Part shown: in pieces, positions 1 to 57,495 of the stretch
Numbering within the stretch: position 1 is the stretch's first letter
Layout of the letters: each line of letters starts with the position of its first letter
NCBI GenBank assembly: GCA_016201275.1
Contig: JACQDB010000018.1
Span: forward strand, 1 to 57,495
DNA: 57,495 nt
Reading direction: 5' to 3'
Source: Acidobacteriota bacterium
GTDB taxonomy: Bacteria; Acidobacteriota; Blastocatellia; UBA7656
The notes under the pieces: generated by a model
What the model was told of the DNA's origin: nothing
The model's database searches: none
The model's input: the letters and a program-made list of their open reading frames with translations, nothing else
Translations under genes and position numbers: made by a program

Positions 1-39
1 CAGCGGCGCAGCAGCCTGATTTCATTGGCTTTTTCAACC

Positions 40-153
40 CTTGGAATGATTGAACCTCCCCTCAACAAGCTGAGGTTCAATCATTCCAGGCGCGAACCGC
101 AAGGTCAGCGCTTGATTGGTGTGGTTCAATTTGAAATTGTACAAAGTCAAGCT
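40..153 (-). repeat. Family A palindromic repeat, copy 1 (inverted orientation)
   Basis: A perfect 16-bp hairpin (arms 43-58 and 72-87) is followed by a tail ending in TGTACAAAGTCAAGCT. Read on the minus strand, the whole unit matches 26360-26473 almost base for base, so this is an interspersed repeat present twice in opposite orientation. No coding potential is visible. Function is unknown; it could be a non-autonomous mobile element or a structured RNA. Confidence 0.8.
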
Positions 154-568
154 AACTACCCAGCTTTTTGTGAGAGTCAAGTTCTGTGCGGCTGTGCCGC
201 TTTGAGGTGCGGAGAGTCACAGACTCTCCGCTAGGCGATTTCTCTGTTTTCGCGGCTGCGCCGCACCGGAGGCTGCGCCTCAGAAAAACTTGGCGGCAGA
301 AGCCCAAGGGCGGCGCAGTCGCAAGAATTGGAACACCGCTTACGGAAAGGCGTAGCCATTTCCGCACATCAAGGCGGCACCGCCGCAAGCGCTGGCTGGG
401 TCTTGATGCTATCGCCTGCTTCGCGGGTTATCACCGACCACCACAACTTTAGGACACTACCCAATTTTCTGCGACGGCGTCGAAACTTGCGCGCCTTGCT
501 GTGCGCTTTCGCCTTCGGTTACGATTCTTTTATCAGTACAAAATCTTGAATGAGACAAGAGGAATTTT
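154..568. other. Intergenic region upstream of the M16 pair
   Basis: No convincing gene is seen. It contains a 10-bp perfect stem with a 3-base loop (209-218 / 222-231) that lacks a following T-run. The bases just before 569 hold an AAGAGGA ribosome binding site. The short frames here overlap one another on both strands and show no protein features. Confidence 0.5.
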
Positions 569-2017
569 ATGAAGCTATGGAAAACGGTTCTGAGTTTGAA
601 CTTCGCTTTGCTCTTTTTTATCGGTGCTGCGCCCGTCTTGCGCGCCCAGAATTTTGATGTCAAAACTTATCAACTCAAAAACGGCATGAAGATTCTGGTG
701 CAGGAAGACCATTCGATTCCGAGCGTTGCGCTCTACCTCTTCTATCGCATAGGCTCGCGCAACGAACGCCCCGGCACCACCGGGCTGTCGCATTTTTTTG
801 AACACATGATGTTCAACGGCGCGAAGAAATATGGCCCCGGTGAATTCGACCGCGTGATGGAAGCCGCCGGTGGTCACAACAACGCTTACACCTCCAACGA
901 TGTGACGGTCTATCAGGATTGGTTCACGCCCACGGCGCTTGAATTAATCTTTGACCTGGAGTCCGACCGCATTCAACATCTCAGCTTTGACCCGAAGATC
1001 ATCGAATCCGAACGCGGCGTCGTTGCCAGCGAACGCCGCACTTCGGTTGATAGCAATAACTTTGGCATCCTCAACGAACAACTCTATGCGGCGGCTTATA
1101 CGGCGCACCCGTATCAATGGCCGGTCATAGGGTGGATGGTGGATATTGAAAACTGGAAGATGGCAGACCTCAAGCGCCATTTTGAAATCGGCTATGCGCC
1201 CAACAACGCCACGATGGTGGTGGTGGGCGATGTCAGCAGTGACGCGATTTTCACCCTGGCGCAAAAATATATCGAACCAATTCCGGCGCACGAGCCACCG
1301 GCGAAGGTGACCACCACAGAGCCGGAGCAGTTGGGCGAACGCCGCGTCGTGGTGAACAAGTACGCGCAGTTGCCGATTTTGATGATGGGTTATCACGTTC
1401 CCGAATCGGCGAACCCCGATTATTACGCGCTGCGCGTCATCGAAAAAGTCTTATTCGACGGGCAAAGCTCGCGTATGTATCAACGCCTGGTTGATAAAGA
1501 TCAACTGGCCTTGAGCGTGCAAGGCGGCATCGGTTTCGGTTTCAGCTTTGACCCGGCGCTGTTTGAAATTACCGCCCAACCCAAAGACGGCATCGCCCCC
1601 GAAGCGGTTGAAAAAGCGATCTACGAAGAGTTGGACAAACTCAAAGCCGCGCCCATCGCCGCTAAAGAATTGGAGAAGGCCAAAAATATTTTGCTGGCGG
1701 ATTTCTATCGTTCGATGAAGACCATCAATGGTAAGGCCAACACCTTGGGCAGCTACGAAGTGTTTTTTGGCGACTATAAAAAGATGTTCACGGCAGCCGA
1801 CGACTTCAACAAAGTGACCGCCGCAGAGGTGCAGAAAGTCGCGCAAAAATATTTCGGTGAAAAGAATCGCACCGTCGCCACTTTGATTCCCGAAGCCCAG
1901 AAAACCGCCGCCACCAAGCCTGCTGCCGAAGCGGTCAAACCCAAATCAGAAGGCGCAAAACCGAAAGCGGCCAGCGCCAAAGTCGCGGCCAAAAAAACTG
2001 CCGTCAAGAAGCCCTGA
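569..2017 (+). CDS. M16 family zinc metallopeptidase, catalytic subunit
   Basis: Secreted or periplasmic zinc protease of the M16B (processing-peptidase-like) group, 482 aa. An N-terminal signal peptide (about residues 1-26, ending near the Ala in LRAQ) is followed by the inverted zinc motif HFFEH (H75, E78, H79) in a GLSHFFEHMMFNG context. The third ligand is probably E155, 76 residues after H79, at the family spacing. The C-terminal half is the usual second M16 lobe. The last ~35 residues are an Ala/Lys-rich low-complexity tail unusual for the family. An AAGAGGA site precedes the ATG. The next gene starts 18 bases downstream and encodes the non-catalytic partner, so the two probably form an operon and a heterodimer. 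Confidence 0.93.
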   Translation: MKLWKTVLSLNFALLFFIGAAPVLRAQNFDVKTYQLKNGMKILVQEDHSIPSVALYLFYRIGSRNERPGTTGLSHFFEHMMFNGAKKYGPGEFDRVMEAAGGHNNAYTSNDVTVYQDWFTPTALELIFDLESDRIQHLSFDPKIIESERGVVASERRTSVDSNNFGILNEQLYAAAYTAHPYQWPVIGWMVDIENWKMADLKRHFEIGYAPNNATMVVVGDVSSDAIFTLAQKYIEPIPAHEPPAKVTTTEPEQLGERRVVVNKYAQLPILMMGYHVPESANPDYYALRVIEKVLFDGQSSRMYQRLVDKDQLALSVQGGIGFGFSFDPALFEITAQPKDGIAPEAVEKAIYEELDKLKAAPIAAKELEKAKNILLADFYRSMKTINGKANTLGSYEVFFGDYKKMFTAADDFNKVTAAEVQKVAQKYFGEKNRTVATLIPEAQKTAATKPAAEAVKPKSEGAKPKAASAKVAAKKTAVKKP

Positions 2018-2035
2018 GCCGGAGGAGAATCCATC

Positions 2036-3433
2036 ATGAAAAAATTATTTATCGTTGTCTTCATCGCCCTTTTATCAATGTCAACAGGCGTTCCCGCCCA
2101 AGCTGCCAACGGCGAATTGAAATTGCCGCCGTATAAAAAAGTGAAGTTGGGGAACGGCATGACCGTGCTGTTGATGGAGCAACACGAAGTCCCGATCATC
2201 AGTTTTAATTTCATCGTCAAGGCCGGTTCGGTCGCTGACCCGGTGGGCAAAGAAGGCTTGGCGTCGGTGACTGCCGAATTGCTCCGCAAAGGGACAAAGA
2301 CGCGCAGCGCCGAGCAACTGGCAGCGGCACTTGATTTCATCGGCGGCGAGTTTGCGGCGCGTGCCGGTTACGATTTCACCAACGGCTTTGCCGAGTTTGT
2401 GAAAAAAGATGTAAACACGGGCGTCACTCTGATGGCCGATGCGCTGCTTGAGGCGACCTTTCCGCAAGGCGAAATAACCAAGCTCATCAAGCAGAGAGTG
2501 GATGGCATCAAGGCCGCCAAAGATCAGGCGCAGGGCGTCATAGGCACTTACTTCGCCGGATATTTTTACGGCAAGCATCCGTATGGGCGACCGGTGGGCG
2601 GCGATGAAAACACGCTTGCTGCGATTACTCGCGCCGATGTCGTGCAGTTTTACCAGTCTTGGTACGCGCCTGCCAATATGACGCTTGCCATAGCTGGTGA
2701 TTTCCAGGCGGCAGAGATGGAAAAATTGATTACCGATACATTCGGCGCGTGGAAGGTCAAAGGCAACACGCCGATTACCATAGCGGATGCCGCGCCTTTT
2801 CAAGGCAAAAAATTGTTGCTGGTTGACAAGCCTGATTCGACGCAGACGTTTTTCATGATCGGCAATCTCGGCATTGCCCGCAACAATCCAGACCGTGTAC
2901 TAATCAATGTCGTCAACACCTTGTTCGGGGGGCGTTTTACTTCCATGCTCAACAGCGAGCTACGCATACAAACCGGTTTGACTTACGGGGCGCGTTCGAC
3001 CTTCGACGAACGCAAAGCCCGTGGGCCGTTTATTATCTCGACCTACACGCGCAACGAAAAGACCGAAGAAGCCTTGGATCGCACGCTGAACATTCTCCAG
3101 CGGCTGCATGAAAAAGGCATCAGCGAAGCGGAGTTGAAATCGGCGAAAGCTTATATCAAAGGGACGTTCCCGACCAGTTTGGAAACCACCGACCAGTTGG
3201 CGGCGACCCTCGCCCAACTCGATTTTTATGGCCTTGATGACAGCGATGTAAACAGCCTGTACGCCAAGCTGGACGCCATGACTTTGGCCGATGCCACGCG
3301 CATCATCAAGGAATATTTTCCGCTCGACAATCTGGTGTTTGTGCTGGTCGGCAAAGCCAGCGAGATTGAAAAGATGGCGAAAAAATACGCCCCGGTATTT
3401 GAGAAGAAAGCCATCACGCAAACCGGTTTTTAA
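2036..3433 (+). CDS. M16 family peptidase-like protein, non-catalytic partner
   Basis: 465 aa, with a signal peptide of about 24 residues (cleavage near PAQA-ANGE). The M16 fold is recognisable, but the zinc site is lost: where the upstream protein has HFFEH this one has SVTAE in the context GLASVTAELLRKG. The C-terminal GLTYGARSTF segment fits the substrate-binding Arg/Tyr region of the inactive subunit of M16B heterodimers. A strong GGAGGAG ribosome binding site lies 8 bases before the ATG and 18 bases separate it from the catalytic gene, which supports co-transcription. Role by family: it forms half of the closed chamber that degrades oligopeptides. Assignment as the inactive partner is firm; the substrate is unknown. 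Confidence 0.9.
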   Translation: MKKLFIVVFIALLSMSTGVPAQAANGELKLPPYKKVKLGNGMTVLLMEQHEVPIISFNFIVKAGSVADPVGKEGLASVTAELLRKGTKTRSAEQLAAALDFIGGEFAARAGYDFTNGFAEFVKKDVNTGVTLMADALLEATFPQGEITKLIKQRVDGIKAAKDQAQGVIGTYFAGYFYGKHPYGRPVGGDENTLAAITRADVVQFYQSWYAPANMTLAIAGDFQAAEMEKLITDTFGAWKVKGNTPITIADAAPFQGKKLLLVDKPDSTQTFFMIGNLGIARNNPDRVLINVVNTLFGGRFTSMLNSELRIQTGLTYGARSTFDERKARGPFIISTYTRNEKTEEALDRTLNILQRLHEKGISEAELKSAKAYIKGTFPTSLETTDQLAATLAQLDFYGLDDSDVNSLYAKLDAMTLADATRIIKEYFPLDNLVFVLVGKASEIEKMAKKYAPVFEKKAITQTGF

Positions 3434-3502
3434 GTCGAGTCGCGGTACAATGGGGTGCAGCGGAATGCCCATGAAAAGAGGCAACGACGATAAGCGTACT
3501 GA

Positions 3503-3772
3503 TTGATAAAGAAGGTCACAGGGGAGTTGGCGGCACGCGGGCGGCAATTGTACGCCGACAAGTTGAAAGATTTGCTGGAGCCGCAACACACTGGGCAGTT
3601 CGTAGCCATAGAGCCGGACACCGGCAACTATTTTCTCGGCGAAAAAGATATAGATGCGATTCAGGCAGCGCGTGCGGCAATGCCTGGAAAGCACTTTTAT
3701 CTGGCCAGAGTTGGCTATCCGACGGCATATAAAATTGGTGGCTATGGCTTACGAAAACGGCCCCGTGAATAA
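3503..3772 (+). CDS. Small conserved hypothetical protein
   Basis: 89 aa. The only in-frame start is a TTG directly after a TGA stop, 69 bases after the M16 operon, with no good ribosome binding site. The protein is soluble and looks like a small single-domain family: a helical N-terminus (ELAARGRQLYADKLKDLL), then GQFVAIEPDTGNYFLG, then a helix, then HFYLARVGYPTAYKIGG near the end. I recognise this pattern from uncharacterised proteins in cyanobacteria and acidobacteria but know no function. The balanced composition and the strand structure argue that it is a real gene. Confidence 0.6.
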   Translation: MIKKVTGELAARGRQLYADKLKDLLEPQHTGQFVAIEPDTGNYFLGEKDIDAIQAARAAMPGKHFYLARVGYPTAYKIGGYGLRKRPRE

Positions 3773-3811
3773 TTTGCGTGAAGCTTGCATTACGATAAAC
3801 TTGAACGATTC

Positions 3812-3926
3812 TATAGAGAATTTCATTTGCCCACGACCATGACACCTAGTTGAGAGGCGGTCTGTGACCGCCGTGCGGCGGTCACAGACCGCCTCTCAAC
3901 CCATCGCACACCTCTGCAAGCCGCTA
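3812..3926. repeat. Family B repeat with perfect 24-bp hairpin
   Basis: Begins TATAGAGAATTTC and ends CCGCTA, imperfect inverted ends shared with 10441-10556 and partly 6330-6392. The cargo is a perfect 24-bp hairpin (3849-3872 / 3877-3900) with a 4-base GTGC loop. No coding content. It occupies much of the space between the small hypothetical gene and the S46 peptidase leader. Confidence 0.8.
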
Positions 3927-4049
3927 GATGATTGTTGAAGGTGTGATTGGCACAGGCTTCACAGGGGCTTTAGTTCTGCCAAAAAGTCTTTTGAAGCAAC
4001 TTCAGATAGAGGTTTCCGAAGCAATAGATTTCCGAACTGTGGGCGGAGC

Positions 4050-4128
4050 GTAAACCCTACGGTTTATACCTTCAGCTTGCGAAACCGTCGAGCGATGAAT
4101 GAAAATTCATCGCTCAATTTTTTGGAGG
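4050..4128 (+). promoter_or_regulatory. Terminator-like leader hairpin before the S46 peptidase gene
   Basis: An 11-bp perfect stem (4090-4100 / 4105-4115) with a GAAA tetraloop is followed by AATTTTTT, and GGAGGA of the ribosome binding site comes straight after. This has the form of an intrinsic terminator placed in the 5' leader. Upstream, ACGGTTT (4059-4065) can pair either with the preceding TAAACC block or with AAACCGT at 4082-4088, right next to the hairpin. Seen: the stems and the T-run. Inferred: attenuation or another leader-based control. Confidence 0.5.
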
Positions 4129-4139
4129 AATCTTTCACC

Positions 4140-6215
4140 ATGAAAAAACTTGTTGCGCTATTACTACTCATCTCGGCGTTGTCGTTCAACGCGCCGGTTT
4201 ATCGCGCCGATGAAGGGATGTGGACCTTTGACAATCCGCCGCTCAAACATTGGAAGAAGCGTTATCACTTTGAGCCTACGGCGGCGTGGCTCGAAAATGT
4301 TCGCCTGGCTTCGGTGCGTTTGAATGATGGCGGGTCGGGCGGCTTCGTCTCGCCGGACGGACTCTTGGTCACCAATCAACACGTCGCCAGCGGGCAGTTG
4401 CAGAAAGTCTCTACGAAGACCAAAGACTACACGAAGGATGGTTTTTATGCGCCCACCAATGCCGAAGAATTGAAGTGCCCTGACCTTGAATGCAATGTGC
4501 TGGTGTCGTATGAAAATGTCACCGAGCGGGTGCAATCGGCGGTCACATCCGGGGCGACAGACAAACAGGCCAGCGCACAACGCAAAGCTGTCATGGCGCA
4601 AATCGAAAAAGAATCCACGCAACAGACGGGTTTGAAGAGCGACGTGATTTCGTTTTACAGTGGCGGCGAATACTGGCTCTATCGCCACAAAAAATATACG
4701 GACATACGGCTGGTCTTTGCTGCCGAAGAACAGATCGCTTTTTTCGGCGGCGATTATGACAACTTCACCTATCCGCGATATGACTTAGACGTTGCGTTCT
4801 TTCGCGCTTATGAAAACGACCGACCAGCCCGGACGCCGCATTATTTCAAATGGTCAGCGACCGGCCCTGTGGATGGCGAATTCGTGTTGGCTTCGGGCAG
4901 CCCCGGTTCGACCGCCAGACTCTTGACCGTGGCGCAACTCGCCTATCAACGCGAGGTCGGCAATCCGCTGCAAAAACAGGTGTGGACGGCGCGCCTGAAC
5001 GCCTTGCAGGAATATGCCAAAGGCGGCGAAGAACAGGCCAGACAGGCGGGCGCAGGCATACGTTCGTTCAATAATTCGCTCAAGCGATTGGTTGGGCAAC
5101 AGGAAGGCTTGCTCAATCCGCGAATGTTTGCGAAGAAAGAGGCCGAAGAGCAAGCCTTGAAAGATGAGTTGGCAAAAAAGCCCGACTTGCAAAAACTGTA
5201 CGCTCCGGCGTGGCAGTCAATCGCTGCGGCTTACGCGCAGCTTCCGGCGATGGCGAATCGTCTGGCCTTTTCCACGCTTGCGGCGTCACGGCTCGGCGAC
5301 ATCGCGGCCAAACTGGTGCGATATGCCGAAGAGATGCAAAAGCCGAACGAGCAACGCTATGACGAATTCCGCGATTCTCGTTTGGAGTCTTTCAAGTTCG
5401 CTGTGCTGTCGCCCGCGCCGATTTATCCGCAGATGGAAGAGGTGCTGCTGACGGCCTGGCTTGCCGAAGGCTTGAAAACCTTGGGCGCAAACGACCCGTT
5501 CATCAAAGCCGCTTTGCAAGGGGCGACGCCTGCCGAAGCCGCTCGTCGCGCCATTCAAGGAACGCAGCTTGCCGAGGTGAAAGCGCGCAAGGCGCTGCTG
5601 GAAGGCGGCGCGGACGCCATAGCAAAATCCACAGACCCGTTGATTGTGATGGCGCGCAATGTCGAGCCGATTATCCGCGAGTTGCGCGCCTGGAACGAAG
5701 AGAAGATTTTGAATGTCGAAGCGAGCGCCGGAGAAAAACTTGCCAAAGCGCGATTTGCTGTCTATGGCAAAAGCGTGCCACCCGATGCCAATTTCAATCT
5801 GCGCCTGAGCTATGGCCGAGTCTTAGGCTACGAAGAAGACACCACGCTGGTGCCCTTCAAGACCACGTTTTATGGTTTGTATGATCGCGCCGAAAGTTTC
5901 AATGAAAAACCGCCCTACGATTTGCCTGAGCGTTACCGAGCAGGCCGCACGAAATTGGCTTTGGCGACGCCTTTGAATTTCGTGTACTCGGCGGACACTA
6001 TCGGCGGCAATTCCGGTTCGCCGGTCATCAATCGCAATGCTGAATTGGTCGGTTTGAATTTCGACAGCAACATTCAGAAGCTCTCGAATCGGTATTGGTA
6101 CATCGAAGAAGAAGAAGGCAGTCGCGCCGTTGCGGTGCATAGCGCGGGGATTCTCGAAGCCTTGCGGCAACTCTATCACACCCCGGCGTTGGTCAAAGAG
6201 TTGATGGGCAGATAA
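4140..6215 (+). CDS. S46 family serine peptidase (dipeptidyl-peptidase 7/11 type)
   Basis: 691 aa exported exopeptidase. The frame is open further upstream (to 4077), but the ATG at 4140 is preferred because a GGAGGA site lies 11 bases before it and a clean signal peptide ([10 protein letters not shown]...) starts there. S46 landmarks: DNPPLKHW near the mature N-terminus, the catalytic His in LLVTNQHV (H81), the [16 protein letters not shown] block (about 202-217) with the catalytic Asp, and the nucleophile in GNSGSP (about S625). Length fits DPP7/DPP11 (about 700). Known family members release dipeptides from the N-termini of peptides in the periplasm. Specificity (hydrophobic or acidic P1) cannot be read here. 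It probably feeds on products of the neighbouring M16, S8 and tricorn enzymes. Confidence 0.92.
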
Positions 6216-6242
6216 TCCAGTGAAGTAGAGGCGACCCCTGCA

Positions 6243-6326
6243 TAGGGTTTTGTTGGCGAGTACGGAAAAACCAAACAATTGAGCGGCGCTCTCTGACCGG
6301 TACGCGGTCAAGGAGCGCCGTTCAAC
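6243..6326. repeat. Family C repeat, copy lacking its right end
   Basis: Matches the left part of the element at 35998-36126: TAGGGTTTTGTT, then TACGGAAA, then the hairpin TTGAGCGGCG... (arms 6279-6298 / 6306-6325). The right inverted end seen in the other copy is missing; a family B element starts immediately after. Confidence 0.6.
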
Positions 6327-6329
6327 AAG

Positions 6330-6392
6330 ATAGCAAATTGCCTTTGCCCACGACCGCCTCGCAATCAATCGCACACCTGTGCAACCTGCTAT
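6330..6392. repeat. Family B repeat, short form without hairpin
   Basis: ATAGCAAATTG...CCTGCTAT. Outer sequences match 3812-3926 and 10441-10556 (shared TTTGCCCACGACC and ATCGCA blocks), but the central GTTGAG hairpin is absent. It looks like an empty version of the family. Confidence 0.7.
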
Positions 6393-6643
6393 GGGATGCA
6401 CCGTCCACGCTGTGGCCAAGTGCTTTACGCTTTTTCTGCGAGCGTCTGAAAGTTGTGGATGCAAGCGCATTTTGGTTGTCACTTAATCGTCAGTTGCGAT
6501 AAGCTTGCGAAGCCTTATCGAACAGCTCTGCGGCTTTTGTTTATACTGCAAAGATTCACTTGATGCTTAAACAGATCAGGCCCCCAATTCAAGCTTCCAA
6601 TTGCATAACCAACCCCGCTCTTAAATAAAAAAGGAGAAAGAGA

Positions 6644-9600
6644 ATGTCTAAACCCCAAAGACCCACCCATAAAGGACTCGCGTTACTGGTTCTAATTATT
6701 TTCGCTTTTGCCTGTTGGCAGACTTCAAGCTGGTCTAATTTCGCCGTACACGCGGCGGCGATTCGCGCTTCGCGTGCCAGCCTCGATGAAGCAACGGCAA
6801 TGTTTAAGGCCGACCCGACGCCCGAAACGGCGAGTCGTTTCAATGAAGCGATGAAGGATTTCGAGATCGCCGTGGCGGCTGATCCGGCATACGCAAAATC
6901 CATCGCTCCTTTAACCTTGGCACCCAGCGCGCTTCTTCAGGTGCAGATTTTACAAGCCTTCAAAGGGAGCCAGACTGCGGCACAAAAAAAGATCGGCTCG
7001 CGCCTGTTGATCGTCAGCAAGAAGAGACAAAACAAGCTGCCGCTGGGTCTTGAATCGCTGCGTACCAGTGTCGAGACAGCGGTCGGCGGCAATGCAGTGG
7101 TTGACCTCACGGTGACCAGTCGCATCGCTGGACTCAAAGCCCTAGACGCTTATCACTTCGTCATTCGTAGCGCCCTCGGCAAGACCATCCGCGCCGAGGT
7201 GCCCTTTGACAAACTCGAAGAGATTGCCGCCCTGCCTGCCATCATCTCCATACGCGAACCGAGTAGAGCCTACACCAGTCGAATGGAATCATCGGGTATG
7301 GCTTCAACCTCTGGAAGTAGGCTTGCCGTAAATACCGGTTTCAACGAGCGTGCGGTACGCGCCAAGGTTCAGTTGCAGGCGGCGCTTGCAAAGCTTGCGG
7401 TGCCAGGGTCGCCGCGCCCCATGTTCGTTGATAATGTTTCCGAAGGCGACCGGACGCATCGTGCGCTCGACGCCCGTAATGGTTTCGGTTTCACCGGCAT
7501 GGGCGTCAAGATAGGCGTCATCTCCGACGGCGTAGATACGCTTGCGACGCGGCAAGCGACAGGTGATCTGCCAGCCGTAACCGTGTTGACGGGGCAAGGC
7601 GGTTCGGGCGATGAAGGCACGGCAATGCTCGAAATCGTTCACGATCTGGCTCCGGGGGCGCAACTCTTCTTTGCCACGGCACTCCCGACCCAGGCGCAAT
7701 TTGCTCAGAACATCCGCGACTTACGCACCGCCGGTTGCGATATTATTGTGGACGACATTATTTACCTCAATGAATCTCCCTTTCACGATGGGCAGCCGAC
7801 GGGGCTCAATTCAACGATGGGGATCATCGCGCAAGCGGTCAATGATGTGACAGCGGCTGGCGCGCTCTACTTCTCGTCCGCTGGCAACGAAGGCAACAAA
7901 GACGACGACACATCAGGAACTTGGGAAGGTGACTTCAACGCCAACGGCACGCCTGCGGTGTTGGCTGGCGCTGGCCCTGTACACAACTTCGGCGATGGTG
8001 GGCAGTCTGTGCTGGTAACCTTTGGCGGCGGCAATCCGCCCCTCCTGCACTGGTCTGATCCACTGGATACGGCGGCTAACGACTATGACCTCTACGACCT
8101 GGATGGCAGTCTGACGACGATATTCGACGCTTCCACCGACACTCAGGACGGGGCGGGTGGCGACGATCAGCCGTTTGAAGGAATCTCTGGCGGGACCTTT
8201 AGCGGCGAACGTCTGGTCGTCGCGCTATTCAGTGGCGCGACGCGCTTCATCCGGCTGGAAGTATTTCGCGGGACGATTGCTCTCAACACCGCAGGCGCGA
8301 CTTATGGTCACTCCGCGACGGCCAATGCCTACAGCGTGGCAGCGACACCCGCAAGTGCGCCCTTCGGCACAGGCGAGCCATCCGGCCCGTTCCCAGGCCC
8401 TTTCACCAGCGCCAATGTGAGTGAGACCTTCAGTTGTGATGGGCCACGCCAACTCTTTTACCAAGCGGATGGCACGCTCTTTGGAGCCGGTACGCTGGCT
8501 GGACAGGGACTCATACGCCAAAAGCCTGACATCACCGCCGCTGACGGTGTGATGACAGCAGCCCCCGGCTTTAATCCGTTCTTTGGCACCTCGGCAGCCG
8601 CGCCACACGCCGCCGCCATCGCCGCGCTGGTGAAATCTGCGAATCCGATGCTGACACCGACGCAGATTCGCACTGCCTTAACTTCATCAGCAATTGACAT
8701 CGAAGGCGCAGGCGTGGACCGCGATACCGGCGCGGGCATCGTCATGGGTTTTGAAGCGCTGCAATCCATTGGCGCAACGCCGATAGCCACTCTAAATTTG
8801 GGAACCGTAACGTTCACCGAAACCGGCGGCGATGCGGATGGCTTTCTTGAACCTTGTGAGCGTGCTGATTTTACGATTGGGCTGACCAACGTCGGTGCGG
8901 CTACGGCTAGTGCGGTCTCGGCGACGCTGAGTTCGTCAACCTCCGGAGTCGTCACCAACCCGGCAGTTTCGGCTTATCCGAACATTGCCGCCAGCGCCAG
9001 CGCCAACAACCTTACGCCCTTTACCGTGGTCTTGCCTTGCACGCTGGCGTGCGGCTCAACCGTCAACTTCACCTTAACCGTAACCTACACGGGCGGCTCC
9101 AGTCCGCAAGTCTTCAATTTCAGCTACCGCCTCGGCGCTCCGGGAACGCCCGTCACCTTCAGTTATACCGGGCCTGCGGTGCCGATTCCTGATGCTACCG
9201 ATTTATCAGGAAGCAGTCCGGGAGCAGCCGTGATGGCACCACTTGTCGTCAGCGGAGTTTCGGGGCCAATCTTCGATGTGAATTTCAGTATTGATGGTTC
9301 GTCCTGCTCAACGACAGCCGGTTCAACGACGGTGGGACTGGATCACACCTTTGTCAATGACTTGAAAATCACCTTGATCTCTCCAGCCACGACCAGTGCG
9401 TTGGTCATTGACGAAACCGATGGCAGTGGCAACAACTTCTGTCAGACCGTGCTGGATGATGAATCGGTGGGCGCGTCAATTCAAACCGTCGTTTCGTCGA
9501 ATGCGCCATTCACCGGGTCGTTCAAACCGAATGCGGCACTTTCGATCTTCGATGGCCAGACCGCCAATGGCACCTGGAACCTACAGGCTCAAGACTTCTT

Positions 9601-10168
9601 TAGCGGGGACACCGGCAACATCCGTGCCTACTCCTTAATCATCACTCCGGCGGTCTGTCAAACCGCGCCTTGCGTGTTGACCTGTCCGGCCAATGTCACC
9701 GCGTCATCGGCGGTTCCGTTGGCGGTCAATTACGCCCAGCCAACCTTGACGGGTGGTTGCGGGGTCGTGACCTGTTCGCCAGCTTCGGGGGCGGTCTTCC
9801 CGGTCGGGACGACCATAGTCACCTGCACGCCACAATCCGGTTCGTCTTGTTCGTTTACGGTGACGGTCGTCATCCCCTTCGACGTGTGCATACAGGATGA
9901 CAGCAATCCCAACAACGTCTTTCTGGCGAACTCGACCACGGGAGCCTATCGCTTCTGCTGTTCGGGAACTCCCTATACCGGCATCGCGGTGGTGACCAAG
10001 AAAGGCAACGTGATAACTTTCCAGCACAACGCCGCGGATCGCCGCTTACAGGCGACGAAAGACGGAGGAACCTTCAAGGCCTCGGCCTCGCTACAGTCAC
10101 CTCCTGGAACTACCAAGTGTGCGATCATAGACAGAGACACGCGCAACAATACCTGTAGCTGTCCATGA
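6644..10168 (+). CDS. Secreted subtilisin-fold serine protease with P-domain and HYR domain
   Basis: 1174 aa, with AAAAGGAGAAAG upstream and an N-terminal signal segment (about 10-37). A prodomain-like region leads into a protease domain (about 285-690): Asp in VISDGVD (D295) and Ser in FFGTSAAAPH (S650) are clear. Where S8 enzymes have the HGT motif, this protein has GDEGTAM (E324), with a His nine residues on (IVHD, H333), as in the group often labelled S53-like. After the catalytic domain come a CARDB-like/Ig-like region (about 720-840), a proprotein-convertase P-domain (about 855-1000; FVNDLKITL and NGTWNL hallmarks), a HYR domain (about 1005-1080; CPANVT, FPVGTT) and a Cys-containing C-terminal domain. 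It probably degrades extracellular protein. It is single-gene, with its own terminator. Confidence 0.88.
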   Translation: MSKPQRPTHKGLALLVLIIFAFACWQTSSWSNFAVHAAAIRASRASLDEATAMFKADPTPETASRFNEAMKDFEIAVAADPAYAKSIAPLTLAPSALLQVQILQAFKGSQTAAQKKIGSRLLIVSKKRQNKLPLGLESLRTSVETAVGGNAVVDLTVTSRIAGLKALDAYHFVIRSALGKTIRAEVPFDKLEEIAALPAIISIREPSRAYTSRMESSGMASTSGSRLAVNTGFNERAVRAKVQLQAALAKLAVPGSPRPMFVDNVSEGDRTHRALDARNGFGFTGMGVKIGVISDGVDTLATRQATGDLPAVTVLTGQGGSGDEGTAMLEIVHDLAPGAQLFFATALPTQAQFAQNIRDLRTAGCDIIVDDIIYLNESPFHDGQPTGLNSTMGIIAQAVNDVTAAGALYFSSAGNEGNKDDDTSGTWEGDFNANGTPAVLAGAGPVHNFGDGGQSVLVTFGGGNPPLLHWSDPLDTAANDYDLYDLDGSLTTIFDASTDTQDGAGGDDQPFEGISGGTFSGERLVVALFSGATRFIRLEVFRGTIALNTAGATYGHSATANAYSVAATPASAPFGTGEPSGPFPGPFTSANVSETFSCDGPRQLFYQADGTLFGAGTLAGQGLIRQKPDITAADGVMTAAPGFNPFFGTSAAAPHAAAIAALVKSANPMLTPTQIRTALTSSAIDIEGAGVDRDTGAGIVMGFEALQSIGATPIATLNLGTVTFTETGGDADGFLEPCERADFTIGLTNVGAATASAVSATLSSSTSGVVTNPAVSAYPNIAASASANNLTPFTVVLPCTLACGSTVNFTLTVTYTGGSSPQVFNFSYRLGAPGTPVTFSYTGPAVPIPDATDLSGSSPGAAVMAPLVVSGVSGPIFDVNFSIDGSSCSTTAGSTTVGLDHTFVNDLKITLISPATTSALVIDETDGSGNNFCQTVLDDESVGASIQTVVSSNAPFTGSFKPNAALSIFDGQTANGTWNLQAQDFFSGDTGNIRAYSLIITPAVCQTAPCVLTCPANVTASSAVPLAVNYAQPTLTGGCGVVTCSPASGAVFPVGTTIVTCTPQSGSSCSFTVTVVIPFDVCIQDDSNPNNVFLANSTTGAYRFCCSGTPYTGIAVVTKKGNVITFQHNAADRRLQATKDGGTFKASASLQSPPGTTKCAIIDRDTRNNTCSCP

Positions 10169-10179
10169 CCTTGAAACCA

Positions 10180-10212
10180 AAGAAGCGCTGGCGGCAACGT
10201 CAGCGCTTCTTT
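10180..10212 (+). terminator. Intrinsic terminator of the subtilisin-like protease gene
   Basis: Perfect 11-bp stem AAGAAGCGCTG (10180-10190) / 10201-10211 with a 10-base loop. The right arm ends in CTTCTTT. It lies 12 bases after the stop codon. The T-run is short, so strength is uncertain. Confidence 0.7.
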
Positions 10213-10440
10213 ACTCAGCACCAAACCGCAGCTTGGTTGTGGCCTCAGCGCGAGGCAAACCCTGGCGCGGCCTCGTCGCCAATATCAGCGGAAATAACTC
10301 GGCGCACGAGAGCAGATAAGCATCTGAGTAGCAACAACGAAATCCTTTCACCACGAAGATCACGAAGCCAACAAATCAATCAAGCACCTTCGTATTCCTG
10401 GTGTTTTTCGTAATTGGGAAACCAATTTTATTTTCCACAC

Positions 10441-10556
10441 TATAGCGAATTGCATTTGCCCACGACCACAACATCTAGTTGAGCGGCGGTCACAGAGCGC
10501 CGCACGGCGGTCACAGACCGCCTCTCAACCAATCGCATAGATCTCAACCCGCTATA
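10441..10556. repeat. Family B repeat with GTTGAG hairpin
   Basis: Starts TATAGCGAATTGC and ends CCCGCTATA, giving imperfect inverted ends. The cargo is a GTTGAGCGGCGGTCACAGA-type palindrome closely related to that of 3812-3926. The rest of the 870-base gap between the S8 gene and the first tricorn gene shows no gene; one stretch near 10345-10410 (CACGAAGATCACGAAGCC) resembles 43022-43050. Confidence 0.8.
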
Positions 10557-11037
10557 ACCAACAACGGTGATCTCTGTGCGTGATGGTTTGCTCAACGGCA
10601 AGCGTGCCAGATAGTGGAGATTTGAAGAAGGCGGATAGCTCGCCGCGTCCGTCAGTTTTTTTCTGCGCCCTGGGTTTGGCGCTTCCCGCTGCACGACAAA
10701 TTCATTTTATCATTTGAAAAACCAGCCGCCGCTCTTTATGATCTCGATGCCGCTCATACCCAGTCCAGCGCTTCATCCATAGATTACTTTTGTGAAGGCG
10801 AGGTGCGCTCTTTGCCGAAAGTCTTCCCGTTACAAAAGCGCCAGCCGAACCGCTCTCATCAGCAGCGATAAATCCAGTGGAACGCCGGAAGACTTCAGTG
10901 CGTAAGAGATTTTTCACGCACTGAACAGCATCTGAAACCCTATGACTTGCAGTGGACGAAAAAGTGAACAAAGCGGATACTTCTATCTTAAAATCCCATT
11001 CACGAAACGGATTTTCTATAAGGAGCCTCAACCCGAG

Positions 11038-14000
11038 ATGACAAAAATACTTCTTCCTGTGGTGCTTTTACTGGCGCTTGCGGTAACGGCATTGGCGCAA
11101 GGTGAGTCGGTAACTCTCTATCAAAAACCGACGCTGAACCGCACTCATATTGTATTTGTTTACGCCGGTGATTTATGGATAGTCGGGCGCGCAGGCGGCG
11201 ACGCCAAACGTCTGACCAACGGCGTCGGCACGGAAACCGATCCGGTCTTTTCGCCCGATGGCGCGACCCTTGCCTTCACCGGCGAGTACGATGGCAACGT
11301 GGATGTTTACACCGTACCGGCAAGTGGCGGCGTGCCACGTCGTTTGACTTATCATCCGGATGTGGATCGCGTCGTGGGTTGGAGCCGCGATGGCAAGCAA
11401 GTGCTGTTTGCTTCGGCGCGCCTCAGCACCTCGCGTTACAATCGCCTCTTCACCGTTGGCCTCAAGGGCGGCTTGCCCGAACCTCTGCCTTTGCCGATGG
11501 CGCAATATGGCTCCTATTCCGCCGACGGTCAGCACCTCGCTTATGAACCCTTGACCCAATGGCAGCCCGATTGGAAACGCTACAAGGGCGGCCAGACCAT
11601 GCCGATTTGGATTGCCCACCTCAGTGATTCGACCATCGAAAAATTGCCGCGTGAAAATTCCAATGACCGTTACCCCATGTGGATTGGCGATAAAATTTAT
11701 TTTCTATCGAATCGCACCGGCGCAGTCACTTTGTTTGCTTATGACACCAAAGCAAAGAAGGTCGAACAATTGATTCACAACAACGGGCTGGATTTCAAAT
11801 ACGCTTCGGCAGGCCCCGACGCGATTGCGCTGGAACAGTTCGGCACTATCAGTCTTTACGATTTGAAAACTGCCAAGACCAGCAAAGTCACTATTCGTTT
11901 AGCCAACGATTTGCTCGCCGTGCGTCCGCGTTTTGAGCGTGTTGGCAATCGCATAACCAATGCGGCGATTTCGCCGACCGGCGCACGAGCGGTCTTTGAA
12001 GCGCGTGGCGAAATCATTTCGGTTCCCGCCGAAAAAGGCGATGCGCGCAATTTGACCAACACGACAGGCGTGATGGAACGCGACCCGGCGTGGTCGCCCG
12101 ACGGCAAATGGATTGCCTATTTTTCCGATGAATCGGGCGAATACGCTTTGCATCTGCGCGATCAGAAAGGCGAAGGCGAAGTCAAAAAAATTTCCTTGCC
12201 GCCGACTTTTTACTTTTCGCCGGTCTGGTCGCCCGACAGCAAAAAGATTGCCTTGACCGATAAGAAACTCCAGCTCTGGTATCTGGACATAGACAAAGGC
12301 AGGCTCGTCAAAGTGGACAGCAACCCGATTGGCGCAAACGATGATGTGGTGCAGGCCAACTGGTCGCCCGATAGCCGTTGGATTGCCTACACAAAAAATC
12401 TGCCGAACCTGTTGCGCGCCGTCTTTATCTATTCACTCGACGCCGCCAAAGCCACGCAAATCACCGACGGCTTGAGCGATGCGCGCTATCCGGCTTTCGA
12501 TGCGAATGGCAAGTATCTTTATTTCACTGCCAGCACCAATCTCGGCCCTGCTATCAGTTTTGCAGACCTTTCTGGCATCGCGCATCAAACCACGCGCAAT
12601 GTGTATGCAGTGGTTCTCCGCAACGATATTCCTTCGCCGCTGGCACCCGAAAGCGATGAAGAAAAAGTGCAGCCGGAAAAGAAAGACGAGGCCAAACCGG
12701 CAGACAAACCCGCTGAAACCGGCGATAAAAAAGCCGACGATGCGACCGCTGATAAGAACCCGCAAGGTGCGCCTACAGCCGCCGGAGCGCCTGCTGCGCC
12801 AGCGCCTGCGGGTGCTATGCCAACGGCAAAAAAACCTGTTGAGCCAGTACGTATAGACTTTGACGCGATTGACCAACGCATCCTCGCTTTGCCGATTCCG
12901 GCGCGCAATTACATCAGCCTGCAAACTGGTCGCGCCAATAATTTTTATGTCGTCGAAGCGCCGCCGATTAGCTTTGACACCTTTGCTCCGCCATCGCTCA
13001 TCGTTCACAAATACGATCTTGATAAACGCAAATTCGATAAAGCCCTCGAAGGCGTAAGCGGTTTCACGCTTTCGGCAAACGGCGAAAAGGCTTTGTATCG
13101 TCAAGGGCCAAACTGGCTGATTGCGTCAACGGCGACGCTGGGCGCGCCTGTGCCGCCGGGCGCTCCGGGGGGGCCGAATATGCTGCGCGTCAATGAAATG
13201 GAAGTGCAGGTTGACCCCATCGCCGAATGGCGGCAGATGTACCACGAAGTGTGGCGCGGCGAACGCGATTTCTTTTACGACCCCAATGCTCACGGACTGG
13301 ATTTGAAGGCGGCGGAAAAACTCTATGAGCCGTACCTGGCGGCGGTCGCGCATCGCGCCGATTTGAATTATCTGTTCACCGAGATGCTCAATCAATTAAC
13401 CGTAGGCCATATGTTCATACGCGGCGGCGATCAAGTGCGCCCGAACTTTGTGCCGGGCGGCTTGCTCGGTTGCGATTACAAAATAGAAAACGGGCGTTAT
13501 CGTTTCGCCAAAATCTATAACGGCGAAAACTGGAATCCGCAATTGCGTGCGCCGCTGACGCAACCCGGCGTCAACGTCAAAGAGGGCGAATATCTGTTGG
13601 CCGTCAACGGGCGCAATCTGAGCGCTGACGATGATGTTTATCAGGCGTTCGAGAGCAAAGCCAATAAACAGGTGGTGATTAAAGTGGGCGCGAATCCTGA
13701 CGGCGCGGGCGCACGCGAAGTCACCGTGGTGCCTGTGGCTAGTGAAGGCGGCCTCAGAAATCTGGCGTGGATCGAAGGCAATCGCCGCAAGGTTGACCAA
13801 TTGAGCGGCGGCAGGCTGGCCTATATTTATATGCCGGACACTGCCGTTGGCGGCTACATCAGTTTCAATCGGTACTTCTTCGCGCAGACCAACAAAGAGG
13901 GCGCGGTGATGGACGAGCGTTTCAATGGTGGCGGTCTGCTTGCCGATTATGTGGTTCAACATTTGACGCGCCAGCCCTTGAGCATGATTCATTACCGCGA

Positions 14001-14460
14001 AGGTGGACAGGATGTGCCTGTACCGGCGGGAGCAATTTATGGCCCCAAGGCCATGTTGATTAATGAGCTTGCGGGGTCGGGCGGCGACGCGATGCCGTGG
14101 TATTTTCGCAAATCAAACATCGGCCCAACCATAGGCAAACGCACCTGGGGCGGTTTGATTGCTGCGTTCTCCGCGCCGACCTTGATGGATGGCGGTGCCG
14201 TCACTGCGCCGGATGCGGCGATTTATGGACTCAAAGGCGAGTGGGAAGTCGAAAACGTCGGCGTTCCTGCCGATATGGAAGTCGAGTTCGACCCTGCTTT
14301 ATGGCGGCAAGGGCGCGACCCGCAATTGGAAACAGCGGTAGAATACTTGCTCGACGAATTGAAAAAGCATCCGCGTCCGCAATACCAATTGCCGCCGTTT
14401 CCCAATTATCAAAAAGGCGCAGGCGCTTTGCCCTCCGCCAATGGCAGCAAACCGAAATAA
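11038..14460 (+). CDS. Tricorn protease homologue 1 (S41, intact)
   Basis: 1140 aa. The ATG at 11038 follows an AAGGAG site and starts a signal peptide (ending near LAQ); the frame is open to 10942 without features. Domains: N-terminal beta-propellers (about 25-560, repeated SPDG/WSPDGKWIAY blades), a Pro/Ala/Lys-rich linker (about 545-600), a helical S41 cap, a PDZ-like region (about 840-905) and the S41 protease core. Catalytic residues are visible as the His in TVGHM (about H791) and the nucleophile in AGSGGD (about S1014). Archaeal tricorn is a cytosolic hexamer that cuts oligopeptides to 2-4 residues; this one carries an export signal, so it probably works in the periplasm. It is first of three tandem copies and the only one with an unbroken 5' end. 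Confidence 0.92.
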   Translation: MTKILLPVVLLLALAVTALAQGESVTLYQKPTLNRTHIVFVYAGDLWIVGRAGGDAKRLTNGVGTETDPVFSPDGATLAFTGEYDGNVDVYTVPASGGVPRRLTYHPDVDRVVGWSRDGKQVLFASARLSTSRYNRLFTVGLKGGLPEPLPLPMAQYGSYSADGQHLAYEPLTQWQPDWKRYKGGQTMPIWIAHLSDSTIEKLPRENSNDRYPMWIGDKIYFLSNRTGAVTLFAYDTKAKKVEQLIHNNGLDFKYASAGPDAIALEQFGTISLYDLKTAKTSKVTIRLANDLLAVRPRFERVGNRITNAAISPTGARAVFEARGEIISVPAEKGDARNLTNTTGVMERDPAWSPDGKWIAYFSDESGEYALHLRDQKGEGEVKKISLPPTFYFSPVWSPDSKKIALTDKKLQLWYLDIDKGRLVKVDSNPIGANDDVVQANWSPDSRWIAYTKNLPNLLRAVFIYSLDAAKATQITDGLSDARYPAFDANGKYLYFTASTNLGPAISFADLSGIAHQTTRNVYAVVLRNDIPSPLAPESDEEKVQPEKKDEAKPADKPAETGDKKADDATADKNPQGAPTAAGAPAAPAPAGAMPTAKKPVEPVRIDFDAIDQRILALPIPARNYISLQTGRANNFYVVEAPPISFDTFAPPSLIVHKYDLDKRKFDKALEGVSGFTLSANGEKALYRQGPNWLIASTATLGAPVPPGAPGGPNMLRVNEMEVQVDPIAEWRQMYHEVWRGERDFFYDPNAHGLDLKAAEKLYEPYLAAVAHRADLNYLFTEMLNQLTVGHMFIRGGDQVRPNFVPGGLLGCDYKIENGRYRFAKIYNGENWNPQLRAPLTQPGVNVKEGEYLLAVNGRNLSADDDVYQAFESKANKQVVIKVGANPDGAGAREVTVVPVASEGGLRNLAWIEGNRRKVDQLSGGRLAYIYMPDTAVGGYISFNRYFFAQTNKEGAVMDERFNGGGLLADYVVQHLTRQPLSMIHYREGGQDVPVPAGAIYGPKAMLINELAGSGGDAMPWYFRKSNIGPTIGKRTWGGLIAAFSAPTLMDGGAVTAPDAAIYGLKGEWEVENVGVPADMEVEFDPALWRQGRDPQLETAVEYLLDELKKHPRPQYQLPPFPNYQKGAGALPSANGSKPK

Positions 14461-14471
14461 GTAACAAGGCA

Positions 14472-14520
14472 AAAGGCGCTAGGCCAAAGGTGCGACCGCT
14501 GAGTTTGGCCTAGCGCCTTT
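14472..14520 (+). terminator. Strong hairpin terminator after tricorn homologue 1
   Basis: Perfect 17-bp stem (14472-14488 / 14504-14520), beginning AAAGGCGCTAGGCCAAA and ending in CGCCTTT, just after the stop codon. The A-rich left and T-rich right ends could work in both directions. Confidence 0.7.
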
Positions 14521-14676
14521 AGCCGATCAAAACTTTTGCCCAACGACGCAATATCAACAGTGGAAATCTTACCTTGGTCGGAGAGCGCGTGACGCCTGCC
14601 CCGCATCGTGGGGCGCTGCAATCAAAGGCTCTCAGCGCCAGACCCGCGCTCTCGTTTCTGCATCGGAGATATGGAT

Positions 14677-14884
14677 ATGAAAAAAGCTCTCTTGATCGTT
14701 TTACTTTTTATACTGACGGCGCTGGCCGCCTTCGCGCAAAGCGACAAGCCGACGATGTTTCGTCAACCGGCTTTGAGCAAAGATAAAATCGTTTTTGTTT
14801 ATGCGGGCGATTTGTGGATAGTCGGACGCGAAGGCGGTGCGGCTGAACGCTTGACCACGGGCATCGGCACGGAGACTTCGCCGA
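14677..14884 (+). pseudogene. Tricorn homologue 2, 5' fragment (frame lost at ~14883)
   Basis: The ATG at 14677 is 8 bases after GGAG and starts a signal peptide (MKKALLIVLLFIL...AFAQ) and the first propeller strand ending GIGTETSP. At that point the sequence jumps, relative to homologue 1, to a region about 91 codons further on and in another frame. Translation from this start would run out of frame to 15165. The fragment shares an exact 141-bp stretch (14743-14883) with homologue 3. Confidence 0.75.
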
Positions 14885-14912
14885 TTCGGCGGACGCTTCG
14901 CAGCTTGCTTAC

Positions 14913-17693
14913 GTGCCGCTGCCGCGTTCGTTCAATAACTGGAAGCGCTATCGTGGCGGCACCGCAACGCCGATCTGGATTGCCAATCTTGCCGATTCCA
15001 GCATCGAAAAAATTCCGCGTGAAAACTCCAACGACTTCAACCCGATGTGGGTCGGCAACAAAATCTATTTTCTTTCTGACCGCAACGGCGCGGTCACTTT
15101 GTTTGCTTATGACACGCAAACGAAAAAAGTTTCGCAGCTACTTAACAACACCGGCCTTGATATGAAATCGGCGTCAGCAAGCAGCGAGGCGATTGCTTAC
15201 GAGCAGTTCGGCTCAATCAATCTTTACGATTTGAAATCGGGCAAAAGTAAAAAAGTCAACATCACCTTGAATGGCGATTTGCCTTTTGTGCGCGCCCATT
15301 TTGAAAAGGTCGCGCCGCGCATCACCAACGCCGCGATTTCACCGACCGGCGCACGAGCGGTCTTTGAAGCGCGTGGCGAAATCATTTCGGTTCCCGCCGA
15401 AAAAGGCGATGCGCGCAATTTGACCAACACTTCAGGCGTCGCCGAACGCGACCCGGCGTGGTCGCCCGACGGCAAATGGATTGCCTACCTTTCGGATGAA
15501 TCGGGCGAATACGCTTTGCATCTACGCGATCAGAAAGGCGAAGGCGAAACCAAAAAAATCGCTCTGCCGCCGTCATTTTATTATTCGCCAACGTGGTCGC
15601 CCGACAGCAAAAAGATTGCCCTGTTCGATAAAAAACTCCAACTCTGGTACGTGGATATTGAAAAAGCTACGCCGATCAAAATTGATGCGACGCTGGCGGG
15701 AGCGGGAACGCTTGACCCGACCTGGTCGCCCGACAGCAAGTGGGTGGCCTATGCCAAGGCTTTGCAATCGTGGATTCGCGCCATCTTTGTTTACTCCGTC
15801 GAAGAAGGCAAGAGCTATCAAATCACCGATGGTTTGAGCGATGCGCGCTTTCCTTCATTTGATAAAAGCGGCAAGTATCTCTACTTCACCGCCTCGACCG
15901 ATACGGTGAACACTTCGGCGGGGCTTGATATGTCTTCGTATCCGTTCCGTCCGACGCGCAGCGTGTATGTATGCGTGTTGCGAAAAGATTTGTCGTCGCC
16001 GCTGGCACCGGAAAGCGATGAAGAAAAGATTCAAGAAGACAAACCCACAGAGGCCCCCAAGCCGCCGATGAAACCGCAGCCGGTGAAGGTCACGATTGAT
16101 TTTGAAAAGATTAATCAGCGCATACTGGCTTTGCCGATTCCCAATCGCAGCTACTTCGGATTGGTCGCCGGAAAAGCCAGCACCATCTACCTGGTGGAAG
16201 TTTCCCCAGCCCCCGGCACCCAAGGTGCTGCGGTGCAGAAATATGATTTGGACAAGCGCAAACTCGACAAGGTGCTGGACGGCATTCTCAGTTTTGAGGT
16301 TTCGGCAAACGGCGAAAAGGCTTTGTATCGTCAAGGGCCAAACTGGCTGATTGCGTCAACGGCAACGCTGGGCGCGCCTGTGCCGCCGGGCGCTCCGGGG
16401 GGGCCGAATATGCTGCGCGTCAATGAAATGGAAGTGCAGGTTGACCCCATCGCCGAATGGCGGCAGATGTACAAAGAGGTGTGGCGCATTGAACGCGATT
16501 TCTTTTATGCACCGAATTATCATGGCTTGAATTTGAAAGAGGCCGAAAAGAAATACGAGCCGTATCTTGGCGCGCTGGCGCATCGCGCTGATTTGAATTA
16601 TCTGTTTGGCGAGATGCTTGGCGAATTAAGCGTAGGCCACCTGTATGTGCAAGGCGGCGACACGCCGAATCCGAATCGCGTGCCGGGCGGCTTGCTCGGT
16701 TGCGATTACAAAATAGAAAACGGGCGCTATCGTTTCGCCAAAATTTACGATGGGGAAAACTGGAATCCGCAATTGCGTGCGCCGCTGACGCAACCCGGCG
16801 TCAATGTCAAAGAGGGCGAATATCTGTTGGCCGTCAATGGTCGCAATCTGACGGCAAGCGACAACGTCTATCAATTTTTTGAAAGCACGGCAGGCAAACA
16901 GGTCTTCATCAAAGTCGGAGCAAACCCCGATGCTGCCAATTCCCGCGAAGTTACCGTAGTGCCTGTGGCAAGTGAAGGCGGCCTCAGAAATCTGGCGTGG
17001 ATTGAAGACAACCGCCGCCAGGTCGAGCAGTTGAGCGGCGGCAAATTGGCTTACATATGGTTGCCCGACACCGCACAGGGCGGCTATACCAATTTCAATC
17101 GCTACTACTTCGCGCAGCTTGATAAACAGGGCGCGGTGATTGACGAGCGCTTCAACAGCGGCGGCAGTGCTGCCGATTACATCATAGATTTTTTGCGAAA
17201 GCCGATTATGAATTATTGGGCGGTGCGCGAGGGGCTGGAAGGGACTACACCATTCGGCGTCATCAACGGCCCCAAGGTCATGATAATCAATGAATATGCG
17301 GGTTCGGGCGGCGATTTGATGCCGTGGTTGTTCCGCCAAAACAAGATTGGTCCGCTCATCGGCAAACGCACTTGGGGCGGCTTGGTTGGCATTGGCGGCT
17401 ATCCGCAATTGATTGATGGCGGCCAGGTGACCGCGCCGCACTTTGCGTTTTACACCGCCGAAGGCAAGTGGGACGTTGAAAATATCGGCGTCGCCCCGGA
17501 CATCGAAATTGACCTGGACCCGAAAGCCTGGCGACAGGGACACGATGTGCAATTGGAGAAGGCCGTCGCCGAGGCGCTCGATTTATGGAAGAAGAATCCG
17601 CCGCAGCGTCCGCAACACCCGGCCTATCCCGATTATCACAAAAAGGACACACACCTGAATCCTGAGTCGGTAAACGGCAGCCGCAAAAATTGA
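14913..17693 (+). CDS. Tricorn protease homologue 2 (5'-truncated reading frame)
   Basis: Main reading frame, 926 aa from the first available start (GTG at 14913). Homology to homologue 1 extends upstream of it in this frame (SADASQLAYVPL) to the break at about 14884. It retains the propeller repeats (WSPDGKWIAYLSDE), a linker with KPPMKPQP, the S41 cap (EVWRIERDFFYAPNYHGLN), the His in SVGHLY and the nucleophile region in EYAGSGGDLMPW, so the catalytic half is complete. Without the 5' fragment it has no signal peptide and lacks part of the first propeller. Either the gene is a pseudogene or the break is an assembly error; see findings. Product and family are certain, functionality is not. 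Confidence 0.8.
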   Translation: MPLPRSFNNWKRYRGGTATPIWIANLADSSIEKIPRENSNDFNPMWVGNKIYFLSDRNGAVTLFAYDTQTKKVSQLLNNTGLDMKSASASSEAIAYEQFGSINLYDLKSGKSKKVNITLNGDLPFVRAHFEKVAPRITNAAISPTGARAVFEARGEIISVPAEKGDARNLTNTSGVAERDPAWSPDGKWIAYLSDESGEYALHLRDQKGEGETKKIALPPSFYYSPTWSPDSKKIALFDKKLQLWYVDIEKATPIKIDATLAGAGTLDPTWSPDSKWVAYAKALQSWIRAIFVYSVEEGKSYQITDGLSDARFPSFDKSGKYLYFTASTDTVNTSAGLDMSSYPFRPTRSVYVCVLRKDLSSPLAPESDEEKIQEDKPTEAPKPPMKPQPVKVTIDFEKINQRILALPIPNRSYFGLVAGKASTIYLVEVSPAPGTQGAAVQKYDLDKRKLDKVLDGILSFEVSANGEKALYRQGPNWLIASTATLGAPVPPGAPGGPNMLRVNEMEVQVDPIAEWRQMYKEVWRIERDFFYAPNYHGLNLKEAEKKYEPYLGALAHRADLNYLFGEMLGELSVGHLYVQGGDTPNPNRVPGGLLGCDYKIENGRYRFAKIYDGENWNPQLRAPLTQPGVNVKEGEYLLAVNGRNLTASDNVYQFFESTAGKQVFIKVGANPDAANSREVTVVPVASEGGLRNLAWIEDNRRQVEQLSGGKLAYIWLPDTAQGGYTNFNRYYFAQLDKQGAVIDERFNSGGSAADYIIDFLRKPIMNYWAVREGLEGTTPFGVINGPKVMIINEYAGSGGDLMPWLFRQNKIGPLIGKRTWGGLVGIGGYPQLIDGGQVTAPHFAFYTAEGKWDVENIGVAPDIEIDLDPKAWRQGHDVQLEKAVAEALDLWKKNPPQRPQHPAYPDYHKKDTHLNPESVNGSRKN

Positions 17694-17765
17694 AAGGGAG
17701 CAGAGGAGTAGGGGAGAAAGGGAGTAGGGGAGAAAGGGTGAATAATCGCCTAGCGGTATCTTGAG

Positions 17766-17923
17766 TTTAGCCGTGTCTTTTCAAGCACGGGACAAGATAC
17801 GTGATGCGAACTACGTCGCGTCAGCGACGATTGAATTACCGATGGCTGGAGAAGTCAGCCGTCGCTGACGCGACGCCCATTGTGGATTGATGTTTCGCCC
17901 GTGCCTGAAAAGACACGGCTAAA
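17766..17923. repeat. Nested inverted repeat between tricorn homologues 2 and 3
   Basis: Outer 26-bp arms (17766-17791 / 17898-17923, one mismatch; TTTAGCCGTGTCTTTTCA on the left) enclose inner perfect 16-bp arms CGTCGCGTCAGCGACG (17814-17829 / 17860-17875). The inner arm is itself partly palindromic. The rest of the 330-base gap begins with a purine-rich run (GGGAGAAAGGGAGTAGGGGAG). No gene is seen. Confidence 0.8.
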
Positions 17924-18025
17924 TTCATACGGTCGCGACGCGACTAATCATAATTCCCGGCATATCAAACAAGTGGATAATCTCCACCTGACTCTACGCC
18001 GTTTTGCTTTCATGAGGAGAAAGAA

Positions 18026-18241
18026 ATGAAAAGAGTTCTACTAATTATTCTAGTGCTGCTGGCGCTGACCGGCACGACGTTGGCGCAAAGTGACAAGCCG
18101 ACGATGTTTCGTCAACCGGCTTTGAGCAAAGATAAAATCGTTTTTGTTTATGCGGGCGATTTGTGGATAGTCGGACGCGAAGGCGGTGCGGCTGAACGCT
18201 TGACCACGGGCATCGGCACGGAGACTTCGCCGTGGATGTAG
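18026..18241 (+). pseudogene. Tricorn homologue 3, 5' fragment (stops at 18241)
   Basis: GAGGAG lies before the ATG at 18026. It encodes a signal peptide (MKRVLLIILVLLAL...LAQ) and the first propeller strand, then ends ETSPWM-stop. Compared with homologue 1 about 38 codons are missing at the junction and the frame changes. Bases 18092-18232 are identical to 14743-14883 of homologue 2, and the break falls at the end of that identity. Confidence 0.75.
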
Positions 18242-21213
18242 CCGTAGCCTGGTCGCCCGACGGGAAAAATATTTTGTTCCGTTCGGGACGCTCAAGCGGT
18301 ATGCCGGTGGCGAAACTTTTCACCATTTCGGCGGATGGCTCTTTCCCCGTCGAAGTGCCTTTGCCGATGGCGCAGGAAGGCGTTTATTCACCCGATGGAG
18401 CGCGGCTCGCTTATATGCCGCTGGCTCCGGCCTTCGCGCAGTGGAAGCGCTATCGCGGCGGACGCATGACAAAAATCTGGCTCGCCAATCTTGCCGATTC
18501 CAGCATCGAAGAGATTCCACGCACCAACGCCAACGACTTCAACCCGATGTGGGTCGGCAACAAAATCTATTTTCTCTCCGACCGCAACGGCGCGGTCACT
18601 TTGTTTGCTTACGACACCACGACCAAACGCACGACGCAATTAATCAATAACACCGGGCTGGATTTGAAATCGGCGTCGGCAAGCAGCGAGGCAATCGCTT
18701 ACGAGCAGTTCGGCTCAATCAATCTTTACGATTTGAAATCGGGCAAGACCAGCAAAGTCAACATCACTTTGAACGGCGATTTGCCTTCGGTGCGTCCGCA
18801 TTATGAGCGCGTCGCTAGTCGCATTCTCAACGCCGCGATTTCACCGACCGGCGCACGAGCGGTCTTTGAAGCGCGTGGCGAAATCATTTCGGTTCCCGCC
18901 GAAAAAGGCGATGCGCGCAATTTGACTAACACTTCGGGCGTCGCCGAACGCGACCCTGCGTGGTCGCCTGACGGCAAATGGATTGCTTACTTTTCGGATG
19001 AATCGGGGGAATACGCGCTGCATTTGAAAGAGCAATCAGGCATTGGCGAAATTAAAAAAATCAGTCTCGGCAATCCGTCGTCATATTTTTATTCGCCAAT
19101 CTTTTCGCCCGACAGCAAAAAAATTCTCTTTCAGGACAAGCGCTTGAATCTCTGGTACGTTGACATCGCTAAAGGTACGCCCGTCAAAGTTGATACCAAC
19201 ACTTATGAAAATCCGTTTCGCGTCTTTGACCCGTCATGGTCGCCCGATAGCCGTTGGATTGCTTATACCAAACAGTTGAAGAATCGTTTGTGCGCGGTCT
19301 TTCTGTACGCCCTCGAATCGGCAAAGAGCAATCAAGTCACCGACGGTTTGAGCGATGCGCGCTATGCTGGGTTCGACAAAAACGGCAAGTATGTTTACTT
19401 CGCCGCGTCAACCGATGTCGGACCGACAACCGGCTGGCTTGATATGTCGAGCTTTGCGCTGTCTTCGCAAATCACTCGCAGCGTCTATGCCATCGTCTTG
19501 AAAAAAGATCAGCCCTCGCCGCTGGCCCCGGAAAGCGACGAAGAAAAAGTGCAAGACCCGAATGCGCCGCCTGTGCCGCCAAAACCACCGGCGAAACCCG
19601 AACCCGTAACCGTCGCTGTGGATTTCGACAACATCGGCCAACGCATAGTCGCTTTGCCGATTCCGGCGCGCAACTATGTAGGCATAGCCGCAGGCAAAGC
19701 GGGGACGATTTTCTTGGCGGAAAATCCGCAAGGCGCAACCGTTCCCGGCGTCACCATTCAACGCTTCGATGTGGATAAGCGGCGCGTTGAAAAAGTGCTG
19801 GATGGCGCGACCGCGTTCACGGTTTCTGCCAACGGCGAGAAGATGCTTTTCGGGCAAGGCTTCGGCCCGGCGATGCGCTTCGTCATCGCTTCAACCGCCG
19901 CACCCCTCAAACCCGGCGAAGGCGTGTTGAATACCGGCGAGATGGAAGTTTATGTTGACCCGAAGGCCGAATGGCAGCAGATGTATCACGAAGCGTGGCG
20001 CGTGCAACGCGACTTCTTTTATGACCCAGGTTTTCACGGCCTCGACATCAAAGCCACGGAAAAGAAGTATGAGCCATTTCTTGAGAACGTCGCGCATCGC
20101 GCCGATTTGAATTATCTGTTTCAAGAGATGCTCGGCAATATGATTGTCGGTCATCACAGCTCCGTTGGCGGCGACGCGCCACAGGTGCAAGCGGTGCCGG
20201 GCGGCTTGCTCGGTTGCGATTACAAAGTTGAAAACGGGCGCTATCGCATTGCCAGAATTTTCAACGGCGAAAACTGGAATCCACAACTGCGTGCGCCGCT
20301 CACCCAACCCGGCGTTAATGTGAACGTCGGCGATTACCTGCTTGCAGTCAACGGGCGCAACTTGACGGCAAGCGATAATGTTTATCAATTCTTTTTAGAC
20401 ACGGCCAACAAACAGGTGACGATTAAAGTCGGCGCGAATCCCGATGGCACAGGCGCAAGGGAAGTCACGGTGGTGCCGGTTGGCACGGAAGGCGGCCTGA
20501 GAAATTTGGCGTGGATGGAAGACAATCGCCGCAAGGTTGACCAATTGAGCGGCGGCAAATTGGCGTATGTGTATCTGCCGAACACGGCGGGCGCGGGTTA
20601 TGCCAATTTCAATCGCTACTACTTCGCGCAGCTTGATAAACAGGGCGCGGTGATTGACGAACGCTTCAATGGCGGCGGCACGGCGGCGGACTACATCATT
20701 GACTATATGCGACGACCTTTGATGAACAAATGGGCGACCCGCGAGGGCGAAGATTTCACCACGCCCATCGGTTCGATTTACGGCCCCAAGGTCATGATGA
20801 TCAATGAATATGCGGGTTCGGGCGGCGATTTGATGCCGTGGTTATTTCGCAAAGCCGGTGTCGGGCAATTAGTCGGCAAGCGCACTTGGGGCGGACTCGT
20901 AGGTATTTACGATTACCCTGTGTTGCTTGATGGCGGCCAGGTGACTGCGCCGCGTGTGGCGTTTTACAATCTGCAAGGCCAATGGGACGTGGAAAATTAC
21001 GGCACGCCGCCGGATGTCGAAGTTGACCTTGACCCGAAACTGTGGCGACAAGGGAAAGACTCGCAACTGGAAAAAGCTGTTGAGGTGGCGTTGGCGGAAC
21101 TGAAAAAGAATCCGCCGCCGAAGTACAAAAGGCCAGCCTATCCGAATTATTACGGCGCTCCGAAAGCGCCACTGGCAGCGAGAAATTCTGCGCCCACATC
21201 GCGCAAAAAGTAA
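18232..21213 (+). CDS. Tricorn protease homologue 3 (5'-truncated reading frame)
   Basis: 993 aa from a GTG at 18232 that overlaps the end of the 5' fragment. It begins directly in a propeller blade (VDVAVAWSPDGKNILF). It keeps propeller repeats, a Pro-rich linker (APPVPPKPPAKPEP), the S41 cap (RVQRDFFYDPGFHGLD), the His in IVGHHS, a PDZ-like part and the nucleophile motif EYAGSGGDLMPW. The signal peptide is encoded only by the out-of-frame fragment upstream, so as written the protein would not be exported. Blocks are nearly identical to homologues 1 and 2, which suggests recent duplication or gene conversion. Confidence 0.8.
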   Translation: MDVAVAWSPDGKNILFRSGRSSGMPVAKLFTISADGSFPVEVPLPMAQEGVYSPDGARLAYMPLAPAFAQWKRYRGGRMTKIWLANLADSSIEEIPRTNANDFNPMWVGNKIYFLSDRNGAVTLFAYDTTTKRTTQLINNTGLDLKSASASSEAIAYEQFGSINLYDLKSGKTSKVNITLNGDLPSVRPHYERVASRILNAAISPTGARAVFEARGEIISVPAEKGDARNLTNTSGVAERDPAWSPDGKWIAYFSDESGEYALHLKEQSGIGEIKKISLGNPSSYFYSPIFSPDSKKILFQDKRLNLWYVDIAKGTPVKVDTNTYENPFRVFDPSWSPDSRWIAYTKQLKNRLCAVFLYALESAKSNQVTDGLSDARYAGFDKNGKYVYFAASTDVGPTTGWLDMSSFALSSQITRSVYAIVLKKDQPSPLAPESDEEKVQDPNAPPVPPKPPAKPEPVTVAVDFDNIGQRIVALPIPARNYVGIAAGKAGTIFLAENPQGATVPGVTIQRFDVDKRRVEKVLDGATAFTVSANGEKMLFGQGFGPAMRFVIASTAAPLKPGEGVLNTGEMEVYVDPKAEWQQMYHEAWRVQRDFFYDPGFHGLDIKATEKKYEPFLENVAHRADLNYLFQEMLGNMIVGHHSSVGGDAPQVQAVPGGLLGCDYKVENGRYRIARIFNGENWNPQLRAPLTQPGVNVNVGDYLLAVNGRNLTASDNVYQFFLDTANKQVTIKVGANPDGTGAREVTVVPVGTEGGLRNLAWMEDNRRKVDQLSGGKLAYVYLPNTAGAGYANFNRYYFAQLDKQGAVIDERFNGGGTAADYIIDYMRRPLMNKWATREGEDFTTPIGSIYGPKVMMINEYAGSGGDLMPWLFRKAGVGQLVGKRTWGGLVGIYDYPVLLDGGQVTAPRVAFYNLQGQWDVENYGTPPDVEVDLDPKLWRQGKDSQLEKAVEVALAELKKNPPPKYKRPAYPNYYGAPKAPLAARNSAPTSRKK

Positions 21214-21355
21214 GCCGTCTGAAAAAGCTGGAACGGATGGCTATCGGGGAGACGGTGAACTTCAGTTTGCCGCTGTTTGAAATCACCTATGCAGTCCGCT
21301 ATAGGTGTAGAAAATGGGATTAGGATTGCGGATGAAATAAGACGCAATTCTTGAG

Positions 21356-21422
21356 GTTCAGAGTTACGCCTTTCGGCGTGAGTTGACGCAGACGCTTCAC
21401 GCCGAAAGGCGTAACTCTGAAC
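21356..21422. repeat. Perfect 26-bp palindrome between convergent genes
   Basis: Arms 21356-21381 and 21397-21422 are perfect inverted repeats (GTTCAGAGTTACGCCTTTCG...), with a 15-base loop. It lies between the plus-strand tricorn gene and the minus-strand M20 gene, so it could end transcription from both sides, but no T-run follows on either side and it resembles the dispersed palindromes elsewhere in the window. Confidence 0.75.
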
Positions 21423-21447
21423 TTGCACTTTAGTTCATCGACAATCC

Positions 21448-22677
21448 TTAAACCGATAGTCCAGTCAGCGCAACGGTGAGCAATAACAGGCGCTTCAAAC
21501 CCAGTTCGCGGCCTGTCGGGTCGTACCATTCTGCCAGCGTATGACAATGGTTCGAGGTGCCGCCTGCGCCGATGGTAATCGCCGGAATGCCCAATGAAAT
21601 TGGGATATTGGAATCAGTCGAAGAACAATCCAGACGCGGCTCTATGCCTAAAGCGCGAGAGCATTCCATCGCCGTTTGCACGATGTGCGAAGCCACAGGG
21701 GTTTCGCCCGAAGGCCGGTCGCCTGCCGCGTCTATCGCATAGGTGAGCAGCGTACCGCTCAAGGCGCGTTGCGAATTTTCTTCGCGCACGGCCAATTCGA
21801 TCACCCGTCGCAAGTAGGCTTCGAGCTTGTCAATTTCATCGCGGGAAGTCGAGCGCATATCAACCGTCATGCTCGCCGATTCGGGAATCGAATTCACCGA
21901 TTGTCCGCCCTCGATGAGGCCTATGTTGTAAGAGGTGCGCGGCGAAATCGGCGCGGCATAGGTAGCAAAACGAGCGATGGCGCGACCGAGCGCGTGCACC
22001 GGATTGACGACGCCGAAATCGCCCCACGAATGTCCGCCGGGGCCATTGATGGTGACGCGATAACGCCGCGACCCCAAAGCGCGGCTGGTAATGCGTTCGA
22101 CGCCGGGGCCATCTAGCGAGATAAATGCCGCCGCGCCATTTTGAAATTCACCGGCGGTGAACAGATGTCGCACGCCGCGCAAATTGCCTTCGCCTTCTTC
22201 GCCGACCGTGGCGACAAAATAGATCGTCCCGGCGGTTTCAATCTGCGCCACGTTCAAGGCTTGGGCTAGGGCGATAAGGCTCATCAAACCGCAGGAATCG
22301 TCGGCAATGCCGGGCGCAAGGAAACGGCGACCATCGCGCTTGACGCGCACGTCCGTGCCTTCGGGGAAAACCGTGTCGAGGTGCGCCGAGACGATGAGAT
22401 CGGGAGTGGCCGAGGTGCCGCGCCGTTCGGCGATGACGTTGCCTTCGGCGTCGGTGTGAACCTTGGTCAAGCCGCATTCGCTAAAGCGTTGTTTGATGTA
22501 GGCGGCGCGCAATTCTTCTTTGAAAGGTGGCGCGGGAATTTCGCAGATGCGAATCAATTCGTCGGTAAAGTTGTCATTGGCTTCGACAAAAAAAGCGAAA
22601 GCCTGTTGAATCTGCGGGTAAAAGATTAAGTTTTCCGCTGTTGACTGGGCTTCGATTTTGCGTGCGTAATTTTGCAT
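21448..22677 (-). CDS. M20 family metallopeptidase (PepT-like aminopeptidase)
   Basis: 409 aa, no signal peptide, so cytosolic. Zinc ligands and catalytic residues of the M20 family are in order: SAHLDT (His, and the Asp two residues on), GIADDS (bridging Asp), GEEGEG (catalytic Glu and ligand Glu), SLDGPG (Asp) and NHCHTLAEW (His). The dimerisation lid domain starts around INGPGGHSWGDF. The IEGGQSVNSIPESASMTVDMRS block is typical of PepT-type tripeptidases and related carboxypeptidases. It would finish degradation of the small peptides made by the exported peptidases upstream. It is convergent to the tricorn genes, so separately transcribed. Exact substrate is not predictable. Confidence 0.9.
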   Translation of the reverse strand: MQNYARKIEAQSTAENLIFYPQIQQAFAFFVEANDNFTDELIRICEIPAPPFKEELRAAYIKQRFSECGLTKVHTDAEGNVIAERRGTSATPDLIVSAHLDTVFPEGTDVRVKRDGRRFLAPGIADDSCGLMSLIALAQALNVAQIETAGTIYFVATVGEEGEGNLRGVRHLFTAGEFQNGAAAFISLDGPGVERITSRALGSRRYRVTINGPGGHSWGDFGVVNPVHALGRAIARFATYAAPISPRTSYNIGLIEGGQSVNSIPESASMTVDMRSTSRDEIDKLEAYLRRVIELAVREENSQRALSGTLLTYAIDAAGDRPSGETPVASHIVQTAMECSRALGIEPRLDCSSTDSNIPISLGIPAITIGAGGTSNHCHTLAEWYDPTGRELGLKRLLLLTVALTGLSV

Positions 22678-22817
22678 TCGTTCAAATTGTGATTTTGGCG
22701 TTTCGGATTTTCAAGTCGAGAAAGCCTGATTTCATCTTGAGTCGCAGTCGAAAAATATTCAAGTCAATTTTATGGCTTTGAAAACTTGAAACCAGTAAAA
22801 CGCGATCAAAAAAATCC

Positions 22818-23023
22818 GGTAGTGCGAAAACAGTAAGGCTCGACCGGCAACCAACTGCGCCGGTTTCGCTCCATAGCAGCGACCCTTGCTTGCAGCGTCA
22901 ACAGAGGTCGCTCCTACGCAGCTAGAGAACTTCTCGTAGTCCATATCTATAGACAGATGGCTCCGACGGAACTACTCATCGGTTCAAGCGTTCCCACTTG
23001 AGTATTACTGTTTTAGCACTACC
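22818..23023. mobile_element. 206-bp MITE-like element with 19-bp TIRs and 8-bp target duplication
   Basis: The terminal inverted repeats are GGTAGTGCGAAAACAGTAA (22818-22836) and its complement at 23005-23023 with one mismatch. The flanks are the direct repeat AAAAATCC at 22810-22817 and 23024-23031. No transposase is encoded, so this is a non-autonomous element. It lies in the 417-base gap between two minus-strand genes, upstream of the M20 gene. The 8-bp duplication points to an IS family that makes 8-bp target repeats; the parent element is not in the window. Confidence 0.88.
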
Positions 23024-23094
23024 AAAAATCCAATCAAGTCAACTGCGCCATCTGCCTTTTTACTTGCGCCTTTTTATTATTGCCGTCTCACCTC

Positions 23095-24309
23095 TCAGCC
23101 GATGGCTGTCATGATTTCGTCATCGGTAAGCGTGGCGTTGCGCTGTTTGGCGTGATGAAAAATTTTCTCTACGCGCTCTTCCGTAGGCTCCAGGCCGCGT
23201 TGCTCAAGCCAGAAGATGACATTGGATTTGCCGCTCATGGGGCCGATTTCAATCACCTGCTGGCGTCCGAATAATTTCGCCGGAACGCCTGAATACACAG
23301 CGTCTGCCAACCACTCGTCGCCTTTGCGAAAGGCTTTAATCACCGCCGCTGCGTGTACGCCCGTCGCCGTGCGAAAGGCATCGCGCCCAACCACCGGATA
23401 ACTGATGGGAATCGGTATGCCGGTCGCGTCGCTTGCGGTTTCGCAATACTTCATCAGCTTCGAGAGGTCGCGGTCAAGGTAGCCCATCAATTGCAGGTTG
23501 ACCAGAATTTGATCCATAGGCGCATTGCCAACGCGCTCGCCTATGCCCAAGGCGCTGCCGTGCAAACGGTCTGCGCCAGCTTCAAACGCCGCGATGGAAT
23601 TAATCACGCCAAGCCCACGGTCTTGATGCCCGTGCCAGTCAATCTTCACCTCTTCGCCGGATTCTTCGACGATAGATTTGACGAAACGAATCAACGCCGC
23701 CGCACCTTCCGGGGTCGCGTGACCAACCGTGTCGCAAACGCATAGACGTTTTGCCCCCGCTTCAATAGCCGTTTTATACAGCGCACGAATCGTGTCCGGG
23801 TGAGCGCGGGTGGTGTCTTCGGTGACGTACATCACCGGCAGATGGTGCGCGGCGGCAAATTTCACCGCCTCTTCGGTCGCCGTCAACATCATTTCCAAAG
23901 ACCAGTTTTCCGCGTATTGCCGAATGAAACTCGAACCTATGAAGGTGCAGGCTTCGATAGCGATGCCGACTTTTTGCGATATATCAATGATCGGTTGAAT
24001 ATCGGCGATAACGGTGCGGGAAGCGCAGTTCGCTGTGATGTCGAGCTTGCAATCGGCGATCTCTTTGGCCAGCCGTTCGACATCGGCAACCGCGCGAGGT
24101 CCTGCGCCGGGGAGTCCTATGTCGGCGGTGTCTATGCCTAGCGAATCCATGAGGTGCAGCAACTCAATTTTTTTTTCAATCGGTGGGTCGGTGACCGATG
24201 GCGATTGCAAGCCATCGCGCAGCGTTTCGTCATCGAATTCGACGCGCCGCGACGTGACCGGAAGGGTATCGGCGTGATTCCAATCGTAAATTAATTCTTC
24301 TTTATTCAT
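23095..24309 (-). CDS. LeuA-like acyltransferase (2-isopropylmalate/homocitrate synthase family)
   Basis: 404 aa HMGL-like TIM barrel that condenses acetyl-CoA with a 2-oxo acid. It has FDDETLRDGLQSP near residue 25, with the catalytic Arg and metal Asp, CDTVGHATPEG in the middle, and the metal site HGHQDRGLG (HxH followed by Gln where LeuA usually has Asn). The C-terminal part contains a short helical extension but not the ~130-residue leucine-binding regulatory domain of LeuA, so the protein should not be leucine-inhibited in the usual way. It could be an isopropylmalate, homocitrate or citramalate synthase. No leuB/C/D genes are adjacent, so the pathway is open. Confidence 0.8.
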   Translation of the reverse strand: MNKEELIYDWNHADTLPVTSRRVEFDDETLRDGLQSPSVTDPPIEKKIELLHLMDSLGIDTADIGLPGAGPRAVADVERLAKEIADCKLDITANCASRTVIADIQPIIDISQKVGIAIEACTFIGSSFIRQYAENWSLEMMLTATEEAVKFAAAHHLPVMYVTEDTTRAHPDTIRALYKTAIEAGAKRLCVCDTVGHATPEGAAALIRFVKSIVEESGEEVKIDWHGHQDRGLGVINSIAAFEAGADRLHGSALGIGERVGNAPMDQILVNLQLMGYLDRDLSKLMKYCETASDATGIPIPISYPVVGRDAFRTATGVHAAAVIKAFRKGDEWLADAVYSGVPAKLFGRQQVIEIGPMSGKSNVIFWLEQRGLEPTEERVEKIFHHAKQRNATLTDDEIMTAIG

Positions 24310-24455
24310 AGCCTGGCCTCTTAAAAAAACTTGGTGACGATTCGATTAGAGCAAAGCGGCAAACGCAGCGTCAAGCAAGAGAAGGTTTCGAGCTTTCCGA
24401 TTACCGTGAAGGGCGGTTGGATGCTACTATTTACGCCTCAACTGGGAGAAACTGT

Positions 24456-26360
24456 GTGGCAGCCGTAAGCGAAAAAAGCGTTCAACCTTCGACAACATTT
24501 GCTATCGCAACGCGCAGGCCGCCAGCGCTGCTGGTATTTTTTGCGGCGCTGTTTATGGTGAATCTGCTGTTGCGGGTCTTTTATCTGCGTTATCAATTTG
24601 TCAACGGCGATGAAGCGGTGCGGGCTTTGACGGCAACCGGTTTATTGGATGGAGCGCGGCTTTATGTTGATCTAGTGACCGACAAACCGCCCGGCGCGAC
24701 CTGGTTTTATGCGGCAGTGTTTGCGCTTTTTGGTCGCCGCATGGTTGCCGTGCATTTGGCGGCGGCGGGGTGGAATTTTCTCACTGCCATTGTTGTGTGC
24801 AAAACCGCTGCGATGGTTTACGGCAAACGCGCCGGATATTTGGCGGCGGGGTTGTTCGTCTATTTCAGCAACAGCTATTTCACGCCGGATATGATGGCGG
24901 CCAACACCGAGTTATTGATGGCGTTGCCTTATACGGCTGCGTTCTATCTTTATTGGCGCGTTGTGCGTGGGCAGCAAAGACCAGGCCAGCCGAAGCTGCG
25001 CCTGGCGGCTGATCCCGAATCCATTCTTGCGGCTAGGCGAAGGGGTGGCGATGAGAAAAGCGCAGAGGCGGCGAAATCCCTGCGCGTCTGGGTGCAGCTA
25101 TTCGGCGTGGGGTGCTTGACCGGCGCGGCGGTGTTGTTCAAACAGTTAGGCTTTTTCAACGTCGGTTTTTTCTGCGCCTGCGAAATCGTTTTGCTCTATC
25201 GCAAGCGGCAAAAAGCCCGATTTTTCGGGCTTTTTCTGTCATCTTGCAAAAGACTTCTGCTGATAGCGACGGGACTAAGCGCGGTCTTTGCGGCGCTAGT
25301 GATGTGGCTGTATGGGACGGGGGCGCTCGAAAGTTTCTGGCGCTATAGCTTTGTCATGAACTGGTTTTACATAGATTCACTGTCCACCGATTTGTGGTTG
25401 AAATTTATGTTCAAAAGAATTTTCGGCTATGTCGGATTCAATCTTGCGTTGTGGGCGCTTGCGGCTTGGAGCGTCTGGCAGACGGTCGTCAGGCGTCAAC
25501 CCTGTCGTCATAAAGATGCAGAGAAAAGGCGCAACGGGTTGCCGAGCGTCGCAGCGGTTGGCGAACGAACCGACGCGGAAACGGGTAGCGACAAAATTGT
25601 TTATGACAAGAGCGTGGAGGCAATGCCGTTTACGACTGGCAACCGCGATGCCGAGGTTGCAGTGATTTTATGGGCGCTGGTTTCGTTAGTCGCGGTCTTC
25701 ATGAGCGGGCGCTTTTTCGGCCATTACTTCATACAAGTTTTGCCAGCGTTAGCGATTCTGGCAGCGCCTGGTCTGGCGCTATTGATGGAGCGCTGGTCAT
25801 TGTCGGCGTTTCAACCAAGAGCGAAAGTTATCGCCGCGAGTTTGCTGGTCGTCTTTGTGTTCGGCTTGGTTCGCATACACCATCGCACCGCGATCCTCGC
25901 CTATGAAACACTGACCGGACAGCGCACCAGATTCAGCGCGGCTTGGGGAATGAGTCGGCGCGAACACGAAGCTGACATCGTTTCGCAGGCATTGCGACAA
26001 AGACTCCGTGCCGGAGAGCCGCTCTACATATGGGATTATGCGCTCGATGTGTATTGGCGCACCGGTTGTCGTCCGGCGACGCGCTTCATCACGCCGAATC
26101 ATTTGACCGGCGATTTCACCGACGCCGAAATCGCCGCAGACATGGGGCAGAGCGATTTCTGGAAGCAGCATCGCCAACTGCTTCTGGAAGATTTACGCTG
26201 CCACAAACCACGCATTATTCTCGACCCGACGGGCGGCTTGGAAAATGTGCCGTATGCGGAAATCGCGGCGTTTATGCAGGAAAATTATCAGCGCGACGCA
26301 GCGCTTGGCCTTGATCCGGCGCGCCCTTTTGTGGTTTACCAATTGAAAGAACGTCCCTAA
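24456..26360 (+). CDS. GT39/ArnT-like membrane glycosyltransferase
   Basis: 634 aa from a GTG at 24456, preferred because GGGAGA lies 7 bases before it; a TTG 39 bases upstream is in frame but has no ribosome binding site. Multi-pass inner-membrane protein with about ten hydrophobic segments. The first loop carries the acidic pair in NGDEAVR expected for a C-type glycosyltransferase catalytic site, followed by LVTDKPPGATWFY, a hallmark of the ArnT/PMT-like group. It would move a sugar from a polyprenyl carrier to an acceptor outside the membrane. Two hydrophilic insertions (about 170-210 and 345-395) are rich in Arg/Lys/Glu and unlike the rest. A terminator-like hairpin lies inside the gene at 25210-25235. 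Confidence 0.82.
   Translation: MAAVSEKSVQPSTTFAIATRRPPALLVFFAALFMVNLLLRVFYLRYQFVNGDEAVRALTATGLLDGARLYVDLVTDKPPGATWFYAAVFALFGRRMVAVHLAAAGWNFLTAIVVCKTAAMVYGKRAGYLAAGLFVYFSNSYFTPDMMAANTELLMALPYTAAFYLYWRVVRGQQRPGQPKLRLAADPESILAARRRGGDEKSAEAAKSLRVWVQLFGVGCLTGAAVLFKQLGFFNVGFFCACEIVLLYRKRQKARFFGLFLSSCKRLLLIATGLSAVFAALVMWLYGTGALESFWRYSFVMNWFYIDSLSTDLWLKFMFKRIFGYVGFNLALWALAAWSVWQTVVRRQPCRHKDAEKRRNGLPSVAAVGERTDAETGSDKIVYDKSVEAMPFTTGNRDAEVAVILWALVSLVAVFMSGRFFGHYFIQVLPALAILAAPGLALLMERWSLSAFQPRAKVIAASLLVVFVFGLVRIHHRTAILAYETLTGQRTRFSAAWGMSRREHEADIVSQALRQRLRAGEPLYIWDYALDVYWRTGCRPATRFITPNHLTGDFTDAEIAADMGQSDFWKQHRQLLLEDLRCHKPRIILDPTGGLENVPYAEIAAFMQENYQRDAALGLDPARPFVVYQLKERP
25210..25235 (+). terminator. Terminator-like hairpin inside the glycosyltransferase gene
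   Basis: Perfect 11-bp stem AAAAAGCCCGA (25210-25220) / TCGGGCTTTTT (25225-25235) with a TTTT loop. It encodes the residues QKARFFGLF in the reading frame. Its form is that of an intrinsic terminator, with a GC-rich stem and T-run. Whether it stops transcription in vivo is unknown. Confidence 0.45.
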
Positions 26361-26473
26361 GCTCGACTTTGTACAATTTCAGATTGAACCACACCAATCA
26401 AGCGCTGACGTTGCGGTTCGCGCTTGGAATTATTGAACCTCGCCTCAAAAAACTGAGGTTCAATAATTCTAGA
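26360..26473 (+). repeat. Family A palindromic repeat, copy 2
   Basis: Starts AGCTCGACTTTGTACA one base inside the glycosyltransferase stop codon and ends in a hairpin (26427-26441 / 26455-26469, 15 bp perfect). It matches 40-153 in reverse orientation over its full length. Downstream to 26894 there is no gene, only further repeats. Confidence 0.82.
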
Positions 26474-26498
26474 GGTTGAAAGCAAAAGGCTGATTACA

Positions 26499-26624
26499 TA
26501 TAGCGATTGGCAATTGCGTGCGTGTCAGTAGCCCGACCGTGAGGGAGGGCTTGCGTGCGAATCCAAGCCCTCCCTCACGGTCGGGCTACTGACATTGGGT
26601 CGCAACCGACTGCAAACCGCTATA
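26499..26624. repeat. Family B-like element carrying a perfect 30-bp palindrome
   Basis: The outer ends TATAGCGATTGGCA and TGCAAACCGCTATA are imperfect inverted repeats like those of the other family B copies. The cargo is different: perfect 30-bp arms (26524-26553 / 26564-26593) with a 10-base loop, containing CAGTAGCCCGACCGTGAGGG. Confidence 0.75.
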
Positions 26625-26634
26625 AGGTTGGTTT

Positions 26635-26821
26635 GCCTCTGAAAAATCTACCAATAGAGAGTCGAGGCGGTTTGGCCATTCGCCTGAATCCCCCCAACGG
26701 CAGTTGGGGGATTCGTTTATCATTGACAGCGTTTCGTAGGTTGGACTTTAACTATCCCCCGATTGCCATCGGGGGGATTGGCAAGGCTGGCTCGCCTCTG
26801 AAAAATGTACCAAGTCGAGCT
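26635..26821. repeat. Compound repeat: direct repeats flanking two G/C-tract hairpins
   Basis: GCCTCTGAAAAAT.TACCA occurs in direct orientation at 26635 and 26794. The second copy ends in AGTCGAGCT and is the reverse complement of 57465-57493. Between them lie two short hairpins with C/G runs (about 26686-26714 and 26754-26777). No gene is seen. Confidence 0.6.
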
Positions 26822-26894
26822 AAACTCACGACCATAATTTTTTTCGACAGCCTCACCTGGGCGTTTTGCCTTTTGCCTTTTTACTTGTGCCTTT

Positions 26895-27995
26895 TCAAAA
26901 CCATTTCAATTCGGCGGTTTTGACCACCAGATTTTCATCCAGCGTGGCGCTCATTTTCAAATCGAAGCGCACATCGCGCAACGTCACCGCATAACCATCC
27001 GGCAGCGCTTCGACATTCGACACCGTGTAGCGCGCAAACTTCATGAAGTACCGCGTGCGCGGCGAATTCTTTAACGCTTCAACCAGCCGGGCATCCAGCA
27101 CCGGGGCTTCCTGCCAAACGGGCTGCGCGTTGCTGATATTGATATAGGTGGAATAAATGGTGTCACCGTTGGCGGCGACGGCTTGCCACAACAGGGGATT
27201 GGCTGGGGTTGGCCAGACTGACAGCGCGGTGATGTTTTCCGCTGGCAACGCCGACCGCGCCTGATCCAGCGCCGTCTGTTTCGCCAGCCACATCCCGCCC
27301 CAATAAACCAGTAAAATGATCAGCGCCGAACGCGCCACTTTTTCGCCAGCCTGTCCCCAACCGCGTATAGCACCGAAGATGACCAACGCCAGACCACTGA
27401 ACCAGATCAGACGTATGACCAGCGGAATCGCCGGAAAGCGGTCGGAAGGTTGTTGCAGCGCAAAGGCTACCAACAGCGCCATGATGATGCCCAGAATTAC
27501 CCACACCGCAATGCGCGCTCCGCCGTTGATCGTCAACCACATGGCCGCACCGCCCAGCACTAACCAGATCCACGGATCCACAACGACTATCAGATCACCA
27601 TAAAACCATTTGCCGCTGAACGGCAGAAACGGGCGCACGCCATAGTTATTGGTGAAATCCATGAGCAGATGACAAAGCCCGGCGAAATAGGCCAGCGCGA
27701 AAATTCGCAGCGGACGAATCGGTCGGCGAAACATATCGTGGCGCAGGCGAAAGCGCCTGTCGAGAAAGACTAGAATTAAAGTGAGCAGCGCAGACAACAG
27801 CAGCAAGCCGACGAAGGAATGCGTGAAGCCGCGATGATTTTCCAGATCCACAAAAGCGCCGCGAAAGCGCATGACGGAATCCACGTCCGGCATATTCGAG
27901 GCAATCAATAACGTCGTGGTCGCCAGCGGGGTGGCGCGTTCCAGCCCGCTTTTGGCGACCGTCAGTCCGAAGAAGGTGTGCGTCAGATTATCCAT
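26895..27995 (-). CDS. DUF457/YdjM-type membrane-bound metal-dependent hydrolase
   Basis: 366 aa polytopic inner-membrane protein, starting MDNLTHTFFGL. It has the family pattern of scattered His/Asp residues near the membrane face: NLTHTF, SNMPDVDSV, HRGFTHSF and CHLLMDFTNNYG. About six hydrophobic segments occupy the first two thirds; the last ~120 residues (from about ALPAENITALSVWP) form a soluble domain. The family is named hydrolase from these metal-like motifs; the substrate is unknown, and a link to membrane or phospholipid metabolism is often suggested. Isolated, minus strand; the 250 bases upstream to the ROK gene hold no obvious gene. Confidence 0.8.
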   Translation of the reverse strand: MDNLTHTFFGLTVAKSGLERATPLATTTLLIASNMPDVDSVMRFRGAFVDLENHRGFTHSFVGLLLLSALLTLILVFLDRRFRLRHDMFRRPIRPLRIFALAYFAGLCHLLMDFTNNYGVRPFLPFSGKWFYGDLIVVVDPWIWLVLGGAAMWLTINGGARIAVWVILGIIMALLVAFALQQPSDRFPAIPLVIRLIWFSGLALVIFGAIRGWGQAGEKVARSALIILLVYWGGMWLAKQTALDQARSALPAENITALSVWPTPANPLLWQAVAANGDTIYSTYINISNAQPVWQEAPVLDARLVEALKNSPRTRYFMKFARYTVSNVEALPDGYAVTLRDVRFDLKMSATLDENLVVKTAELKWF

Positions 27996-28244
27996 GTCTA
28001 TAGGGTTTGGTATCCTCTGTGAATTTCTCCATAAGCCTTACGGCTGGCCTTCCCAGCGTTCCCGCTATGCCTCTGAGTTGGCGACAGCGCTTTCACTCGC
28101 AGTATTTTTTCAGAGAGAAAAACTTCATGCAAACCTTGCGGTTGAGAGGTGACCGAGGGTGATGGAGCGTCAACGAACGCCCGAACGGGCAGGCGTTTTG
28201 ACCGTCCATTTTGGCATGGTTCATTCGATCCGCGAGCGAAGATT

Positions 28245-29210
28245 TTATCTGGCGTAATCGCGCCCTAACAGCGCCGCGCCGATGACGCCTGCCGAGGGGC
28301 CGAGTTCGGCTTTGACGATCTGGCAATCCCGAAACGAGGGCGGGAAAGCGCGCCGCCGCACTTCATTCGTCGTCGGCTTTAAAATTAAATCACCGGCCTC
28401 CATCACGCCGCCGCCCATGACAATCATCTCGATGTTCAACAAGTTGACGACAGCGGCCAAAGCGATGCCCAGAAACATTCCTGTGCGTTCCATCATGAGT
28501 TGCGACATTTCATCGCCGCTTTGGGCGGCGCGGGCGATGTCTTCGGCGGTCAATTCGCGGTCACGCGGCAAGGCCAATAGGGACAGCGAACTGGTGCGGT
28601 CGCGGTACAGGCGTTCGCGGGTGCGGCGCACGATGCTGGGGCCGGAAGCGATGGTTTCCAGACAGCCAATGTTGCCGCAACCGCATTCGATGCCTTCCGG
28701 GTCAATCGTCATATGCCCGAACTCTCCAGCAAAGCCGTTAGCGCCGCGATAAATCTGGCCGTTCATAATCAGGCCGGAACCGATGCCAGTGCCGAGGGTG
28801 ACGAAAAAGACATCGCGTTTGCCGCGTGCCGCACCGGCCTGATGTTCGGCATAGGCGGCGGCATTGGCGTCGTTATCAATGACCGTGGGCAAGCCGGTTT
28901 CTCGCGCTAAGATGGCCGGTACATCCACGTCCGCAAGGTTGGGCAAGTTGGGCATCACTTCTATGCGATTGGTTTTGATGTTGACCAGTCCCGGAACGCC
29001 TATGCCGATGGCGGCGGCGTGGCCTTCGGCCTGTTTGTTCAAGCCTTGTGCGAGGCTGACGAGTTGGGCGAGCAGTTTGTCAGAATCCTGTTGCTCGGTG
29101 TCAACGCGCAGTTCGTGAACGATTTCACCAGCGGCATTGACGAGCGCGGTTTTGATGGTCGTTCCGCCGAGGTCTATGCCGATAAAAACATGGTCTGGGT
29201 CGGTAGTCAT
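28245..29210 (-). CDS. ROK family sugar kinase (glucokinase-like)
   Basis: 321 aa cytosolic kinase. The frame is open to 29339, but the ATG at 29210 has an AAGGA site about 10 bases upstream and is followed directly by the ATP-binding GIDLGGTTIKTALV motif. The ROK signature is complete: TLGTGIGSGLI, GEFGHM and the zinc-binding ECGCGNIGCLE. The substrate-site Glu-His (EFGH) and the catalytic Asp in IDNDANAAA are present. By family it phosphorylates glucose or another hexose or amino sugar with ATP. No helix-turn-helix is present, so it is an enzyme and not a ROK repressor. It is divergent from the DedA-like gene. Confidence 0.88.
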   Translation of the reverse strand: MTTDPDHVFIGIDLGGTTIKTALVNAAGEIVHELRVDTEQQDSDKLLAQLVSLAQGLNKQAEGHAAAIGIGVPGLVNIKTNRIEVMPNLPNLADVDVPAILARETGLPTVIDNDANAAAYAEHQAGAARGKRDVFFVTLGTGIGSGLIMNGQIYRGANGFAGEFGHMTIDPEGIECGCGNIGCLETIASGPSIVRRTRERLYRDRTSSLSLLALPRDRELTAEDIARAAQSGDEMSQLMMERTGMFLGIALAAVVNLLNIEMIVMGGGVMEAGDLILKPTTNEVRRRAFPPSFRDCQIVKAELGPSAGVIGAALLGRDYAR

Positions 29211-29535
29211 AAAAGCAGTCCTTCGTATTTCGCGTGGCGATGTACCGTGGCGCGATGGCGGTGAGGAACGAAACGGCACGCCTAAATGATCTCGCGCCAG
29301 CGGCACACCCTCACACCAAAAACCCCTATGGTCATGCACGATTCTTGAGAAGCCTTTGAAATGTCGGAAGGTTCAGCATAACAAAGGCGCAAAAGGGATG
29401 TCAATTTTTGCCTTGTTCGGCTACAATCCACAGGCCAAAAATCGGGCTTGGAATTTCACGGCTGCCGAGGTTCAGCCTACAGGGTTCATTGCACGCAGAC
29501 ACTGCTGAAATTTTTTGCAATACCAGAAAAACGGA
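29211..29535. other. Divergent intergenic region between ROK kinase and DedA-like genes
   Basis: 325 bases that must hold promoters for both directions. I see no convincing -35/-10 pair, repeat or RNA structure. Confidence 0.4.
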
Positions 29536-30099
29536 ATGGAAGAAATCATAAAACGATACGGATTGTGGGCGGTGTTTTTCGGCACTATGATCGAAGGCGA
29601 TTTGACCTTGCTGCTGGCCGGAGTGCTGGCGCGTGCCGGATGGTTTTCGTTTGAAGAGGCGTTCGCGGTCGGCACTGCCGGAGGTTTTGTCGGCGACAGC
29701 ATCACCTATTGGATCGGCTCGCGCTTTCGCGGCAAAGCGCACCGCATGAAATTTTATCTCAAGGCCAAACCGCGCATCGAAAAATTGATGAAGCGCTTCG
29801 GCGTGTTGTCGGTCTTCATCGTCAAATATGTTTACGGCTTGCGAACCGCCAGCGCCCTGTTCTGGGGCATCGCCCATTTCGGCAAAGTCCGCTTTCTGGT
29901 GCTGACGCTGGCCAGTTGTCTGGCCTGGGCGGGCATACTGGTCGGCTTGGGCTTTACCTTTGCCACCGGCGTGGAAAAATTAATCGGCGATTTGAAGCGC
30001 GTGCAGATTATTCTGCTGGTCGTTCTGGTGATTATCCTGATTGTCTATTTCATAGGCCGTTTCGAGCGCACCGTCATCGAAGAAGAGAATGACGAATGA
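29536..30099 (+). CDS. DedA/SNARE-associated (VTT) family membrane protein
   Basis: 187 aa from ATG 29536; a TTG seven codons upstream is also in frame and neither start has a strong ribosome binding site. The VTT-domain pattern is visible: an amphipathic N-terminus, GTMIEGDLTLLLAGVLA (acidic residue in a re-entrant helix), GGFVGDSITYWIG, then FIVKYVYGLRTASALFWGIAHF with the conserved Arg, and two final hydrophobic helices. Family members are polyprenyl-phosphate or phospholipid transporters/flippases in the inner membrane. The acidic C-terminal tail (EEENDE) is cytosolic. It lies upstream of the kinase gene with 120 bases between. Confidence 0.85.
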   Translation: MEEIIKRYGLWAVFFGTMIEGDLTLLLAGVLARAGWFSFEEAFAVGTAGGFVGDSITYWIGSRFRGKAHRMKFYLKAKPRIEKLMKRFGVLSVFIVKYVYGLRTASALFWGIAHFGKVRFLVLTLASCLAWAGILVGLGFTFATGVEKLIGDLKRVQIILLVVLVIILIVYFIGRFERTVIEEENDE

Positions 30100-30219
30100 G
30101 GCGTGCGCCGCCGCCTGATTCACGCGGCGGATTTTCTACCCTATACTCTAAAGGCAATCCGGCAGTGACGAGGGCTTCGTAAAAGTTGCCAGGATTTTTG
30201 CAACTAAGGAAAGCGCGGA

Positions 30220-32826
30220 ATGCTTCAAGAGATCATTTCTCACTATCGCATCATCAAAAAACTCGGCGCGGGCGGCATGGGCGAGGTCTATTTGGCCGAA
30301 GACATACGCCTGTTTCGTCAAGTGGCGTTGAAATTTCTGCCTGCCTCTTATCAATATGATCCGGCGCGGCGTTCGCGGTTTTTGAAAGAGGCGCGTGCGG
30401 CTTCTGCCTTGCGGTCGCCCAACAGCGCCGCTATTCACGACATCGGCGAACACGAAGGCTTGAGTTTCATCGTGATGGAATATGTCGAAGGCGAATTGCT
30501 GGCGCACAAAATTCACCGTTGTGGCCTGGCCATTCACGAAGCCATAGACACCGCCGCGCAGATTGCCGAAGCCCTCGACGAAGCGCATTCGTTGGGCATC
30601 ATTCACCGCGATATTAAAAGTGCCAACGTCATCATCACGCCGCGCGGTCTGGTGAAACTGCTGGATTTCGGGCTGGCGCAAATCGCCAATCCCCTCTCCC
30701 CGGACGCGGCGCGTTACCAAACCTCGGTGCTGCAAACGGACAACGAAACTGGCGCAAGCAACGGCGACGCGCAACCGACCGAGGCGCTAGACGAAACCGC
30801 TACGGCTTCTTTGCAAGCGCTGGTGAAGGCTACGGCGATGCTCGACCCGCAGAACCTAGCGACCGCTACGTTTGAACGCAACCCTGAGGAAACCACCGCG
30901 CCCGCCACGGTTTTGCAGGACGCCGTGTTGCCGAGCCTTGCACGCAATCCCAACGCCGATGATGCAAGTTCATCAAGCGCCGCCTCGAACCGTCAGGCGA
31001 CGCCGGAGGCGGCGCTTTTCAATCCCCTCAGTCAAGCGACGACCATCGGGCTGGTGATGGGAACCGTGCCGTATATGTCGCCCGAACAGGCCTTGGGTTT
31101 GCCGCTTGACCAGCGCACCGATATTTTCAGTCTGGGCGTGGTGCTGTATGAAATGCTGGCCTGCAAACAGCCGTTCGTGGCGGACAGTCAGGCCGAGTTG
31201 CTGCACAATATTATTAACGTAGAGCCGCCGCCGCTGTCGCGCTTCAATTCACAGGTTGCGGCGGAACTCGAACGCCTCGTTCACAAGTGTTTGGAAAAAC
31301 CCCGCGACAAACGCTTTGCTTCAGCGCGGGAACTCATCACGGCTTTGCGGCAACTGCAAAACGAGTATGCCACGCGCTCACTCAGCGACTCCGGTGCAAG
31401 CTCATGGGCGCAACCGACCAAGCGCACGCGCCCACGACGTAGCATTGATTCGCTCGCCATTCTGCCGTTTGAAAATGTCGGCCAGGATGCCGACACCGAA
31501 TACCTCAGCGACGGCATTACCGAAAGCATCATCAATAACCTGTCGCAATTGCCGAAACTCAAAGTGATGGCGCGCAGCACGGTCTTTCGTTACAAAGGCA
31601 AAAGCGTCGCGCCGCAGCAAGTGGGCAATGAATTGAAGGTGCGTGCGGTCTTGACCGGGCGCGTCTTGCAGCGCGGCGATACCTTGGTTATCAAAGCCGA
31701 ATTGGTTGACGCTGCCGATGGCTCGCAACTTTGGGGCGAACCGTTCAATCGCAAGATGGCCGACATCTTCGCCGTTGAAGAAGAGATTTCGCAGGAAATT
31801 TCCGCCAAGCTGCGGTTGAAATTGAGCGGCGAACAGAAACGGAAATTGACCAAACGCCACACCGAAAATCCCGAAGCGTATCAAGAATATTTGAAGGGGC
31901 GCTATCATTGGAACAAACGTACCCGCGAAGGTTTGTTGAAAGGCATAGAGCAATTCAACAAAGCCATAGACCTTGATCCGAATTACGCGCTGGCTTACGC
32001 AGGGCTTGCCGATTCCTATAATCTCATCGCCAGCTATAGTTCTTCGCCGCCCAGCGATGCCTTTCCGAAAGCCCGTTCGGCAGCCACCCGCGCCTTGTCG
32101 CTGGACCACACCTTGACCGAAGCGCATATCTCTTTAGCCTTCGTTTTGTTCGGTTACGATTGGCAGTATCAAGAAGCCGAAAAAGAGTTCAAGAAAGCGC
32201 TGACGCTCAATCCCGGTTATGCGACAGGGCATTTGTGGTATGCGCTGTTTCTGGTGGCGATGGGACGTTATGATGAGGCGCAAGCAACCATGCACAGGGC
32301 CTTAGAGCTAGACCCGCTCTCGTTGCCCATCAACACCAATCTCGGTTGGCTTTTCTATCTCGGACGCCGTTATGATGAGGCCATCAAACAATTGAAAAAG
32401 ACGCTGGAGATGGAGCCGAATTATTTACTGGCGCGGCGGCGTCTCTGTCAGGTCTATTTGCAGCAGGAGCGCTTTGCGGAAGCCGACAGCGAATTTCAGC
32501 AGGCTTTGGCGCGGGCAGGTGAAGACCTCGAAACCCTCGCTTCGCAAGGCTATCGTTACGCGCTCTCCGGGCAAGCAGAGGCGGCGCAACAAGTGCTGGA
32601 TGAATTGCAGAGTTGGAGTTGTCAGCGTTATATTCCGGCTTATTTTTTCGCCAAAATTTTCATGGGACTGGGCGATAAGGATCAAGCATTTGCATATCTG
32701 CATCAGGCACTGGCAGAACGCTATGGCTTGTTGGCTTACATGAAGGTAGAGCCTGAAGTGGACAGGCTGCGCGACGACCCGCGCTTTCAGGAATTGGCGC
32801 AGCGCGTCGGCTTAGATGGAACCTGA
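30220..32826 (+). CDS. Ser/Thr protein kinase with TolB-like and TPR domains, lacking a membrane anchor
   Basis: 868 aa. Hanks-type kinase at 1-380: GAGGMGEV glycine loop, ALKFL (K38), HRDIKSAN (D131), DFG (149-151), SPE (287-289). The stretch from DFG to SPE is about 138 residues, against 40 in the paralogue at 33409; the extra part is Ala/Thr/Asn/Glu-rich and low in complexity. After the kinase comes a TolB/FlgO-like domain (about 410-540: SIDSLAILPFENVG, VLTGRVLQRGD) and then TPR repeats (about 560-860: LDPNYALAYAGLADSYN). I see no transmembrane helix, so the protein is probably cytosolic. The stop codon overlaps the ATG of the DUF4258 gene by one base (TGATG). Confidence 0.92.
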   Translation: MLQEIISHYRIIKKLGAGGMGEVYLAEDIRLFRQVALKFLPASYQYDPARRSRFLKEARAASALRSPNSAAIHDIGEHEGLSFIVMEYVEGELLAHKIHRCGLAIHEAIDTAAQIAEALDEAHSLGIIHRDIKSANVIITPRGLVKLLDFGLAQIANPLSPDAARYQTSVLQTDNETGASNGDAQPTEALDETATASLQALVKATAMLDPQNLATATFERNPEETTAPATVLQDAVLPSLARNPNADDASSSSAASNRQATPEAALFNPLSQATTIGLVMGTVPYMSPEQALGLPLDQRTDIFSLGVVLYEMLACKQPFVADSQAELLHNIINVEPPPLSRFNSQVAAELERLVHKCLEKPRDKRFASARELITALRQLQNEYATRSLSDSGASSWAQPTKRTRPRRSIDSLAILPFENVGQDADTEYLSDGITESIINNLSQLPKLKVMARSTVFRYKGKSVAPQQVGNELKVRAVLTGRVLQRGDTLVIKAELVDAADGSQLWGEPFNRKMADIFAVEEEISQEISAKLRLKLSGEQKRKLTKRHTENPEAYQEYLKGRYHWNKRTREGLLKGIEQFNKAIDLDPNYALAYAGLADSYNLIASYSSSPPSDAFPKARSAATRALSLDHTLTEAHISLAFVLFGYDWQYQEAEKEFKKALTLNPGYATGHLWYALFLVAMGRYDEAQATMHRALELDPLSLPINTNLGWLFYLGRRYDEAIKQLKKTLEMEPNYLLARRRLCQVYLQQERFAEADSEFQQALARAGEDLETLASQGYRYALSGQAEAAQQVLDELQSWSCQRYIPAYFFAKIFMGLGDKDQAFAYLHQALAERYGLLAYMKVEPEVDRLRDDPRFQELAQRVGLDGT

Positions 32827-33104
32827 TGGGCATCAAAAAAATTCGCCGTGCGGTACGACAAGGGCATTACGAATACTCCATTCACGCGTTGGAAGAGATG
32901 GACGAAGATGATCTGACCGAGGAAGATGTGCGCACGGCGATTTTGCACGGAACCTTGGTTGCCGAATTGACTGATGATCCGCGAGGTGTGCGCTTCGTCG
33001 TGCAGGGGACGGCGAAAACTACCGCTTGCGAACTGGAAGTTGTCGGTCGCTTTTTGCCATTGGGTTTGATGCGTATAATCACCGTGTATGCTTTGAAAGA
33101 GTGA
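32826..33104 (+). CDS. DUF4258 protein, candidate toxin of a toxin-antitoxin pair
   Basis: 92 aa, start overlapping the kinase stop, so probably translationally coupled. The pattern is that of DUF4258: IHALEEMDEDDLTEEDVRTAILHG, then a beta-rich RGVRFVVQGT and a hydrophobic C-terminus MRIITVYAL. DUF4258 proteins resemble small RelE/BrnT-fold toxins and are often next to YgiT-type zinc-finger genes, as here (4 bases between the genes). Toxicity is an inference from the family and the pairing. Confidence 0.78.
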   Translation: MGIKKIRRAVRQGHYEYSIHALEEMDEDDLTEEDVRTAILHGTLVAELTDDPRGVRFVVQGTAKTTACELEVVGRFLPLGLMRIITVYALKE

Positions 33105-33108
33105 CGTA

Positions 33109-33351
33109 ATGAAGCAGGATTTTTGTGAGTATTGCAACGCCGAGTTAGTCAACAGCGAGAAGTTGGTGACCGTTTATCGCCATCGCAAAGCGCAGCATTT
33201 TATCTTTGAAGGCGTTCCGGCGCGGGTCTGCCCGCGTTGCGGTGAGCGCTATTTTTCTGCTCAAGTGGTGCGCGAAATGGACGACCTGATGAAGCACCCG
33301 CAAGCGCCGGTCGCGCTTGTACAGGTTCCGGTGATGGCGCTGCATCGCTGA
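33109..33351 (+). CDS. YgiT/MqsA-type zinc finger protein, candidate antitoxin
   Basis: 80 aa. Two CxxC pairs (CEYCNAELV at the N-terminus and CPRCGERYF in the middle) form the YgiT-type zinc site. The segment HFIFEGVPARVCPRCGE is the family hallmark. Unlike MqsA, no C-terminal helix-turn-helix follows, so DNA binding and autoregulation cannot be assumed. The gap to the DUF4258 gene is 4 bases. Together they make a compact pair inserted between two paralogous kinase genes. Confidence 0.82.
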   Translation: MKQDFCEYCNAELVNSEKLVTVYRHRKAQHFIFEGVPARVCPRCGERYFSAQVVREMDDLMKHPQAPVALVQVPVMALHR

Positions 33352-33408
33352 TCATTCGGCATCGTGGAAAACCATTAAATTCCAGACCGCATTTGAATCT
33401 TCTACCAA

Positions 33409-35919
33409 ATGACTTTCGCCGCCGGAACCAGTGTTTCTTATTATCGCATCGTGTCGCGTTTGGGCGCGGGCGGTATGGGCGAAGTTTATCTTGCCGAAGA
33501 CACGCGGCTGGGACGCAAGGTTGCCCTGAAAACCCTGCCGCCGCATTTCACCAAAGAGAGCGACCGCCTGCGCCGCTTCGAGCAGGAGGCACGCGCCGCT
33601 TCCGCCCTCAATCATCCCAACATCATTACGATTTTTGAAGTCGGGCGCAGCAACGACACCAATTTCATCGTCACCGAATTCATCGAAGGCCAAACCCTCA
33701 GACAGAAAATGATGAGCGGGCGCATGAGCCTGCGCGACATTCTCAAGGTTGCCATTCAAATCGCCAGCGCCCTTTCCGCCGCGCACGCCGTCGGCATCGT
33801 GCATCGAGACATCAAACCGGAAAACATCATGCTGCGCCCCGATGGTTATGTGAAAGTGGTGGATTTCGGCCTGGTGAAATTAACCGAATCGCTCAACCTG
33901 GCGAGTGAAGTGGATCACGAATCGGAGACCAAAATTCTGATCACCGACCCCAGCATCGTCATGGGTACGCCGCATTATATGTCGCCCGAACAGGCGCGCG
34001 GTTTTACTATTGATGCGCGTGCCGACATCTTCAGTTTCGGCGTCGTGTTGTATGAAATGATTACTGGGCGCGTGCCTTATGATGGCGCGACGCCGGGCGA
34101 CATCATCGCTTCGATTCTTTACAAAGAGCCGCCGCTGTTGGCGCGTTATTCGCGGGAAGCCAACGACGAGTTGGAGCGCATCGTCACCAAAGCGCTTCGC
34201 AAAGACCGCGAAGAGCGTTATCAAACTGCCAAAGACATCGCTATTGATTTGAAAAACCTGCGCCAGCATCTGGCTTATGAAGAAATCCGCGAGCGCTCGT
34301 TTGCCGGTCACACGGACAGCGATTCCGGGTCTATGCGAAGCAGCCGCGACACCGTTGTTGAGTTGGCGCGGTCAGCGGATTTTGCCAGCGGCGAGATGCC
34401 GCCCTTTCCTAACAGCGACTCGCAAAACCTGCGTCCGATGTCGAGCGCCGAATACATCATCACCGGTTTGCGCCAACGCAAGAAAGGTTTGATCCTGACG
34501 TTGCTCGCGCTCCTCATTGTCGCGGCATCGTTCACCTATTTTGCCGGAAGCAATAAAAAAGCGGTTGAATCCATTGCCATACTGCCGTTTGCCAATGCCA
34601 GCGGCGACCCCAATTCCGATTACATCGCCGATGGCATGACCGAAAGCTTGATTAAGAATCTATCGCAACTGCCCAAGCTGAAAGTCATGTCGTTGATTTC
34701 GGTGCTGCGCTACAAAGGCAATGAAATAGACCCCCGTGCCGTGCGCCGTGACTTGAACGTGGATGCGGTATTGTCGGGGCGCATCACGCGGCGCGGCGAC
34801 AGCATCGCGCTCACCATTGAATTGGTTGATGCCCGCGACAACACCCGTATATGGGGCGATCAGTACGCCAGAAATTTCTCTGACATCCTCGCCTTGCAGG
34901 AAGAAATTTTAAGCGCGATGTCGCAGAAACTGGAATTGAAACTCGACAGCAACGAGCGCAAACGCATGGAAGCGTACAAGCTCTACCTGATGGGACGCAA
35001 TTACTGGAACAAGCGCCGCCCCGATGATTTGAAAAAAGGCATAGAGTATTTTCGTCAGGCGATTGATAAAAATCCGCAGGACGCCAAAGCCTACGCCGGA
35101 CTGGCGGACTCTTATACTTTGCTGGCGGTTTATGGTTCGCTGCCCGGCAACGAAGCTTTTCCGAAAGCCAAAGAAGCCGCCGAAAAAGCCTTGCAACTGG
35201 ACGACACACTGGCCGAAGCGCACACCTCTTTAGGCTTTGTGCAAACCCGTTACGATTGGGATTGGGAAGGCGCGGAAGAGAGTTTTCGCCGCGCCATCGA
35301 ATTGAATCCCAACTATGCGCTGGCGCATCAATGGTATTCCAACTATCTGGCTTCGGTGGGGCGTTATCAAGACGCCATAGACGAAGCCAAACGCGGCCAG
35401 AGCTTGAACCCGCTCTCTTTGATTACCAACGCCCAGATCGGTTGGGTCTGTTTTTTCGCCCGCCGCAATGAAGAAGGCATCGCCGCCTGCACCAAAGTCA
35501 TAGAGATGGACGGCAACTTCTTTTCAGCGCGGCGCTATTATGGCTTGATTCTCGAACAGAAGGGAATGCACGAGCAGGCCATCGAGCAATTTGAAAAAGC
35601 CCGCGAGATGTCGGGCAGCAGTCCAGTGGTGGTCGCCGCCCTCGGCCACGCTTATGCGGTTGCCGGCAGACGCCACGAGGCCGAAAAGATTCTTGAGGAA
35701 TTGCTCGACCCCACGAAAGGCGGACGCAAAGGTTCGTCTTACGACATTGCGATTATCTACGCCGGGTTGGGCGACAAAGAGAAGGCCTTCGAGTGGCTGG
35801 AAAAAGCCTACAACGAGCGCAATGATTTTCTGGCCTACTTGAAAGCCGACCCGCGCTTTGACCCCTTGCGCGCCGATGTGCGCTTCGACTCGCTATTGCA
35901 CCGCGTCGGGCTGTATTAA
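33409..35919 (+). CDS. Membrane-anchored Ser/Thr protein kinase with TolB-like and TPR domains
   Basis: 836 aa paralogue of the kinase at 30220. Kinase domain 8-290: GAGGMGEVYLAEDTRLG, K41, HRDIKPEN (D134), DFG (152-154), GTPHYMSPEQARG. A juxtamembrane Ser-rich segment (about 300-340) leads to one transmembrane helix (about 360-380, LILTLLALLIVAASFTYFAG). Outside come a TolB/FlgO-like domain (SIAILPFANASGDPNSDY) and TPR repeats to the end. Topology would place the kinase in the cytosol and the TPR array in the periplasm as a sensor or scaffold. The ATG at 33409 has no obvious ribosome binding site and follows the zinc-finger gene by 57 bases. Confidence 0.92.
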   Translation: MTFAAGTSVSYYRIVSRLGAGGMGEVYLAEDTRLGRKVALKTLPPHFTKESDRLRRFEQEARAASALNHPNIITIFEVGRSNDTNFIVTEFIEGQTLRQKMMSGRMSLRDILKVAIQIASALSAAHAVGIVHRDIKPENIMLRPDGYVKVVDFGLVKLTESLNLASEVDHESETKILITDPSIVMGTPHYMSPEQARGFTIDARADIFSFGVVLYEMITGRVPYDGATPGDIIASILYKEPPLLARYSREANDELERIVTKALRKDREERYQTAKDIAIDLKNLRQHLAYEEIRERSFAGHTDSDSGSMRSSRDTVVELARSADFASGEMPPFPNSDSQNLRPMSSAEYIITGLRQRKKGLILTLLALLIVAASFTYFAGSNKKAVESIAILPFANASGDPNSDYIADGMTESLIKNLSQLPKLKVMSLISVLRYKGNEIDPRAVRRDLNVDAVLSGRITRRGDSIALTIELVDARDNTRIWGDQYARNFSDILALQEEILSAMSQKLELKLDSNERKRMEAYKLYLMGRNYWNKRRPDDLKKGIEYFRQAIDKNPQDAKAYAGLADSYTLLAVYGSLPGNEAFPKAKEAAEKALQLDDTLAEAHTSLGFVQTRYDWDWEGAEESFRRAIELNPNYALAHQWYSNYLASVGRYQDAIDEAKRGQSLNPLSLITNAQIGWVCFFARRNEEGIAACTKVIEMDGNFFSARRYYGLILEQKGMHEQAIEQFEKAREMSGSSPVVVAALGHAYAVAGRRHEAEKILEELLDPTKGGRKGSSYDIAIIYAGLGDKEKAFEWLEKAYNERNDFLAYLKADPRFDPLRADVRFDSLLHRVGLY

Positions 35920-35997
35920 AACGATTGGGGAGCGGCATCGCCTATAGCAAATTTCCTCGCCAAAAATCCGCAACGAAATTTATAATGGGCGAGACAA

Positions 35998-36126
35998 CTA
36001 GAGCGGTTTTTGTTTGAGATTACGGAAACCTCAAACCCGTTGAGCGGCGGTCTCTGACCTTCGCGCGGTCGAAGACCGCTGCTCAACGAGAGGGGGTTCC
36101 GTACACCCATATGAAAACCGCTCTAG
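35998..36126. mobile_element. Family C element with 13-bp TIRs, TA-flanked, reaching into the next gene
   Basis: The perfect 13-bp inverted ends CTAGAGCGGTTTT (35998-36010) and AAAACCGCTCTAG (36114-36126) enclose a 21-bp imperfect hairpin (36039-36059 / 36067-36087) of the GTTGAGCGGCGGTCT type. A TA sits at each end. The right end contains the ATG at 36111 used by the sterol desaturase frame. No transposase is encoded. A TATAGCAAATTTCC stretch at 35943 looks like a family B left end. Confidence 0.75.
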
Positions 36127-36917
36127 CGGACAAAATTCTACGACCGAGCCTCACCATAATTTTTATGATTGTCTTTGCTTCGTTTATCATCCTTGCCGCT
36201 TTGACCTTTGCCGTGAACGAGTCGCGGCGTGCGGCGCTGGCGCGTCACGCTCAGGACTGGATGCTGGATGCGGCGGGTTTAGTGGTTCAAGGCGTGTTGC
36301 TTCCGCTCGTGCAAATCGCCCTTGTTTATTGGCTTTTTGCGACTCTTGCGCCGCGTTGGCAAGGGGCGCTGGCGGTTTCGCCGACGCTTGCTTTCCTGCT
36401 CAATTTCGTACTGGTGGATTATCTCTATTACTGGAATCATCGCCTGCTGCACGGCAAGACTTGGTGGGATATTCACGCCGTGCATCACAGCGCAGAGCAT
36501 ATGGATGTCTTCATCACCTCGCGCAACACCTTGTGGACTTCGCTTCTGATGGTTTATTTATGGGTCAACGGCGGGTTGATTTTTTTGTTGCAAGAGCCGC
36601 AAGCCTTCCTGGTGTCGGCCTCCATCACCGCAAGTTTAGACCTCTGGCGACACAGCGCGTTTTTTTTCACGCCGCCTTCTTTGCGGCATCGCCTCGTCGC
36701 CGCAATCTTCATCACGCCGCGTGAACACGCCTGGCATCACAGCGCCACGCAAGCGCATAAAAACTTCGGCGCGAACCTTTCGATTTGGGACAAGCTGCAC
36801 GGCACTTACTACAGCCCCGCACAACGGCCCCAACAATTCGGCATTCCGTTGACCTTGGATTTGCGGCGCAAATTATTATTCCCGTTTGCGGCGCGAAAGG
36901 CGGGTAGCGCAAGATGA
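36111..36917 (+). CDS. Sterol desaturase/fatty acid hydroxylase superfamily protein
   Basis: 268 aa inner-membrane di-iron oxygenase. The His-cluster signature is complete: HRLLH (HX3H), HAVHH (HX2HH) and HAWHH (HX2HH). Four to five hydrophobic segments surround the motifs. The family uses O2 and ferrous iron to hydroxylate or desaturate lipids. The start is uncertain: ATG 36111 lies inside the inverted end of a repeat element, so the first five residues (MKTAL) are encoded by it; the next ATG is at 36165, just before a hydrophobic segment, and neither has a good ribosome binding site. The stop overlaps the next gene by 4 bases (ATGA), so the pair is coupled. Confidence 0.87.
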   Translation: MKTALADKILRPSLTIIFMIVFASFIILAALTFAVNESRRAALARHAQDWMLDAAGLVVQGVLLPLVQIALVYWLFATLAPRWQGALAVSPTLAFLLNFVLVDYLYYWNHRLLHGKTWWDIHAVHHSAEHMDVFITSRNTLWTSLLMVYLWVNGGLIFLLQEPQAFLVSASITASLDLWRHSAFFFTPPSLRHRLVAAIFITPREHAWHHSATQAHKNFGANLSIWDKLHGTYYSPAQRPQQFGIPLTLDLRRKLLFPFAARKAGSAR

Positions 36918-37549
36918 CGTTTGCCGGTCGCCTCATCGCCTTGTATCCGGCAGGACTTTTGAGCCTCTTGCTGGCGACGCTTTGGTGGTTCGCTTATCGT
37001 CCGTCGTTGCTGCAACCACTGCTGTTTTTATTGATTCTTTATCTCGTGCCGCCCTTGTCGTTGCGATTGCATCAGGCGCTTTTTCCGATCCGCGAAAAGC
37101 CTGCGGATTTATCGAAGCGTCGCTATTCGCCGTGGTGGGGAGCGCATCAGATTCAAGTTATCTACACCGCCATTCCCCAACTCGAAGCCCTGCTTCGTAT
37201 TATTCCCGGCGCGTATAGTTGCTGGTTGCGCTTGTGTGGCAGCCGCGTTGGGCGCAAGGTTTACTGGACCCCGAATGTCGAAATCACCGACCGCTCGATG
37301 CTTGAAATTGGCGATAACGTGGTCTTCGGACATCGCTGCAAACTGTTAGGCCACGCCATCAAACCCACAGGCCAACGCATGATTTTGTACTGCAAAAAAA
37401 TCACCATCGGCAACGCGGTCTTCATCGGCGCAGGCAGTCGCATAGGCGTAGGCGCACGCATTGCCGACGGCGTTTATCTGCCGCTGCTTACCGATGTCTA
37501 TATCAATCAAACCATCGAAGTGTCGCCGACTGCCGAAAAGCTCAGGTAA
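36914..37549 (+). CDS. Membrane-anchored hexapeptide-repeat (LbH) acyltransferase
   Basis: 211 aa. The N-terminal ~65 residues contain two hydrophobic segments (LLSLLLATLWWFA; LLFLLILYLVPPLSL). A left-handed beta-helix follows (about 110-200) with hexapeptide-like spacing: VEITDRSMLEIGDNVVFG, KITIGNAVFIGAGSRIGVGARI, as in acyl- or acetyltransferases of the NodL/WcaF group. The start overlaps the sterol desaturase stop (ATGA). It may acylate a hydroxyl on a lipid or sugar; the substrate is unknown. The coupling suggests it acts on the same lipid as the hydroxylase. Confidence 0.75.
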   Translation: MTFAGRLIALYPAGLLSLLLATLWWFAYRPSLLQPLLFLLILYLVPPLSLRLHQALFPIREKPADLSKRRYSPWWGAHQIQVIYTAIPQLEALLRIIPGAYSCWLRLCGSRVGRKVYWTPNVEITDRSMLEIGDNVVFGHRCKLLGHAIKPTGQRMILYCKKITIGNAVFIGAGSRIGVGARIADGVYLPLLTDVYINQTIEVSPTAEKLR

Positions 37550-37576
37550 AATCACTGGGCAGCCTGTAGCTTGGTG

Positions 37577-37656
37577 TGATGAATGTACGGACGACTCGCT
37601 GTGGTCGCCCCTTTTGACGACGAGGCGACCACAGCGGGTCGCCCGTACATTCATCA
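37577..37656. repeat. Family E long hairpin (33-bp arms)
   Basis: Arms 37577-37609 and 37624-37656 pair with two mismatches (left arm GATGAATGTACGGACGACTC...), with a 14-base loop. A smaller relative lies at 46944-46974. The open frame of the GH3 gene runs back through it to 37583, which would give a false N-terminus. Confidence 0.75.
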
Positions 37657-37687
37657 TGCAAGGCCCTCTGGCCTGCCGACTCCTCTT

Positions 37688-39298
37688 ATGCTGAAAACGC
37701 TTCGCCCCATAATTAAACCGTTTCTGCGTCCGGCGCTGGCAAACTTCAAAAGCGCCTTGCAGAGACCTGACGAAACGCAGCAACTGGTGCTGCAAAAACT
37801 CGTCGCCAAGCTTGCGACCACCGAATACGGTCGCCATTTTCACCTCAAGGCCAAAGACGATTATCAAACCTTTGCCGCCAAATTGCCGCTCGTGACGTAT
37901 GACGATTTAAGCGACTGGATCACGCGCCAACAACAGAGCGAAAAAAATGTGCTGGTCGCCGAAGCCGTGCAGTTTTATGAAAAGACTTCGGGCAGTGCCG
38001 CCGCCGCGAAATTCATTCCGTACACGCCATCGTTGAAAGCCTCGTTCAATCGAATGTTTGTCATCTGGCTGGCGGACTTGTTGGAAAATTTGCCGCAGCT
38101 TGCAACCGGCAAAACCTTCTTCAGCGTCTCTCCGACCTCGCCGCAAAGGTCAACCACAGGGCGCGGCAAAGCCATAGGGCTGGCCGATGACGCGCACTAT
38201 TTGCATAGGTGGTTGCAGAGGTTATGCAAACCGTTTTTCGTGGTGCCGCCTGCGCTCAAAGGCTTGCAGGAGGCGCAGAATTTCCAGCGCGCTCTGGCGG
38301 TTTTGCTGCTTGCCGAAGAAAAATTGGAAATCCTCTCGTTATGGAATCCGTCGTTGTTTGATGTCTTGTTGGAGTTCATTCAAGCCAACCGCGAAATGTT
38401 GCATACAGATTTACGCAGCGGCGTTTTGCATCTCGAAAATCTCACCTTTCGTTTTCCCCAGCCGAATGATAAGCGCTTGGCGAGGCTGGCGGCTGCCGAA
38501 ATTTCGTGGCCGCATCTGTGGCCGGAAATCAAACTCATTTCGTGCTGGACGAGCGCGCAAGCAAAGCAGGCCGCCGCACGTCTGGCGGCAAAATTTCCGC
38601 ACGCCTTCATGCAGGGCAAAGGTTTATTGGCGACGGAAGCGCCCATGACCTTGCCGTTGATTGAAGCGCGTGGATTTGCGCCGCTGCTAACGGAAGTCTT
38701 CTTTGAATTTCTCGACGCCCAAGATCGCTTGCGGCGCTTGTCGGAACTGGAAGTTGGGCAGGAGTATGAAATCGTGTTGACGCAAGCGGGCGGCTTGTCT
38801 CGTTATCGTTTAGGCGATGGGGTGCGGGTGACGCATTGGTATGCAGCGACGCCGTGCTTGGAATTCACTGGACGCAAGGCGGCGGTCTGCGATTTAACGG
38901 GCGAAAAACTCAACGATCAGTTTGTGCAAAATTGTCTGACGCGCTTGGCGCTGCAAAGCGTCTTTCAAGTGTTGTTGCCGGTTGCCGATGACAAGCCTTA
39001 TTACGCGCTGCTGACCGATAGTTTGAGGTTGGCTCCCTGCGCCGATGCGGCGGCAGCAACAGCGGCGCTTGAAACGCAATTGGATAGTCTATTGCGTGAA
39101 GCGTATCACTATGACCAGGCGCGGCGGCTCGGTCAATTGCAGGCGGCGCGCCTGGTCGTGGTTGCCGAGGCGCGCACGTTGTACTTCGATTATTTCGTCG
39201 CCAAAGGTTTGCAGCTTGGCAACATCAAGGCGCAGGCGCTGCTGGTCAATCTTGCCGATGCGGCAAACCTCTTGCGCCGTTTGGCGGTCGTCGAATGA
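37688..39298 (+). CDS. GH3 auxin-responsive promoter family protein (acyl-adenylating enzyme)
   Basis: 536 aa from ATG 37688. The frame is open for another 35 codons upstream, but those lie in the hairpin at 37577-37656, so I prefer the inner start (MLKTLRPIIKPFLRP). GH3 features: the phosphate-binding TSGSAAAAKFIPYTP motif (about 100-115), ANL-superfamily layout, LTQAGGLSRYRLGDGV in the C-terminal third, and FTGRKAAVCDLTGEKL. Plant GH3 enzymes adenylate a carboxylic acid and pass it to an amino acid; bacterial members are largely uncharacterised. With the hydroxylase and acyltransferase upstream it may activate a fatty acid for an amide or ester. Predicted cytosolic or peripheral. Confidence 0.85.
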   Translation: MLKTLRPIIKPFLRPALANFKSALQRPDETQQLVLQKLVAKLATTEYGRHFHLKAKDDYQTFAAKLPLVTYDDLSDWITRQQQSEKNVLVAEAVQFYEKTSGSAAAAKFIPYTPSLKASFNRMFVIWLADLLENLPQLATGKTFFSVSPTSPQRSTTGRGKAIGLADDAHYLHRWLQRLCKPFFVVPPALKGLQEAQNFQRALAVLLLAEEKLEILSLWNPSLFDVLLEFIQANREMLHTDLRSGVLHLENLTFRFPQPNDKRLARLAAAEISWPHLWPEIKLISCWTSAQAKQAAARLAAKFPHAFMQGKGLLATEAPMTLPLIEARGFAPLLTEVFFEFLDAQDRLRRLSELEVGQEYEIVLTQAGGLSRYRLGDGVRVTHWYAATPCLEFTGRKAAVCDLTGEKLNDQFVQNCLTRLALQSVFQVLLPVADDKPYYALLTDSLRLAPCADAAAATAALETQLDSLLREAYHYDQARRLGQLQAARLVVVAEARTLYFDYFVAKGLQLGNIKAQALLVNLADAANLLRRLAVVE

Positions 39299-39303
39299 GC
39301 GCC

Positions 39304-41433
39304 TCACTGTTTCGCGGACGCGGCATCAAGCAGGGCGCGGACTTTGCGCCCCAACTCCGCTACGCCGTAAGGCTTTTGAAGAACCACCGCGTTCGTTTCT
39401 GGCACAAGCGTATGTCGAGTCATCTCGGTGCTGTAGCCGGTGACAAAGATGACCGGCATCGCGCCATTCAGCTTTTGAATTTCCTGATAGGCTTCATAGC
39501 CTCCGCATCGCGGCATGACCATATCGAGAATCAGCAAATCTATCTGGTCGCGGTGCGCGGTAAACTGGCGTAACACTTCTTCACCATTATTGGCCAACAG
39601 GACTTTGTAGCCGAGTCCTTCGAGTGCGCTGCGCGCCAGCCGCTGCAAAGTCTCGTCATCTTCGCCAATCAAAATGGTCTCTTTGCCGTTCGGCAGTGGC
39701 ACTTCCTCGGCCTGTAGCTGCGGTGCGGCAAATGCTGACTGGTGCGCTGGCAGATAGACTTTGAAGGTCGTGCCGATGCCCATTTCGCTGTACACATGAA
39801 TCAAGCCGTTGTGTTGTTGAATGATGCCAAAGACCACCGCCAATCCGAGGCCCGTGCCTTTGCCTTCTTCTTTGGTGGTGAAGAACGGCTCAAAAATATG
39901 CTGCAAAGTTTCCGCATCCATGCCCGTGCCGTCATCGCAAATGCTGATCTGCGCGTACTGACCGGGTTTCGCCCACAGGTTCTCTTTACAATAGGCGTCG
40001 TCAAGCGTGACGGCCTGAGTTTTAATCATCAGTTGGCCGCCTCCCTGCATGGCATCGCGGGCATTGATCGCAAGATTGATGATGACCTGTTCGATCCAGC
40101 CGTAGTCGCTGAAGACCATAGGCAGTTTGTCGTCGGCCAGGAACAGCGTCTCGACCTCTTCGCCGATGATACGCTGCAACATTTTCATGAGAGTGCCAAT
40201 CGCCTGATTAAGATTGATGACCTTGCGTTCCAAGACCTGACGCCGGCTGAAGGCCAGCAGTTGGCGGGTCAAACTCGCCGCGCTTTCACCGGCCTTGATG
40301 ATCTGTTCGGCAGCGGCGCGATTGGTGTCAGAAGCGGCAAGATTGCGAAACAACAATTGACCGTAGCCGATGATGACGGTCAACAAATTATTGAAGTCGT
40401 GCGCCACGCCGCTGGCCAAGCGCCCTATGGATTCCATTTTTTGCGCCTGCAACAGTTGATCCTGGAGTTGCTGATGTTCGGCTTCGGCGCGCTTGCGTTC
40501 GGTGATGTTGCGGGCGATGCTCTGAATTTCAACCGGCTTGCCTTTGCGATAGATCGTTTGACTGTTGACCTCTATGCGAACCTTCTGGCGGTCTTTGGTG
40601 GCGATCTCCACTTCATAAACCGGCACGCTGCGGCCATCGCGCAAGACCTCCATGATGGCGCTGGCCAGAGGCATAGATTCGGGCGTCACCACCTGCGCGA
40701 AATTCATGTGTAGCGCTTCTTCGCGGCTATAACCGGTCAATTGCAAAGCGGCGCGATTGACGGTTTTGAAATTGCCTTCAATATCTAAGGTGAAAATAAA
40801 ATCGCGGGCGTTATCAAGGAGGGCGCGATGGTTGGCCTCGCACTCCTGCAAAATTTCTTCCGCGGTTTTGCGTTCGGTGATGTCGGTCAACATCGCCATG
40901 CCGCCAAGATATTTACCGTGCGCGTCGGTAAGCGGTTTGGCGGACAACGCCGCCCACACCGACGAGCCATCTTTGTGCTGCAAGCGGAATTCAAACTGTT
41001 CGGCGATGCCCTCTTGATGACGCTCGACATACTGTTGGACTTGCAACTTGGCCTCGTCATCCATAAACGCGAAGATCGGTTGGCCGAGCATCTCTTCGAC
41101 GCCATAGCCGAGAGTGTCGGCCAACTTCTGATTGACAAACGAAGTCTTCAACTCTTTATCCACCGTCCAGATGCCTTCATTGGTGATTTCGACAAGGCCG
41201 CGCAGTGGTGGTCCGCCGTTCTTCCCAGCACTCTTTGACTGGAATTTGGCACGAACCCGGTCGCTGGTGATGGCCAGAAGCACGGACGCCACGCCGATTA
41301 ACCACAATAGCACGATCATCGCACTGCGAACGAAGAGGCTTTCCGTGCGTTGAAAATCGAGCAGAACATAGAGCGTGGTGCCTAGCGCCAAGCACCCTAC
41401 GATACCGAGTTTAATTTTGTGTTGTTTGTTCAT
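39304..41433 (-). CDS. Hybrid sensor histidine kinase, TM-PAS-PAS-HisKA-HATPase-REC
   Basis: 709 aa from ATG 41433, which has AAGGAG 8 bases upstream; the frame is open further to 41622 without features. Two N-terminal hydrophobic helices (about 6-25, 34-55), two PAS domains (NEGIWTVDKELKTSFVN; ARDFIFTLDIEGNFKTVN), a HisKA dimer helix with the phospho-accepting His in ASGVAHDFNNLL, an HATPase domain (N box NLAINARDAM, G boxes DDGTGMD and GKGTGLGLAV) and a C-terminal receiver (DLLILDMVMP). PAS domains suggest redox, light or ligand sensing. It is the last of four same-strand signalling genes. Its own receiver suggests an internal relay, perhaps to the stand-alone receiver next door. Confidence 0.9.
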   Translation of the reverse strand: MNKQHKIKLGIVGCLALGTTLYVLLDFQRTESLFVRSAMIVLLWLIGVASVLLAITSDRVRAKFQSKSAGKNGGPPLRGLVEITNEGIWTVDKELKTSFVNQKLADTLGYGVEEMLGQPIFAFMDDEAKLQVQQYVERHQEGIAEQFEFRLQHKDGSSVWAALSAKPLTDAHGKYLGGMAMLTDITERKTAEEILQECEANHRALLDNARDFIFTLDIEGNFKTVNRAALQLTGYSREEALHMNFAQVVTPESMPLASAIMEVLRDGRSVPVYEVEIATKDRQKVRIEVNSQTIYRKGKPVEIQSIARNITERKRAEAEHQQLQDQLLQAQKMESIGRLASGVAHDFNNLLTVIIGYGQLLFRNLAASDTNRAAAEQIIKAGESAASLTRQLLAFSRRQVLERKVINLNQAIGTLMKMLQRIIGEEVETLFLADDKLPMVFSDYGWIEQVIINLAINARDAMQGGGQLMIKTQAVTLDDAYCKENLWAKPGQYAQISICDDGTGMDAETLQHIFEPFFTTKEEGKGTGLGLAVVFGIIQQHNGLIHVYSEMGIGTTFKVYLPAHQSAFAAPQLQAEEVPLPNGKETILIGEDDETLQRLARSALEGLGYKVLLANNGEEVLRQFTAHRDQIDLLILDMVMPRCGGYEAYQEIQKLNGAMPVIFVTGYSTEMTRHTLVPETNAVVLQKPYGVAELGRKVRALLDAASAKQ

Positions 41434-41591
41434 GATTACTTCTCCTTGCCGTGCCGTGGCGCGGCGCAGATTCACACGCAAAGGGAAGCGCCCTGCTTTA
41501 TCATTCATCATCCCTTGCTCTCCTTTTATTTGCCCTCTAAAAACATTGCTCTCGCGTATCGTTCCTCTCTGGGTCCGTCGTGCGACAGGTC

Positions 41592-41972
41592 TCAAGCTTC
41601 GCCAAAGGATTTCTGCAACCACTGCTTCAAGATTTTGGGAACCTCATTAAATTCAGATGATTTATCGAAAAAGAAATCGGCTCCGGCCTGCAAACACTGC
41701 TGACGGTATTGCGGATACGGGTAGTTGGTCAGCATGATGACTCGTGGCGCGGCGCTCTGCTTTTTCACTTCTTTCAGCACCTCTATGCCGTTTGCTCCCC
41801 CCGTCATTTGAATGTCGAGGATGATGACATCCGGTTGCGCGTGAGCAATGGCGGCCATCGCAGTCAGGGCGCTGTAGGCTTGCCCGACAATTTCCACCGC
41901 AGCGATTTCACTGAGCAAGGTGATTAACCGTTCCTGCATGATGGTCGAATCGTCAACGATAAATACTTTCAT
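41592..41972 (-). CDS. Stand-alone receiver domain protein (CheY-like)
   Basis: 126 aa, a single receiver domain with no output. Acidic pocket in FIVDDST, phospho-Asp in DVIILDIQMTGG (about D53), Thr in MLTNYP, Lys in FFDKSSE. A single-domain regulator usually shuttles phosphate or controls a partner by binding. It lies 158 bases upstream of the hybrid kinase gene on the same strand. Confidence 0.88.
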   Translation of the reverse strand: MKVFIVDDSTIMQERLITLLSEIAAVEIVGQAYSALTAMAAIAHAQPDVIILDIQMTGGANGIEVLKEVKKQSAAPRVIMLTNYPYPQYRQQCLQAGADFFFDKSSEFNEVPKILKQWLQKSFGEA

Positions 41973-42189
41973 GGCTTGCTCCCCTCTCTTGATTCAAAAA
42001 AAACCGGAATCAACATTGCCCAGCATAAACCTTGGGCGTGGCTGGCGGAATCAGCGGCAGGCTATTTCGGTTGTAGTTCATCGCGGTTTTTTTTGTAGGG
42101 CAAAGGCAAAGCGGCTGTAGGACAACTGCTTACCGCCGTGAGGGGAAGGCAAGCACCAGGCGAGCCAGCGGCAGCGTCGCCTCGAGCGT

Positions 42190-42822
42190 TTATTCAATCA
42201 GTTGGTGTGCCAGCGCGTAGGCCATCAGTTGCGCGGTGTTCTCCAGATTCAGCTTGAGCAGAATGCGCGACCGATAGGTGCTGATGGTCTTGGCGCTCAA
42301 CGACAACTCGGCGGCAATCTGGCCGACCGTCTGCCCCGCGCCCAGCCGCACCAGCACTTGATATTCACGATCCGACAGGCTTTCATGCAGCGCTGCGCCG
42401 GAGGGCTTGTCAAGATCAAACACCAGACGGTCGGCGACCGCTTCGCTGATGTACTTGCGGCCTTGATAAACTTTGCGTATGGCTTTGACGAGTTCGGCGG
42501 CGTCGGCGGTTTTGGTAATGTAGCCAGCCGCTCCGGCTTTCAACACGCGCAGCGCATATTGGTCTTCTGGGTGGGCGCTCAGTACCAGTACGTGCGGTGC
42601 GCGGGGTTGTTGTTTGAGTTCGGAAATTAATTCAAGGCCGCTGCGCCCCGGCATCGAGATGTCCAGCAGGATGACATCACAAGGGTGTTGCTGGCACAGT
42701 GCCAGCGCTTGCGCCACGGTTTCGGCTTCGCCCATCACCGTCATGTCGGGATGTTCGGCGAGCAGTTGTTTCAAACCACGGCGCACAATTTCGTGATCGT
42801 CGGCGATAAGAATTTTAATCAT
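42190..42822 (-). CDS. NarL/FixJ family response regulator
   Basis: 210 aa. Receiver domain (IADDHEIVRRGL, DVILLDISMPG with phospho-Asp near 54, LSAH, ITKTADAAEL) followed by a LuxR-type helix-turn-helix (about 145-205: LSDREYQVLVRLGAGQTVGQIAAELSLSAKTISTYRSRIL). It should bind DNA once phosphorylated. The likely partner is the NarX-type kinase encoded just upstream (43085-45526). A 104-bp inverted-repeat element sits between the two genes. The minus-strand region 41973-42189 downstream shows no gene. Confidence 0.92.
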   Translation of the reverse strand: MIKILIADDHEIVRRGLKQLLAEHPDMTVMGEAETVAQALALCQQHPCDVILLDISMPGRSGLELISELKQQPRAPHVLVLSAHPEDQYALRVLKAGAAGYITKTADAAELVKAIRKVYQGRKYISEAVADRLVFDLDKPSGAALHESLSDREYQVLVRLGAGQTVGQIAAELSLSAKTISTYRSRILLKLNLENTAQLMAYALAHQLIE

Positions 42823-42850
42823 AAAATCGGCATACGCCTTCAGCCGCTAG

Positions 42851-42954
42851 CTAGAGCCTGTCGCAGAATTCCCGTAACCGCCCATATGTTGTGGATGGCC
42901 AAACCATCACGCACAATATCTGGACAAAACATTCATTTCTGCGACACGCTCTAG
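42851..42954. mobile_element. Family D MITE-like element, copy 1
   Basis: 18-bp terminal inverted repeats CTAGAGCCTGTCGCAGAA (42851-42868) and 42937-42954 with one mismatch. TA occurs at both ends. Counting from TA to TA the unit is 102 bp, the same as the copy at 57363-57464 (about 84% identical by eye, 16 differences). No coding capacity. It lies between the NarX-type kinase gene and its response regulator gene. Confidence 0.85.
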
Positions 42955-43084
42955 CTACTGCCGGAGCCTCAGCCGGCGTCAAGGATGCCGCCCTTGAGGA
43001 TTGAGAATCAACCACGACATCACTTCATCACCAAGATCACCAAGCCAAAGACGCCCGCAAGCACCTGCGGGTGGCGGCCTGTTG

Positions 43085-45526
43085 TTAATGCAGGGGAAGG
43101 CGAATCCGCAGTGCCGTGCCTTTGGCGGCTTTGCCTTGAATATCAAACTCGCCGTGCAACAGCGTCACGCGCTCGCGCATTCCGACGAGGCCGAAGGATT
43201 TACTTTTCGCCAGATCACGGTTTTGCAAACCCAAGCCGTTGTCCTGCACTTCCAGCAACAGGTTGCCATTCTCCTGTTCCAGTTTGACCTGAATTCGAGT
43301 GGCCGAGGCGTGACGCGCCACATTGGTCAAGGCTTCCTGGAGGATGCGAAAAACGGCAGTCGAGCGGTCGCGCTCCAGTTCTATGTAAGCGGGGGTGGCT
43401 ACCAACTCGCAAGTGATGCCGGTGCGATTTTGGAAATCCTGCATCTGCCATTCGATGGCGGCGACGATGCCCAGATCGTCGAGAATGCCGGGGCGCAATT
43501 CACTGACCAGTTTGCGCGTCACCTGCACGGTGGACTCGATGAGCCTGTTCATCTCGCGGGTCTTGACCAGCACGGTCGCCTGCGGTTCAAAGCCAGCCTC
43601 GGCCAAGCGACGGTCGAGCCACGCCACATCCATCTTTAAGCCGGTCAAGGCCGCTCCCAATTCGTCATGAATTTCGCGGGCGATGCGGGCGCGCTCTTCT
43701 TCGCGCACCGATTCCAGATGCGCCGACAGAGCGCGCAACTCTTCATGCGATTCACGCAATTTTTCTTCGGCGCGCTGGCGTTCGGTGATGTCTGTGACCA
43801 CTGTCAACAGCGCCGTTCGTCCATCAAACTCGAAGCGATGCGCTGTGACTTCAGCAAAAATCAGCCGCCCGTCTTTGCAGCGATGCCACGCCTTCACGGC
43901 ACGATTGAAACGCTGAATATTTTGTACATAGGCCAGCATACGCGGCACCTCTTCGGGCAAGCGCAACTCTGCCATGTGCATATGCAAAAACTCTTCGCGG
44001 CTATAGCCAAAATGATTCACCGCCGCGTCGTTGACTTCCATGAAGTGCAAGGTTTCCCGATCCACCACCCACATAGGCAGCGGATTATTGGCAAACAGAT
44101 AGCGAAAGTTGGCTTCATTCTGGCGCAGCGATTCTTCGATCTGCTTACGTTTGGTGACTTCATTCATGGTGACAATGGCACCAATAATCGCACCATCAGC
44201 GTTGTATAAGGGGCCGTATTTGGCGTCTAACCAGATAGGCTCTCCGGTTTTCGGCGATGCCGTTGGCAGGTCTGGGCCGACAGAGCTTTCTCCGTTCAGC
44301 GCTCCTTCCAACGAGCTATCGGAGGGGGAATCGCGATACCGAGGGAAGACCTCTAAAAATGGTCTGCCCACAACTTCTTCAAAGCGATAGCCGGTCAAGT
44401 CTTCCATGAAAGGATTCCACACCACGTACTTCATCTCGCGATCAAATACGACAATGCCTTCCTGGGCGTTGGCGATAACCTGCTTGTTAAATTCATTCGA
44501 TTCGCGCAGCGCGTTCTCCATGCGCTTGCGTTCGGTGATCTCTTGAAAGAAGACCGCCAGACCTTCCGGCGAAGGGTAGAGGTGAGCTTCGAACCAGCGC
44601 TCCCAGGGGGCGAAATATTCTTCCGCCTGCATCACCACTTGGGTGCTGACCGCTTGATGAAAGTAGTGATAAAACGGGTGTCCTACGGCTTCGGGAATTT
44701 CCGTCCACAGGTGTTTGCCGAGCAAGTCTGCGCGTTGCCGATTGAGCAATTGCGCGCCTTTCTGGTTGACATAAACCAAATGCCAAGTGGGATCCAAAGC
44801 GATAAACGCATCGGTGATGCTTTCAAGAATCAGATGGGTTTTTTCTCGTGCGGCTTCGGCTTCGGCACGCGCCAGTTGCTCTTGCACCAGCAGGCGTGCG
44901 CGTTCTTTCTCGGCGCTTTTGCGCTCCGTATGATCCATCACAAAAGCGATGCACGTTACGCCTTCCAAGCGCGCCGCGCCGACCAGAATCGGCACTCGTG
45001 AGCCGTCTTTATGGAAGTATTCTTTTTCCCAGGTGGAACTTGCGCCCGTGCGTTTCACCTCTTCAATGGCGCGCTCGTCAAGTTGTTGGAATTCAGGCGG
45101 CGTCATCTCGTCCCAGTGAATCCGGCCACTGTGTAAGTCTTCTTTGCTATAGCCAACCATCTGCAAAAAGGCGTCATTGGCGTCTAGCACGTTGCCGTTG
45201 AAATCGGCAATCAGTATGCCGATGATGTTGGATTCGACCAGGCGTTGGAAACGCGCATGACTTTGTTTAAGGGCTTGCTGCGTCTGCTCGTTTTGCGCCA
45301 GCAGACGATAAGTCAACAGCAAGGCCAGAAGAACCAGAAGACTGGCGGCAAATCCGGGCAGTTCCGAGGGGATGGCTTGAGCGCGAAAAATCTGTTGTAT
45401 CGTCATCAATGCAAAGAGCAGCGGAAAGACGGCAACGCGCCAATCTCTGGTCTTGCGTAAGATGACCACGGAGAAAACCATCGCCAACAGTCTGATCAAA
45501 ATTGAAACCACCAGAATAAGGCTCAT
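43085..45526 (-). CDS. Multi-PAS sensor histidine kinase, NarX-type (HisKA_3)
   Basis: 813 aa; AGGAAGG precedes the ATG. Two to three N-terminal hydrophobic helices (to about 75) anchor it. Four PAS domains follow (ESNIIGILIADFNGNVLDAN; ESITDAFIALDPTWHLVYVN; NAQEGIVVFDREMKYVVWN; NNPLPMWVVDRETLHFMEVN), then HisKA_3 with the phospho-accepting His in RIAREIHDELGAALTGL, and a C-terminal HATPase (VQDNGLGL, SFGLVGMRERV). The GMRER form is typical of kinases that pair with NarL-type regulators, matching the regulator gene at 42190-42822. Stimulus unknown. Confidence 0.92.
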   Translation of the reverse strand: MSLILVVSILIRLLAMVFSVVILRKTRDWRVAVFPLLFALMTIQQIFRAQAIPSELPGFAASLLVLLALLLTYRLLAQNEQTQQALKQSHARFQRLVESNIIGILIADFNGNVLDANDAFLQMVGYSKEDLHSGRIHWDEMTPPEFQQLDERAIEEVKRTGASSTWEKEYFHKDGSRVPILVGAARLEGVTCIAFVMDHTERKSAEKERARLLVQEQLARAEAEAAREKTHLILESITDAFIALDPTWHLVYVNQKGAQLLNRQRADLLGKHLWTEIPEAVGHPFYHYFHQAVSTQVVMQAEEYFAPWERWFEAHLYPSPEGLAVFFQEITERKRMENALRESNEFNKQVIANAQEGIVVFDREMKYVVWNPFMEDLTGYRFEEVVGRPFLEVFPRYRDSPSDSSLEGALNGESSVGPDLPTASPKTGEPIWLDAKYGPLYNADGAIIGAIVTMNEVTKRKQIEESLRQNEANFRYLFANNPLPMWVVDRETLHFMEVNDAAVNHFGYSREEFLHMHMAELRLPEEVPRMLAYVQNIQRFNRAVKAWHRCKDGRLIFAEVTAHRFEFDGRTALLTVVTDITERQRAEEKLRESHEELRALSAHLESVREEERARIAREIHDELGAALTGLKMDVAWLDRRLAEAGFEPQATVLVKTREMNRLIESTVQVTRKLVSELRPGILDDLGIVAAIEWQMQDFQNRTGITCELVATPAYIELERDRSTAVFRILQEALTNVARHASATRIQVKLEQENGNLLLEVQDNGLGLQNRDLAKSKSFGLVGMRERVTLLHGEFDIQGKAAKGTALRIRLPLH

Positions 45527-45709
45527 AGCGCCTTCCTTCCTGCGATGAAAAATCCGTCGTCACACCTCGGCCAAGTTGAGGCTGTTGGAATCATCAGTAC
45601 GTGATGCCTGCCATTGTAGCATACGCCCCGCGTGTCACTGATATGGCAGAACTTTTTGGCGTGATCGGTTTGGGCAAAGGCGCTGGGCAGCAACTTCTGC
45701 TCTATACGT

Positions 45710-46654
45710 TTACTCGCACAGCGCCGCGCAGTCGGCGGCGCACCAAGGCGTGAACGCCGCCGCCGCTTCCAGGCGCGTCACCATCACCTCGGCAAAGGCT
45801 GCCGCATTGAGCAAGCCTTTTAAGAGGTGCAAACGATTGGCGGTTTCCGCTTCGCCGTTCAACTCCGTAAACACGGCGGTCTTTTGCGCCTTCGATAAAG
45901 TTCCTTTGACGCGCTGAATTTCGCTGACCGTCAGTTGCGGCCCAGCTTGCACCAGACGGAAAAAGCGTTGAAGCAAAGCGACGAGGTTGCCGATTTGCAT
46001 TGCGGAAAGCGACTGTTCGTTGAAGAGCATCAAGCCGCTGACGTGATGCCGCGCTTCATCTTGCAAAATCGCTGCAAAGACCTGTTGCAGATTGCGGTCC
46101 AAACAAGCTCTGGCCAGAGCTTGATAATGATGAATGCCCCAGCCTTCTAAGATCACCTGCACCACATAAGCAAGCGTGGTGCGGTCTTCGCACTGCAAGA
46201 CTTCTTCAATCAAAGTGATGAACGGATTATGGCGGAACGCCTGTGCTTGGGAAGCGGAAATGAATTGACCGATCCAGTTGAAATGCAGCGCTTCATCGGC
46301 GGCAAACAGACTGTAGAGCATACGCTCCGGCGTGGTGGCGGCTAGCAGTGACATCTTGGCGGCAAAGTACATTCCGCATTTTTCGATGTAGTAAGCTTCC
46401 GCCAGAAGATTGCGTCCGCAAGCTTGCACAATGGCCTGTTGTTCGGCGGCGCTGGAGTTTTGAAACAGAGAAACCCGGTCGAGCTTGAAGTGCGCGGCAG
46501 GCCAGCACGCTTGCGCCGCCTGCGCCTTGACCAAGGGCAAAGGGCTGCGACTCTTGAGGGCTGAACGCAGCACGGCGTACAGTTGGTGGTCATCGCGCCA
46601 ATCCGGCGCATCCAGTCGCACGGCGATGTCTATCTTGTCGCAAGCCTCGGGCAT
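45710..46654 (-). CDS. Ferritin-like di-iron carboxylate protein
   Basis: 314 aa from ATG 46654, chosen because GGAG lies about 8 bases upstream; the frame extends to 46705. All-alpha. Four carboxylate/His motifs with ferritin/ribonucleotide-reductase-like spacing are visible: LLAEAYYIEKCGMYFA, ADEALHFNW (ExxH), VILEGWGIHHY and QDEARHHVSG (ExxH). This implies a di-iron centre that activates O2. Overall form is close to the heme-oxygenase-like/di-iron oxidase and p-aminobenzoate N-oxygenase-like groups. No partner reductase is adjacent. Substrate unknown; the family call is firm only at the fold level. Confidence 0.68.
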   Translation of the reverse strand: MPEACDKIDIAVRLDAPDWRDDHQLYAVLRSALKSRSPLPLVKAQAAQACWPAAHFKLDRVSLFQNSSAAEQQAIVQACGRNLLAEAYYIEKCGMYFAAKMSLLAATTPERMLYSLFAADEALHFNWIGQFISASQAQAFRHNPFITLIEEVLQCEDRTTLAYVVQVILEGWGIHHYQALARACLDRNLQQVFAAILQDEARHHVSGLMLFNEQSLSAMQIGNLVALLQRFFRLVQAGPQLTVSEIQRVKGTLSKAQKTAVFTELNGEAETANRLHLLKGLLNAAAFAEVMVTRLEAAAAFTPWCAADCAALCE

Positions 46655-47228
46655 CGAAAATTCTCCAACGAATGCAGCGTCTGCCGCAGTGCAAGCATAC
46701 GCCAAAGCAAGGGCGAGAACCAGAGGTTTTGCTGTTGGCGCACGAGCAATTTTTATCAGGGATTTTCCTCTCTGGCGCTTGCATTTCCACAGGCTTTTGC
46801 GAATACTCTACAGCGAAAAGCCGCGACAGCCGAGGTCATTATTCTCTACCGTATTGGAAAAGTTTTGCGAAGATATTGCCTACAAAACTTGGTGATTTTC
46901 CACCAACCGAGTAAGGCTGGTGGATGAAATAATGTGCAACTTTGTACGGGCGACCCTGCGATGGTTGCCCGTACAGGGCAGGGGGAAATCTCTCAAGTCT
47001 TGCCGGTTATTTCATTCACTATACCAAGTTGCGGAACGGGTTTGCCGACTCTTGATGGCCGCCTTGCCGTGCCGCTGTAGCGCTGGCACAAGCGCCGCCG
47101 AGAAAGGCAAAATAGAGAATCGCATAGAGGGCTTCACCGTATCGCCTGCACCTTTGAAACCGCTGCACGCAGGGGCTGCCTGGGCGCAATGATTTTTTGA
47201 TGCACGATGTTTTTTACGATAGATTTTT
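46655..47228. other. Intergenic region with small hairpins before the sugar importer
   Basis: 574 bases between a minus-strand and a plus-strand gene. It holds a GTACGGGCGACC hairpin (46944-46955 / 46963-46974), a relative of family E, and a weak CCACCA...TGGTGG stem near 46900. No gene, clear promoter or regulator site is seen; the importer promoter must lie near its right end. Confidence 0.5.
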
Positions 47229-48269
47229 ATGAAACAGCTAAACCTATTGATCCTTGTTTTGCTCTTGGCGCTGTTGACCGGAGCTTGTGTGTGCGGCCCC
47301 GAAAACAGCGGCGCAGTAGGCGCAAAGAAGACCGGCCCGATTCGCATAGGGCTGTCTTTTGACACCCTCAAAGAAGAGCGCTGGCAATATGACCGCGATT
47401 TGATTATGGCTCGCGCCAAAGAACTGGGCGCAGAGGTCATCTATCTGGCCGCCGACAGCAACGACGATGTGCAGAACAAGCAGATCGAAAATCTGCTGAC
47501 GCAAGGCATAGACGTGTTGATTATCGTGCCGCACAACGCCGAAGTTGCCGCCGCCGGGGTTGACGCAGCCAAACGTCAAGGCGTGCCGGTGATAAGTTAT
47601 GACCGCTTGATTCGTAACAGCGACGTGGATGTGTATCTGTCGTTCGACAATATCAAAGTCGGAGAGTTGCAGGCGCAATACCTGTTAGACCGCGCTCCGA
47701 AAGGCAACTACATTTTGATTGGCGGCGCGCCCACCGATAACAATGCCAAGATGTTTCGCCAGGGGCAGATGAACATCTTGCAACCGGCCATTGATCGCGG
47801 CGACATCAAAATCGTTGCCGACCAGTGGGCTAAGGACTGGCAACCGAACGAGGCTTTGAAGCACACCGAAAACGCCCTCACCCAGGTCAACAACAATGTC
47901 GTTGCCGTAGTCGTTTCCAACGACGGCACTGCGGGTGGCGCGATTCAGGCATTACAGGAACAACGCCTCGCCGGAAAAGTTCTGGTCTCCGGACAGGACG
48001 CCGAACTCGCAGGCTTGCAACGCATCGTCGCCGGTACGCAATCCATGACGGTCTATAAACCGATCCGCAAACTGGCGACCCGCGCCGCCGAAGTCGCTGT
48101 GGCAATGGCTCGCGGCGCAGCCCTGGAAACGACTTCAACCGTCAACAACGGCAAAAAAGATGTGCCTGCGATTTTGCTCGAACCAATAGCCGTTGATAAA
48201 TCGAACATTGATAGCACGGTCATCGCCGACGGCTATCAAAAACGCGAACTGATTTATAAAAAACAATAA
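47229..48269 (+). CDS. xylF: Sugar ABC transporter substrate-binding lipoprotein, XylF-like
   Basis: 346 aa. A lipoprotein signal with lipobox LTGAC (Cys20) anchors it at the outer face of the inner membrane. Periplasmic-binding-protein fold type I: IRIGLSFDTLKEERWQYDRD, VLIIVPHNAEVAAAGVDAAK, VPVISYDRLIRN, and AVVVSNDGTAGGAIQAL. These match D-xylose-binding XylF closely; other pentoses are possible. It is followed by the ATPase and, after one extra gene, the permease of the same system. Confidence 0.88.
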   Translation: MKQLNLLILVLLLALLTGACVCGPENSGAVGAKKTGPIRIGLSFDTLKEERWQYDRDLIMARAKELGAEVIYLAADSNDDVQNKQIENLLTQGIDVLIIVPHNAEVAAAGVDAAKRQGVPVISYDRLIRNSDVDVYLSFDNIKVGELQAQYLLDRAPKGNYILIGGAPTDNNAKMFRQGQMNILQPAIDRGDIKIVADQWAKDWQPNEALKHTENALTQVNNNVVAVVVSNDGTAGGAIQALQEQRLAGKVLVSGQDAELAGLQRIVAGTQSMTVYKPIRKLATRAAEVAVAMARGAALETTSTVNNGKKDVPAILLEPIAVDKSNIDSTVIADGYQKRELIYKKQ

Positions 48270-48285
48270 ATAGTCCGTAGTCTCT

Positions 48286-48374
48286 AGTCCGCAGTCCATA
48301 GTTTGTCACCAGCACGATTTATAATTTTCGTGCCAACGTCAAAGCGAAGACTGAAGGACTACGGACTGCGGACT
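48286..48374. repeat. Inverted repeat between xylF and xylG
   Basis: AGTCCGCAGTCC (48286-48297) pairs with 48363-48374. Both sides also contain AGTCCGTAGTC-type repeats, so several pairings are possible. It could stabilise the xylF message or reduce read-through into xylG; it may also be another dispersed repeat. Confidence 0.55.
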
Positions 48375-48388
48375 GGGAACTACAGGCA

Positions 48389-49894
48389 ATGCTTTTAGAA
48401 ATGCGCGAGATCACCAAATCGTTTCCGGGCGTGCGTGCTTTGGACGGCGTGACTTTTGATTTACGCGAAGGCGAAATTCATGCGTTGGTGGGCGAAAACG
48501 GCGCAGGCAAATCCACTTTGATGAAAGTGTTGAGCGGCGTTTACAGCGCCTCTGAACACGGCGGCGCAATCGTCATCGCTGGCGCGGTAAAAAAATTCAG
48601 TGGCATACGGGATTCCGAAGCGGCAGGCGTGGCAATTATTTTTCAGGAGCTGTCGTTAGTGCCGGAGATGACGGTTGGCGAAAATATTTTTTTGGGGCGC
48701 GAGCCGCGTCGTTTCGGCATCGTGCAATGGGACGCGCTCTATAAAAAAGCTGCCGATTTGCTCAAGCAACTGCATCTTTCGATTGACCCGCGCACGCCTA
48801 TACGTCAACTCGGCATCGGCCAGCAACAGCTTGTCGAAATCGCCAAGGCGTTATCGCAGGAGGCCAGGATTCTGGTGCTGGATGAACCGACGGCGGCTTT
48901 GACCGATACCGAAGTGCAAACCTTGATGGCGATTCTCGAACAATTACGCCAACGTCAGGTCGGCATGGTTTACATTTCGCACAAGCTCAACGAAGTCTTT
49001 CGCATCAGCGACCGCATTACCGTTTTGCGCGATGGCAAAACCATTGACACGGTGGCGACCCAAGAAACCAGCGAAGCGCAGGTCATCGCCAAGATGGTTG
49101 GACGCGAAGTCCATCAGGTCTTTCCGCCCGACACCCGACAACCGAAAGAGGTGGTCTTTGAAGTGCGCGGCTTGACCGTCGCGGACGCTTACACGACAAA
49201 AAAAGTTGTCAAGCAGGTCAGCTTCACGGTCAAACGCGGCGAAGTTTTGGGCATCGCCGGATTGATGGGCGCAGGGCGCAGCGAATTGTTGATGGCGATC
49301 TTTGGTGCTTATCAGGGGCGCGTTACCGGCGACATTTTTTTGGAAGGCAAACGCCTGCGAATCAATAGCCCCGCCGATGCCATTGGCCAGGGCATAGGCT
49401 TTGTCACCGAAGACCGCAAGCGCTACGGCTTGGTTTTGGAGCAGACGATTGTGAAAAACATGACGCTTGCGGGATTGCCCAAATTATCCGGGCGCTTTGT
49501 CACCAATCTCGATAAAGAGACCCGTCTGGGCGGCAAGGCGATGAAAGATTTGCGCGTCAAAGCCAATTCGTTATTCACCATTGTCGGTACTTTGTCGGGC
49601 GGCAATCAACAAAAGGTGGTGTTGGCGAAATGGTTGTTGAATAATCCGAAAGTGTTGTTTCTGGACGAACCAACACGCGGCATAGACATCGGTGCCAAGC
49701 AGGAAATTTACACGCAGATAGACAAGCTGGCGCAATCCGGTTTAGCCATCGTGATGGTGTCGTCGGAGTTGCCTGAAGTATTGGGACTAGCGGACCGCGT
49801 GCTGGTATTGCGCGAAGGCCGCGTCACGGGCGAATTCACGCGCCACGAAGCGACGCCCGAAATCGTGATGGCACGCGCCACCGGCAGTTTCTAA
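48389..49894 (+). CDS. xylG: Sugar ABC transporter ATP-binding protein, XylG-like
   Basis: 501 aa with two tandem ABC domains, as in ribose/xylose importers. First domain: Walker A GENGAGKST, signature LGIGQQQLVEIAKAL, Walker B ILVLDEPTAAL. Second domain (from about 255): degenerate Walker A GLMGAGRSEL, signature LSGGNQQKVVLAKW, Walker B VLFLDEPTRGID. The GQQQ and GGNQQ signatures are normal in this carbohydrate group. It energises import with XylF and XylH. Confidence 0.93.
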   Translation: MLLEMREITKSFPGVRALDGVTFDLREGEIHALVGENGAGKSTLMKVLSGVYSASEHGGAIVIAGAVKKFSGIRDSEAAGVAIIFQELSLVPEMTVGENIFLGREPRRFGIVQWDALYKKAADLLKQLHLSIDPRTPIRQLGIGQQQLVEIAKALSQEARILVLDEPTAALTDTEVQTLMAILEQLRQRQVGMVYISHKLNEVFRISDRITVLRDGKTIDTVATQETSEAQVIAKMVGREVHQVFPPDTRQPKEVVFEVRGLTVADAYTTKKVVKQVSFTVKRGEVLGIAGLMGAGRSELLMAIFGAYQGRVTGDIFLEGKRLRINSPADAIGQGIGFVTEDRKRYGLVLEQTIVKNMTLAGLPKLSGRFVTNLDKETRLGGKAMKDLRVKANSLFTIVGTLSGGNQQKVVLAKWLLNNPKVLFLDEPTRGIDIGAKQEIYTQIDKLAQSGLAIVMVSSELPEVLGLADRVLVLREGRVTGEFTRHEATPEIVMARATGSF

Positions 49895-49937
49895 AACGGT
49901 TTTTGCAGGAACGCTATCGTTTATCAAGGGTATAATA

Positions 49938-50363
49938 TTGCGTTACCAAGCGGGTCTTTTACTGGCTTTTATTTTTGCGGCGTTGGCGCTGCTGCATCTC
50001 TATTGGGCGGCGGGCGGCAGTTTCGGCAGCGCGGTAAGCGTGCCGATGGTGGATGGCAAACGCGCTTTTAATCCTTCGCCTATGGCGGCTCTGTGGGTTG
50101 CTGCCGCGTTGTTTATGGCGATGCTGGTGATACTCGGACAACTTCGCGTCTGGGGAAGTGGAGTGCCGCAATGGATTTTTTATTCCGGCACCTGGACGCT
50201 TTGCCTGCTCTTTTTTATTCGGGCGATAGGCAATTTCAAGTTGGTAGGTTTCTGCAAACAAGTGCATGATACGGATTTTGCGTATTGGGATACGCGCTTG
50301 TTTTCGCCTTTGTGCCTGCTGATTTCGGTACTGGCTTTTTCAATTGCGATCAAGAAAAACTAA
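49938..50363 (+). CDS. DUF3995 family membrane protein
   Basis: 141 aa with four hydrophobic helices; pattern LALLHLYWAAGG (His and Trp in the first helix), then FRAIGNFKLVGF-like IRAIGNFKLVGFCK, typical of DUF3995. It starts at TTG 49938 with AAGGG 7 bases upstream. It sits between xylG and xylH in the same direction and overlaps the upstream open part of the xylH frame but not its likely start. A function in transport is not known. Confidence 0.72.
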   Translation: MRYQAGLLLAFIFAALALLHLYWAAGGSFGSAVSVPMVDGKRAFNPSPMAALWVAAALFMAMLVILGQLRVWGSGVPQWIFYSGTWTLCLLFFIRAIGNFKLVGFCKQVHDTDFAYWDTRLFSPLCLLISVLAFSIAIKKN

Positions 50364-50385
50364 TCTCTCAGTTGAACAAAAATCT

Positions 50386-51570
50386 ATGAGCGAATCACAA
50401 TCACCACGCGACAAAAATGAGACTGCCGCCATCACCCAGGGCTTGCGCGAATTATTCATCAAGCTGGATTGGCGCACCTACACCATGGTCTTGGCGTTAA
50501 TCGTCATCTGGATCACCTTCGCCTATACGACCCACGGCGTCTTTCTGGAGGCGCGCAATTTTTCCAACCTCATGCGACAGGCGACCATTACCGGCGTCTT
50601 GGCTGTCGGTATGTTGATGGTGATTTTGCCCGGACACATAGACCTCTCGATAGGCTCGATAGCCGGACTGACGGGAGCGCTTGCCGCCATCGCGCAGGCG
50701 TTGTGGGGTTACGGTTTAATTCCTGCGCTCGCCATTGGCATCGTCACCGGCCTCATCATCGGCTTGGTGCAAGGGGCATTGGTGGCCTATGCCAACATCC
50801 CCGCGTTCATTGTCACGCTGGGCGGTTTGCTGGCATGGCGCGGCGTCGTCAAAGGCATCACCAAAGGCAACACCATTCCGATTGGCTTGGCGGAGTTCAA
50901 AGCCATAGGGCAATGCTATTTAATGAGCAAGGTCGGCATAGGGCTTGCGGCAGTGGCCGTGCTGGCGATTATTTTCCTGGCTTGGCGTCGCCATCAATCG
51001 AAACGTCGTCACGGCGCGACCCTAGGCGCAACCAATCTCGTGGTGCAAATTCTCTTGCCCTCGGCGTTGGTCATCGCCTTTATTTACGCGCTAAATCAAT
51101 ACGCGGGAGTGCCGATTCCGGTAGTGATTTTAATCGTCGTGGCCTTGCTTGGCGCGTTCCTGACCCAGAACACCACCTTCGGGCGCTACCTCTATGCCAT
51201 CGGCGGCAACGCCGATGCGGCGCGGCTTTCGGGCATCAACATCAAGCGCCATGTGCTGGCGGTTTTCTGTATTATGGGCGCGCTTGCCGGACTCGGCGGC
51301 ATCATTTATACGGCGCGTGTCGGCAGCGCTTCGCCCGATGCCGGACGCTTGTTGGAACTCGACGCGATTGCCGCTTGTGTGATTGGCGGCACCAGTTTGA
51401 TGGGCGGACGCGGCACCGTTTTTGGTGCCATTTTAGGCGCGATTTTTATGGCGAGCCTGGACAACGGAATGTCACTCAGGAATTATCAAGACTTCACCCA
51501 GGACATCGTGAAAGGCGTCATTCTGGTCGCCGCCGTTGGCCTCGATATGATTGGTCGAAAGAGAGGATAA
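50386..51570 (+). CDS. xylH: Sugar ABC transporter permease, XylH-like
   Basis: 394 aa from ATG 50386 (the frame is open from 50344). About ten transmembrane helices. Family landmarks: GVLAVGMLMVILPGHIDLSIGSIAGLTGALAA, PAFIVTLGGLLAWRGVVKGIT, NTTFGRYLYAIGGNADAARLSGIN (the ATPase coupling segment), IGGTSLMGGRGTVFGAILGA. The MMGGRG-like block and length match XylH. With XylF and XylG it forms a complete importer. Confidence 0.92.
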   Translation: MSESQSPRDKNETAAITQGLRELFIKLDWRTYTMVLALIVIWITFAYTTHGVFLEARNFSNLMRQATITGVLAVGMLMVILPGHIDLSIGSIAGLTGALAAIAQALWGYGLIPALAIGIVTGLIIGLVQGALVAYANIPAFIVTLGGLLAWRGVVKGITKGNTIPIGLAEFKAIGQCYLMSKVGIGLAAVAVLAIIFLAWRRHQSKRRHGATLGATNLVVQILLPSALVIAFIYALNQYAGVPIPVVILIVVALLGAFLTQNTTFGRYLYAIGGNADAARLSGINIKRHVLAVFCIMGALAGLGGIIYTARVGSASPDAGRLLELDAIAACVIGGTSLMGGRGTVFGAILGAIFMASLDNGMSLRNYQDFTQDIVKGVILVAAVGLDMIGRKRG

Positions 51571-51682
51571 ACACGCCTAGTGAATATCGCTTGGAAGGAC
51601 GGTCATCGCCTGCTGATGATTTGTCTCTCGTCTCCTTGGCGGCGAGCGCGGCTTCTTGCAATTGCCCTCTCAGTCGCATACG

Positions 51683-52888
51683 ATGCGTAACATGAAAGAT
51701 AGACAGAAACCGCTTGCAATAGACCTTTTTTGTGGTTGCGGGGGAATCTCTACAGGACTGGCCGCAGCCGGTTTTGAGATTCTGGCAGGCGTTGATTCTG
51801 AGCCGAATTATTTATCATCCTTTTCGCATAATTTCCCACACGCTCAAAGCCTCCAACTAGACTTGGCGAAATATTCTCCCCAAGATTTTATGAAGGCATT
51901 ACAGTTGGCACCAGGCGAAGTGGATTTGCTTGCCGGTGGGCCACCTTGTCAGGGGTTCTCAAAAAATGTTCCCAGAAAAAATCGTTATCTGGATGACCCT
52001 AGAAATCACTTGCTGAAATCGTTTTTAGATTATTGTGAAGTGCTATTGCCGCGCCTGATTTTGATGGAGAATGTTGCGGAAATGAAGAACGGTTTTCAGC
52101 AAGCCTACAGCGAAGAATTATTTTCGCGGTTGCATCAAGCCGGCTATATGGTTTCGCATGAGGTTGTGAATGCCGCAGATTATGGCGTTCCACAACGGCG
52201 GCGGCGCGCCTTTTTTATCGCCAGTCGTGACGGCCTTCGACTGGCGTTCCCCAAACCGACGCATACGAATCCGACTTCTCAACAAGGGCTTTTTCCTCTG
52301 CCCGGCTATGTCACGGTGTGGGAGGCGATAGGCGATTTGCCCAGCCTGAAGCATGGCGAAGGGCAAGAAGTTTGTGAGTATCAAAGCGCCCCTTTCTCGC
52401 CTTATCAACGATTGGTTCGAAATTGCACTAACCGCGTCACGAACCATGTAGCGCGTTATCTGCAACCCACTCAATATGAGCGCTTGGATTCCCTGCAGCC
52501 GGGAGAAGGTCTCAAAGACCTACCGCTCCATCTGCAAACGAAAAGCGGCTACAGCGGGGCCTATGGTCGGCTCACCAAAGAGATGATTGCGCCGACCATT
52601 ACGCGTTGGGTTTTCCATCCTGGCTCGGGGCGTTGGGGACATCCGATTGACATCCGAACCTTGACCATCAGAGAGGCCGCACGTATTCAAGGGTTTCCCG
52701 ACCGCTTCGATTTTGTCGGCTCGTTCACGCAACGCGCAGGGCAAGTAGGCAACGCGGTTCCGCCGCTGCTGGCGCAACGTCTTGCGGAAACCATGTGGCA
52801 TCAGGTTGTCAGTTTCGATAACAGTGCGACAAATTTTTCCAGGTCAAGTTGGTCGCTTGCCATTGGCAAAGAGAAAGTAACAGCGTGA
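51683..52888 (+). CDS. C5 cytosine DNA methyltransferase (type II R-M)
   Basis: 401 aa from ATG 51683 (a second ATG three codons on is equally possible; ribosome binding site weak). Motifs are in the standard order: I DLFCGCGGISTGL, IV GGPPCQGFS with catalytic Cys, VI LMENVAEM, VIII QRRRRAFFIAS, IX-X REAARIQGFPDRF and QVGNAVPP. A short variable region (about 225-300) gives target recognition; the site cannot be read. It protects DNA from the nuclease encoded convergently downstream. Its last 88 bases overlap the end of that gene on the opposite strand. Local codon use is slightly more A-rich than neighbouring genes, consistent with transfer. Confidence 0.92.
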   Translation: MRNMKDRQKPLAIDLFCGCGGISTGLAAAGFEILAGVDSEPNYLSSFSHNFPHAQSLQLDLAKYSPQDFMKALQLAPGEVDLLAGGPPCQGFSKNVPRKNRYLDDPRNHLLKSFLDYCEVLLPRLILMENVAEMKNGFQQAYSEELFSRLHQAGYMVSHEVVNAADYGVPQRRRRAFFIASRDGLRLAFPKPTHTNPTSQQGLFPLPGYVTVWEAIGDLPSLKHGEGQEVCEYQSAPFSPYQRLVRNCTNRVTNHVARYLQPTQYERLDSLQPGEGLKDLPLHLQTKSGYSGAYGRLTKEMIAPTITRWVFHPGSGRWGHPIDIRTLTIREAARIQGFPDRFDFVGSFTQRAGQVGNAVPPLLAQRLAETMWHQVVSFDNSATNFSRSSWSLAIGKEKVTA

Positions 52889-53547
52889 AGCTTACTCGCT
52901 TCCTCCCACCAACGGCGCTCTCCATTAAAGTGCAACTGATTTTCACCTAGCCCATGCCAAGCAAACCACTTTTCCTGGGTGGCACGGTGGATTCCATGAA
53001 AGGCTTGTAGTTGCTCTTTTTTCCCGGTCTTTTTCGCCGTTGACCAACACCATTCAAACTCCAATTTGTTGAATATCGCTGGCGACGCCTGAGTGCATAA
53101 CCGTCGTTCAAAGTAGTTGGCTTGATGGTCGGGGTGCAAAATCAATCTGGCATAGCCAATCGCCTCAAGCTCGTAACGATGCAGACTAGCGAGCGCGTGT
53201 TGGTTACAGCAATCAATGATGGCATCGCCCAGCACTTGTTTGCCGCGTGCAGATTTTCTGGATTCGGCAATGAGCGCAACTTGATTCGGGATTTTGGCTC
53301 GCTTCCAGGTCACCGGCGTAGCTGCCTGAGTGGATTTTACCTGCCAACCGATTCGTTGCTGGCGCTGGATGACATCCACGAAATCATAGGTTCGTAAAAC
53401 CTCGGCGTTGCGAACGTGCGCCAAAGCGGATTCCAGTAGAGCGCCAGGGATGTTATGGGAAGCAAAGGGCAGTCGCGCATAGCTGGTGATGATTTGAACC
53501 AACCTTTTCATCTGCGCCGGGTTGGAGAAAATGGCAGCTTCATTCAT
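52801..53547 (-). CDS. Putative type II restriction endonuclease, PD-(D/E)xK type
   Basis: 248 aa. Best catalytic candidate: TYDFVDVI followed by IGWQVKST, a D...(Q/E)xK arrangement of PD-(D/E)xK nucleases. No other family match is apparent. Its place supports the call: it is next to a C5 methyltransferase (3' ends overlap by 88 bases) and translated from a start that overlaps the stop of a small controller-like HTH gene (4 bases). The recognition site is not predictable and would match that of the methyltransferase. Confidence 0.75.
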   Translation of the reverse strand: MNEAAIFSNPAQMKRLVQIITSYARLPFASHNIPGALLESALAHVRNAEVLRTYDFVDVIQRQQRIGWQVKSTQAATPVTWKRAKIPNQVALIAESRKSARGKQVLGDAIIDCCNQHALASLHRYELEAIGYARLILHPDHQANYFERRLCTQASPAIFNKLEFEWCWSTAKKTGKKEQLQAFHGIHRATQEKWFAWHGLGENQLHFNGERRWWEEASKLHAVTFSLPMASDQLDLEKFVALLSKLTT

Positions 53548-53765
53548 GACTTCCTTTTCTCCTCCGCCAGTAACGTGGCGGGTTTGACTTCGAGCGCATT
53601 GGCGAGTTGTTCAACGATCAGTAAAGTGGGATTGCGTGCGCCATTTTCAATTTGACTGATGTAGGTTCTGTGCAAGCCTGAAAAACCGGCCAACATCTCT
53701 TGTGACCAACCTTTCGTCAGTCTCAGCTTTCGCACATTCTCTCCGAATAGTCGGGTTATCTTCAC
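53544..53765 (-). CDS. XRE-family controller (C) protein of the R-M system
   Basis: 73 aa helix-turn-helix protein (GENVRKLRLTKGWSQEMLAGFSGLHRTYISQIENGARNP), the size and form of C proteins that delay nuclease expression until methylation is complete. Start is GTG at 53765 with no ribosome binding site, which fits the leaderless mode known for several C genes. It overlaps the nuclease start by 4 bases, so C and R form a coupled unit on the minus strand while the methyltransferase faces it from the other side. Confidence 0.85.
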   Translation of the reverse strand: MKITRLFGENVRKLRLTKGWSQEMLAGFSGLHRTYISQIENGARNPTLLIVEQLANALEVKPATLLAEEKRKS

Positions 53766-53768
53766 AGG

Positions 53769-53787
53769 CAGAAATCATGCCAGAAAT
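53769..53787 (-). promoter_or_regulatory. Candidate C-box operator upstream of the controller gene
   Basis: CAGAAAT occurs twice in direct orientation (53769-53775 and 53781-53787), 12 bases apart, starting 4 bases before the GTG start of the controller gene. The spacing of about one helix turn suits a protein dimer contact. Position is right for autoregulation. The match to known C-boxes is not exact, so this is a candidate only. Confidence 0.35.
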
Positions 53788-53912
53788 TTATCACCACAAA
53801 GCAGACGATGAGTAACAGCCGGTTGATTTTCTAATCTTGGGCATTGCTGGTCTCTGTGGTAGCCTAAAGAACTTTGATAAGTGGGAATTTGAAATCGGAA
53901 AATTGAGGGGGC

Positions 53913-55430
53913 ATGAGTATCAAACGAGCAAGCGGCATTTTGCTGCACATCACATCACTGCCGAGCGCGTTCGGCATCGGCGATCTGGGGCGGACCGCGT
54001 ATCACTTCGCGGATTTTCTTTCTCTCAGCAAACAGGGGTTGTGGCAAATTCTGCCGCTCACGCCAACGGGGTTTGGCGATTCGCCGTATCAAAGCTATTC
54101 GGCCTTTGCCGGTAACACCAATTTGATCAGCCCGGAAAAACTGGGCGAAGAGGGCTTGCTGTCGCAGGCGGATTTAACTCACAGGCCGGAATTCAATGAA
54201 GACCGCGTGCAGTTCGAGGCGGTGATCCAATTCAAAAATGACGTGCTGGCAAAGGCCTATCAAAACTTCCGGGACGCTGCCAATCCGCATCTGCGCGCCG
54301 AGTTTGAAGCCTTCTGCGTCTATGCGAAACGCTGGCTGAATGACTACGCGCTGTTTCGCGCTTTGTTGAAGGCGCATCATGGTGCGGCGTGGAACCGTTG
54401 GCCGAAAGCGCTTGCCCTGCGCGATGAAGCGGCGCTGGTGCTGGCGCGCAAAGACTTGCACGAGGAAATCGAAGCGCAGAAATTTTATCAATACCTGTTC
54501 TTCAAACAGTGGTTTCAATTGAAAGCGTATTGCGCCGAAAAGCGCGTCAAAATCATCGGCGATGTGCCGATCTTTGTGGCGCACAATTCTTCGGACGTAT
54601 GGGCTAGTCCCGAATTGTTCAAGTTGAAAGCGGACGGCTCGCCCGTTGTTGTTGCCGGGGTGCCGCCCGATTATTTCAGTCAGGACGGGCAATTGTGGGG
54701 CAATCCGATTTACAACTGGGAGAAGATGCGCGACAGCGATTTCCAGTGGTGGGTCGAACGCTTGCGCGAAACTTTGAAGTTGGTGGATATGGCGCGCATA
54801 GACCATTTTCGTGGCTTTGCCGCCGCGTGGGAAGTGCCTGCTGAAGACCAGACCGCAAGGAACGGCAAGTGGGTTGACGTGCCGGGACGCGCCTTGTTCG
54901 AGGCGCTGCATAAAGCCTTCGATGAGTTGCCCATTTTTGCTGAAGATTTAGGCGTCATCACGCACGACGTAGAAGCCTTGCGCGATGATTTCAAATTGCC
55001 CGGCATGAAAATTCTGCAATTCGGTTTAGGCGGCGATGCCAACAATACGTATCTGCCGCATCATTATCCGCGCCACGCCGTGGTCTATACCGGCACGCAC
55101 GATAACGACACGGTAGTAGGTTGGTACAACAGCAAAGTGCAAAGCGCGGATGACCACGCCAAACGCGAGTTGCAGTTCTGTTTGAAATATCTGCACTCGA
55201 CCGGCGCAGAGATTCACTGGGATTTCATACGCGCCGCTTTGTCATCGGTGGCCGACACGGCCATCATTCAGTTGCAGGATGTGTTGGGACTCGACGGGCA
55301 GGCGCGCATGAATTTACCGGCGACCGAAGAAGGCAACTGGAACTGGCGCGTCCGCGCTTCCTTGATGACCAGAGAAGTCAGCGACCGCCTGCGCGAGATG
55401 ACCGAACTATACAGCCGCGCTTCGTGGTGA
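53913..55430 (+). CDS. malQ: 4-alpha-glucanotransferase (amylomaltase)
   Basis: 505 aa GH77 enzyme that moves alpha-1,4-glucan segments between maltodextrins and releases glucose. Motifs: GFGDSPYQSYSAFAGNT, GDVPIFVAHNSSDVW, ARIDHFRGFAAAWEVPA (nucleophile Asp), LPIFAEDLG (acid/base Glu), TGTHDNDTVVGW (third Asp). GAGGGGG lies just before the ATG. Length is normal. The released glucose could be phosphorylated by the ROK kinase at 28245. It is followed after 9 bases by a small gene in the same direction. Confidence 0.95.
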   Translation: MSIKRASGILLHITSLPSAFGIGDLGRTAYHFADFLSLSKQGLWQILPLTPTGFGDSPYQSYSAFAGNTNLISPEKLGEEGLLSQADLTHRPEFNEDRVQFEAVIQFKNDVLAKAYQNFRDAANPHLRAEFEAFCVYAKRWLNDYALFRALLKAHHGAAWNRWPKALALRDEAALVLARKDLHEEIEAQKFYQYLFFKQWFQLKAYCAEKRVKIIGDVPIFVAHNSSDVWASPELFKLKADGSPVVVAGVPPDYFSQDGQLWGNPIYNWEKMRDSDFQWWVERLRETLKLVDMARIDHFRGFAAAWEVPAEDQTARNGKWVDVPGRALFEALHKAFDELPIFAEDLGVITHDVEALRDDFKLPGMKILQFGLGGDANNTYLPHHYPRHAVVYTGTHDNDTVVGWYNSKVQSADDHAKRELQFCLKYLHSTGAEIHWDFIRAALSSVADTAIIQLQDVLGLDGQARMNLPATEEGNWNWRVRASLMTREVSDRLREMTELYSRASW

Positions 55431-55439
55431 GAAATCGTG

Positions 55440-55838
55440 ATGACGGATTTCCGACAAGTGAACATCGAAGGCTACACGCCGGAAGAGATATTGGCGTTGC
55501 CGTATGCGGAAGTGGAAGCGTTGGTATTTTGCGATGAGCCGTTCGCGTTCCGCGCCGGTTCAGCCGAAATTCTCGGCGAGTTTCGTTTCGCTCAAGACCG
55601 GCTGGTGGTCGAGCTTGCTCATATTGATGGCGGCGGCGAAGGCGTCTTGCTGGCGCTGTGGATTCTGGCCGAACGCTACGCCAAACAACGAGATTGCCAT
55701 CAAGTTGAATGGATTGTTCACGCCTTGACTTGCGCCAAACCGAATTTGAAACTGCGCCGCCTGCTGGAAAGAAAAGGCTTCGTCATCAAGACCAGTAAAG
55801 AAAATGTCGCAGCCTATACGTATCTGCATTGCTTCTGA
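55440..55838 (+). CDS. Small acetyltransferase-like protein
   Basis: 132 aa from ATG 55440 (a GTG at 55437 is also possible), 9 bases after malQ. N-terminal GYTPEEILALPYAEVEALV, then FRAGSAEILGEFRF, then LVVELAHIDGGGEGVLLALWILAERYA, and a C-terminal LRRLLERKGFVI. The last part resembles the acceptor half of a GNAT fold (a glycine-rich turn before a helix, and a helix-strand end), but the canonical Q/RxxGxG/A site is reduced to DGGGEG. The family is widespread and uncharacterised as far as I know. Confidence 0.6.
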   Translation: MTDFRQVNIEGYTPEEILALPYAEVEALVFCDEPFAFRAGSAEILGEFRFAQDRLVVELAHIDGGGEGVLLALWILAERYAKQRDCHQVEWIVHALTCAKPNLKLRRLLERKGFVIKTSKENVAAYTYLHCF

Positions 55839-55871
55839 ACGACCAAAGCGTTAGTGCCAATCGTCGTTGCA

Positions 55872-56348
55872 TCACGAAGGCCAATCTTGCAGCGCCTTGC
55901 GAAGCTGAATCAATTGTCCCAAGTGATGGGCATTGTGATCGGCTATCAGCAGAATTTCTCTGAGATAGGTATGCCCATTTCCATGAGGAATCTCGGCAGT
56001 TAATTCAAAGCTCTCGTCCTCGGCCAGTTTGATGGTTTCTTCAAGATCGGCAAAAAATCCCGCAACGGTTTTCTGCCAATCAGACTCCTGCATCGGTTCA
56101 GCAGGTTGCGGCCAATAGCCCGATGGAAAAGCGGGCGAGACCCAATTGGCATCAAGGGTGTAACGCAAAATATCCTCCTGAGCCAGACGCATATGCTCAA
56201 GCACTTCCCATAAGGAATGGGAAAATCCCTGTGGTCGGCGGTTGCGCTTTGGTGGATCAATGCCGACCAGCGCCTCCCGCATGGTCGAATGCGCTAGTCC
56301 GCCTTTCAATACTTCAACCAGACTCTGGCGCAGGTTTTTATCATTCAT
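55872..56348 (-). CDS. DinB family protein
   Basis: 158 aa four-helix protein. Metal ligands in the DinB/YfiT pattern: one His in SLWEVLEHMRLAQEDIL and two in ADHNAHHLGQLIQLR. Members are putative metal-dependent thiol S-transferases or hydrolases; exact reaction unknown. The acidic segment LEETIKLAEDESFELTAEIP and the HTYLREILL segment fit the family. It is convergent with the preceding acetyltransferase-like gene and precedes the SRPBCC gene on the same strand. Confidence 0.8.
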   Translation of the reverse strand: MNDKNLRQSLVEVLKGGLAHSTMREALVGIDPPKRNRRPQGFSHSLWEVLEHMRLAQEDILRYTLDANWVSPAFPSGYWPQPAEPMQESDWQKTVAGFFADLEETIKLAEDESFELTAEIPHGNGHTYLREILLIADHNAHHLGQLIQLRKALQDWPS

Positions 56349-56470
56349 AGCGTTCCTTCACAAAAGCTATCGAATATAGCCAGCCACCGAATAACAATTG
56401 GTCATCGGCGCGGCATTGCACAACAGTGTAGAAAAAGCCGCGCCTTAAATTCAAGCGACGCGGTGATTTC

Positions 56471-57025
56471 TCAAGCCGTTTTTCTTCGCCGCCGATTATG
56501 CGGAAAGGTGGGCGCGGGAGGCGCAGGTATGCGGACAACCTCTTCGGCAGTTGTGGCGTGGCGGCGTTCGAGTTCAAGTTTCAAACTCTCTTCGCCGCGC
56601 TGCATCGCCCAATGATGATTGGCGGAAAAAATCGGCTTCAGCAAAAACGATAAAGCGCTCAACAAAAATTTATCGGCGCGCAGTTGCCAATCATAGGTGA
56701 CGTTGGTGTAATCGCCGTCTTGCGCCAACCTCCAGATGCCGCGCCCTACGAAATCGCCCCACGCTTCCAGAGCAAAGCCATACGGATAATTTGATTCGGT
56801 GACGCGAAACTGCCAGCGCAAGGTATAAGGCAGCCAGCCTTTGGTGTAGAGGCTGACGATTTTGCCGACGCCTTCGCTATCGCCCGCTTCCAACTGCCGC
56901 ACGTCGAGATAAACCGAAGGCCACCAGCGCGGCAATTGCGTCGCGTCTTTCAAAATGTCGGCTACTTCGTTGACCGTGCCGCGCACCCGCCAATGAGTGA
57001 TGAAGTGATAATCGTTGGTCGCCAT
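56471..57025 (-). CDS. SRPBCC (START/polyketide cyclase-like) family protein
   Basis: 184 aa with the hydrophobic-cavity fold: N-terminal HWRVRGTVNEVADILKDATQLPRWWPSV is the typical SRPBCC opening, followed by beta strands (YTLRWQFRVTESNYPYGFALEAWGD) and the closing helix (SLKLELER). The last ~25 residues are a basic Pro/Arg tail (HNRRRRKTA). It probably binds a small hydrophobic ligand. No enzyme residue can be named. It lies on the same strand as the DinB gene, 122 bases upstream of it. Confidence 0.78.
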   Translation of the reverse strand: MATNDYHFITHWRVRGTVNEVADILKDATQLPRWWPSVYLDVRQLEAGDSEGVGKIVSLYTKGWLPYTLRWQFRVTESNYPYGFALEAWGDFVGRGIWRLAQDGDYTNVTYDWQLRADKFLLSALSFLLKPIFSANHHWAMQRGEESLKLELERRHATTAEEVVRIPAPPAPTFPHNRRRRKTA

Positions 57026-57362
57026 TCATTGCTCCTGATTGAAAAAATTGTCGTTCGATAGTTGTTTCGTTCAAGGCGAATTACGGCGCATAGGCGTTGC
57101 TGGATTGCCACTGCTAAAGCCAATAGCCATCGCCTAACAGACGCTTTGCTTGAGCCGTCTGCTGGCCCTTCCTCCGTTGTCGTGCTGTTTTGCGAGATTC
57201 GTAGAATGATTTGTAGCAATAAGGGTGGCGAATTTATTGATATGATCAGAAAGCTTTAACTATATGCGTGGCACACCAAGTTTCGGCGCAACCAGTGCAA
57301 TGGCCTGAATAGTCATGCGGCTTGTTGAGTTTCTTTTTCCGAATCTTGGTGTGCCGCGCATA

Positions 57363-57464
57363 TAGAGCCTGTCGCAAAATTCCAGCAACCGCCCATATGT
57401 TGTAGTTAGTCAAAGCATCGCACACAACATCTGGACAGAAAATCCGTTTCTGCGCCACGCTCTA
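57363..57464. mobile_element. Family D MITE-like element, copy 2
   Basis: TAGAGCCTGTCGCA...GCGCCACGCTCTA, 102 bp, with TA at both ends. About 84% identical by eye to 42852-42953. Its internal CCATATGTTGT and ACAACATCTGG blocks are also near-inverted, so the whole unit can fold as a long hairpin. The 57026-57362 stretch before it shows no gene. Confidence 0.83.
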
Positions 57465-57495
57465 AGCTCGACTTTGTACATTTTTCAGAGGCGAA
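57465..57495 (+). repeat. Start of a family A/compound repeat at the window edge
   Basis: AGCTCGACTTTGTACA, as at 26360, followed by TTTTTCAGAGGCG, the complement of 26793-26805. It directly abuts the family D element and is cut off by the window end. Confidence 0.6.

Follow-up and report, generated by a model that had tools for sequence, protein, structure and literature searches.

Two of the three tandem tricorn-type protease genes in the window (the whole 57,495-nucleotide stretch analyzed, which is contig C77 of a 6.84 Mb assembly in 162 contigs with an estimated completeness of 98.7%) appear broken in frame, and both breaks are, with a probability of roughly 95%, errors of assembly. The cell probably carries the two affected genes, copy 2 (14677-17693) and copy 3 (18026-21213), at full length and with intact frames. 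The features concerned are listed in Table 1.

Table 1. Features of the tricorn array (positions in the window) and comparable repeat pairs on other contigs (positions in the contig named).
Feature	Position	Strand	Basis or remark
Copy 1, reference: tricorn-type protease gene, intact; called length 1172 aa	10942..14460	+	open frame; Tricorn_C1, PDZ_Tricorn, Peptidase_S41, PD40 (Pfam); 1k32 match
Copy 2, 5' part: signal peptide and propeller start, to final base of block	14677..14883	+	frame homologous to copy 1 as far as TETSP
141-bp exact block, occurrence 1; right edge at the assembler's k	14743..14883	+	repeat comparison
Copy 2, junction read as false; ~271-274 bp missing, frame change	14883..14884	+	intact homologues; C62 anatomy alike
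Copy 2, remainder, open up to stop; Tricorn_C1, PDZ, S41 domains	14884..17693	+	ORF, Pfam
Copy 3, 5' part, to final base of block	18026..18232	+	frame homology
Copy 3, apparent signal peptide	18026-18088		
141-bp exact block, occurrence 2	18092..18232	+	repeat comparison
Copy 3, junction read as false; ~118 bp missing, frame change	18232..18233	+	intact homologues
Copy 3, remainder, open up to stop; Tricorn_C1, PDZ, S41 domains	18233..21213	+	ORF, Pfam
Near-identical tract, copy 1/copy 2 (64 bp + 1 mismatch + 108 bp)	13070..13242 / 16300-16472	+	probable gene-conversion patch
99-bp exact tract, copy 2/copy 3	15326..15424 / 18828-18926	+	copy 1 11974-12062 has 83-89 bp of it; looks like a gene-conversion patch
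C62, 141-bp pair (L192)	1969-2109 / 3182-3322		gene of repeated IPT/TIG-like domains, named by sequence alone, no Pfam test
C72, 142-bp pair (L202)	18542-18683 / 19496-19637		tandem glycosyltransferase-like genes
C26, 142-bp pair (L156)	12428-12569 / 12726-12867		start of small gene duplicated, near radical-SAM-like gene

The solved tricorn of Thermoplasma acidophilum (PDB 1k32) matches copy 1 along its full length (E 5e-77) and, in keeping with a tricorn protease (MEROPS S41), the Pfam domains Tricorn_C1, PDZ_Tricorn, Peptidase_S41 and PD40 exceed the cut-off in copy 1 as well as in what follows the junctions in copies 2 and 3. The motifs VGH, AGSGGD and ENVGV of copy 1 align with TSH, AGSDGD and ENYGV of 1k32, and copies 2 and 3 have VGH, AGSGGD and ENIGV/ENYGT. 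Judged from these alignments, the predicted catalytic His, Ser and Glu, whose roles we take over from tricorn, are conserved in all three copies. The likeness to the Thermoplasma protein thus covers the propeller region, C1, PDZ and the S41-type core, with the catalytic positions kept. In contrast to it, the present genes are bacterial, have apparent signal peptides and occur in tandem, and their motifs depart from it at the residue preceding the His (GH for SH) and at the one following the Ser (SG for SD). A search of the literature on tricorn proteases in Acidobacteria found nothing relevant. Immediately 5' of the array (6644-10168) lies a gene for a large subtilase (S8) with a proprotein convertase P-domain, and the intergenic gap between copies 2 and 3 (17700-18010) contains short tandem GGGAGTAGGGGAGAAAG units together with AGCCGTGTCTTTTCA arms that are complementary and may form a REP-like palindrome.

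As the earlier note had observed, copies 2 and 3 share a block that is identical at 141/141 bp; the match is maximal, the flanking base being different on either side. To its left, a single C/T mismatch is followed by 11 further bases that are identical or nearly so (14731-14883 vs 18080-18232, 151/153), and no further occurrence of the block was found in the rest of the genome. Because the two copies are otherwise 74% identical in DNA, the block is not a chance similarity. It ends on a codon boundary in both genes, 69 codons from the ATG at 14677 and likewise from that at 18026, and both the open reading frames and the comparison with homologues bear out that each gene loses its frame at the final base of the block. 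The homologous frame of copy 2 restarts, shifted, with base 14884 (ORF 14913-17693, 926 aa), and that of copy 3, also shifted, with base 18233 (ORF 18232-21213, 993 aa).

Measured against copy 1 and relatives, copy 2 is without 90-91 codons and one base (271-274 bp), in agreement with the deficit of about 91 codons and the change of frame first reported. Copy 3 is without 39 codons and one base (118 bp); here the change of frame stands, and the count of about 38 codons is to be corrected. In copy 1 and in 14 intact copies from six relatives, the distance from the end of the block to the restart point of copy 2 is 91-97 codons and that to the restart point of copy 3 is exactly 40 codons, and both missing stretches are present in 14/14 copies from the relatives. 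Within the same family and class, most relatives have two or three intact tandem copies. The missing stretches were not found in the rest of the binned assembly, which speaks against an assembly error, although short contigs are normally absent from bins.

A real pseudogene would be expected to bear signs of relaxed constraint, such as additional stops or frameshifts. No further stop or frame break follows the junctions over ~2.8 kb of copy 2 and ~3.0 kb of copy 3, and 926 and 993 codons, respectively, are free of stops. The frames flanking the breaks are directly seen to be open, and those downstream are unlike the frames of ageing pseudogenes. The reasoning of the earlier note that two independent deletions are unlikely to begin at one and the same base is sound.

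The length of the block corresponds to a property of the assembly. We surveyed exact repeats in 2.15 Mb from 122 of the 162 contigs, for the most part the initial 20 kb of contigs 1-120 and of contig 162; of contigs 121-161, one stretch of C129 was covered. Repeat lengths end abruptly, with 15 pairs of 141 bp, two of 142 bp, one of 145 bp and none longer, and the pairs of 142-145 bp fit a 141-mer with chance extension. In 13 of the 15 pairs measuring exactly 141 bp, at least one member lies at a contig start or end; C50 start/C53 end, C34 start/C37 end and C1 start/C20 start are examples. Direct repeats in the interior of a single contig reach 117 bp and are then followed only by those of 141 bp (the tricorn block and C62) and 142 bp (C26 and C72); foreign loci were of no use as a control, having almost no long exact interior repeats. 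Since repeats stop at 141 bp and contig ends overlap by 141 bp, a de Bruijn assembly with a maximum k of 141 is indicated, a signature that is read directly from the contigs and that equals the length of the tricorn block. The sample shows no trace of ordinary scaffold gaps: its only runs of N, in C56 and at the C87 start, are probably sequence masked by the operators. Dispersed repeats of ~50 bp are also present in the window (26572-26624, 26727-26779 and 35998-36052), with exact counterparts in C19, C33, C24 and C34.

At repeats, contigs built by MEGAHIT, and also by metaSPAdes, are left with common end sequences of maxK length; in the study concerned, the list of k values for MEGAHIT tops out at 141 (PMC10914622). 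The present assembly resembles this description in that the shared sequence is exactly 141 bp long where a repeat begins, at contig ends throughout the genome. It differs in the tricorn array, where the 141-mer occurs twice inside one contig and the sequence downstream is missing, which points to wrong joins as well.

The same scar is directly observed in genes unrelated to tricorn. On C62, both copies of the repeat read ...TAATNITVVSS up to the final base of the block; the first then continues in another frame at DNLSGALSNGF, with 65 bp lost, whereas the second keeps its frame and continues at FTYIPPP, with 96 bp lost, both losses being measured against neighbouring units. This IPT/TIG-like gene is damaged by an assembly scar and has a false frameshift near 2109. 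On C72, gene 1 stops five codons past the block, and on C26 the two small-gene copies diverge immediately after it; these 142-bp repeats are probably scars of the same kind. Both tricorn breaks are preceded by ACTTCGCCG, unlike the C62 break, which follows TGGTGAGCAGC, and the C72 break, which follows yet another sequence. Because the genes are unrelated, the break sequences are unrelated and the distance from the entry of the repeat is constant, the assembler is indicated as the cause rather than biology. Given the identical anatomy on C62 together with a maximum k of 141, the right edge of the tricorn block and both deletions are almost certainly products of the assembler, and the recurrence of the scar in unrelated genes of the same genome makes it most likely that the tricorn genes are intact.

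We propose that the real genome probably has three intact tandem tricorn-type genes, of which copies 2 and 3 would be truly identical near their 5' ends over at least 141 bp; we infer that this shared tract is real and extends beyond 141 bp. An assembler with a maximum k of 141 would enter the tract from either gene, and each path would be valid for one k-mer. With the continuation then ambiguous, each path may have resumed at a unique position further along the gene it came from, with the intervening sequence dropped. The assembler was most likely MEGAHIT, to judge by its usual top k of 141. A plain MEGAHIT unitig should not traverse one 141-mer twice, so that a later joining step or the local assembly of MEGAHIT must be invoked, which would have made the false joins. 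The restart points of copies 2 and 3 differ in homologous position, and the simple collapse of one repeat is therefore not the whole story. A graph shortcut through word-sharing was considered as the cause of the jumps and rejected, as no shared word is visible at the junctions.

The three copies form a mosaic. Within genes whose proteins are otherwise ~65-70% identical, stretches of 80-173 bp match exactly or almost exactly, at silent sites too, and in the nearest relative examined an exact tract of 98 bp is likewise shared between tricorn copies. This patchy near-identity is probably real, of the ordinary kind left by gene conversion. The shared block, too, probably arose by conversion of intact sequence, and conversion between tandem paralogues would explain how the assembler came upon a 141-bp repeat at this place. 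A short detached fragment resembling the C-terminus of copy 3 lies near the end of C60 (~21470-21690; L044 6470-6690), 97 bp of it being exactly equal to 20992-21088 of the window; the contig ends after it, in sequence of which 138 bp are common to C86 and C110. The fragment is the remnant of a duplicate that has decayed, or else a further misjoin.

Of the three options that the earlier note had offered, assembly error has held up, as k can be read as 141 and the scar recurs in unrelated genes; conversion of a broken 5' end and recombination at a hot spot have not. A variant of the assembly error, unlikely but deserving some weight, is that the block is native to copy 2 alone and was put into copy 3 by the assembler, in which case the 141-bp identity itself would be false. 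Compared with the nearest relative examined, the block stands at 75.6% and the tail at 76.5% against the copy-2 orthologue, and the block of copy 3 stands at only 60% against a copy-3-type gene, with 74.6% for its tail; the block looks native to copy 2. However, a genuine conversion from copy 2 to copy 3 yields the same pattern, and the other near-identical tracts show conversion. Either way, the breaks are still to be read as artefacts.

It is very improbable that the deletions are real, one gene having been cut, its 5' end converted onto its neighbour up to the edge of the deletion and a second deletion having occurred there. The near-identical tracts in DNA of 74% identity suggest that conversion does probably occur among these genes, but this course of events requires that two deletions differing in length fall at one base and leaves unexplained both why the block length equals k = 141 and why scars of 141-142 bp are present in the unrelated C62, C72 and C26 genes. 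As a cause of the breaks, conversion of a broken 5' end is thus unsupported. If the genes were truly cut, a conversion-linked deletion process would have had to remove coding sequence repeatedly, just beyond the opening 141 bp of shared tracts and in more than one gene family of the bacterium (several in all), which we find harder still to credit. Hot-spot or site-specific recombination cutting both genes at one sequence has next to no claim, nothing having been found in its support: the sequence before the two tricorn breaks is the same, but those before the C62 and C72 scars are others, and what the scars have in common is their distance from the repeat start and not the sequence at the break.

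Reading both breaks as assembly errors keeps two genes from being listed as pseudogenes, and at least one further gene of this genome, that on C62, has been damaged likewise. The case also provides a simple check for genomes assembled from short reads, in that a frame break ending a repeat of exactly the length of the assembler's k is to be treated as an assembly error. As far as can be predicted from its genes, the bacterium would probably resemble its relatives in having tandem tricorn-type proteases, three of them and all working.
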